Assembly (NCBI GenBank): GCA_003650675.1 | Contig: QMRH01000017.1 | Coordinates: 1 to 36,581, forward strand | From: Thermoprotei archaeon | Lineage (GTDB): Archaea > Thermoproteota > Thermoprotei > Thermofilales > B20-G17 | Reading direction: 5' to 3' | Length of the DNA stretch: 36,581 bases | Shown: positions 1-36,581 of the stretch, one piece after another | Layout of the letters: each line of letters begins with the position of its first letter | How positions within the stretch are numbered: position 1 is the first letter of the stretch | The notes under the pieces: generated by a model | The model's input: only the letters and a program-made list of their open reading frames with translations | What the model was told of the DNA's origin: nothing | The model's database searches: none | Translations under genes and position numbers: made by a program

Positions 1-616
1 CATTCTTATCAACAATTGCCATGCATATCCTATCTGAGTTGAAGTCAAAACTAGCTACATGACCTCTGGGATTATAGTGTCTGGATGTTTTGCTTAGATG
101 TTTAACGTAAAGCTCTAGAGGGATATTGACATGTAACTCTATTCTACCATTCTTAAGATATATTCCTGCTCCATAGGGAAATTGAGCGTTTACCAACTCT
201 CTTATAACCTCTAGATACCTACCTCCAAACCTTACCTTAGCCACTATCCACTTGTGTCGTCCCGTTGGTGAGGGAATCTTTATTTTAACAACATCTGTTG
301 ATACAAGTCTAATATTCCTGTTTCCTTTCTCATCCCCCTTACCTACCGAGAATAGTTGTGGCTTCTTAAGCTTGAGATATGGTTGATCTTTGTAAAGCCT
401 AGCTCTTACAAGTGCGGAATACGAGTAGTGAGCGTTATTAAGTATTCTTGAAGTGAGTAGCTTTACTATTTCACTCTCCTTAATTCCCTTCCTCATTAGT
501 GAGTGAGCATACTCAATAGCATCCTTAAAGTTTCTCATAACGTAGAATAGAAGAGCCTTATCCTCTAGAGAGTTGAAGAGTAGTTTTCCCTTAATGGTTG
601 GTCTTACTTCCTCCAT
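1..616 (-). CDS. TnpB-type (IS605 OrfB-like) RNA-guided nuclease, 5' part, cut by window edge
   Basis: An open frame of 205 codons runs off the left edge, so only the N-terminal half is visible. The start is the ATG whose first base is 616, preceded by GGTGATC, a ribosome-binding site lying inside the upstream gene. The chain is basic. Its last visible residues read FDFNSDRICMAIVD, which matches the first RuvC motif of the TnpB/OrfB transposon nucleases, with the first Asp as the expected catalytic residue. TnpB proteins are RNA-guided DNA endonucleases that keep IS200/IS605 and IS607 elements in place. The guide RNA and right end would lie beyond the window, on the far (3') side. No TnpA is visible; instead a 51-residue AbrB-fold gene precedes and overlaps it by 13 bases. 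The family is clear from the motif, but activity cannot be judged from half a protein. Confidence 0.75.
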   Translation of the reverse strand, partial: MEEVRPTIKGKLLFNSLEDKALLFYVMRNFKDAIEYAHSLMRKGIKESEIVKLLTSRILNNAHYSYSALVRARLYKDQPYLKLKKPQLFSVGKGDEKGNRNIRLVSTDVVKIKIPSPTGRHKWIVAKVRFGGRYLEVIRELVNAQFPYGAGIYLKNGRIELHVNIPLELYVKHLSKTSRHYNPRGHVASFDFNSDRICMAIVDKN

Positions 617-759
617 TTCTCGATCACCAGTCTATCGTTCTCAGGATCATAGTAAATCACCAATTTGTCCTTTGGTTTAAGACCCCACTTATCAGCAATC
701 TCCTTAGGTATCGTGACCTTCATCTTAGGCAATACCCTATACACTCCTATTAACTCCAT
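604..759 (-). CDS. small AbrB/MazE/SpoVT-type DNA-binding protein, coupled to tnpB
   Basis: This is a 51-residue frame that starts with ATG and stops at TAA. It contains the swapped-hairpin signature of AbrB-fold proteins: KVTIPKEIADKWGLKPKDKL, then a strand-rich tail ending LVIEKWRK. Such proteins bind DNA as dimers and often act as antitoxins or autorepressors. The 3' end overlaps the start of the TnpB-type gene by 13 bases, and the TnpB ribosome-binding site lies within this gene, so the two are probably translated together from one mRNA. A TATA box 17-25 bases upstream suggests an almost leaderless transcript. The position suggests a regulator of the transposon gene; an antitoxin role is possible, but no toxin gene is seen. 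Confidence 0.8.
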   Translation of the reverse strand: MELIGVYRVLPKMKVTIPKEIADKWGLKPKDKLVIYYDPENDRLVIEKWRK

Positions 760-775
760 AACACCACCAGAAATA

Positions 776-784
776 CTTATAAAT
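776..784 (-). promoter_or_regulatory. TATA box for the AbrB-tnpB pair
   Basis: On the minus strand the sequence TTTATAAGT sits about 21 bases before the start codon of the AbrB-fold gene at 759. At archaeal spacing transcription would begin almost at the start codon, giving a leaderless or near-leaderless mRNA. Confidence 0.5.
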
Positions 785-1090
785 AGTTAGTGATTAATAA
801 CTCTATTGGTCTAACCGACTCCGATGATGAAGACGAGGGGGATGAGCATCAAATGAATCCGAGTTCGATGAGGGGAGTTAGAAGGCAATGGCTAGCTCCC
901 GTAGTCGGGCTTAGAGGATGAAATGGGTGATGAATATCTACATAGGCAATCATAGACCTACGTAGGTAGGAACCCTTATGAGATGGTCTAGATATTAATG
1001 GATTTCAATAGCCTTTAATAATATTGTTAAAAGGATTAGGTAGCATGGAAGACTGTGTATAAACATGGCTTCAATAACCTTCCTCTAAGT
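785..1090. other. non-coding stretch with hairpin and repeated GATGA
   Basis: I see no credible gene here. The word GATGA recurs (near 823, 826, 841, 868, 918 and 930). A hairpin can form from 873-881 with 892-900 (GGGAGTTAG with CTAGCTCCC, one G-T pair), and a perfect 12-bp palindrome ACCTACGTAGGT lies at 956-967. No CTGA box follows the GATGA words at the right spacing, so C/D box RNAs are not supported. The stretch lies on the 5' side of the tnpB unit and may contain the transposon left end. Confidence 0.3.
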
Positions 1091-1094
1091 AAGG

Positions 1095-1103
1095 CTTAAA
1101 TAT
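1095..1103 (+). promoter_or_regulatory. TATA box for speD
   Basis: CTTAAATAT lies about 48 bases before the ATG at 1147, predicting a transcription start near 1125 and a short leader that contains AGGGG just before the ATG. Confidence 0.45.
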
Positions 1104-1146
1104 GGCTCTTTTTTATTAGGTGTGAAAAACCTTCTCTAGGGGCGCG

Positions 1147-1560
1147 ATGAAGACAGGGGTGGGATTAGGCAGACATCTGGTAGTAGAAATGTACGATTGC
1201 GATATAAAGGTACTTGACAGTATAAATCTCATCAGACAGGCTCTTCTCGAAGCAGCTAGGGCCGCTAACAGCACTGTTCTGGGAGATTATTTCCATAAGT
1301 TTTATCCCCAGGGGGTTACCGGCGTTGTTGTAGTGGCAGAATCCCACCTCTCTATACACACCTGGCCTGAATATGGTTTTGCAGCGGTTGACATATTTAC
1401 CTGCGGTGAGCACACTGAACCCTGGCGTGCTCTAGAGGTCTTGAAGAAAACGCTTAAACCGAGAAGAATGATGGTCATGGAGATGAAACGTGGACTCTAC
1501 GAAGTAATTAGTAAAAGTGAAGAGGTCTCCCAGAGGGACGAGTTGAAGAGCGGTATTTGA
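1147..1560 (+). CDS. speD: pyruvoyl-dependent S-adenosylmethionine decarboxylase (or the archaeal arginine decarboxylase variant)
   Basis: The 137-residue protein matches the short prokaryotic AdoMet decarboxylase family. This enzyme makes decarboxylated AdoMet, the aminopropyl donor for spermidine and longer polyamines. The proenzyme cleaves itself at the Glu65-Ser66 bond in VAESHLSIHTWPEYG, turning Ser66 into the pyruvoyl cofactor. His71 and Cys86 (DIFTCG) are the usual partners in processing and catalysis. Length and motifs are complete. In some Thermoproteota a close paralogue of this fold has become an arginine decarboxylase; the sequence alone does not let me exclude that activity. The gene stands alone, with its own TATA box and an AGGGG ribosome-binding site. 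Confidence 0.88.
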   Translation: MKTGVGLGRHLVVEMYDCDIKVLDSINLIRQALLEAARAANSTVLGDYFHKFYPQGVTGVVVVAESHLSIHTWPEYGFAAVDIFTCGEHTEPWRALEVLKKTLKPRRMMVMEMKRGLYEVISKSEEVSQRDELKSGI

Positions 1561-1630
1561 CTACACCAATAAACTGTTAATAGCTGATAATATTTTAGAG
1601 TGTTAAAAGATAATTTTTAGGAGAAGGTGT

Positions 1631-2143
1631 ATGGGAAAACATCATACAGAGTTTGTAGGGAAAATATTTTTTGGAATAGTTGTTACAAGCGATAAAATAT
1701 ATCAAGGGAGAGCAACCGACGAGATAGTTCCACTGGTAGAAGAAATTATCAGTAAAAATGGGTATGAAATCCTTACAGCATGTATTGTACCAAACGACTC
1801 GGATAAGATTAAAGAAGCTTTAAGCAAGGCTGTTAAAGAGGGTTGTCATGTGGTGGTAGTTACCGGTGGCACGGGGTTGAGTTCGAGAGACATAAGCGTC
1901 GATGTGATTGAGAAAGAGGCATGGCGTTCTATACCAGGCTTTGGTGAACTATTTAGATTACTCACGTTTAAGGAGAAGGGTACGGTTGCCTGGTTATCGA
2001 GAGCATCAGCCTTTATAGTCAAGGCTGATGAAAGGAAGTCGCTAGTCTTCATTACACCGGGAAATCCACAGGCCGTTAAAATGGCTCTAGAAAAAATCAT
2101 TTTACCTGAAGTTCGACACGCTGTCGCTGAACTATTACGTTAG
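1631..2143 (+). CDS. moaB: MoaB/MogA family molybdopterin-binding protein
   Basis: The 170-residue protein belongs to the MoaB/MogA family, which adenylylates molybdopterin before metal insertion; in archaea MoaB performs this step. The signature VVVTGGTGLSSRD (about residues 75-87) is the substrate-binding loop, and a C-terminal PGNP segment is also typical. AGGAGAAGGTG precedes the ATG at close spacing and decides the start. A short hydrophilic N-terminal extension (MGKHHTEF) comes before the fold. moaA and moaC lie 24 kb away in this window, so the pathway genes are scattered. Hyperthermophiles often use tungsten, so the final cofactor could carry W instead of Mo. Confidence 0.88.
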   Translation: MGKHHTEFVGKIFFGIVVTSDKIYQGRATDEIVPLVEEIISKNGYEILTACIVPNDSDKIKEALSKAVKEGCHVVVVTGGTGLSSRDISVDVIEKEAWRSIPGFGELFRLLTFKEKGTVAWLSRASAFIVKADERKSLVFITPGNPQAVKMALEKIILPEVRHAVAELLR

Positions 2144-2148
2144 GAGAA

Positions 2149-2221
2149 TAGCCCCGGCGGGATTCGAACCCGCGTCGGCGGGGCCAGAGCCCGCCATGCT
2201 TGACCGCTACACCACGGGGCT
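2149..2221 (-). tRNA. tRNA-Gln (anticodon CUG)
   Basis: The minus strand folds as a 73-nt cloverleaf. The acceptor stem is AGCCCCG/CGGGGCU, the D arm closes with GUGU/GCAU, the anticodon stem is GCGGG/CCCGC around loop CUCUGGC (anticodon CUG), and the T arm is GCGGG-UUCGAAU-CCCGC. The discriminator is A, CCA is not encoded and there is no intron. The A1-U72 first pair is usual for archaeal tRNA-Gln. The gene begins six bases after the moaB stop codon, on the opposite strand. It is read from the TATA element at 2248-2257. Confidence 0.95.
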
Positions 2222-2247
2222 TGCATAAAACATATTTTCCCAGAAGG

Positions 2248-2257
2248 ATATATATTT
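2248..2257. promoter_or_regulatory. near-symmetric TATA element between tRNA-Gln and the Mrr-like gene
   Basis: The run ATATATATTT lies about 30 bases upstream of the tRNA-Gln 5' end on the minus strand and about 75 bases before the TTG start at 2328 on the plus strand. It reads as a TATA box in both directions, so it may serve both genes. Confidence 0.45.
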
Positions 2258-2327
2258 GACGCGTAAACCAAACTTTTGGATCATGAGTCCAGGTCTTCGA
2301 CGAAATTCTATGTGCAGGGTGTAGGGG

Positions 2328-3023
2328 TTGAAGCAGGAGATAATATCCTTAATCCTCCACGAATTAGGTGATGGAAATGAAATTCAGCTAGAAAAATTTT
2401 GTAAACGTTACCTCATACCCCTTGAAACGCTAAAATCCATCCTGAAAGACTACCAAGACTACATTGAATACCATGACTCCACTTTGAGATTACGGGCTAA
2501 GATAGATTTTCTGCTGAAATTGGCATCACGGGGGTATCCCGTAAATGAGCTTCTACGCTATATTTCATGGAGAGAATTCGAAGACTATGTATGTAATTTA
2601 CTGAAAAAATATGGCTTCAATGTGAGAAAAAAGGTTCGTTTTAAAGCCTGTGGAAGAAGATTTGAAATCGATGTGTTAGCGGTACGGGATCAAATTATTC
2701 TCTTGCTTGAGTGTAAGTTTTGGAGGAGAATATATTCGCGGAGATACTCCTTGAACATGGCGGCACATAAGCATATTCAAAGGGCTGAATGTTTCAGAAA
2801 TGTTATATTCAGATATTTAAAGGAAGTTGTAGGCAACGAGATTAAGATAATTCCTCTCATCGTAAGCTTTTATGAGACGGATCTTAACATAGTGGAGGAT
2901 GTCAGAATCCCTATCGTACCGGTATCCATGCTAAGATCATTTCTAATAAAACTGGACTCTATGGAAGACTATATTAGCGTAATCAGAGTCTACAGAGAGG
3001 GCTTAGAAAAATTTTCCAAATGA
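2328..3023 (+). CDS. Mrr-like PD-(D/E)XK restriction endonuclease-fold protein with N-terminal helical domain
   Basis: This is a 231-residue protein. Residues about 85-170 carry the nuclease fold: a YISWREFEDYVCNLL helix, then FEIDVLAV with its metal-binding Asp, then LLLECKFW giving the E-x-K pair. This is the core seen in Mrr-type enzymes, which cut DNA, often modified DNA. The first 80 residues are helical, look like a winged-helix or other DNA-binding module, and resemble no named domain to me. The start is a TTG with GTAGGGG just upstream. No methyltransferase or specificity subunit lies nearby, so this is not a classical restriction system. Repair or type IV-like defence are possible; the nuclease residues look intact. 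Confidence 0.7.
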   Translation: MKQEIISLILHELGDGNEIQLEKFCKRYLIPLETLKSILKDYQDYIEYHDSTLRLRAKIDFLLKLASRGYPVNELLRYISWREFEDYVCNLLKKYGFNVRKKVRFKACGRRFEIDVLAVRDQIILLLECKFWRRIYSRRYSLNMAAHKHIQRAECFRNVIFRYLKEVVGNEIKIIPLIVSFYETDLNIVEDVRIPIVPVSMLRSFLIKLDSMEDYISVIRVYREGLEKFSK

Positions 3024-3218
3024 AATGCATCTATGGAAGCTGCATGTTATATAAGGACGTTGACTGAGGCTAAGACGCTTGACTGCATGGACAAGAATAG
3101 CAGTATCTCATAAATTAGGTCTCGGAACAGGAGAACAAGCCAATAAAAATTTTGGCGATGAACTTGTGCAGAAGGGAACAAGGTAAAGGCTGGATAAAAG
3201 TTTCATTACCTATTGTAG

Positions 3219-3839
3219 TTAAGGTAATTCTATGTTTGCATGGCGCTTCTTGAGGTCCTTCTCATTTTTACCGAGTTTTTTCATCAACTCTGTTATAAGT
3301 CCATCTAAAAGAGCCATGGTGGTGTTTTCGAAGAGTGTTCCAAGGGGTGCCAGCGGCTCGTGAAGACCTAGTATCTGTCTGGCAAAGTAGTCTCTCTCCA
3401 CTGACACCTTTGTTCTTCCCGGCACAAAAACCACATGATCGGCGATTTCGCCTAGAGGTGAGTCCCTGTAAGAGGTAAAGGCTAGAACCTTTGCACCGGT
3501 TCTTTTTGCCATGCGTGCGGCAGCTACTATAAGCTCGGTGCTACCTGAACCGGATATAGCCACAAGGAGATCGTTTTTATTCACGCTAGGTGTTATGGTT
3601 TCACCTAACACGTAGACGCTGAAGCCTAGATGCATCAACCTCATGGCAAAAGCCTTACCTACAAGACCCGAGCGTCCAGCACCGCAGATGACAACCTTTT
3701 TTCCCATTCTATATGTTTCCATAAGTAAATGCAACGCTCCGTCTATGTCACCTGTATTTATTAAATGCGATGACTTAAGTATGAATTCCGCTATTTCCTT
3801 CATCGCCTTAAGAGCCGTCTTAGCCAAAAGAACCTTCAC
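3219..3839 (-). CDS. hxlB: 6-phospho-3-hexuloisomerase
   Basis: The 206-residue protein is a single SIS (sugar isomerase) domain of the usual length for this enzyme. It interconverts D-arabino-hex-3-ulose 6-phosphate and fructose 6-phosphate. In archaea that lack the oxidative pentose phosphate pathway, this step together with hexulose-6-phosphate synthase makes ribulose 5-phosphate. Visible motifs are CGAGRSGLVGKAFAMRL (about residues 52-67) and AISGSGST (94-101), the phosphosugar-binding loops. The start is a GTG. The synthase partner HxlA is not in this window. The gene is divergent from the methyltransferase at 3906 and probably shares the TATA element between them. Confidence 0.9.
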   Translation of the reverse strand: MKVLLAKTALKAMKEIAEFILKSSHLINTGDIDGALHLLMETYRMGKKVVICGAGRSGLVGKAFAMRLMHLGFSVYVLGETITPSVNKNDLLVAISGSGSTELIVAAARMAKRTGAKVLAFTSYRDSPLGEIADHVVFVPGRTKVSVERDYFARQILGLHEPLAPLGTLFENTTMALLDGLITELMKKLGKNEKDLKKRHANIELP

Positions 3840-3864
3840 CAGTTTATTTTAGAATATGAGGGAG

Positions 3865-3876
3865 CTTAAATATATG
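3865..3876. promoter_or_regulatory. shared TATA region between hxlB and the methyltransferase
   Basis: CTTAAATATATG is TATA-like in both directions. On the plus strand it predicts a start of transcription near 3895, just before the TTG at 3906. On the minus strand it predicts a start near 3844, just before the GTG at 3839. Only 66 bases separate the two genes, and both mRNAs would have very short leaders. Confidence 0.45.
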
Positions 3877-3905
3877 TCTGTTATCATCAATTTGGGCTTC
3901 ATTCG

Positions 3906-4505
3906 TTGCACTACTATAGTAAATACCCGGAAGGAAGATACAGGACCTATAAGTTTCAGGTGAACATTAGAGGTGTTTCGCTAGTCATTCACAGTGCTAG
4001 TGGAGTTTTCTCGGCTAAAAAACTGGATAAAGGCACTGAGGTTCTAATAAAACATATGATTATAGAAGATGGATGGAGGATACTTGATTTAGGATGTGGA
4101 TATGGAGTGGTTGGACTTGTTGCAGCCAAACTCGCGCCTAGAGGACGGGTTATACTAACAGATATAAATAAACGGGCAGTAGCCTTAGCTAGGAAAAATA
4201 TTGTTCTAAACGGTGTATTTAATGCAGAGGTTAGATGGGGGGATTTATATGAACCTATACGAGGCGAGCTGTTTAATACCATAATATCTAACCCTCCTCA
4301 AGCTGCAGGAATGAAGATTATTAAAAGGATAATATATGAGGCTCCTGAACACCTTCTTCATGATGGTTTAATCCAACTTGTTGCGCGACATAGAAAAGGT
4401 GGTGAAAGGATATTCAAGTTGCTACGAGAAGTATTTCCTGAAACCCGTATAGTTGGGGGAGCCGCCGGTTACAGGGTTTATGTAGGCTTTAAAACAACCG
4501 ACTAG
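3906..4505 (+). CDS. class I SAM-dependent methyltransferase, RsmC-like
   Basis: The 199-residue protein has a complete Rossmann methyltransferase fold. Motif I is LDLGCGYGVVGL (about 60-71), motif II ends in the acidic TDIN, and motif IV is SNPPQ (128-132), which is typical of N-methyltransferases acting on a base or amide. An N-terminal segment with SGVFSAKKLDKGT resembles the lead-in of RsmC-type rRNA guanine-N2 methyltransferases. A role in rRNA or tRNA modification is likely; the substrate is not identifiable from sequence alone. It starts with TTG, with no clear Shine-Dalgarno sequence, fitting a near-leaderless mRNA. Confidence 0.8.
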   Translation: MHYYSKYPEGRYRTYKFQVNIRGVSLVIHSASGVFSAKKLDKGTEVLIKHMIIEDGWRILDLGCGYGVVGLVAAKLAPRGRVILTDINKRAVALARKNIVLNGVFNAEVRWGDLYEPIRGELFNTIISNPPQAAGMKIIKRIIYEAPEHLLHDGLIQLVARHRKGGERIFKLLREVFPETRIVGGAAGYRVYVGFKTTD

Positions 4506-4569
4506 ATGTATTGAGTTTTATCAATTTATCTCTAGACGAAAATTAGCACAAAGTATTTTTAAAAACAAG

Positions 4570-4578
4570 AAATATATT
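4570..4578 (+). promoter_or_regulatory. TATA box for the coiled-coil gene
   Basis: AAATATATT sits about 40 bases before the ATG at 4615, predicting a transcription start near 4600. The short leader holds AAGGGG before the start codon. Confidence 0.4.
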
Positions 4579-4614
4579 GTTATTCACACAGTTAAGCTAT
4601 AAGGGGTTTAAATA

Positions 4615-6117
4615 ATGCCAATAATAGGCGGAAAAAAGGGTGAAGTTGACACAAAGTTAGAAGAGCTTAGAAATAGCATTACCAGCTTAGCAAACCAGCT
4701 GAGAGGGGACATGAGATCTTTAACCGAGGAACTATCCTCTATGATAAAGTTTCTCGAAAGCTCTATGGAAAGCAGGATAACAGAAAATAGTAAAATTATG
4801 GCTGCAACCTTACGTGACCTCTCATCCCTTACTGAAATAGTAAGAGAGGAGCTAGAGAAGTGGAATAAAAGCATTGTAGAATACCAGCAGGTACTATTAG
4901 AAAGAGAAAAGACTTTAGGAGACAAGGAGAAAACTTTTCTCGTAAACATTGAAACCCTGAAAAACTCCCTCAACGAGCTCAGGGAAACAAGCGGCCTTCT
5001 CCTGAAAACCCTCAACGAGCTGGAAAACGTTAGAGCATATGTAGAGGAAAGTTCAAAACTGCTGCAAGAAAAGACAACGAGTTACGATACAATGATCCAA
5101 GAGCTCTCAAATAAAATAGAATCCTACGAAAAAATTCTGCGGGAGCTGGAGGAAAAAAGGGAAAAACTTGTCGAACAGGAAGTGAAAAGTAAGGAGCTAG
5201 ATGAAAGGTTCGCCGAACTAGCTAAAAGGGAAAAGATGATAGAGGAAGACAGGAAAATACTCCTTGACCTCCACGAAACCCTCAAAAATAGGCTTGAAGA
5301 AATACGTAAAACCGAAAACCTTGTAAATGAAACTCTCAGCACATTGAAAACTCTAATCGAAGATTTTAAAGGGTATCAGGAGAAGGCAGCGGAAATAGAG
5401 GCAGAAAGAAAGACTCTTGAAAAGAAACTAAGCGAAGTAAACATCCTTGAAACAAAGCTAAAAGATCTGAAGGAGTCCCTTGAACGTAGATCGAATGAAC
5501 TAAGACTATGGGAATCAACGCTGATTTCTCGGGAGGAGGACGTAAAGAAGCTACGTGAGAAAACTATTTCAGAAATGATGTCCTTCATGAAGGAGATTAA
5601 AGACAAGCTTAACGAGCTGGAGCAGAGATCAAGGGAGCTTTTGAGCTATGAGGAGGAGTTGAAACGGAGAGAACAGTATATAGAGAGGCTGAGGAATGAA
5701 GTTTTAAGACTTGACGAGGAGGTCACTAAAAGAAGGAAGGAGCTTGAGGAACTTGATAGAGAGGTGAAAGAACGGGAGAGAAGAATTAAAGAAGAGCTTG
5801 AACCATACTTGAAGAAACTTAAGTCGGAGGAGCAGAGACTGATAGAGTGGGAGAAAAGGCTACTTGAAAAGGAGAGGGAGTTAACTGGGTTACAGAGATC
5901 CCTGACAGTAAAGATGGAAATGCTTGCGGAAATGAGAGAGGTAGTTGAAGCCCGTAAAAAAGAGCTTGAAAGCAGGGAAGCTAAACTACAGGAAAAACTC
6001 GGGGAACTCGAGGAGCTTAGAAGGAAGAACAGGGATCTTGAAGCAGAGAAAAATAGATTACTTAAAGAACTTGAGATGTGTAGAAAGGAACTAGAAAGCC
6101 TTAAGTCTTCCCTCTAA
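4615..6117 (+). CDS. 500-residue coiled-coil protein, function unknown
   Basis: Almost the whole chain is predicted coiled coil: continuous heptad-like runs rich in Glu, Lys, Leu and Arg, with very few Pro or Gly, from about residue 12 to the end. There is no Walker A or B motif, hinge or zinc hook, so it is not an SMC or Rad50 ATPase, although such rods give the closest superficial matches. The N-terminus (MPIIGGKKGEVD) is short and not a signal peptide, and there is no membrane segment, so the protein is likely cytoplasmic. Cysteine is nearly absent. It could be a cytoskeletal or scaffold rod. I recognise no family. It ends overlapping the convergent small membrane-protein gene by four bases. 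Confidence 0.75.
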   Translation: MPIIGGKKGEVDTKLEELRNSITSLANQLRGDMRSLTEELSSMIKFLESSMESRITENSKIMAATLRDLSSLTEIVREELEKWNKSIVEYQQVLLEREKTLGDKEKTFLVNIETLKNSLNELRETSGLLLKTLNELENVRAYVEESSKLLQEKTTSYDTMIQELSNKIESYEKILRELEEKREKLVEQEVKSKELDERFAELAKREKMIEEDRKILLDLHETLKNRLEEIRKTENLVNETLSTLKTLIEDFKGYQEKAAEIEAERKTLEKKLSEVNILETKLKDLKESLERRSNELRLWESTLISREEDVKKLREKTISEMMSFMKEIKDKLNELEQRSRELLSYEEELKRREQYIERLRNEVLRLDEEVTKRRKELEELDREVKERERRIKEELEPYLKKLKSEEQRLIEWEKRLLEKERELTGLQRSLTVKMEMLAEMREVVEARKKELESREAKLQEKLGELEELRRKNRDLEAEKNRLLKELEMCRKELESLKSSL

Positions 6118-6476
6118 CGTAGAGACAAAAACACGAAGACGGTTAAGAAAGAAAGTCCAAGGAAATAGTATAATAGAAATAGTATTCGAAGACATTCACG
6201 CTCCGGTTTACCTAAAAGTATAATCTCCCGTGAATAGCGTACCATTATAAGGGAAAGTGACAGCACGGTTCCCTCAGTTATAATGATCGGAAAAGTGAGG
6301 TCTAGTATATTTTTCTTTTCTTGGATAAAATCTACAATGAACACTGCGCTAGCCATCAGGAGTATTATGGGTGAAAGAGTTAGAACAATTAATAGTATTT
6401 TCACTGCCTCGCCTTTCATTTTTTTATCGTTTGCCTTTAATCCCTTTGTTTCACGCATGTTTTTTGAGGACCTCAC
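6114..6476 (-). CDS. small membrane protein downstream of lysS
   Basis: The protein has up to 120 residues and a basic N-terminus. It has two clear hydrophobic helices (around LLIVLTLSPIILLMASAVFI and IIITEGTVLSLSLIMV) and a third near the C-terminus (FLLYYFLGLSFLTVFVFL). The longest frame overlaps the lysS 3' end by 26 bases. A likelier start is the ATG at 6458, whose codon lies within lysS's ATGCGTGA end and has GAGGTC upstream; this gives 114 residues and an 8-base overlap. It is probably co-transcribed with lysS, but nothing in it suggests a translation role. I recognise no family. Confidence 0.6.
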   Translation of the reverse strand: MRSSKNMRETKGLKANDKKMKGEAVKILLIVLTLSPIILLMASAVFIVDFIQEKKNILDLTFPIIITEGTVLSLSLIMVRYSREIILLGKPERECLRILFLLYYFLGLSFLTVFVFLSLR

Positions 6477-8085
6477 GGAGTCTATTTAACACGAATTCGG
6501 GCTCTAGGTACGAGAGGTACGGTGCTATCCTAGGACCGTATTCTTTTCCAAAAAACAATAGATAAAGGGCTCTGAAGAACATTTTTTCCTCTCTCCTGGT
6601 TCTTTTAATGGAAATCATAGCCTCTTTGATATTCTCCTCGTTCCATGTCTCCAGTCCAGATAATTTTTCGTACAGTTCTGAGAGAAGGTGTATAACTTCT
6701 GGATCTATTCTCCTTATAATCTTGTCATCTATTTCTTTAAGTAAAGTAAGCCTATATCGTTCAGGTGCGTATTTCCTGAGCCAGTTCTCTGCATTCTGAA
6801 ATCGTTTCTTAAGGAGTTTAAGTTCCCTGGAAGTCAAATCCCGTGAAAGTATTCCCGTCTGCCTCAACTTCTTAAGGGATTCTTCCATAAACTTCTCTTT
6901 AGGTACTGTTTGAACCAAGGCTACTGCATGTAAGTATGGTACCCTAAATGGAGGAGTTGGCGGGGGGTCCTTTAACTGAGCTAGATAATAGCTCCTAGAA
7001 ATTCTTTCTCTTTCCTCCGGGTTTTCCGGCTCCTCGACACCATAGTATATTCTTTCTGCTCTATCATACTCTTCAACATAAAACGGCACCTTCTCCAGGC
7101 TTAATGTTATCCTTTTAAGTGGAAGAGAGTAAAGGTAAAGGTATTTTAACACTTCTCCTTCAGCTACCTCAAGCCAATCCTTTGGAGTGAAGCCTATAAA
7201 ATCGCTTGAACCCATATCACCGTAGTCTTTTCTCTCTTTCACATATCCAACCCACTCATAAGCTAAACCCACTGGAGGTGTAAACCCGTACACATTTCTA
7301 GCCAAGTCGTTACAGCTTTCTCTCGAACCTCCCGGAGTTGCGTGATCCTTTCCGTAAGGTTCAAATGCTACATTAAGGGCATACCATACGCCAACCCATT
7401 CCAGCCGCCACATCAGCTTTCCTCGTGTGAAGTCGGACCAACCGCTATTGCCACAATAATTACATTTATATTTTAAAAACCCTTTACTGGAATCCATTTC
7501 CTCTACGACTGTAGTGTTTACCTTTAAACATTTTGAGCAAATTACTTGGAACGGTATCCAGCCTGATGGATAGGGGTTTCGTTTCCGGTACTTATTTATA
7601 GTCTTTATGGCTTGACAACGTTTTTCTGTGAGTGTTTTTAAGACAAAGTCTTGCATTCTAGGATTTTTTGTATAAAGGTCTAACGTTGTAACAACCTCTA
7701 TTTCGGGAACGAAGTCTTGCAGGTAGTTACCGAAGTCTTCCCAATAATGTTCAACCCAGTTATCGTGGCATCCAAACGGATCTGGAACTAGGTAGAGGGG
7801 TCTTCCAGTATAGGTTTCAGCCTCACTTTTGTCTTTAAATTGCTCAAGCTGTGTTTTCTTTCCCTTCCACGCGTCCACAGTGTATAAGACTATCGTGTGT
7901 TTTACGTTGTATCCTTTATGGGAAAGCTCTTTTACAACGGCATTCACGTATGTTATTTCTCCCCTCAGCCTACCTACGTGTTGTAGCCCCGAGACCGATA
8001 GCCCACCGTTACAAACAAGTATTTCCCTTTCCTCGCCAAATAACTTTATTACCTCTTCAGCTTTTCTCTCAACCCACTTTACCAT
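6451..8085 (-). CDS. lysS: class I lysyl-tRNA synthetase
   Basis: This 544-residue enzyme charges tRNA-Lys with lysine. It is the class I form found in most archaea and a few bacteria, unrelated to the class II enzyme. The HIGH-like motif reads HVGR (36-39) in GLSVSGLQHVGRLRGE. A zinc-binding knuckle uses C183, C186, C208 and C211. The place of the KMSKS loop is taken by DMGSSDF (290-296), which lacks both lysines. The C-terminal third is the helical anticodon-binding domain. It probably forms an operon with the small membrane protein downstream. A TATA-like CATAAAAAG lies about 40 bases upstream, and the structured RNA candidate on the same strand ends about 130 bases before the start codon. 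Confidence 0.92.
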   Translation of the reverse strand: MVKWVERKAEEVIKLFGEEREILVCNGGLSVSGLQHVGRLRGEITYVNAVVKELSHKGYNVKHTIVLYTVDAWKGKKTQLEQFKDKSEAETYTGRPLYLVPDPFGCHDNWVEHYWEDFGNYLQDFVPEIEVVTTLDLYTKNPRMQDFVLKTLTEKRCQAIKTINKYRKRNPYPSGWIPFQVICSKCLKVNTTVVEEMDSSKGFLKYKCNYCGNSGWSDFTRGKLMWRLEWVGVWYALNVAFEPYGKDHATPGGSRESCNDLARNVYGFTPPVGLAYEWVGYVKERKDYGDMGSSDFIGFTPKDWLEVAEGEVLKYLYLYSLPLKRITLSLEKVPFYVEEYDRAERIYYGVEEPENPEERERISRSYYLAQLKDPPPTPPFRVPYLHAVALVQTVPKEKFMEESLKKLRQTGILSRDLTSRELKLLKKRFQNAENWLRKYAPERYRLTLLKEIDDKIIRRIDPEVIHLLSELYEKLSGLETWNEENIKEAMISIKRTRREEKMFFRALYLLFFGKEYGPRIAPYLSYLEPEFVLNRLREVLKKHA

Positions 8086-8214
8086 AACAATACCTCGAAA
8101 ACTATATCCTTGAAGGCTATATGCTTTTTATGTAGTCTGCTGGTAAAAGTAAATAAATATTTTTTATGGCAGAGAACGTGGTTGCCCGTGCATGGTATTT
8201 AGGTTATTTTTGAT

Positions 8215-8397
8215 ATTATGGGAACTTGTGTGGGTTTCTCCCTCAGCCGCCTCGCCTCTAGTTGGTGGTTTATCGGAGGCTACATTCCGTACACCATAGG
8301 GTGCGGGTTACCGGGGGAGCGCCGTCATCGGCTAAGCCTGACGGCATCTAAGGCGAGTAGATAAAACACCATACATAAGGCTTCGAGCTCCCATAAT
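8215..8397 (-). ncRNA. candidate structured non-coding RNA, class unknown
   Basis: The stretch is GC-richer than its flanks and lacks a useful reading frame. On the minus strand its ends pair over 12 bp: 8386-8397 (ATTATGGGAGCT) with 8215-8226 (AGTTCCCATAAT), with one G-U pair that would be a mismatch on the plus strand. Inside, 8351-8357 pairs with 8251-8257 (CTCGCCT/AGGCGAG). Two hairpins lie within: 8321-8345 (GCCGTCA/TGACGGC) and 8287-8306 (capped CACC/GGTG), the second extended by GGUAAC/GUAGCC, again with a G-U pair only on the minus strand. 8315-8319 and 8238-8242 could add a 5-bp pseudoknot. A TATA box sits about 25 bases before the 5' end. I do not see the RNase P CR-I sequence, the SRP helix-8 motif or 5S rRNA motifs. 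Confidence 0.55.
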
Positions 8398-8406
8398 TTC
8401 CAAAAC

Positions 8407-8418
8407 ACCTTAAATACT
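8407..8418 (-). promoter_or_regulatory. TATA box for the structured RNA candidate
   Basis: The minus strand reads GAGTATTTAAGG. At archaeal spacing transcription would start near 8388-8396, at the 5' side of the 12-bp closing helix of the RNA candidate. This spacing argues for an independent transcript, not a leader of lysS. Confidence 0.45.
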
Positions 8419-8616
8419 CAAATAAACAAACAGTCCCACGATTAATGCAAACATAGCGGGGATTAAAAGAAGCCCTCCAAAGAAGAAGGCGGTGAATCAT
8501 ACAGTAGTTGTTTATTCTCTTCCCTAGATCATTATCCTAGTATTATTTTTGCGAAGTGAACATAATCTTTTCCAATATCTTTGCTAGAATGAGGGTAGGA
8601 GCTGTGAGGCGATACC
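8419..8616. other. intergenic region upstream of the surface-protein gene
   Basis: No supported gene. The minus strand has a 28-codon hydrophobic frame at about 8414-8500 ending in LIVGLFVYLSI, but it is closed just upstream by TGA and has no good start codon. The plus-strand end carries the GTGAGGCG ribosome-binding region of the gene at 8617. Confidence 0.3.
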
Positions 8617-10599
8617 ATGAGAAGACTAGTGGTTTTAGTGCTTACGATAACTTTAATGATGTCGCAGGTTGACAGCCTACCACTTCAGCACGTGGATTAC
8701 GTGAAAATAATGTTTTTCGACTCAAATATGGATTTAATTAAAGTAGAGAACCGACTTATTTCGAATACAAAAAGTATACGGTTCTTCGTTCCTTCGGAGA
8801 CATCTTTCATTTTTCTCTACTTGGAGGCTGCAACCCCTTTGAAACCGGATGCACTTATATCACCTAGTGGTAGCAATATTATTGTAAGTCAAATGAACAT
8901 GGATCCAGGCGATGTAGCGGTTGGATACCGGTACGTGTTTTTCAGGGTTAAGGAGCATGGATACTATGTTTTATATTTGTCAAAGGATGAGACAAGAAGC
9001 TACATCACTTGGCTCAGTTTCCTGCCGGGAGTAGAATCTAATCTTAGAAGGGTTCTCGGTTCCGGCGAAAAAATGCCGTTCACTTTTAATTACTCGCTTC
9101 CCTCACCACTAAAAATATATGCACTAGAGGTTAACTTAACGTTGGTCTCCTACGATAGTGATGTAAAGTTCAGTATAGATACTTTATATGATGTGGTTAA
9201 GAGAAACACGATTAAGGCATCGCAAAGCGTTTACTATGTCAACTATGAAATAATAATATACGGTTCTTCATTCACGGCAATAAACTATGGTAATTTATCT
9301 TTATTGGTTTCAGCTACGATAACACCTCTCTTCTCTACCCCAATAAACATCGAAAATTCATTGAAAATGAAGGATGGCGTAGTAAGGCTATATTTACCAG
9401 ATCACCTTGATATCAACTCAGGCTTCAGCGTACTTGACCCAGTAAACGGCTTTAAACCACCCTTTAAAATATATTACTTGAAACCAGAAGATTTAGGTCA
9501 CCTTAATATTGCCTCGAAAAATATTAACGTATCGGTACCAAATTATCTAAGCAATAAAAATCTGTATCTTGTATTTAATTTCGATTACGGTAAAGAGGTC
9601 CTGAATCTACCTTACAAGGCCGGTGAAACTTTATCTTTAACGGGATTACCTAGTTTCACCAAGCTTCTGGTGGATGTGTATAGAAAGGGGATAAAGGTGG
9701 CAGAATATCTTTTCTCTTCAACGGATTCTTCGGGAAACATCGAGATTCCGTTTAAAACCTTTACTTTACTTATAGAAGTTATGGATGCTAGGGGGGCTCC
9801 CCTTTCCGACGCTGAACTAACATTATATTCGTATACTTCAAGCGAAAGAATTTATAGCACAATTTTATCCGCCAAGGAGGTTAAAATAGAAGATCTACCT
9901 CCTGGAGTATACCTTATTATATTATCGTATGGTGAAAGGGAGATTTATAGAAGGTTAATAAACGTTACCGAAGACCTTTTTCTGCATATCGAGTGTAATG
10001 TAACCGACTTGATGATCCAGGTACGGGGGTCTCTCGGCATACCGCTTAAAAATGCATCCATATGGTTAATCGGCGGAGATGAAGAAATCGTGGCTAATGT
10101 ATCGGGAGGAAATGTATTGCTAAAAGGTATCCCACTCGGAGATTATCAATTAAAAATCTTCAGTCAAACTGCTGGGGTTCTGCTTGATGCAAGAACCATA
10201 CATGTGAGAGCATTTGTGGAGAAAATTACAGTAACCGTTGATGCAACTGACCTTTTAATAGCGTTAAAGGATGCTATAGGGACGCCTATCAGCAACGCGC
10301 TGGTATTTCTCAGGGGTAAAAGCTGGGAAACTCAGCTTAAAACAGACGATAACGGATTAGTTTTATTTCCTTCAATCCCCTTGGAGAAACTCTTCGTAAA
10401 GGTATATAAAAACGGGAGAACTATATTCTCGGGGGAGGTCGACCCTAGGGAGTCCCCTATCGAGCTAAGAATACCGGCATTGTTGCTTCTTGAAGAGGTA
10501 TACGATTTAAATCTCATTGTATGGCTTTTAGTATCCTTTTTTGGAGCGGTTACCGCTATTTACCTTTTAATACGCAGAAGAAGGAGAATTGTAATTTAA
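8617..10599 (+). CDS. membrane-anchored surface protein with carboxypeptidase-regulatory-like repeats
   Basis: The 660-residue protein begins with a signal peptide (MRRLVVLVLTITLMMSQVDS). It ends with one membrane helix at about 633-652, followed by RRRRR, so the bulk lies outside the cell. Residues 20-380 are beta-rich and unrecognised, with several N-x-S/T sites. From about 385 to 625 there are three tandem repeats of about 80 residues. Each starts with a pattern like I-x-V-x-D-A-x-G-x-P-(L/I)-x-(D/N)-A and has a central L-P-x-G-x-Y or similar. This is the carboxypeptidase regulatory-like/transthyretin-like beta-sandwich found in surface proteins. It may help build the cell envelope or bind sugars or partners. 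The winged-helix gene 18 bases downstream is probably in the same operon. Confidence 0.75.
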   Translation: MRRLVVLVLTITLMMSQVDSLPLQHVDYVKIMFFDSNMDLIKVENRLISNTKSIRFFVPSETSFIFLYLEAATPLKPDALISPSGSNIIVSQMNMDPGDVAVGYRYVFFRVKEHGYYVLYLSKDETRSYITWLSFLPGVESNLRRVLGSGEKMPFTFNYSLPSPLKIYALEVNLTLVSYDSDVKFSIDTLYDVVKRNTIKASQSVYYVNYEIIIYGSSFTAINYGNLSLLVSATITPLFSTPINIENSLKMKDGVVRLYLPDHLDINSGFSVLDPVNGFKPPFKIYYLKPEDLGHLNIASKNINVSVPNYLSNKNLYLVFNFDYGKEVLNLPYKAGETLSLTGLPSFTKLLVDVYRKGIKVAEYLFSSTDSSGNIEIPFKTFTLLIEVMDARGAPLSDAELTLYSYTSSERIYSTILSAKEVKIEDLPPGVYLIILSYGEREIYRRLINVTEDLFLHIECNVTDLMIQVRGSLGIPLKNASIWLIGGDEEIVANVSGGNVLLKGIPLGDYQLKIFSQTAGVLLDARTIHVRAFVEKITVTVDATDLLIALKDAIGTPISNALVFLRGKSWETQLKTDDNGLVLFPSIPLEKLFVKVYKNGRTIFSGEVDPRESPIELRIPALLLLEEVYDLNLIVWLLVSFFGAVTAIYLLIRRRRRIVI

Positions 10600-10616
10600 G
10601 GGAGGTGTAGGCGAGG

Positions 10617-11162
10617 ATGCCGATTAATCCAAACAACGCTATGCGTGTGCCTAAAGGTCTATGGCTTCTAATTTTTCTGGCCTTAAATAAATATGAACCT
10701 GTAGAAGGATATGCTAGGCTTCAATTTATCTTTTTTATATACGATCTAATAGGCTTCACGTATACGGTGAACGCTTACGGCCCCTATAGCCAGGAACTGG
10801 AAAGAGCATTATTAAGCCTGCAGGAGCAAGGATTAGTCAAAGTGGTGAAAGAAGGGGTTAAACGTAAATATATTTTAACAGAAGAAGGGAAGAAGCAGGC
10901 GTATGAACTTATCTTAAAGATCAAAGACAAGTATATCCAAGTGGCGGGTGCGCTAATAATCAGGGGTGAAGAAATAATCAGGGACCTGAAGAAGATAAAG
11001 TATAGTTACAGGGATAAGCCTTTACTTTACTTATTTTACAAATGTCAAAGGAAAATCCTTGAAAGAGTATCTCCATATGGGGGAGACGAGCTTAAGCCTC
11101 TAATGAGAATATTCATGGGCGAGCTGGAAAGGGACGTGGAAAAAGCAGCTAAAAAACTCTAG
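10617..11162 (+). CDS. winged-helix DNA-binding protein, possible transcription regulator
   Basis: The 181-residue protein has an N-terminal winged-helix-like region. YGPYSQELERALLSLQEQGLV (about residues 58-78) looks like the recognition helix region, followed by the wing KRKYILTEEGKKQAYEL. The remaining 80 residues are helical and could mediate dimerisation. The YGPYS..L...L...GLV pattern resembles PadR/MarR-type and SocA-like regulators without a clear match. It begins 18 bases after the surface-protein stop, with GGGAGGTG before the ATG, so it is probably co-transcribed and may regulate that gene. The 3' end faces iorB, with a gap of two bases. Confidence 0.65.
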   Translation: MPINPNNAMRVPKGLWLLIFLALNKYEPVEGYARLQFIFFIYDLIGFTYTVNAYGPYSQELERALLSLQEQGLVKVVKEGVKRKYILTEEGKKQAYELILKIKDKYIQVAGALIIRGEEIIRDLKKIKYSYRDKPLLYLFYKCQRKILERVSPYGGDELKPLMRIFMGELERDVEKAAKKL

Positions 11163-11164
11163 TA

Positions 11165-11785
11165 CTAGACTTTATAACCTCTTTCTACGGCCTCCTTGCC
11201 CAGCTTAAACGCCTCAAAATTTACTCCAAGAAATTTTTTCGGAATTACTTTTTCAAGGGCCTTTAGATAACTTTTTTCTTTAAGTGGAAGAAGATTTAAT
11301 GCGGACAGCGAACCCAGCATCACCGAATTTGCTACGTTAACATTGCCGAGCTTCAAAGCAATCTCTGAAGCGTTTACCCTATAAATTTTAATATTACCTT
11401 TAAAAGCGCTAGTAATTTTATCCAAAAGGTCGTTTAAATCGACTTTTAAATGGCTAGTTGACGGATAAATAATGTAGTTATTTAAAATGAGGCATCCACC
11501 TGGCATCAAATAACCGCAGTGGCGAACTGCCTCAATGCCCTCTAACCCAAGTAACACATGTGCTTTAAATTTAGGGATCAAAGGAGAGTAGACTGTCTCG
11601 CCGAAGCGCACGTGTACCATCAACGATCCTCCTCTCTGGGCCATACCATGAATTTCACTTACACCGACATCAAAGCCCTCGATCAACGCGGCTTCTCCGA
11701 GAACCTTACCTAGGGTTATTATCCCTTGACCCCCAACACCCGTCAAAACTACATTAAAAACTCTCGGCTTCATCCAGTCTGACAC
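11165..11785 (-). CDS. iorB: indolepyruvate ferredoxin oxidoreductase, beta subunit
   Basis: The 206-residue gamma-domain protein is the small subunit of the 2-oxoacid:ferredoxin oxidoreductase specialised for aryl pyruvates. Signatures are VLTGVGGQGIITLGKVLGE near the N-terminus and EIHGMAQRGGSLMVHVRFG. With IorA it oxidises indolepyruvate, phenylpyruvate and similar acids to the acyl-CoA, passing electrons to ferredoxin during aromatic amino-acid breakdown. The longest frame overlaps iorA by 32 bases; the second Met (ATG at 11773) gives a 20-base overlap and a start nearer the fold. Cotranslation with iorA is expected. Confidence 0.93.
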   Translation of the reverse strand: MSDWMKPRVFNVVLTGVGGQGIITLGKVLGEAALIEGFDVGVSEIHGMAQRGGSLMVHVRFGETVYSPLIPKFKAHVLLGLEGIEAVRHCGYLMPGGCLILNNYIIYPSTSHLKVDLNDLLDKITSAFKGNIKIYRVNASEIALKLGNVNVANSVMLGSLSALNLLPLKEKSYLKALEKVIPKKFLGVNFEAFKLGKEAVERGYKV

Positions 11786-13664
11786 CTCTTCCCATGGGTT
11801 TTATGGCTTCTACTGGACATATTTGAGCACAAACCCCGCATCCAGTACATAAGCCCGCATCTATCACAATATTATTATCTTTCGTTGAGATTGCTGGACA
11901 AGCAAACTTCTCGACGCAAAGCATACACCGAATACATTTTTCTCCGTCCACTTGAAATACCTCATGGCTAATATTTTGTTTACGCATTTTCCTAAGTAAA
12001 TAAAGGGTACAATCTCTTCGAGCCACCAGCAACGCTGGCCTCCTTTTCTCTCTTACATAGTTGAGGGCCTTTCTTATCCTTACAACGGCCTCTCTAAATC
12101 GATATGGATCGAATGTATCTATATGCTCTATTCCTAAACTCTCGGCCACTTTTTCTATCAAAATCTTCGGAGACGGTTGCAATAATGCAGTAAAACCGGT
12201 TCCAGGGTGTGGCTGATGACCAGTCATGGCTGTAACCGTGTTATCTAAGACTATAACTAGTACGGGAGAATTATTGTATACAATGTTTATTAGAGGAGGA
12301 ATACCAGTGTGGAAGAACGTTGAATCACCAATTAATGCGATGATAACGTCATCAGTGAATCTACCTAGTCCACAAGCTAACCCTATACTGGCACCCATGC
12401 ATATCGTAGTATCCATCACCTGATAGGGAGGATAGTAACCGAGCGTATAGCATCCTATGTCGCCACAAAATATGGTCTTTTTAGTTTTTGGCCCCAAGGC
12501 CATTTTAATTTCGTAAAAGGTGGCTCTATGGGGGCATCCCGGACATAGAACGGGTGGACGTTTAGGCAGTGAATTCTCAATCTCCTTTATTCCCTTTTCT
12601 ATAGTTACCAAAACCTCTCTTCTATATTTTATTCCAAAAATCTTAGCTATGCCTTCTGAAACTATATCAGGGTTCAATTCCCCTTTCCTAGGTAGAATAT
12701 CCTTCCCCAGAATCTCAACGTCGGGCGGAGCTATAGCCTTAACATTCAGTTCAATAAAGGGATCCACTTCCTCGACCACGATAACCTTACTTACAGAGGA
12801 GAGAAATCTGGAAAGTAGGGTGGAAGGTAAGGGGTATACTGAAGCCAGCTTCAAAAGCGCGACTCTATCCATTATACCTAGATTTTGAAGGGCTTCAACA
12901 GCATATCTATAGGCGTTTCCCGATGCTATAACCCCCCAGTCTTCATCGCCATCCATCTTTACCCTGTTAAAGGGAAATTTCGTGTGGAACTCCTTTAGTT
13001 CAGCCAGTTTTTGAAGCAATTTTTCTTTAAGTCGCCTAGCGTTCATTGGTAGTAGGACCCAGCGCTCAGGATCCCTGTTAAAGGATCCTTTAAGTCTCCT
13101 CTCCAGCCTTAAATCTCCTAAAACCACTTTACCACGTGTATGACATAGACGGGTTGTAAGCCTCAACAACGTTGCAGTCTCGAATTTTTCTGAAACATTA
13201 AAGAGGAGGGCAGTCATATCCTTCATCTCCTGTGGCGTGGAGGGCTCGTAGACTGGTATACCGCTAGCCAGCCCGTAGAACCTGTTATCTTGCTCATTCT
13301 GCGAGCTATGGCATTGAGGGTCATCCGCCGACACTATAACTAGACCAGCTTTTACACCGGCGTAACCGATGCTGAAAAATGGATCCGCGGCAACATTGAG
13401 TCCAACATGTTTCATTGCTGTGAGAGCGCGAAGGCCGCTGAGAGAAGCGGCGAAGGCTACCTCCAGCGCCACCTTTTCATTTGTAGACCACTCCACATAT
13501 AATCCAATTCGGTTAGCTATGCTTGCCAATGACTCTACTATTTCGGTGGAAGGTGTTCCTGGATACGCTGATGCCACACTTATATCCGCCTCTAATGCTC
13601 CCCGAGCAACCGCCTCATTTCCTAGCAGGAGTACGGCTTTACCACCTTCCTCGAGTAAAGACAT
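11754..13664 (-). CDS. iorA: indolepyruvate ferredoxin oxidoreductase, alpha subunit
   Basis: The 636-residue catalytic subunit contains, in order, the pyrimidine-binding oxidoreductase domain (GNEAVARGALEA, AYPGTPSTEI), a central domain and the thiamine diphosphate-binding domain (GDIGCYTLG; GDSTFFHTG, with an N of the metal site in VIVLDNTVTAMTG). It ends in two ferredoxin-type 4Fe-4S motifs: C577, C580, C583, C589 (CIRCMLCVEKFAC) and C606, C609, C612, C616 (CTGCGVCAQIC). The enzyme oxidatively decarboxylates aryl-pyruvates with CoA and ferredoxin. All key residues are present and the length is normal. It is the first gene of the iorA-iorB pair. The promoter region carries a TATA box and an inverted repeat over the likely transcription start. 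Confidence 0.95.
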   Translation of the reverse strand: MSLLEEGGKAVLLLGNEAVARGALEADISVASAYPGTPSTEIVESLASIANRIGLYVEWSTNEKVALEVAFAASLSGLRALTAMKHVGLNVAADPFFSIGYAGVKAGLVIVSADDPQCHSSQNEQDNRFYGLASGIPVYEPSTPQEMKDMTALLFNVSEKFETATLLRLTTRLCHTRGKVVLGDLRLERRLKGSFNRDPERWVLLPMNARRLKEKLLQKLAELKEFHTKFPFNRVKMDGDEDWGVIASGNAYRYAVEALQNLGIMDRVALLKLASVYPLPSTLLSRFLSSVSKVIVVEEVDPFIELNVKAIAPPDVEILGKDILPRKGELNPDIVSEGIAKIFGIKYRREVLVTIEKGIKEIENSLPKRPPVLCPGCPHRATFYEIKMALGPKTKKTIFCGDIGCYTLGYYPPYQVMDTTICMGASIGLACGLGRFTDDVIIALIGDSTFFHTGIPPLINIVYNNSPVLVIVLDNTVTAMTGHQPHPGTGFTALLQPSPKILIEKVAESLGIEHIDTFDPYRFREAVVRIRKALNYVREKRRPALLVARRDCTLYLLRKMRKQNISHEVFQVDGEKCIRCMLCVEKFACPAISTKDNNIVIDAGLCTGCGVCAQICPVEAIKPMGRGVRLDEAESF

Positions 13665-13673
13665 ACAGAAATC

Positions 13674-13689
13674 CCTTCATAAGTGAAGG
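13674..13689. repeat. inverted repeat at the iorA transcription start
   Basis: CCTTCA-TAAG-TGAAGG is a perfect 6-bp inverted repeat with a 4-base loop. It lies between the iorA start codon (13664) and the minus-strand TATA box (13701-13710), exactly where transcription should begin, so it could be a repressor site. Confidence 0.45.
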
Positions 13690-13700
13690 ATAAGATAGAA

Positions 13701-13710
13701 TATTTAAAAT
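13701..13710 (-). promoter_or_regulatory. TATA box for iorA-iorB
   Basis: The minus strand reads ATTTTAAATA. It is about 40 bases from the iorA ATG and predicts a start of transcription near 13680. Confidence 0.5.
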
Positions 13711-13721
13711 TGAGGATTAAA

Positions 13722-13854
13722 TCCCGCCGCCCGGATTTGAACCGGGGACCATCCGGTTTCTGCCGACTCCGTTTCATCCGTCCCCTTCATCGGGGTATGT
13801 CGCGGAGCGGGGGTACCCTACAGCCGGACGCTCTGCCAGCTGAGCTACGGCGGG
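13722..13854 (-). tRNA. tRNA-Tyr (anticodon GUA) with a 60-nt intron
   Basis: On the minus strand the exons are 13854-13818 and 13757-13722, giving a 73-nt mature tRNA. The acceptor stem is CCCGCCG/CGGCGGG, the D arm GCUC/GAGC, the anticodon stem UCCGG/CCGGA, and the T arm CCCGG-UUCAAAU-CCGGG; the discriminator is A and CCA is not encoded. The C1-G72 pair is the archaeal/eukaryotic identity mark for tyrosine. The anticodon GUA is followed by G37 and then the intron at 13817-13758, the canonical 37/38 position cut by the archaeal splicing endonuclease. The intron has its own hairpin, CCCC-GATGAA-GGGG, and a CTCCG/CGGAG stem. Confidence 0.93.
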
Positions 13855-14025
13855 TCCGGGTTGAATAGGCTTTACATCGTCTTATTTTTCAACCTCTTAT
13901 TTATCTTTTTCTCGCGTTAGGTGTTTCCGTAAATACTGTTTGAAGATTGATCCTTTAGGGTAACGATTTGGGATACAATAGTTTTTTAACTAGAAAAATT
14001 CATCATCTTTTAATGGCGTAGAGCA

Positions 14026-14250
14026 TTGTACACTTTGGGAATAGCGGGGATGATTTGTATAATAGTTGGCTGGGTTATTGCATTCCAAGAACCGCCTAAG
14101 CTTTCTCTTTCAGCTCTCTATTCTCTAGGATCCTTCTTTCTAGCCCTTTACGCATATTACTTGGGAGACTTAATATTCCTTATACTCAATACCCTTGCCA
14201 CCTTTGTTTCACTACTCAACTTCATGAGAAGATATGTAAGACAACGTTGA
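14026..14250 (+). CDS. small membrane protein, about three helices
   Basis: The 74-residue protein is mostly hydrophobic. Helices lie at about 3-18 (LGIAGMICIIVGWVIAF), 29-46 and 48-66 (GDLIFLILNTLATFVSLLNF), followed by a basic tail RRYVRQR. The pattern of an EPP-containing first loop and a G-D-L-x-F-L-I-L-N motif resembles small lipid-A-synthase N-terminal-like or MtN3-like membrane domains, but only weakly. The start is TTG; no ATG is available in frame. A TATA-like TTTTTTAACT about 45 bases upstream supports transcription. The UPF0104-type flippase gene lies just downstream on the opposite strand, possibly a functional neighbour. Confidence 0.6.
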   Translation: MYTLGIAGMICIIVGWVIAFQEPPKLSLSALYSLGSFFLALYAYYLGDLIFLILNTLATFVSLLNFMRRYVRQR

Positions 14251-14267
14251 CTTGACCGAATGATACT

Positions 14268-15332
14268 CTAAATTTCCCTTTTCTCCTTCTCAAGCTCATA
14301 CAATATTTCTCTTATCCCGAACAATAATGAAATAACGCCAGTTAAAAAGGCTTCATAGCATACTGTTATAAAACGTGTTAACACTGTAGCGCTTACAGCC
14401 AGGTTTTTGTCTATACCGAGAAGTATAAAGGTTGTTATCATGGCTGTGTCCAGTACGCCTGCATTGACGGGTATTCCTATCGGTATATTGTCAGCAACCC
14501 CGTATAGAGGGTAGGCTAGGGATAGAAGCCAAAACGATACGTTGTGTCCCAGAGCCTTAAAGATATTATATGGAACAAGTATGCCGAAAACCCATTGTAT
14601 GAGTAGGAGTAATAGGGATACTGCTATAGGCTTCATGTTGCTTCTTGCTTGTATAATTGATTCGTGGAAGCTTTTGAAGCCTGAAAGTATATCGTAGGAG
14701 TACTTGCTTAACCCCATTTTGGTAAGAGCCTTTGAAACATATTTTGCGGCGATTATCAAGGTTTTGTTAAGCCTCTCGGGTACGAATATTACGTATACTA
14801 TTAACAATACAGCGACTATAGATAATATGGCAAAGAGGATCATTTCTCTGAATATATTGGATGCCACAACTACTTGCTGGAAGGTTAATAGGATAGCGCC
14901 AGTGAATATGAAGAATACGAATGCTATTACGCTGAGTAACCTGTGTATCACTATGGTTGTGGCGAGTGTTCCGTATTTCGACTTATATTTTTTACCTATA
15001 TAGTATAATCTAATGATTTCGCCTGTGATGAAAGCTGCAGGTATTATCATGTCTCCAAGCCATCCCATTATCACGGCAAGCAGACTATCCCTGAGTCTGA
15101 GATCGGGTATAAAGATCCGTACTATAAAATACCAGGCGAATGCATAGAAAAGTATAAAACTCGTGTCGAAAAGTAGCGCCAGCGTTACGTATTCTATTCG
15201 AGCCCTCGATATTAAACTTACAACCTTGCCAATATTTATGTTGAGTACGAGTAGAAACGAGATATACAATATTATGCCTACGGCTATGAGCAGAAGCATC
15301 GCCTTTTTACCGATTTTAGGTATCGAGTTCAT
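14268..15332 (-). CDS. flippase-like integral membrane protein (UPF0104 / LPG-synthase TM family)
   Basis: The 354-residue protein has eight or so membrane helices and matches the UPF0104/AglD-associated family of integral membrane proteins, related to the membrane domain of lysylphosphatidylglycerol synthase. Characteristic parts are the first helix ending before NIGKVVSLISRARIEYV, the segment GWLGDMIIPAAFITGEIIRLYYI, and the loop PIGIPVNAGVLDTAMITTF near the C-terminus. These proteins are thought to move lipid-linked substrates across the membrane, often in glycolipid or glycan synthesis. There is no catalytic synthase domain, so aminoacyl transfer to lipid is not expected. It is divergent from gcvPA with 67 bases between them. 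Confidence 0.75.
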   Translation of the reverse strand: MNSIPKIGKKAMLLLIAVGIILYISFLLVLNINIGKVVSLISRARIEYVTLALLFDTSFILFYAFAWYFIVRIFIPDLRLRDSLLAVIMGWLGDMIIPAAFITGEIIRLYYIGKKYKSKYGTLATTIVIHRLLSVIAFVFFIFTGAILLTFQQVVVASNIFREMILFAILSIVAVLLIVYVIFVPERLNKTLIIAAKYVSKALTKMGLSKYSYDILSGFKSFHESIIQARSNMKPIAVSLLLLLIQWVFGILVPYNIFKALGHNVSFWLLSLAYPLYGVADNIPIGIPVNAGVLDTAMITTFILLGIDKNLAVSATVLTRFITVCYEAFLTGVISLLFGIREILYELEKEKREI

Positions 15333-15399
15333 GTTCTCGCCGCAGGGCTTTCCTTAGACTTAACAATAATAAGCTTAAAGGATTTTAAATATTGAGGGA

Positions 15400-16800
15400 G
15401 TGAGTTTCTTGGGGAAGGCTTTCCCATGGATTCCAAACATGGATGATGAAACAGTCAGCGAAATGCTGGGGGAAATAGGGGTTAAGGATCTCAAGGAGTT
15501 GTTTAAAGACATTCCTAGAAGCCTTTTTTTAAAGGAACCTCCTCGGATAGGCTTAGTGACCCCCCTTTCGGAGCAGGAAGCCTACATACATACAGTAAAC
15601 CTGCTTAAAAGAAACAGGATTCCCCGCATATCGCTTCTTGGGGGAGGGGTATGGAACCACTATATTCCGGCAGCGGTTAAAGAGATCGTTAGGAGAGGTG
15701 AATTCTATACAAGCTATACACCTTATCAACCCGAGCTTTCTCAGGGGCTTTCACAGGCCCTTTTTGAATATCAGAGCATGATAGCTGAACTAACTGGTAT
15801 GGATGTGGTTAATGCATCTATGTACGACTGGTCGACCGCGGTCGCCGAAGCTGTTTTAATGTCAGTTAGGGTTACCAGAAGGAAAAAGATACTTTTCCCG
15901 TTAAATGCAAATCCAATGCACTTGCGTGTTTTAAACACGTATGTAGATCCCCTAGGAATAGAAGTGGAGTGCGTGGCTTATAATAAGTTGACGGGACAAC
16001 TTGATTTAAATGAATTAGAAGAAAAAATGGATAAAGATACTGCTGCAGTTTACGTACAAAATCCCTCTTTTTTCGGAACCATAGAAACAGAAGTTGATGA
16101 AATAAGCAATATAGTGCACAAACATGGGGGGCTTTTAATAGTAGGTGTAGAGCCCATCAGCTTAGGTCTTTTTAAGCCCCCCGGAGATTACGGGGCGGAT
16201 ATAGTCGTAGGAGAAGGACAGCCCCTGGGACTGGGTTTGAATTTCGGTGGACCGTTGCTAGGGATTTTTGCTGTACGCTGGGATACTAAACTCGTTAGAC
16301 AGATGCCTGGCAGGATTTTCGGTGTGACGAGAACAAAGGACGGTAAGGAACGGGGTTTCATAATGGTTCTACAGACAAGGGAACAACATATCCGCAGGGA
16401 GAAAGCGACGTCGAATATCTGTACTAATGAGGCTTTATGTGCAATAGCTGCAGCCGTATATCTGGCTTTACTTGGACCTCAAGGTATAAAGGAACTTGCC
16501 GAAAACATTTTCTATAAAACTTATTACCTGATGCGCCAGTTAGGAAAAATAGAGCATGTGGAGTCTCCCGTATTCAAGGCTCCTCACTTCAAAGACTTTG
16601 TGGCTAGATTTAACGGGGTTCCCCTTAAATATTTAAACAAAATGCTGTTGGAGAAAGGAATTCAGGGGGGAATAATTCTGGAAGGACAAGATCCTTTATT
16701 GAAGCAATGTATGCTACTATCGGTTACGGAGGTTTTAACGAAAAGAGATCTAGACTTAGTGGTTAACTCGTTGAAGGAAATATTGGGTGAGGAGGATTGA
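15400..16800 (+). CDS. gcvPA: glycine decarboxylase (P protein) subunit 1
   Basis: The 466-residue N-terminal half of the P protein is the form used where glycine decarboxylase is split in two. With GcvPB it binds pyridoxal phosphate, decarboxylates glycine and passes the aminomethyl group to the lipoyl arm of GcvH. Conserved stretches include YTPYQPELSQGLSQALFEYQ, DGKERGFIMVLQTREQHIRR and SNICTNEALCA. The longest frame starts with GTG at 15400, but that codon sits inside GAGGGAGTGAG; a TTG at 15409 would have this as its ribosome-binding site and is just as likely. The stop codon overlaps the gcvPB start by four bases (TTGA). Confidence 0.93.
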   Translation: MSFLGKAFPWIPNMDDETVSEMLGEIGVKDLKELFKDIPRSLFLKEPPRIGLVTPLSEQEAYIHTVNLLKRNRIPRISLLGGGVWNHYIPAAVKEIVRRGEFYTSYTPYQPELSQGLSQALFEYQSMIAELTGMDVVNASMYDWSTAVAEAVLMSVRVTRRKKILFPLNANPMHLRVLNTYVDPLGIEVECVAYNKLTGQLDLNELEEKMDKDTAAVYVQNPSFFGTIETEVDEISNIVHKHGGLLIVGVEPISLGLFKPPGDYGADIVVGEGQPLGLGLNFGGPLLGIFAVRWDTKLVRQMPGRIFGVTRTKDGKERGFIMVLQTREQHIRREKATSNICTNEALCAIAAAVYLALLGPQGIKELAENIFYKTYYLMRQLGKIEHVESPVFKAPHFKDFVARFNGVPLKYLNKMLLEKGIQGGIILEGQDPLLKQCMLLSVTEVLTKRDLDLVVNSLKEILGEED

Positions 16801-18338
16801 GGAAGTTTAGGCAGGCAAAGTGGAGTGAACCCCTAATATTCGAGCTTTCAAGGGAAGGTAAAAGAGGTTTTAAAGTACCGTGTGTTGAAGAGGAGATAAG
16901 AACCGCGGTCGGCAAGTTGGAGGATCTGTTGCCAAGTAAAATACTGAGACAAAGACCACCCGGTCTTCCGCAAGTAACGGAATCAGAGGTTGTACGTCAT
17001 TATATAAGGCTGTCTCAAATGAACTATGGTGTTGATGTAGGCCCACAACCCCTGGGATCGTGTACAATGAAATATACTCCTAAAGTCTTAGAGAGAATCT
17101 GTGAATTAGAAGAACTTGCAAATATACATCCACTTCAAGACGAAAGCACCGTTCAAGGGATCCTACAAATACTATATCAGTTAGGTAAATGGTTGTGTGA
17201 AATCGTGGGTCTAAAATACTTCACGTTTCAACCAGCGGCTGGAGCACACGGTGAATTCACAGGCGTATTGATAATAAAGGCTTATCATAAGAGAAAGGGC
17301 GAGGAAAGGGATGAAATTCTCATACCTGACTCGGCCCACGGAACCAACCCAGCTAGCGCGGCCATGGCGGGCTTCAAGGTGGTTAGAATCCCTACTAGAG
17401 ACGACGGGTGCATCGACATCGAGGCACTTAAAAGCGCTGTATCGGATAGAACTGCTGGATTAATGTTGACGAATCCGAATACGCTAGGTTTATTCGAGAA
17501 GGAAATTATCGAGATAGCCAGAATAATTCATGAAGCTGGAGGGTTAATGTATTATGATGGAGCAAATCTCAATGGTATACTTGGTATAGCAAGGCCAGGT
17601 GACATGGGTTTCGACATAGTACATTTAAACATACACAAGACCTTTGCTGCACCTCATGGAGGCGGAGGTCCAGGGGCTTCTGCCATATGCGTTACAGAAG
17701 AACTAAAGGATTTTCTCCCAGTGCCGGTTATAGAATATGATGCGGAAAACAATAGATATCACCTTAACTGGAACCTGCCGAACTCTATAGGCATGGTTAG
17801 AAGCTTCTATGGTAACATAGTTCCATTAGTGAAGGCATTTGTGTATCTCTTAATGCTGGGCTCAAGCGGTCTAAGAAAAACCGCCGAAATCTCGGTTCTC
17901 AACACCAATTACTTCATCGCGAAAGTTAAGGGGTTAAGGGGGGTTACAGTGCCATACGACCCCCAAAGACCTAGAAAACATGAGGTAGTTATTTCAGTTA
18001 AAAAACTTAGAGAGGAGACCGGGATTACAGCTGAAGACGTAGCAAAGGCCTTGCTCGACCACGGTTTCTATGCTCCCACGATCTACTTTCCCCTTATAGT
18101 GGACGAGGCGCTAATGATAGAGTTCACGGAGAGTGAGAGCAAAGAGTTGATAGACGAGTACGCTAACGCACTTAAGGAGATCATAGAAACAGCATATCGA
18201 AACCCTGAAATCCTCAAAGAAGCACCTATCAATGCGTCGGTAGGAAGGCTCGACATGGCCTACGGAAACCTTCCACGAATAATCTCCATCAACTATAAAA
18301 TGTATCTACAACGTAAAAAACAGGGTCTCCTACCTTAA
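16797..18338 (+). CDS. gcvPB: glycine decarboxylase (P protein) subunit 2
   Basis: The 513-residue C-terminal half of the P protein carries the pyridoxal-phosphate lysine in HLNIHKTFAAPHGGGGPG. It also shows the cofactor-binding LIPDSAHGTNPASAAMAGF and the signature GSCTMKYTPK. It starts with TTG within the overlap with gcvPA, so the two chains are made together in equal amounts. The gene ends overlapping the convergent biotin carboxylase by four bases. The gcvT gene lies 1.6 kb on; the lipoyl carrier gcvH is not in this window. Confidence 0.95.
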   Translation: MRKFRQAKWSEPLIFELSREGKRGFKVPCVEEEIRTAVGKLEDLLPSKILRQRPPGLPQVTESEVVRHYIRLSQMNYGVDVGPQPLGSCTMKYTPKVLERICELEELANIHPLQDESTVQGILQILYQLGKWLCEIVGLKYFTFQPAAGAHGEFTGVLIIKAYHKRKGEERDEILIPDSAHGTNPASAAMAGFKVVRIPTRDDGCIDIEALKSAVSDRTAGLMLTNPNTLGLFEKEIIEIARIIHEAGGLMYYDGANLNGILGIARPGDMGFDIVHLNIHKTFAAPHGGGGPGASAICVTEELKDFLPVPVIEYDAENNRYHLNWNLPNSIGMVRSFYGNIVPLVKAFVYLLMLGSSGLRKTAEISVLNTNYFIAKVKGLRGVTVPYDPQRPRKHEVVISVKKLREETGITAEDVAKALLDHGFYAPTIYFPLIVDEALMIEFTESESKELIDEYANALKEIIETAYRNPEILKEAPINASVGRLDMAYGNLPRIISINYKMYLQRKKQGLLP

Positions 18339-19822
18339 AGCCCGGCCTCAAGGATCCTTGAAGAGAGTTTCCAAGCATTGGCAACAGGTATACGCTCTTT
18401 TTCCACCTCCTTCCCCGTTTCCACGCTTACCGGAAACTTATGTTGTTTGAGATATTGTTTGGTTTTCTCTAGAATGTTCTTTTTAACTATAAATCTAGTG
18501 TCGTAGTCTCCTTTTTGGAAATCCCTATCATCGAGTATAGCCAGATGGAGGGGGATATTAGTCGATACACCTGTCACCACAAACTCATGTAGGGATCTAC
18601 GAAGCCTGTTGATGGCTTCTCTTCTATCCCGTCCCCACACTACAAGTTTCGCTATCATAGGGTCGTAGAAGGGAGGTATTTCATAGCCACTATAACAGGC
18701 TGTATCAACCCTAACCCATGGTCCAGCTGGAGGAAGAAACGTAGTGATTTTCCCTGGTGCCGGCATAAACCCCCTTGTAGGATCCTCGGCGTATATCCTG
18801 GCTTCAATAGCATGTCCCCTGATCTTAACGTCCTCTTGGCTTACCGAGGGATACCCTGTCTCAGCTATCCATATCTGCTCCTTTACTATATCTATTAAGG
18901 TTACAGCTTCTGTAACAGGGTGTTCGACCTGTATACGTGAATTTAGTTCAATAAAGTAAAAGTTTCCCTCCGAAGGCACATAGATGAATTCTATTGTACC
19001 TGCATTAACATATCCCATGCAGTCAGCTATTCCCACAGCGGTTTCCACAAGCTTTTCTCTCGTTTCCTCGTCAAGCGCGGGGGAGGGGGCCTCCTCAACA
19101 ACCTTCTGGAAACGACGTTGCACGCTACATTCCCTCTCGTAGAGGTGTATTGTTTTCCCTTTAACTGGGCTTAATATTTGGACTTCTATGTGGCGGGCGT
19201 CAGGATAGTATTTTTCAATGTACATTTCACTGTGACCGAACGCAGATGAGGATAGTTTTTGTAGTAGATTAAAGCTGGATCTTAGCTCCTCCTCGTCTTC
19301 ACAAACCTTCATTCCAACACCACCACCGCCGAGCATTGGTTTAATTATAACAGGGTAGCCTATTTTCCCGGCTTCATCCACCGCGGTTTCAACATCTAAA
19401 ATCGGTTCCAGCAACCCCTTGACAATGGGGTACCCGTTTTCCTTCACGACTTTTCGTGCTTGAACCTTGTTTCCTGCAAGTTCATGTATCCTCGCTGGTG
19501 GACCGATAAAGAGGAATCCTTCTTCTTCAACCCTTCTAACAAATGAAGGGTTCTGGGACAGAAAACCGTAGCCTGGGTGAATAGCATCCACTGAAAACTT
19601 TTTTGCCACGGAGAGAATCTTATCGATATTCAGGTAGGTTTCCTTCGCCTCTTGTCCATCAAGAAGACAGGATTCATCGGCTAAATATCGGTGAAGAGAG
19701 TTTACGTCGGCCTGGGAATATATAGCAACAGTTTTTATTCCCAGCTCCTTCGCTGCACGTATTACTCGGACAGCTATTTCCCCTCGATTTGCGATCAGGA
19801 TTTTCCTTATTTCGCGTAACAT
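18335..19822 (-). CDS. accC: biotin carboxylase subunit of an acyl-CoA or pyruvate carboxylase
   Basis: The 495-residue ATP-grasp protein transfers carbonate to biotin on a carrier protein. Visible elements are the N-terminal fold LIANRGEIAVRVIRA, the ATP-binding glycine loop MLGGGGVGMKV, the bicarbonate/biotin site EAPSPALDEETRE and the metal-binding/catalytic ELNSRIQVEHPVTE. The length fits a separate subunit, not a fused pyruvate carboxylase. The C-terminal tail is typical of archaeal PycA/PccA-type subunits. Neither a biotin carrier nor a carboxyltransferase gene lies nearby, so the substrate (acetyl/propionyl-CoA or pyruvate) is open. It sits between gcvPB and gcvT on the opposite strand, 121 bases from gcvT. 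Confidence 0.92.
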   Translation of the reverse strand: MLREIRKILIANRGEIAVRVIRAAKELGIKTVAIYSQADVNSLHRYLADESCLLDGQEAKETYLNIDKILSVAKKFSVDAIHPGYGFLSQNPSFVRRVEEEGFLFIGPPARIHELAGNKVQARKVVKENGYPIVKGLLEPILDVETAVDEAGKIGYPVIIKPMLGGGGVGMKVCEDEEELRSSFNLLQKLSSSAFGHSEMYIEKYYPDARHIEVQILSPVKGKTIHLYERECSVQRRFQKVVEEAPSPALDEETREKLVETAVGIADCMGYVNAGTIEFIYVPSEGNFYFIELNSRIQVEHPVTEAVTLIDIVKEQIWIAETGYPSVSQEDVKIRGHAIEARIYAEDPTRGFMPAPGKITTFLPPAGPWVRVDTACYSGYEIPPFYDPMIAKLVVWGRDRREAINRLRRSLHEFVVTGVSTNIPLHLAILDDRDFQKGDYDTRFIVKKNILEKTKQYLKQHKFPVSVETGKEVEKERIPVANAWKLSSRILEAGL

Positions 19823-19900
19823 GGTGTTCCATCAACCCTTCAAGAATAATAAGTATATCTAAAAAATTTAGAGGTTAACTATTCGTCTGGCGAAGGACAT

Positions 19901-19909
19901 GTATATAAA
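19901..19909 (+). promoter_or_regulatory. TATA box for gcvT
   Basis: GTATATAAA lies about 40 bases before the ATG at 19944 and predicts transcription from about 19930, a short leader. Confidence 0.5.
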
Positions 19910-19943
19910 GAAATGTCTCTTAAAGATTTGTTGATGATTCTAT

Positions 19944-21032
19944 ATGGGTATTGAAACTCCTTTACTTAGTGAGCATGAGAAGCTAGGTGCGGAGATAGGA
20001 GTTTTCGCCGGATGGCGTACAGCCATGGTTTTCTCTAGTGCGCTTAAAGAAGCTCTAGATACAAGGACCAAGGCCACGGTCTTTGATGTTTCGCATATGG
20101 CTAGAATTTTAGTGAAGGGTGAGGATGCTGAAGAGTTGCTCGAATACCTTATACCACGTTTCATAGCTAAGGCTCCTGCTGGAAGAATGATAGGACCCAG
20201 CGCACTCCTAAACGAAAATGCTGGGTTTAAAGACGACGTAATGGTCTATAAAATTGATGGAAGCCACTTTTTAATTGTTGGAAACGCGGTCAACAGAAAG
20301 AAGGACTTGGAATGGATTCTTCATGTTCTCGGTGAAAAGGGGCTAAATGTCCATGTGGAGGATTTAACGGAAGAGACCGCCATGCTGGCGCTACAAGGCC
20401 CCCAGACCCCCGAAGTACTCGAAAAACTGGTCGGTGTAAAGGGGAATGAAATGGGCATGCTGGAGTTTAAAAGCGGTCTAAACACCACGCTGGGGAGGAT
20501 ATGGATACTCAGCAAAAGTGGATGGACGGGGGAGCCTGGTTTCGAGATAATATCATCCATAGAGGTTATCAAGAAAATATGGAAGGCGTTGATAGAGAAA
20601 GGTGTAGAGCCTGCCGGGCTCGGTGCTAGAGATATATTACGCATCGAAATGGGCTTTTGCCTCTACGGCCATGAAATAAATGAACATACCACACCCTTAG
20701 AGGCTCGTTACAAGGTTTTCTCGAACAAGAAAAGGGGATATATCGGTTACGATGCGTTGCATGAAAGATATAGGAGGGGGGTGGAAAGGCTACGTTACGG
20801 TCTTCTCTTGAATAAGGGTTCACCAATACCGCGTGAAGGCACAACAGTGTATGCCGCTGAGGTCAGGGTTGGGGAGGTCACTAGTGGAACTTTCTCTCCA
20901 TTCCTCAAAAGGCCTATAGCAGAGTTTTATGTGCAACCTTCACACGCATACCTGGGCTTCCACTTGGAAGTCGAAATAAGAGGTAAAAAATATACTGCAA
21001 AAATAGTCGATTTCCCTTTCGTTAAAAAATAA
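19944..21032 (+). CDS. gcvT: glycine cleavage system T protein (aminomethyltransferase)
   Basis: The 362-residue T protein has the usual length. It takes the aminomethyl group from lipoylated GcvH, releases ammonia and makes 5,10-methylene-tetrahydrofolate or the archaeal tetrahydropterin equivalent. The sequence has the N-terminal VFDVSHMARI and GFKDDVMVYK segments of the folate-binding fold, FLIVGNAVNRKKDLEW, LALQGPQ, GEPGFEI and the C-terminal GLGARDILRIEMG and EVTSGTFSP elements. It starts at ATG after a short leader. It is transcribed apart from gcvPA-gcvPB but on the same strand. Confidence 0.95.
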   Translation: MGIETPLLSEHEKLGAEIGVFAGWRTAMVFSSALKEALDTRTKATVFDVSHMARILVKGEDAEELLEYLIPRFIAKAPAGRMIGPSALLNENAGFKDDVMVYKIDGSHFLIVGNAVNRKKDLEWILHVLGEKGLNVHVEDLTEETAMLALQGPQTPEVLEKLVGVKGNEMGMLEFKSGLNTTLGRIWILSKSGWTGEPGFEIISSIEVIKKIWKALIEKGVEPAGLGARDILRIEMGFCLYGHEINEHTTPLEARYKVFSNKKRGYIGYDALHERYRRGVERLRYGLLLNKGSPIPREGTTVYAAEVRVGEVTSGTFSPFLKRPIAEFYVQPSHAYLGFHLEVEIRGKKYTAKIVDFPFVKK

Positions 21033-21097
21033 CTGAGAACGAGTTTTTATTACAAAGATTCTTAAAAAGGGCTTAAATGGAGGAGTTGGATTAGAAT

Positions 21098-21883
21098 TCA
21101 TTCAACGGGTATTTCGTACCATACCCTACCTTTATAGTCGATTCTTACCCTACGGGTTCTTCTGGCCTTTCTACCTATTATAATCGCTATGATGAAGCCC
21201 GCTACCCATCCCCCCACATGAGCCCAGAAAGCAACTCCAGAGAAAAACGGGTAGGGTAGTGCAAGGGAAAGGACACCCATATATAATTGATAGAGGAACC
21301 AGAACAATATGAAGACTACGGCTGGTATTCTAATGACTATCGGGAATAGACCTATGGTGGTTAAGACGTCGAGGAAGGCGTTGGGCATTAAAACCAAGTA
21401 TGCTCCAAGCACTCCTGAAATCGCTCCCGATGCACCTACACTTGGTATTTTAAGCGGGTCTATAACCGTGTGGCCGAACGGCCCGTAGAGTACTAGGGGC
21501 TCTTGGAAGACGGCTTCAATAAAAATATGGAAAAAGTCGGCGAAGAATCCAGACAATAGATAGAGGCTTATAAAACGAAGTCTACCAAGCCTATTTTCCA
21601 CCGCTGGGCCGAAAACATATAGGAAAAGCATGTTTCCGAGAAGATGTTCAAGGCTTCCATGCATGAACATTGAAGTTAACAGGGTATAGAGTTTCTTGCC
21701 CTGCAGTATAAGGAATGGAATCAAACCGAACTTGTATATGCTCAAGGTAAAGACTTTAGCCCCCTGAAGATAAAAGTAAAAGAAGATTATAGTGTTTAAT
21801 GCTATAAGAGTCCAGGTGACCAGAGGGGCCTTTGTCTTACGTGAAGTCTCCCCTACAGGTATCATCCACCAATCCCCTTTCAT
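21098..21883 (-). CDS. rhomboid-family intramembrane serine protease
   Basis: The 261-residue membrane protein matches rhomboid peptidases. It has HLLGNMLFLYVFG (the conserved H-x-x-x-N turn), the catalytic serine in SVGASGAISGVLGAY, and the partner histidine in FWAHVGGWVAGF. There are about six membrane helices and a basic C-terminal tail (KARRTRRVRI). Rhomboids cut membrane proteins within the bilayer and release factors or clear misfolded proteins. The longest frame starts at 21883. A TATA-like AAATATAAAGG just upstream would place transcription near 21864, at the second Met (ATG 21865), so the shorter start is attractive. Confidence 0.9.
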   Translation of the reverse strand: MKGDWWMIPVGETSRKTKAPLVTWTLIALNTIIFFYFYLQGAKVFTLSIYKFGLIPFLILQGKKLYTLLTSMFMHGSLEHLLGNMLFLYVFGPAVENRLGRLRFISLYLLSGFFADFFHIFIEAVFQEPLVLYGPFGHTVIDPLKIPSVGASGAISGVLGAYLVLMPNAFLDVLTTIGLFPIVIRIPAVVFILFWFLYQLYMGVLSLALPYPFFSGVAFWAHVGGWVAGFIIAIIIGRKARRTRRVRIDYKGRVWYEIPVE

Positions 21884-22048
21884 CCTTTATATTTCATTTT
21901 ATTTATTTTTGTCCTCCCGGAAACATCATCTATTCTACACTTGATTTTGTCGTGAAAGCAAAGTTATAATAGAAGCTGAAAGAATAGCCTGTCGTGGCAA
22001 AATTAGTATAAAATGTTCCCAAATATATTAACTATGGAGGGCTGATGC

Positions 22049-22762
22049 TTGCGTTTTCACGTTGTAGTGGATGATTTGTTGTCAGAGAGAGGTTTTAGTC
22101 TCCAGCTCCTTCCGGGACATGGGTTATCTATCCTTATAGAGAAAGATAATTTAAAACTGCTTTTTGATACCGGATCCTCAGAAAAGCTTTTACTTTACAA
22201 TATGAGGAGAATGGGCTTTGATATAAATGAAATCGACTATCTGTTTATATCGTCATGGAAAAAATGTCATGCAGGAGCTGTAAATGAAGTTTTTAGATTG
22301 AACCCAAGGATTAAAGCTTTTGCGCCCCCTGTAACATCAAGTATAACGCTGGTTAAACCTAAAGACATCAGTAGAATAATATTCATAAAATCAACGGAGC
22401 CGAGGGAGATTCTTCCAGGGGTCTATACAACAGGCATATACTGTAAGAAATGGTATTGTGAACACGCCTTATTCCTAAAGGCAACTGAAAACATTTTAGC
22501 AGTTTTCTTAGGGTGTTCAACATATGGTTTCAGCCACTTTATAAAGAGGACGGAAAAAACGGCTAAAAAATATATTATCGGTGGACTGCACCTATCGAAA
22601 CTCGATTTCATAGGATTTAAACTCCTTAAACAACTTGTGGCGGAGGAAAATGTAGAAGGGGTTTTACCGTTACATTGTACTGCTCCTGATGCTAGGAAAG
22701 AAATAATTAAATGGAAGGGTATTCTTCAAGATACAGGTGTAGGGATTGAGTTTGCTCTCTGA
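22049..22762 (+). CDS. metallo-beta-lactamase-fold protein with degenerate metal site
   Basis: The 237-residue protein follows the DHPS/MptE-like branch of the beta-lactamase fold: LLFDTGSS near the start, IGGLHL (177-182) and LPLHC (206-210) further on. The key H-x-H-x-D-H motif is replaced by S-W-K-K-C-H (69-74), and the usual G-C-S-H-P-G is GCSTYG (155-160). So most first-site ligands are lost, while H74, H181 and H209 remain. A catalytic dinuclear metal site is unlikely; the protein may bind a ligand or one metal. The start is TTG with GGAGG eight bases upstream. It overlaps the site-2 protease gene by 17 bases, indicating shared expression. Confidence 0.75.
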   Translation: MRFHVVVDDLLSERGFSLQLLPGHGLSILIEKDNLKLLFDTGSSEKLLLYNMRRMGFDINEIDYLFISSWKKCHAGAVNEVFRLNPRIKAFAPPVTSSITLVKPKDISRIIFIKSTEPREILPGVYTTGIYCKKWYCEHALFLKATENILAVFLGCSTYGFSHFIKRTEKTAKKYIIGGLHLSKLDFIGFKLLKQLVAEENVEGVLPLHCTAPDARKEIIKWKGILQDTGVGIEFAL

Positions 22763-23921
22763 TCCAAACTCGTTGACTATCGTAAGCATACTTTTAGCTA
22801 CATGGCTGGTAATGTACATGATTAAATTCACACCCCTTTATCCAGTTTTACAACAGCTGGGAGCATCGATCGAATACGGTGTCCTAATATTTAGAACCTC
22901 TAGGCTAAACGATTTTTTGAATAGTTTTGGCGCAAAACATGAACGAATAGTTAGGGCTCTATCTTCCCTGGGTGTGGCTTTAAGCTTTTATCTGCTTATA
23001 ATAGGAGTGTATACCCTGCATGTAAACCTTCTAAATTATTTTCGCCGTCCCTCGCAATTTGCCCCTGTAATGCCTCTAATACCGGGAGTCACCTTCAGCG
23101 TAAGCTCTCTACCATACTTCTTCATAGCGGCAGCTACTGTGATAATCCCGCATGAGCTCGCCCATGCTGTGGTGGCGTCAAGTGAACATATACCAGTGAA
23201 ATCGACAGGAGTATTCTTCCTCTTGTTCCTGTTAGGCGCATTCGTCGAGCCGGATGAAAACAAGCTCCGAGGGTCGCGTTTAACCTCTAGGCTAAGGGTC
23301 TTCTCCGCTGGTTCTGCCATAAACTTTGTTCTTTACCTGCTGGCAGTCTTCCTTTTAGTATACATGTTCATACCCTACGGGATATATGTCATGGACACCT
23401 TGGAAGGATACCCTGCGGCGGGTGTTTTAAAGGCAGACGACATAATCATCAGTTTAAACAATACATCCACCTTGACATTAACTGAGTTTAAAGCCTTCAT
23501 GGATACGACGAAGCCAGGAGATGTAATAAATGTAAGAGTCATTAGAGGAGGTAAAGTACTGGAGTTAACGTTAAAGCTGGCGGCGTCACCTAGTAACGCC
23601 ACAAAAGGTTTCCTCGGAGTATATCTTTCGCAATATTATTCGCTCTCCTTCGCCCCCGACGTAAATCCAAGTATATCCACAATGATATTTAAGACTCTAC
23701 AGTGGGTAGAACTACTGAACATTAGTGTCGCCGTATTCAATATGCTTCCCATAGCCATGCTGGATGGAGGATTACTCCTCTCCGCACTGCTCAGCAACTT
23801 CATCGAGGAAGATAAAAGCAAGATTATTGAGAAGATTGCAACATTGTACATGGTTACAATACTCCTACTTAACATGGCTTTATCCTTCCGGATACCGGGG
23901 TTACAATACTGGGTTCCCTAG
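22746..23921 (+). CDS. site-2 protease-like intramembrane metalloprotease with PDZ domain (M50 family)
   Basis: The 391-residue membrane protein has the zinc-binding HELAH motif at 136-140 and the third ligand in NMLPIAMLDGG (332-342; D340). A PDZ-like domain sits between the two halves (about 218-280: GYPAAGVLKADDIIISLN, PGDVINVRVIRGGK). This layout is that of site-2 proteases, which cut membrane proteins inside the bilayer to release regulators or clear peptides. It starts with TTG inside the upstream gene and is followed 15 bases later by a small membrane-protein gene. Catalytic residues are complete. Confidence 0.9.
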   Translation: MSLLSDPNSLTIVSILLATWLVMYMIKFTPLYPVLQQLGASIEYGVLIFRTSRLNDFLNSFGAKHERIVRALSSLGVALSFYLLIIGVYTLHVNLLNYFRRPSQFAPVMPLIPGVTFSVSSLPYFFIAAATVIIPHELAHAVVASSEHIPVKSTGVFFLLFLLGAFVEPDENKLRGSRLTSRLRVFSAGSAINFVLYLLAVFLLVYMFIPYGIYVMDTLEGYPAAGVLKADDIIISLNNTSTLTLTEFKAFMDTTKPGDVINVRVIRGGKVLELTLKLAASPSNATKGFLGVYLSQYYSLSFAPDVNPSISTMIFKTLQWVELLNISVAVFNMLPIAMLDGGLLLSALLSNFIEEDKSKIIEKIATLYMVTILLLNMALSFRIPGLQYWVP

Positions 23922-23936
23922 GAGGATTGAGTAGAA

Positions 23937-24377
23937 ATGGAGACTAAAAAAGCAACATTGTTTCTCTTCACTCTGATATTCATAACTGTAGCGAGCATCA
24001 TTGCATGGGGGCTACCTATAGAGGACTATTTAAGTACATATCCGTTCTTCATGCGCTTTAAATGGTACCCGGCATGGCGGGTCGCGTTGGTAAACTTCTT
24101 CATTTGGATCACACTGATAATACTGTATACCGCCAGTATGCCTGAACTACTGTACCCCATACTTTTATCAGCAGTTTTCTTCGTATTCTTCCATTATCTT
24201 TGCATAGCAATATCCTCCACCGCTGGATACTCCTATGGTTTTCTGCCCTTTATCTACTACATTACATGGAAAAACGGCATGAAAACATTTTACCTTGATC
24301 TGGGACAAGTAGTCGGCGTTGTAACGGTTTTATTGTTTTTAAATTACCTCTGGAAGGATAGGAGGAAAAAGGGGTAA
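23937..24377 (+). CDS. small integral membrane protein, third gene of the site-2 protease operon
   Basis: The 146-residue protein has four hydrophobic segments: about 7-24 (LFLFTLIFITVASIIAWG), 45-64, 69-94 (with FHYLCIAISSTAG) and 120-138. It begins 15 bases after the protease stop, with AGGAGG upstream. A central aromatic-rich loop (SYGFLPFIYYITWKNGMK) might lie outside. I recognise no family. Being last in an operon with a site-2 protease, it may be a substrate or helper, but that is inference. Confidence 0.65.
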   Translation: METKKATLFLFTLIFITVASIIAWGLPIEDYLSTYPFFMRFKWYPAWRVALVNFFIWITLIILYTASMPELLYPILLSAVFFVFFHYLCIAISSTAGYSYGFLPFIYYITWKNGMKTFYLDLGQVVGVVTVLLFLNYLWKDRRKKG

Positions 24378-24427
24378 TTAGATTATTAACAGGTTTTCTG
24401 GTTCAATAAAGGTGGATTATAGTACGG

Positions 24428-25798
24428 TTACTTGAGAAAGGATTCCTCGAATTCCTTGAGATATTTAGCTGAATCGCGGACGTCAACGAAAAGTTTTCTT
24501 ACCGCTTCTACATGTTCTTTAAGAACCTTGTTTTCGCCTCTACTTTGAGCTACTATCCGTGCCGGCGTCAACAATTGTACGGCGTATCTTAGACTTCTCT
24601 CCACCCCTATATTTGTTAGTTCTTCTAATGCGTCTTCGCTTAAATCCACCTTTTCCTCCTTGGCTCTAATTTGAAGGATCTCCCTGATTTCGTCTTTCTT
24701 GTAGGGTTTAGTCTCTATTATTAGGAGCCGGTCGAGCAGGTCTAATGGGATTCCGTGGGGAGCCACTGTATCGGTTCCCCTTATTTTAGCAAAGCCTCTG
24801 TTACTTGCAAGTATTATTATTGGGGCTAGTTCGCTTTCCATGGCTCTTGAAAGGAAGCTGAAGGCCTCTATGTCAAGCATGTGGACATCGTCTACAAAGA
24901 GTACCCCAGGGATTATTTCAGCTTTCCCTGTATCGACCCATTCCTTGACGGTCTCATCCACCCTATTTCTTACATCACTGGGAATTTCCTTTTCCTCTCT
25001 GCCTCCGAAAAGTATTGACAGGAAGGATCCACTCCGTGCATGCATTAAGTCAAGGTCGTGGAGCGTGACAGTATACACGAATTCTCTCTCCTTTGATATG
25101 GTTCCTCCAGGTATCTCCACAGCTTTTACTCCTCCAATATCGTAGCTAGGGGCGTATTCTTTTGCTCTTCCAACCTTGGTTACCCTTCCTGATTCAGCGT
25201 CAATCCATATGACGTCTCCCTCCGAAACACCTTTTGAAAGTAGTTCCCCTGTAACGTATTCGTCTACCTCGAATGTTTTCTCCTCCATCTTCGTCTTCAA
25301 CGTCAATGTGGCGCCGACGGGAATCTGTTGGTAGGGGTTATAGGGGTGTTTACCATACCTTATATTAAGTTTCTTAACCACGCCTTCGTAAATTCTCCTG
25401 AAGTCGTGAATCCTTATTCCAATGGCTTTTCTCATGGCCTGCATTAAGACCTCCGTCTTCTTCATTTCAGCTGAATATATTTCAGAGCCAGACATGGCCA
25501 CAAAGGGTGTATCTTCGCCTAACTCCCTTGCAATAGCAACAGCTATAGCGGTTTTCCCGGTGCCCGGAGGTCCCGCCAGCAGGACAGCCCTGCCAGCCAT
25601 TTTACCTTCCCTAATCATCTGGACAATTAGGTGGGCTGCAGCTCTAGCCTCTATTTGTCCCACTAATCCGTCGGCAGAGGGTAGAACCTCACCTTCTCTT
25701 ACCCCTAAACCCTTAATGTGGCTGTGTATGCCAACCCTGAGGAAACGTTCTCTCTCCCGTATACGGAGCTTAGGTTCGCTCATGCCCACCCCCCTCAC
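24428..25798 (-). CDS. TIP49/RuvBL-family AAA+ ATPase
   Basis: The 456-residue protein aligns with the eukaryotic RuvBL1/2 (TIP49) helicase-like ATPases, which form hexamers used in chromatin remodelling and complex assembly. It has Walker A GPPGTGKT (76-83), a long OB-like insertion domain (about 135-245: VGATLTLKTKMEE, SEGDVIWIDAESGRV), Walker B LFVDDVHMLD (300-309), sensor 1 ASNRGFAKIRG and sensor 2 GVERSLRYAVQLL. The Walker B position after the first Asp is D304 where the eukaryotic proteins have Glu. The start may be at the second Met (MSEPKLRIRE). In archaea the role is not settled; DNA or RNA-protein complex assembly is likely. Confidence 0.92.
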   Translation of the reverse strand: MRGVGMSEPKLRIRERERFLRVGIHSHIKGLGVREGEVLPSADGLVGQIEARAAAHLIVQMIREGKMAGRAVLLAGPPGTGKTAIAVAIARELGEDTPFVAMSGSEIYSAEMKKTEVLMQAMRKAIGIRIHDFRRIYEGVVKKLNIRYGKHPYNPYQQIPVGATLTLKTKMEEKTFEVDEYVTGELLSKGVSEGDVIWIDAESGRVTKVGRAKEYAPSYDIGGVKAVEIPGGTISKEREFVYTVTLHDLDLMHARSGSFLSILFGGREEKEIPSDVRNRVDETVKEWVDTGKAEIIPGVLFVDDVHMLDIEAFSFLSRAMESELAPIIILASNRGFAKIRGTDTVAPHGIPLDLLDRLLIIETKPYKKDEIREILQIRAKEEKVDLSEDALEELTNIGVERSLRYAVQLLTPARIVAQSRGENKVLKEHVEAVRKLFVDVRDSAKYLKEFEESFLK

Positions 25799-25920
25799 CG
25801 TATTTTAAATAAGACTTTACATATTAACTTACAAACTTATAATCGGGTACGGTGATGTGTTGCTGGGAAAATAAATTAGATGGGAATATTATAACTTTTT
25901 GGAGTTGGAGTGGAAAACTG

Positions 25921-26853
25921 ATGGTCCTTTACGACAGGTTTGGACGTAGACTTCTAGGCTTAAGGATATCTATTACTAGTAGGTGTAACTACAATTGCAT
26001 CTTCTGCCATTCTGAAGGAATATTAAAAGAGGGGGGAGAAGAGCTTTCTGTCGACGAAATAGAGGTTCTAGGTAGAGCAGCCTACGAGTTGGGAATAAAA
26101 AGTATAAAACTTACTGGAGGGGAACCTCTATTACGGAAAGATATTGTAGACATAGTGGAGCGGTTGGCTAACATAGGTTTTGAAGATTTAGCTGTAACTA
26201 CCAATGGATATTATTTAGGTCAGCTTGCACCAGTCCTTGCACAAAAGGGATTAAAAAGGGTTAATATAAACATTCCATCCCTCAAAGAGGAGGTTTACTG
26301 CAAAATAACGGGCTTAAATGCGTTAGAAAGGGTTTTAATAGGAGTTGAAAAAGCTGTTAAAAGCGGTTTAAAACCAGTTAAGATCAATGTAGTGGTGCTT
26401 AGGGGGGTCAACGACAATGAAGTATCCTCGTTTATAAAGTATGCTAAGGAAAAAAACCTAGTTGTGCAATTCATAGAACTTGAACCTATAGGCCTCGAGA
26501 AAACTTTCTTTGAAAAATACTTCTTTAGTCTAGCTGAAATCGAAAAAAATCTTTCCCGGGAATCTATCGAGAAAACTGTTAGGCTGGGCATGCATGGACG
26601 GAGGGTCTATACCCTAAAAAACGGCACACGCGTTGAATTTGTAAGATGGCTGAACAATGCATTTTTTTGCAGTCATTGTACAAGGCTTCGGGTAACATGG
26701 AAGGGTGATGTGAAAACATGTATATGGAGGGCTCCGGTTTTAAGTCTTAAAGATGCTTTAAAAAGCGGGGATGTAGAAGAAGTGAAGAGACTGTTAATCA
26801 AAGCCCTAATATTGAGGACACCGTTTTATAGGGTGGATCCCTATGAGGATTAA
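25921..26853 (+). CDS. moaA: GTP 3',8-cyclase, molybdenum cofactor biosynthesis
   Basis: This radical SAM enzyme does the first step of molybdopterin synthesis, converting GTP to (8S)-3',8-cyclo-7,8-dihydroguanosine triphosphate. The frame is open from 25852, but the ATG at 25921 gives 310 residues, starting MVLYDRFGRRLLGLRIS as the family does, with GGAGTGG upstream. The radical SAM cluster cysteines are C22, C26 and C29 (CNYNCIFC). A second cluster near the C-terminus uses CSHC...C (FFCSHCTRLRVTWKGDVKTC). TGGEPLLR is present. The C-terminal Gly-Gly of many bacterial MoaA proteins is absent. The 3' end overlaps moaC by 11 bases, so they form one operon. Confidence 0.92.
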   Translation: MVLYDRFGRRLLGLRISITSRCNYNCIFCHSEGILKEGGEELSVDEIEVLGRAAYELGIKSIKLTGGEPLLRKDIVDIVERLANIGFEDLAVTTNGYYLGQLAPVLAQKGLKRVNINIPSLKEEVYCKITGLNALERVLIGVEKAVKSGLKPVKINVVVLRGVNDNEVSSFIKYAKEKNLVVQFIELEPIGLEKTFFEKYFFSLAEIEKNLSRESIEKTVRLGMHGRRVYTLKNGTRVEFVRWLNNAFFCSHCTRLRVTWKGDVKTCIWRAPVLSLKDALKSGDVEEVKRLLIKALILRTPFYRVDPYED

Positions 26854-27292
26854 AATGGTAGATATTTCAGGTAAGAAACCGGTCTACAGGGAGGCACAAG
26901 CATACGGAAAGATTCTCTTGAAAAAAGACACAATCGATAAAATAAGGAGAGGGGTTGTCGAAAAGGGTGATGTACTTACTACAGCACAGATTGCGGCGAT
27001 ACTTGCCGCCAAGAATGTACCAAACCTGATTCCTCTATGCCACCCCATACCGATAACATCAGTTGAAGTAAAATTCAAGGTCAATGAAAAATACATCGAG
27101 GTTTTCACAAAGGTTAAAACAACATCTAGGACGGGGGTTGAGATGGAGGCTCTTGTAGCGACTAGCATAGCGCTACTAACAATATGGGATATGGTTAAAA
27201 AATATGAAAAAGACGAGGAGGGCCAGTATCCCTATACCAAAATAGAGGAAATTAGGATAATCAAGAAAGTAAAGGATGTTAATGTTAAGTGA
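26843..27292 (+). CDS. moaC: cyclic pyranopterin monophosphate synthase
   Basis: The 149-residue enzyme acts after MoaA, turning cyclo-dihydroGTP into cyclic pyranopterin monophosphate. All signatures are here: MVDIS, LIPLCHPIPIT with the conserved His, RTGVEMEAL, and the K-Y-E-K-D-E-E-G-Q-Y-P segment near the end. The start overlaps moaA by 11 bases. A second in-frame Met (MVDIS at residue 5) is a possible alternative start. Confidence 0.95.
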   Translation: MRIKMVDISGKKPVYREAQAYGKILLKKDTIDKIRRGVVEKGDVLTTAQIAAILAAKNVPNLIPLCHPIPITSVEVKFKVNEKYIEVFTKVKTTSRTGVEMEALVATSIALLTIWDMVKKYEKDEEGQYPYTKIEEIRIIKKVKDVNVK

Positions 27293-27344
27293 TCGGTTAG
27301 AATATGGATGAAAAGTAAAATATACCAGTATATATTAAACACAT

Positions 27345-27869
27345 ATGGATTTGGGCCAACGTTTAAGAATTATATCGTGGAAAGAGTATTTTAGAGATGT
27401 AACTTATCTTGCAGATAAGATAAATAGGGACGGTTTTAAGCCACATGTTCTGGTAGCTGTAGCACGTGGTGGACTAGTGCCAGCAAGAATCCTTTCCGAC
27501 CTGCTTGCAGTAGATTTAATCTATACAATTACCGTCAAAGCTTACAAGGGCATCGAAAAACGGTCGACCGAAACATATATTCTTCAGGGGCTTGAACAAA
27601 AACACGTTTACAATAAAATTGTGTTAGTTGTTGACGATATAGTTGATACGGGTGAAACCCTTAAAGAGGTTTTAAAACATATTCGTAGCTTTAAACCTAG
27701 GGAAGTCCGAACAGCGGTCCCTTATGTTAAACCATGGTCGAAAATAAAACCAGACTATTATGTAAAGGAGGTTCAGGAATGGGTGGTCTTCCCCTACGAA
27801 ATGTATGAAACTGTAAGGGAGCTTTCCAATCCGGGAGGGTTAACTAAAGTTTCCGAAAACAAGCGATAG
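27345..27869 (+). CDS. purine-type phosphoribosyltransferase
   Basis: The 174-residue protein has the type I phosphoribosyltransferase core: VAVARGGLVPARILSDLL, and the PRPP-binding loop VVDDIVDTGETL. In archaea such proteins of this size salvage hypoxanthine, guanine or xanthine. The hood region is ordinary and the base cannot be assigned from sequence. The ATG follows TATA-like AAAATATACC by about 25 bases, suggesting a leaderless mRNA. The 3' end overlaps the convergent RNA methyltransferase by 26 bases. Confidence 0.85.
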   Translation: MDLGQRLRIISWKEYFRDVTYLADKINRDGFKPHVLVAVARGGLVPARILSDLLAVDLIYTITVKAYKGIEKRSTETYILQGLEQKHVYNKIVLVVDDIVDTGETLKEVLKHIRSFKPREVRTAVPYVKPWSKIKPDYYVKEVQEWVVFPYEMYETVRELSNPGGLTKVSENKR

Positions 27870-29172
27870 TGAATCCGATAGTCTTATGCTTGTGCGGGTA
27901 TAGACGTTGAACCTTATCTAAACCCAGAAACCCGGGGTCTCCTATAAAGGGTTTAGGCTCAACTAATTCCACACGGTTATCATGATACTCGATTATCTCC
28001 TTGAATATCAGCTCGTTTTCCTCTGTAGTGAAGGTGCAGGTAGAGTAGGTTATTACACCATTTTTCTTAATCATCTTCAACGCAGCTTCAAGCAATCTCC
28101 GCTGCATGCTAGAATATACATGGATAAATTTTTCATCAATCCATAAACGTATCTCAGGACTATGATTTAAGAGACCTAAACTACTGCAATCTGGATCCAC
28201 TAATATCTTGTCGAAACAACCTCTATAGATTTGAAAACGTGAATCAGCTACAAGAATATCTATATTTATTATATTAAAACATCTGACATAGTTTTGCAGA
28301 AAGCGAAGACGAGTATAAGATATGTCTGCGGCAGTTAAATGAGCTTTAAAGTTGGAGAGTTGAGCTAGGTGGGTAGCCTTACTCCCAGGTGCAGCACACA
28401 TGTCTAAAATTTTTTCACATGGTTTGGGGGCTAAAACATGACCTACCAGTATGGAAGCCTTGTTCTGTATATAAAATAAATTGTTTCTATATTCTGGTAA
28501 ACGCTTAAGGGAAACACCTATCTTACTAATCTTAATGACATCCGGTAGATCCGGGTCAAGTGTGGCATCCAAGCCGTGTTTTCTTAGTCTTCGACATAAC
28601 TCGCTAGGATTAACCTTTAACGTGTTGACGCGAAGCCACAAAGGTAGCTGACTGTTCAAGCTTCTAAGAATTTTTATGGTTTCATCCATTCCAAGAAGCT
28701 TCATCAGCCTCCGTACAACCCAGGTTGGCTCAGAATACCGTACTGCCAGCCTCTCAATTCCCCTGTATTTTTTAACCAAACAGTCTGGATCCACTTCACG
28801 GATCTCGTTAAAAATCTTTCTAGTAAAAACGTTTGAACGTATCTTCAAGTACTTTATACACTTTTTCACTCTCCTATACTCAACTTCCCGGAATGCGGTT
28901 TCATAAACTATTGCACGCAAAAGGTTTCGTTTGAAAAGTGAAAGGTTTTTAGGCCTTAAACCCAGATACTCAGCGCAGATTTCGTCCAGAAGCCTATAGT
29001 TTCTTAAAACGGCTAGAGAGAAGGCTCTTGCTATGCCACGTATCGGTTGGAGGTTTTTGTTAGCTTGGAAATATTGTTCCATAGCTAGTCTAAGTGAAAT
29101 CCTTTCCCTTTCGACATACTCTAGTATCTCCGCTACTACAACTTCAATAGGTTTTAACATACGGTACTTCAT
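27844..29172 (-). CDS. RsmB/NSUN-family RNA cytosine-C5 methyltransferase
   Basis: The 442-residue protein has an N-terminal NusB-like helical domain (about 10-140) followed by a Rossmann methyltransferase domain. Motif I is LDMCAAPGSKATHLAQL (256-272), the catalytic Cys is in TYSTCTFTTEENE (C379), and the release Cys is in motif IV DPDCSSLG (C329), where most members have a Pro before the Cys. This resembles RsmB/NOP2 enzymes making m5C in rRNA or tRNA; the NusB-like extension is typical of RsmB. The target is not evident. It runs against the phosphoribosyltransferase gene and is divergent from the nuclease at 29229. Confidence 0.88.
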   Translation of the reverse strand: MKYRMLKPIEVVVAEILEYVERERISLRLAMEQYFQANKNLQPIRGIARAFSLAVLRNYRLLDEICAEYLGLRPKNLSLFKRNLLRAIVYETAFREVEYRRVKKCIKYLKIRSNVFTRKIFNEIREVDPDCLVKKYRGIERLAVRYSEPTWVVRRLMKLLGMDETIKILRSLNSQLPLWLRVNTLKVNPSELCRRLRKHGLDATLDPDLPDVIKISKIGVSLKRLPEYRNNLFYIQNKASILVGHVLAPKPCEKILDMCAAPGSKATHLAQLSNFKAHLTAADISYTRLRFLQNYVRCFNIINIDILVADSRFQIYRGCFDKILVDPDCSSLGLLNHSPEIRLWIDEKFIHVYSSMQRRLLEAALKMIKKNGVITYSTCTFTTEENELIFKEIIEYHDNRVELVEPKPFIGDPGFLGLDKVQRLYPHKHKTIGFTIACFRKL

Positions 29173-29228
29173 TTGACACAGTGGCTACAACTATTTATAT
29201 CCAACCGTAGTTTATTTAGAGACTTTAA

Positions 29229-30299
29229 ATGAAAGAAATTTTCCCTTTGGTTGCATGCTTTAGGGGTGTGAGGATATTCCATGAAGGCTATCATCTACTT
29301 TTAGACCCCCAACGTAGAACTTTCGAAAAAGACGTCAACCTAGTTCTAGTTTCCCATGCGCATAGTGATCATTCTTCAGGCGTCTTCTCGGCTTCCATCA
29401 AAACCCCAGTTGTACTAAATGAGGCTACTAAAAAGCTTATAGAGACTGTTTCCAGCAGGAAGATAAAAAATTACAAGACGCTTAGAGAAAGTGAAAGCCT
29501 GGTATTGAACGATGATTTAATTCTAGAAGCTTGTAGAGCTGGACACATTCTCGGGTCGCTTCAATATAGAATAGACTTTAAAGATGGGTCGGTGGCCTAT
29601 ACAGGTGATATAAATTTTTATAAAACGATTCTACAGCCGGGCTGTTCTATAATAAGGGATGTTGATGTATTGATCATTGAAAGCACATATGGACATCCTA
29701 ATTTTGTGTTTCCACCTAGAGAGGAAGTCTATATGGAGGCTTTAGATTGGATAGAAGAGCAAGTGGCTAAGGGTTTTTTAGTAATACTTGGAGGCTACGA
29801 GTTGGGTAAAGGACAAGAGTTGACAGCTCTTGTTACACGGGGGTTGAATGAGAAGCCTTATGTGTCTGCTAAAATATTCAGGTTTAACAGAATATACGAG
29901 GAGCATGGCGTTACCCTAGGAGAATACAGGCAGTTTTATACTGGGATGGATCTCAAGAATGTGAATATAATCATTTCATCGCATTTCTCAATAAATAACC
30001 TGAGAAGGAAAATAGGAAAAAGGAGGAAAATCAAGGCTGCCGTCTTCACTGGGCTAGTAGCCGATAAAAAATACATTCATCTTTTTACAACTAAATATGG
30101 TTGTGATGCCTGCTTTCCCTTAAGCTCCCACTCTGACTTTAAGGGGCTCATCGAATACATTTCTTGTGTTCAACCGAAAACCGTCTACACGGTACATGGC
30201 CGTCATAAACAGTTTGCTAAAGCGATTAAAAAGGAGCTTGGATTGGAGGCGAAACCTCTTGAAAACATTAAAATAGATAAACATCGGATCTTAAAATAA
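29229..30299 (+). CDS. metallo-beta-lactamase/beta-CASP-like RNA-processing exonuclease
   Basis: The 356-residue protein has the complete zinc motif HAHSDH (43-48), the AGHILGS and YTGDINF turns, IESTYGHPNF in the beta-CASP insertion and LSSHSDFKGLIEYI with the late metal His. This is the family of archaeal mRNA 3'-end processing exonucleases related to eukaryotic CPSF-73. No KH domains are present, so it is the short form. It is expected to cut or trim RNA. The gene is divergent from the m5C methyltransferase, and its last bases overlap the candidate C/D sRNA. Confidence 0.82.
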   Translation: MKEIFPLVACFRGVRIFHEGYHLLLDPQRRTFEKDVNLVLVSHAHSDHSSGVFSASIKTPVVLNEATKKLIETVSSRKIKNYKTLRESESLVLNDDLILEACRAGHILGSLQYRIDFKDGSVAYTGDINFYKTILQPGCSIIRDVDVLIIESTYGHPNFVFPPREEVYMEALDWIEEQVAKGFLVILGGYELGKGQELTALVTRGLNEKPYVSAKIFRFNRIYEEHGVTLGEYRQFYTGMDLKNVNIIISSHFSINNLRRKIGKRRKIKAAVFTGLVADKKYIHLFTTKYGCDACFPLSSHSDFKGLIEYISCVQPKTVYTVHGRHKQFAKAIKKELGLEAKPLENIKIDKHRILK

Positions 30300-30360
30300 A
30301 TGTGTAATGATGAAGGTTAAAAGCGACGATCGATGAGTTAAACCAGGCTGCTGAACATTT
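30298..30360 (+). ncRNA. candidate C/D box sRNA
   Basis: Box C ATGATGA lies at 30307-30313 and box D CTGA at 30351-30354. A C'-like TCGATGA lies at 30330-30336, with a weak D' before it. The ends pair: AAATGT (30298-30303) with ACATTT (30355-30360), six base pairs around boxes C and D. C-to-D length fits archaeal C/D guide RNAs. The stretch between the nuclease stop and the corrinoid gene has no reading frame. The guide before D (TAAACCAGGCTG) is complementary to CAGCCTGGTTTA, close to the D-arm consensus of many tRNAs. Confidence 0.45.
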
Positions 30361-30430
30361 TTCTATCTTAAAGGTTAAAAGGCAGTATATCTTATTCTTG
30401 TAGAAGCCATAGATGAGAGGTAGGTCTTCG

Positions 30431-31078
30431 ATGGAGATTTTCAATGAAATAAAGAAGAATATGGTTGAACTCGACGACGTGAAAGTAAAACAACTTATCG
30501 AAGAAGCTTTAAAAAAGGGTGTTTCACCTACAGAAATTGTGGAAAAATCCCTTCGTCCAGCTATGGTCGAGATAGGCGAGTTGTTTGAAAAAGGTGAATA
30601 TTTTCTTGCGGAACTGGTGGTAGCAGGAGATATCTTTAAGGAGGTTATGGATGAACTGTTATTGCCAGCTCTAAGGAAATCCGGTGCAGAGATAGAAAAA
30701 CTAGGTACAGTAGTCATAGGGACTGTAAAGGGAGATTTACATGATATAGGTAAAAGTATTGTGGCTTCAATGCTGAGGGCGGCAGGCTTCGAGGTGATAG
30801 ATTTAGGAGTAGATGTTTCACCCGAAAAGTTCGTAGAAGCAGTTAAGAAATACAACGCCAACATAGTAGGATTATCCGCGCTCCTGACCACAACCATGCT
30901 GGAAATGAAGAACGTTATTGAGGAACTCAAGAAAGCGGGTTTACGAGATAAGGTGAAGGTTATAGTAGGCGGCGCTCCGGTCACACCCGAGTTCGCTAAA
31001 GAGATTGGAGCAGATGCATATGCTAGAGACGCTGTAGAAGCAGTTGAAGTCTGCAAGAAGCTACTTAAACGAAAATGA
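30431..31078 (+). CDS. corrinoid (cobalamin-binding) methyltransferase protein, MtbC-like
   Basis: The protein has 215 residues from the ATG at 30431, chosen because GAGGTAGG lies just before it; the longest frame begins six codons earlier. It has the N-terminal four-helix cap domain (VSPTEIVEKSLRPAMVEIG), then the B12-binding Rossmann domain with DLHDIG (D102, H104, G107), the SALLTTTM loop and VGGAPVT near the end. This is the layout of corrinoid proteins of methylamine and related methyltransferases, which carry a methyl group on cobalt. No methyltransferase or activating RamA is in the window, so its substrate partner is unknown. Confidence 0.9.
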   Translation: MEIFNEIKKNMVELDDVKVKQLIEEALKKGVSPTEIVEKSLRPAMVEIGELFEKGEYFLAELVVAGDIFKEVMDELLLPALRKSGAEIEKLGTVVIGTVKGDLHDIGKSIVASMLRAAGFEVIDLGVDVSPEKFVEAVKKYNANIVGLSALLTTTMLEMKNVIEELKKAGLRDKVKVIVGGAPVTPEFAKEIGADAYARDAVEAVEVCKKLLKRK

Positions 31079-31163
31079 TAATTGATATTTTATCATACAT
31101 AAATAAATAAAAAATATTGTTTTAAGATACTCTGATAATAATTAAAATAATTTTGATGATTTT

Positions 31164-31376
31164 TTATTTGCTTGGGGCAGTCGCTAAGATGCCTGGCTTA
31201 AGATAGGACTCCATGAATTTTCTCCAAGAATCCAGCATGAGTTTGAATGATTCGATATAGTAGGTCATGTAGATCCATTGCATCCAGAAGGCTGTCCAGG
31301 CATAGAATAGAGAAAAGGGATCCATGAAGTACGGTGGAATATAGGTTGAGTAGTACCAGTAGTAATATGGTGTCAT
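31164..31376 (-). CDS. aromatic-rich small protein, second of a pair
   Basis: The ATG at 31376 follows GGTAGGGTGATC, a strong ribosome-binding site that overlaps the stop codon of the upstream gene 10 bases away. This gives 70 residues; the longest frame (from 31442) adds only low-value sequence. The chain begins MTPYYYWYYSTYIPPYF and continues with a segment rich in Trp, Tyr, Met and Phe (WTAFWMQWIYMTYYIESF), ending with a helical LKPGILATAPSK tail. I recognise no family. It may be a short amphipathic or membrane-associated protein; aromatic residues dominate. Confidence 0.55.
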   Translation of the reverse strand: MTPYYYWYYSTYIPPYFMDPFSLFYAWTAFWMQWIYMTYYIESFKLMLDSWRKFMESYLKPGILATAPSK

Positions 31377-31386
31377 TTTGATCACC

Positions 31387-31644
31387 CTACCAGAAGTATG
31401 GGTAATACCACGGTGCTGGAGGAATATAGGGGTAATATGCATAGATTGGTGTACGCCATGGAGTTAAAGTGTAGGGAAAGTAGCTTGCGTACGGAAAATA
31501 CCATGGATTCCTGAAAAGCCACCAACATGCTCCTCTGCCAAAAAGCCAGCCCGGTCTCTGCCACGGTGGAAGATAGCTGAATGGTCCTCTACCAGGCCAA
31601 GGACCACTCCATCCTCTTCTACCACCACCCCATCCCCATCCCAT
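31387..31644 (-). CDS. glycine/tryptophan/tyrosine/proline-rich small protein
   Basis: The 85-residue protein begins with a Gly-Trp run (MGWGWGGGRRGWSGPWPG). It continues with LPPWQRPGWLFGRGACWWLF and then Tyr/Pro-rich segments ending PAPWYYPYFW. It has no charged helix or membrane signature and looks like a low-complexity protein that might self-associate or bind metal or cofactor. Similar low-complexity genes occur near DUF134 genes in other archaea, from family knowledge. The 26-bp palindrome lies 13-38 bases upstream over the likely promoter. It is first in an operon with the gene at 31376. Confidence 0.6.
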   Translation of the reverse strand: MGWGWGGGRRGWSGPWPGRGPFSYLPPWQRPGWLFGRGACWWLFRNPWYFPYASYFPYTLTPWRTPIYAYYPYIPPAPWYYPYFW

Positions 31645-31656
31645 GTTTTCACCAAA

Positions 31657-31682
31657 TTATATTGTGCATATGCACAATATAA
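31657..31682. promoter_or_regulatory. perfect 26-bp palindrome, probable operator
   Basis: TTATATTGTGCATATGCACAATATAA reads the same on both strands; the 16-bp core is TTGTGCATATGCACAA. On the minus strand its first part, CTTATATTG, is in TATA position for the gene starting at 31644, so a bound protein would cover the TATA box and the likely transcription start. Confidence 0.7.
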
Positions 31683-31763
31683 GTTTTTCTACGTGCAGAA
31701 TAAGGCTTAGAATATGGTTTAAATTGACCAATAAATTTTTATTTTGCAAATGAACTTATATAT

Positions 31764-32108
31764 GTGGTCAAAATGTATAGATGGTATAGAAGACGTGGAA
31801 GGGGATTTTGGTGGTATCCTCCACCACCTATTCCTCCACCTCAACAATCCCAACAGCCTCCCTCAAATGTACAACAGCAACCTCCACCCCAACAATATAC
31901 ACCACCATATCCCTACCCTTACCCCTACGTAATGCCTCCTATGCCTCCCTATCCTCCAACTCCCGAAGATGAACTAGCTTTCCTGGAGGATTATAGAGAA
32001 TCCTTGAAAGAGGAGCTTGAAGACTTAAAACGAGAGCTTGAGGGAGTTGAAGAACGAATAAGGGAGCTTAAACAACTGTTAAGAGAACGCGGTGGAACAG
32101 AGGAATAG
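31764..32108 (+). CDS. proline-rich protein with charged coiled-coil tail (DUF5320-like)
   Basis: The 114-residue protein starts with GTG at 31764; an ATG three codons on is equally likely. The first 20 residues are aromatic and basic (MYRWYRRRGRGFWWY). Residues 19-66 are a Pro/Gln/Tyr run (PPPPIPPPQQ, YPYPYPYV). The last 45 form a charged helix of the pattern ESLKEELEDLKRELEGVEER, typical of DUF5320-like small proteins. Function is unknown. It is divergent from the palindrome-controlled pair, with 119 bases between the start codons, and lies 99 bases upstream of the DUF134 gene. Confidence 0.65.
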   Translation: MVKMYRWYRRRGRGFWWYPPPPIPPPQQSQQPPSNVQQQPPPQQYTPPYPYPYPYVMPPMPPYPPTPEDELAFLEDYRESLKEELEDLKRELEGVEERIRELKQLLRERGGTEE

Positions 32109-32207
32109 TAAACATTTTTATTTTATGATGTTAACATTATTTTCTTGCATCGTCTTAAAAATTAACTATTTTATTATAACTAATGTACTTTAATAGTGAG
32201 GAGTTAT

Positions 32208-32543
32208 ATGAATAATCCCCCTTGGAGATGGCGTTGGGGTCAAAGAGGTAGAGGAAGACCACCTAAAGATAGGATAATAGGATTTAAGAGTGGTAGATTT
32301 AGTTTTGTACCTTTCGATGTGCATGGATTACCAATCCCCGGGGAACCAATATATCTTAATCCAGACGAACTTGAGGCATTAAGGCTAGTTTATTTTGAGG
32401 GGCTTACACAAGAGGAGGCGGCACAACGTATGGGGGTTTCCAGAGGAACCCTATGGAGGGCTCTTGATAGTGGTAGAAGGAAGCTTGTGCAAGCCATAGT
32501 GGAAAAAAGACCCCTTGTTTTTACTACTACAGAGAGAATTTAA
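32208..32543 (+). CDS. DUF134-family helix-turn-helix protein
   Basis: The 111-residue protein is read from the ATG at 32208. A GTG at 32196 is in frame, but GTGAGGAGT there is the ribosome-binding site. The body matches DUF134: RGRPPKDRIIGF, a central PIYLNPDELEALRLVYFEGL, then the HTH TQEEAAQRMGVSRGTLWRALDSGRRKL. The family is small, probably a DNA-binding regulator, and often next to NifB/NifX-type cofactor proteins; none is visible here. The N-terminal WRWRWGQR run echoes the neighbouring Trp-rich proteins. It could be the protein that binds the palindrome 530 bases upstream. Confidence 0.8.
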   Translation: MNNPPWRWRWGQRGRGRPPKDRIIGFKSGRFSFVPFDVHGLPIPGEPIYLNPDELEALRLVYFEGLTQEEAAQRMGVSRGTLWRALDSGRRKLVQAIVEKRPLVFTTTERI

Positions 32544-32549
32544 GTAAGC

Positions 32550-34613
32550 TTATTTTCGTCTAAACATCATTATTTTAACGTCCTTACCTTTCAGTAAACA
32601 GTATTTTTCGGAAAGTTCCTTTGCAGTTAGCTTGTAGGTCTTTCCTTCAGTTAAATCTTCGAGAAGCAGTTCCTCCTTATCCTCAAGGTTTAGAGCATGG
32701 ACATTGATCTCGATCTTCGTACTCAAAGTTTTGTTTACTGTATTTGCAATGAATAGCAGGTATTTGTCTTCATCCATATGGATGGATGACAGGACTCCTG
32801 GAACTTGACTTCTACAGTAAATCGGTATATCTAAGAGCTCCATGATTTTTTCTAGTAACCCTACAGTTGGTTTAACTCCTAGAACTATTACTTTACCAGC
32901 GCCATGTGTCACCATGTAGCCTGCTACAGTTCTTTTTCTGCTAACAAGTTGTGAATACACTTTTTCCTCGTCGATTTTAGGTTCGTAGATCCTCTCGATT
33001 ACAAGAGGTTCCCCTTTGACTTCATGGGGGTCGTAAATAAGCACTTTGTCGGTTGAAAAAGATATGCTATTTTTCTTTATTCCTAAAAGATAGGTTCCGC
33101 CACCCATAGAGGCTATAGGTTCAACATGAAACGATTTGGCTTCCTCAAGGGGTTCTCCCGAATCATCTAATGCAGGAAACTCTCCGAAGACCAGTAGTAT
33201 AGAACCTTCTTCGACGGCTTTAAGGATATTTCTTAAGTAATGTTTTTTAATGTAGTTGGAGCCTATGTAGAGGAGAAGCCTCCCCCTAATGTTATCTACC
33301 AGCGGCTCATACACATTAAAATCTAAGTAATTTCTGTGAAGTTCAGAGAAAAATTCTTTGGCCCATTTGCTACGAATCCCCCATATATGATCTCGGGTCA
33401 CCACTATGCTTAAATCAGACAATATTTTGTTATCACTTGGCGAGATCTTTGAGTAAACCTCCACTATCTTTTTGAAGGTTGGATAAAGGTCTTTTCTCAC
33501 TCTCCCCCACTCGTTTATCGGCGAGAAGTACCAGTTGTCGCGGTTAACCAGCATATACCAGTTCCATCCTACAAGTCCGAACATAAGCCCTAGAAAAGCC
33601 ATATACCGATAATGTTGTGGCTCCAGCACTCCTGCACCATAATGCCAGTCGTGCCATATACCGCATTCGAACTCGGCTGACCAGGCAATATCCACAGTTG
33701 CCTTAAGATACTTTAGCATGAGGCTGAAGGATACAAGCTCCTCCTCCGGTATCATGTTCTTTAGATAAACATCTATTCCGATGAGGTCTGCCACACGCCT
33801 AAACTCTATGAAATTTTGGGGATGTCCCCAAGGATAAGTATTCAGGTATATAGGGACATGTACACCCCTATCCCTATACATTTTAATGAATAAGGATGCT
33901 AGTTCCGTACAATACCACTCCTTAAATTCACAGAAGTCAAGGTACCTCTTCAAATAAGGGTTTATAGGTGGTTCAGGACGGGTCTGCCATGCCTTAACTT
34001 CTGAGAAATCAGTGTACTTTGTACCCCAAGCCTCATTAAGTTCCTCTATCCGAGAGTATTTTTTTCTAAGCCACTTCTGAAATAAGCCGTCTCCGCCATA
34101 AAGTCCAAGCTGATCCCCGTACAAATGTTCCCATGTATCTAACTCATTATCTGCTTGAAGGAGGACTATGCTTCCTTTAGGATATTGATGTCGAACTACT
34201 GTCTCTGCCACAGCCGTTATCCATCGTTCGGCATATTCCAGGAATTTAGGATGCATTCTATGGTACTTTGCCGCATACTCTGGAACTCCTGCCCAAGGCA
34301 TCTCCGAGTATATGTAAGGTCCGGGTCTAATAAGGACAAGAAGGCCCTTTTTCTTACAGAGCGATAAAAAGCCATCTAAGTCTCTTTGGGGGCTGGTTTC
34401 TCCGGTAAAATCATATTTTCCAGGCTCTAGTTCATGATAATTCCAGGGAACATACGTTGACACGATTTTTAACCCTAATTCTTTTACCCTGTCGAGCACG
34501 ATACACCAACTTTCCTTCGGTATCCTCCAGTAGTGGACCTCACCGCTAATAAGGTTGTATTCCTTGTCTTCGACAACAAGTTTACCTTTTTCAAGTCTAA
34601 TACCATTAAACAT
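32550..34613 (-). CDS. glycoside hydrolase, GH35-type beta-galactosidase
   Basis: The 687-residue protein has the barrel start typical of GH35: SGEVHYWRIPKESW, STYVPWNYHELEPGKYDFTG and LIRPGPYIYSEMPWAGVPEY. The acid/base is the Glu in ADNELDTW (E157). A nucleophile candidate lies in IAWSAEFECGIW (E314 or E316). The C-terminal part is beta-rich. There is no signal peptide, so it is cytoplasmic and would act on short beta-galactosides or similar oligosaccharides. The substrate is not fixed by sequence. The gene faces the DUF134 gene with a gap of six bases and is divergent from the secreted peptidase. Confidence 0.85.
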   Translation of the reverse strand: MFNGIRLEKGKLVVEDKEYNLISGEVHYWRIPKESWCIVLDRVKELGLKIVSTYVPWNYHELEPGKYDFTGETSPQRDLDGFLSLCKKKGLLVLIRPGPYIYSEMPWAGVPEYAAKYHRMHPKFLEYAERWITAVAETVVRHQYPKGSIVLLQADNELDTWEHLYGDQLGLYGGDGLFQKWLRKKYSRIEELNEAWGTKYTDFSEVKAWQTRPEPPINPYLKRYLDFCEFKEWYCTELASLFIKMYRDRGVHVPIYLNTYPWGHPQNFIEFRRVADLIGIDVYLKNMIPEEELVSFSLMLKYLKATVDIAWSAEFECGIWHDWHYGAGVLEPQHYRYMAFLGLMFGLVGWNWYMLVNRDNWYFSPINEWGRVRKDLYPTFKKIVEVYSKISPSDNKILSDLSIVVTRDHIWGIRSKWAKEFFSELHRNYLDFNVYEPLVDNIRGRLLLYIGSNYIKKHYLRNILKAVEEGSILLVFGEFPALDDSGEPLEEAKSFHVEPIASMGGGTYLLGIKKNSISFSTDKVLIYDPHEVKGEPLVIERIYEPKIDEEKVYSQLVSRKRTVAGYMVTHGAGKVIVLGVKPTVGLLEKIMELLDIPIYCRSQVPGVLSSIHMDEDKYLLFIANTVNKTLSTKIEINVHALNLEDKEELLLEDLTEGKTYKLTAKELSEKYCLLKGKDVKIMMFRRK

Positions 34614-34699
34614 TTTCTCTTCATTAAATTCAGATGTTAAAGCCTTTTAAACAGATATGCATACTATCATGTGGATAACACCTGTGAAGGGCCTTGTAG

Positions 34700-36581
34700 A
34701 TGAACGGTGAAATCATGTACAAGAAATCTATATTCATGGTGGCCCTTGTGTTCACGGCCTTACTAGCTTTTCCTAAACCACCTTTAATATATTCGTCTCC
34801 TCAATACAAGTACACGCAATTCAATGTTCTGGTAGTGATCCTGCTAGATGTCACGCATGATGGAAGATACACAAGTCTTGTCGATAAAAATCTTACTAAA
34901 ATATTTCTAGAGTTGGAGAAGGCACGATTATTCTACTGGAGGAACTCCCATCTTCGCTTCAACATAAACTTCACCTATATTGTAACACGTATGCGTTGCA
35001 CGTTTGACGGCTGGTGGCTCGGCCCCGACAAAGTCCGCCGTGTAATAAACAATCTTCTTAAGGAATATGGTCTTTCCTGGGATGAATTCGATGGTGTCGT
35101 GGCCCTATGGGCTGCACCGGGATATAATGAAAAAGAAGATCCTGTAGGCAGTGTTTACGGTCCGGGAGGAGCGGTATACAAGTATTCAAGCTACCAGCTT
35201 GATGGAGCAATAGCCTGGCTTTTTGTCCACGAGTTCCACCATCAGGTCGATGAGGATTTCAGGAGGAGTGGTTTTACGGAGTATCCTCATGCCGATCTAC
35301 CGGCCCAGCTTCCAGGAAACTTTGGCGAACACTTCGACTTCAATGCCTATATACTGAGAACGTGGAATGAAAGCCTATGGCTAAAGCTGAAGGCACCGGG
35401 TTTAGGTATGCCTCGGGTGGTAGAAACGTTGGATGCTGATGGAGACGGTGTACCAGATTACGATCCAAATGTACCCCTAGATGAAATAAGACTAGGAAGC
35501 TACCTTAATTCATCCGACACGGATCGGGACGGATTAAACGACAAGGAAGAAGCAATGGCTGGCATATTCTTTCCATCTGACCCTCTTTCACCCGATACAG
35601 ACGGCGACGGTGTTCTAGACGGCATCGATCCATATCCCCTGTATCCCGTTAATCCCATTGTGCCGAAAAACCAGTACAACGTGATAGTGGAAAACTACAT
35701 TAACTACCCTAAAAACGTGGAGATAAACTATGTCCTTAGTGCTCTCTGGAACGAGAGTGGAGTATTCTTCAATCTACTCCTCGATCCCACTAAGGTCTCT
35801 AGAATACACCTATTCCTTGACCTAGACAACAACGGATGGTTCCATGGTAAAGGAAACTACGAGCTAATACTAGATCCACTAAAGGACAATCCTCTCACTA
35901 AAGCTCATTTACTTGACTGCGTAAAAGCGGAAAAAGATCCAAATGAGCCATGTAGATGGGATGACGATCCAGCCCACGGTGGAAGAATAATAAGGGAATC
36001 AGATTTTAAAGTCTATGTATCCAATGAATTTAAGGAAGGTAAAGTATATAGAAGGATAATCCTGGGGGTACCCTCTAACAGTGAAACAGGTTTTACTCCG
36101 AAAATGGGTACACGTATCGGCCTACGAATCGAAATTATACCTAAGGGAGGGATCCCTTGGGCTTCTGTCTTTGAAAGATATAACCAGGTCTATCTTGAGT
36201 TTACGGCAAGCAGGCCTCTTCCAGCGGAGATGTCTGAAGCTCCAAAGAAGGTTCCGCCGCCAAAGTATCCTGATAAGTCAATTTATATCAAAAGTATTGT
36301 ATCACGTGTAAAAAAAGACGGTACAGTAGAGTGGTCGTTAATGGCAACAAACTACTATCCATCAACAGTATCGAACATTGTTCTCAAATACGAGAACGGT
36401 ACAGTGTTGGCTGAAATTCCATCTCTATTTCCCGGAGAAACAGGTATCCTACCGCTTCAGCTTAACCTAAAGAAATCTAAGACGACTTTACTTCCGGAAA
36501 GAATTATCGTTGAATACTATATAAATAATGTAAAGTATTCATTAACCCAGAAATTGAATACCATTATAGTTGATATAAGGG
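34700..36581 (+). CDS. secreted HExxH zinc metallopeptidase with Ca-binding repeats, 5' part, cut by window edge
   Basis: The frame is open from the ATG at 34700 (GAAGGG upstream; a second ATG at 34715) to the window end, 627 codons with no stop. A signal peptide begins MNGEIMYKKSIFMVALVF. Residues 177-181 are HEFHH, the zinc-binding HExxH motif, followed within 25 residues by an E-H pair (GNFGEHFDFN) that could give a third ligand. Three calcium-binding D-x-D-x-D-G repeats start near residues 245 (DADGDGVPD), 273 (DTDRDGLND) and 299 (DTDGDGVLD), as in thrombospondin type 3-like spacers. The rest is beta-rich. It is likely a surface or secreted peptidase; the C-terminus, including any membrane anchor, is not visible. 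Confidence 0.75.
   Translation, partial: MNGEIMYKKSIFMVALVFTALLAFPKPPLIYSSPQYKYTQFNVLVVILLDVTHDGRYTSLVDKNLTKIFLELEKARLFYWRNSHLRFNINFTYIVTRMRCTFDGWWLGPDKVRRVINNLLKEYGLSWDEFDGVVALWAAPGYNEKEDPVGSVYGPGGAVYKYSSYQLDGAIAWLFVHEFHHQVDEDFRRSGFTEYPHADLPAQLPGNFGEHFDFNAYILRTWNESLWLKLKAPGLGMPRVVETLDADGDGVPDYDPNVPLDEIRLGSYLNSSDTDRDGLNDKEEAMAGIFFPSDPLSPDTDGDGVLDGIDPYPLYPVNPIVPKNQYNVIVENYINYPKNVEINYVLSALWNESGVFFNLLLDPTKVSRIHLFLDLDNNGWFHGKGNYELILDPLKDNPLTKAHLLDCVKAEKDPNEPCRWDDDPAHGGRIIRESDFKVYVSNEFKEGKVYRRIILGVPSNSETGFTPKMGTRIGLRIEIIPKGGIPWASVFERYNQVYLEFTASRPLPAEMSEAPKKVPPPKYPDKSIYIKSIVSRVKKDGTVEWSLMATNYYPSTVSNIVLKYENGTVLAEIPSLFPGETGILPLQLNLKKSKTTLLPERIIVEYYINNVKYSLTQKLNTIIVDIR

What the first reader, a model, noticed from the sequence alone, without database searches (positions are those of the whole stretch)
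8209..8418. Unassigned structured RNA on the minus strand upstream of lysS
Seen: a 12-bp closing helix, an inner 7-bp helix, two hairpins, a possible pseudoknot (8238-8242 with 8315-8319), and two G-U pairs that make sense only on the minus strand. A TATA box lies about 25 bases before the 5' end. The region has no useful reading frame and is GC-richer than its flanks. I do not recognise the class; RNase P, SRP RNA and 5S rRNA signatures are not visible to me, but RNase P or SRP RNA of divergent form cannot be excluded. About 190 nt, probably an independent transcript.
Basis: partly seen in the sequence, partly recalled or inferred. Interest (0 to 1): 0.65.

Follow-up and report, generated by a model that had tools for sequence, protein, structure and literature searches.

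The report
Archaeal mini-transposon with guide-RNA scaffold
The "unknown RNA" before lysS is one of about 18 copies of a 258-base mini jumping gene of the IS607 family, which carries the scaffold of the guide RNA that normally serves the transposon's own RNA-guided protein TnpB; the copy here looks partly decayed.

Summary
The structured region is real, but it is not a single-copy RNA gene. Window 8178-8435 is a 258-bp non-autonomous mobile element with sharp ends. The model built from it finds 18 places in this genome, and relatives of the class carry divergent copies. The parent transposon lies on another contig of the same genome (G000:C27:22277-24319). It has the same ends, an IS607 serine-recombinase TnpA and a 444-aa TnpB. 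The last ~110 nt of the element match the 3' end of that tnpB, same strand. A covariance model from the element finds the tnpB 3' end in a genome not used for training (G013, TnpB 42% identical, E 2e-6). A 7-bp stem covaries strongly (81/84 paired cells in relatives and tnpB genes, 0/5000 shuffles). So the minus-strand RNA is the TnpB omegaRNA (reRNA) scaffold inside a MITE. The minus strand is right; the proposed limits, closing helix and TATA box are not (the last two belong to subterminal inverted repeats). In this genome most copies, the window's included, have mutated helices. The partner TnpB clade lacks the third RuvC acid (D to Q), so nuclease activity is doubtful. RNase P and SRP RNA are not supported.

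The parts
8178..8435 (-). Whole non-autonomous IS607-type element (MITE), 258 bp; left end (LE) at 8435, right end (RE) at 8178
   Evidence: Every copy in the genome aligns from about 8178 to 8435 and then stops
8411..8435 (-). Left end GACTGTTTGTTTATTTGAGTATTTA, shared with the autonomous element on contig C27
   Evidence: Pattern search: 13 places with up to 3 mismatches, 0 for the reversed control
8178..8193 (-). Right end ATGCACGGGCAACCAC; its last 5 bases ACCAC are the proposed pseudoknot partner next to the guide
   Evidence: 21 places in the genome with up to 2 mismatches, 0 for the reversed control
8386..8417 (-).
   Evidence: 26/32 identity to 8195-8226, score 34 vs shuffle max 25
8195..8226 (+). 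Right subterminal inverted repeat (likely TnpA binding site)
8372..8379 (-). TATA-like box CTTATGTA (CTTATATA in better-preserved copies), about 31 nt before the RNA's first hairpin; inferred promoter of the RNA
   Evidence: Subfamilies with different spacers keep a 6-7/8 match to TTTATATA at 29-37 nt; mean 6.04 vs 5.01 +/- 0.16 in shuffles (relatedness not corrected)
8178..8350 (-). Predicted RNA (omegaRNA scaffold), about 173 nt, start inferred about 25 nt after the TATA-like box
   Evidence: Homology to tnpB 3' end, covariance model hits; the start is an inference
8321..8345 (-). Hairpin 1, GCCGUCA-GGCUUAGCCGA-UGACGGC
   Evidence: Conserved in copies, inner pairs covary
8286..8307 (-). Helix 3, CCCGCAC [CCUAUGGU] GUACGGA; 5/7 pairs in this copy, 7/7 in tnpB and most relatives; loop holds the GUGGU motif (AUGGU here)
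8245..8270 (-). Helix 5, AACCACC ... GGCGGCU, with two A.C mismatches in this copy; perfect in C27 (AGCCACC/GGUGGCU)
8228..8235 (-). 5' arm of helix 6 (ACCCACAC here, disrupted; GCCCGUGC in tnpB); partner GCACGGGC at 8184-8191
   Evidence: 4/8 pairs in this copy vs 7-8/8 in C27, G027, L031, L037, L039; compensatory GGCCCUGC/GCAGGGCC in G013
8158..8177 (-). Where a guide would lie: first 20 nt of flank after the right end, GUUCUCUGCCAUAAAAAAUA
   Evidence: Inference from known omegaRNA architecture; not tested

Best explanation
Window 8178-8435 is a non-autonomous (MITE-like) derivative of an archaeal IS607-family transposon. It keeps the two transposon ends and replaces tnpA and most of tnpB by a short segment holding the tnpB 3' end, that is, the omegaRNA (reRNA) scaffold of TnpB, read on the minus strand and ending exactly at the right end. 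Shown: common ends, parent transposon, homology to the tnpB 3' end on the same strand, multi-copy dispersal, and covarying RNA helices in the family. Inferred: TnpA in trans moves the element as DNA by its ends; where the promoter is intact an RNA is made from just before the first hairpin through the right end into the flank, so that TnpB in trans would receive a guide equal to the insertion site's flank and act on the empty donor site or on sister sites. In the window copy the RNA is probably impaired (helix 3, helix 6 and the GUGGU loop are mutated), and the partner TnpB clade has Q in place of the third RuvC acid, so cleavage by this system is doubtful.
For: Dispersed copies with sharp common ends and unrelated flanks. 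Same ends flank an IS607 TnpA plus TnpB. 77% DNA identity over 109 nt to the tnpB 3' end, same strand, ending at the RE. The covariance model finds the 3' ends of tnpB in G027 (E 4e-22) and in G013, whose TnpB is 42% identical and was not in the training set (E 2e-6). Covariation: 28 double-change cells vs 12.7 +/- 2.4 in shuffles; helix 3 paired in 81/84 cells in relatives and tnpB vs shuffle max 76; compensatory helix 6 in G013. Loop GUGGU and end ACCAC kept in nearly all copies. TATA-like box at a fixed distance. Same architecture in two named MAGs, a Staphylothermus and a Desulfurococcales archaeon.
Against: No transcript data. In the home genome helix 3 is not paired above chance among MITE copies (62/84, 1058 of 5000 shuffles reach it), and helix 6 loses its inner pairs in the copies that read CCCACAC, the larger part of the own-genome copies, though its outer CCC/GGG pairs mostly remain; so RNA function may be lost in this swarm. 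The proposed pseudoknot is nearly invariant and has no covariation support. Hairpin 1 of the MITE differs from the hairpin at that place in tnpB. TnpB has D-E-Q instead of D-E-D.
Confidence: 0.92

Rival explanations
1. It is only a DNA transposon relic: the MITE moves through its ends and the omegaRNA part is a passenger left over from tnpB, never used as a guide RNA. (This is a rival to the functional half of the best explanation, not to the identification, so the confidences do not sum to 1.)
For: Own-genome copies do not keep helix 3 above chance. The most numerous subfamily has helix 6 broken. Mosaic copies (L032, L034, L035) combine arms of two subtypes.
Against: Divergent MITEs in other genomes keep helix 3 perfectly or nearly so (G038, G036, G023), and subfamilies with different spacers keep a TATA-like box before the RNA.
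Confidence: 0.45
2. A new stand-alone structured RNA class (housekeeping or regulatory), possibly a divergent RNase P or SRP RNA.
For: No Rfam match, covarying helices, and no RF00373 match in this genome assembly.
Against: About 18 dispersed copies with transposon ends and unrelated flanks; sequence identity with the tnpB 3' end.
Confidence: 0.02
3. A cis-regulatory leader of lysS (riboswitch or attenuator), as it lies on the same strand 93 bp before lysS.
For: Same strand, right distance.
Against: The same sequence occurs at a dozen or more unrelated loci in both orientations.
Confidence: 0.02

Closest known systems
IS607-family insertion sequences (TnpA serine recombinase + TnpB)
   Same: Common ends with an element that has IS607 TnpA (NF033518, 199.5 bits, cut-off 110) and TnpB (NF040570, 105 bits, cut-off 100); no target-site duplication; imperfect AT-rich inverted repeats near the ends as described in PMC4227781
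   Different: The window element encodes no protein; no clear GG target preference (only a purine at -1 of the left flank)
TnpB omegaRNA / reRNA (ISDra2, PMC8612924; IS607 reRNAs of RAGATH-18 type, PMC11061315; archaeal IS200/IS605 omegaRNAs, PMC12558985)
   Same: Overlaps the tnpB 3' end, same strand, ends at the transposon right end, stem-loops and a likely pseudoknot next to the guide
   Different: Sequence and structure match no Rfam family; here carried apart from tnpB with its own TATA-like box
ORF-less IStrons of IS607 type (group B, e.g. BcISt1 copies with no ORF, PMC4227781)
   Same: Non-autonomous IS607 elements with RNA content
   Different: IStrons hold a group I intron; none is found here
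Archaeal MITEs, e.g. SMN1 and SM3A of Sulfolobus islandicus (PMC3718332)
   Same: Short, ORF-less, multi-copy, dependent on a transposase in trans
   Different: Those are tied to other transposases (ISC1733, ISC1058) and no guide-RNA scaffold was reported in the text read
TldR, RNA-guided transcription factors related to TnpB (PMC13418256; nuclease-dead nature from own knowledge)
   Same: Loss of a RuvC catalytic acid in a TnpB homologue
   Different: Here the TnpB stays inside an intact TnpA-bearing transposon, and only the third acid is replaced (D-E-Q)

Membership tests
IS607 family (non-autonomous member) | Ends shared with an element encoding an IS607 TnpA | tested here: met
IS607 family (non-autonomous member) | No target-site duplication | tested here: met
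   Flanks of the listed copies show none by eye
IS607 family (non-autonomous member) | Insertion into GG-containing targets | tested here: inconclusive
   Left flank ends in GG in about a quarter of copies, while -1 is a purine in all with a visible left end; the exact crossover dinucleotide is not known, so the GG rule could not be judged
IS607 family (non-autonomous member) | Mobilisation by TnpA via a circular intermediate | not testable with these tools
   needs an experiment
TnpB omegaRNA (reRNA) | Located at the 3' end of tnpB, same strand, ending at the right end | tested here: met
   C27, G027, G013, L141, L142
TnpB omegaRNA (reRNA) | Conserved secondary structure with covariation | tested here: met
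   (family); relaxed in the own-genome copies
TnpB omegaRNA (reRNA) | Pseudoknot next to the guide | tested here: inconclusive
   GUGGU loop x ACCAC end possible in nearly all copies but invariant
TnpB omegaRNA (reRNA) | Guide copied from the flank; RNA bound by TnpB | not testable with these tools
   no RNA data
Active TnpB nuclease (partner protein) | RuvC D-E-D triad | tested here: not met
   D and E present, third acid is Q in C27, G027, G013, L141, L142
Archaeal RNase P RNA (RF00373) | Match to the covariance model | tested here: not met
   No match at E up to 10 in 8150-8480

The most novel reading that the evidence does not exclude
A swarm of ORF-less IS607 elements, each with its own promoter, supplies guide RNAs in trans to a single TnpB that has lost one RuvC acid, giving an RNA-guided DNA-binding (not cutting) complex that is addressed to every insertion site, as a repressor or as a marker of transposon sites.
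Probability: 0.12. Interest if true: 0.75.

Novelty: new variant of a known kind. Interest (0 to 1): 0.42.

Why it matters
It turns an orphan 'structured RNA' into a testable guide-RNA system in hyperthermophilic Thermoproteota: an omegaRNA family absent from Rfam, spread as mini-transposons without tnpB, with one TnpB per genome as the only obvious partner. It asks directly whether transposon guide RNAs can act and spread apart from their nuclease. The partner clade with a conserved D-E-Q active site is a candidate for a naturally altered TnpB inside an intact transposon.

Tried and rejected
RNase P, SRP and any Rfam family (nothing; RF00373 not found anywhere in the assembly). lysS leader (rejected: dispersed repeat). 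Thermodynamic folding to choose the strand (the plus strand folds better, so uninformative). RNAalifold on the full alignment gave a weak consensus because the arms are shifted and mosaic; helices were then named by hand and counted. Plasmid and phage collections: no match. A frame at 8446-8529 has a stop codon and was not pursued.

Full report
What is there. The region 8209-8418 folds better than shuffles on both strands (minus -71.3 kcal/mol, z -2.8; plus -76.6, z -3.85), so folding alone does not choose the strand. No Rfam family matches, even at E up to 10, beyond chance hits far below the gathering scores. The decisive result is that the sequence is repeated: a search of the window's own genome gave 13 matches of 83-100% identity, and aligned with flanks they share sharp borders at window 8178 and 8435. 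The unit is thus 258 bp, LE GACTATTTGTTTATTTGAGT..., RE ...ATGCACGGGCAACCAC (sense = window minus), with unrelated flanks and no visible target duplication. Copies of 67-77% identity occur in other families of the class.

The parent. Searching for the ends alone gave 21 right ends and 13 left ends, none for the reversed control patterns. On contig C27 the two ends lie 2.04 kb apart and enclose a 206-aa IS607 TnpA (NF033518, 199.5 bits, cut-off 110) and a 444-aa TnpB (NF040570 105 bits, cut-off 100; PF07282). The genome holds one TnpB over the cut-off and two IS607 TnpAs. The tnpB stop codon is 15 nt inside the right end; the last ~110 nt of the window element are 77% identical to the tnpB 3' end, same strand. 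That is where TnpB omegaRNAs (reRNAs) are encoded (PMC8612924, PMC11061315).

Independent test. A covariance model built from 19 copies (R1) found 18 places in the own genome and, among 81 genomes of the class, matches in nine other genomes. Two lie on the sense strand at the 3' end of full tnpB genes: G027 (TnpB 78% identical, E 4e-22) and G013 (TnpB 42% identical, E 2e-6), neither in the training set; a third (G027:C25) lies at the end of a tnpB fragment. Two named MAGs (Staphylothermus sp. AUK105; a Desulfurococcales archaeon) show TnpA + TnpB + the same RNA at the tnpB end.

RNA structure. On the 19-sequence alignment the named helices have 28 cells with a change on both sides against 12.7 +/- 2.4 in shuffles and at most 8 in slid controls. 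The clearest is helix 3, a 7-bp stem with an 8-nt loop NNNGUGGU: CCCGCAC/GUGCGGG, GACCGCC/GGCGGUC and GGCGGGC/GCCCGCC alternate. In relatives and tnpB genes 81 of 84 cells pair (shuffle mean 53.7, max 76 of 5000); in the own-genome MITE copies 62 of 84, no better than shuffles (arms read by hand, and four gapped or strongly decayed sequences plus G013 left out). Helix 6 (GCCCGUGC with GCACGGGC of the right end) has a compensatory form in G013 (GGCCCUGC/GCAGGGCC), but is broken in the window copy and its subfamily. The loop GUGGU could pair with the terminal ACCAC; this is nearly invariant, so unproven. The window copy has AUGGU, 5/7 pairs in helix 3 and 4/8 in helix 6: it is probably impaired.

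The closing helix and TATA box fall in a 32-bp subterminal inverted repeat (26/32), which the transposon would need as DNA; the C5b subfamily lacks the closing helix. A better promoter candidate is the TATA-like box about 31 nt before the first hairpin (window 8372-8379); it is kept in subfamilies whose spacer differs (mean 6.04 of 8 vs 5.01 +/- 0.16 shuffled; relatedness not corrected, and two sequences, window and L035, were mis-anchored by the script, which lowers the observed mean). This places the RNA at about 8350 to 8178, followed by a guide from 8177 downwards (inference).

How it most likely works. Shown: a non-autonomous IS607 element carrying an omegaRNA scaffold. Inferred: TnpA in trans moves it; if transcribed, its RNA would address TnpB to the insertion site. 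Doubtful: cleavage, because RuvC-III has Q in place of D in all five intact clade members (C27, G027, G013, L141, L142), while most other TnpBs fetched have D. Two readings remain for the MITE RNA: passenger (about 0.45) or used in trans; the decay in this genome favours the former for the window copy, and the conserved structure and TATA-like box in other genomes favour the latter for the family.

Relation to the known. IS607 elements, TnpB guide RNAs and ORF-less IS607 IStrons are known (PMC4227781, PMC11061315). I found no paper in the library on archaeal IS607 MITEs carrying an omegaRNA; most subscription papers are not held, so this is not proof of absence.

Noticed in passing
L081:1516-2850 (G000:C27), L100, L101, L141, L142: TnpB clade with the third RuvC catalytic Asp replaced by Gln (NAQYVACLNL etc.) conserved down to 42% identity, inside intact IS607 elements.
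   Followed up: partly
L087:2725-3016, L083:3001-3274, L089:3001-3273: A second subfamily of MITE (C47, C3, C11) with the same right end but a different RNA-like interior (GCCGATGAGCTGATGAGCCGTAGGCC...) and a 12-bp stem CCCGTGCATGGT/ACCATGCACGGG.
   Followed up: no
window 8436-8490: 55 bp next to the left end are 100% identical to the flank of the copy on C18 (29520-29574), although the right flanks differ; the one-sided shared flank is unexplained.
   Followed up: partly
L081:1630-1700 vs window 8321-8345: The tnpB omegaRNA has UGACGGC...GCCAUCA inside a 10-bp stem, the MITE has the same arms in swapped order (GCCAUCA...UGACGGC); a permutation whose origin is unclear.
   Followed up: no
G000:C6:31776-32333 (L097): Second IS607 TnpA (213 aa) without an intact TnpB beside it.
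   Followed up: no
L082:3104-3526 (G000:C55): A left end of the element next to a 139-aa fragment of a different TnpB.
   Followed up: no
own genome G000: No archaeal RNase P RNA (RF00373) match in the 96.5% complete assembly; absent from the assembly or divergent.
   Followed up: no
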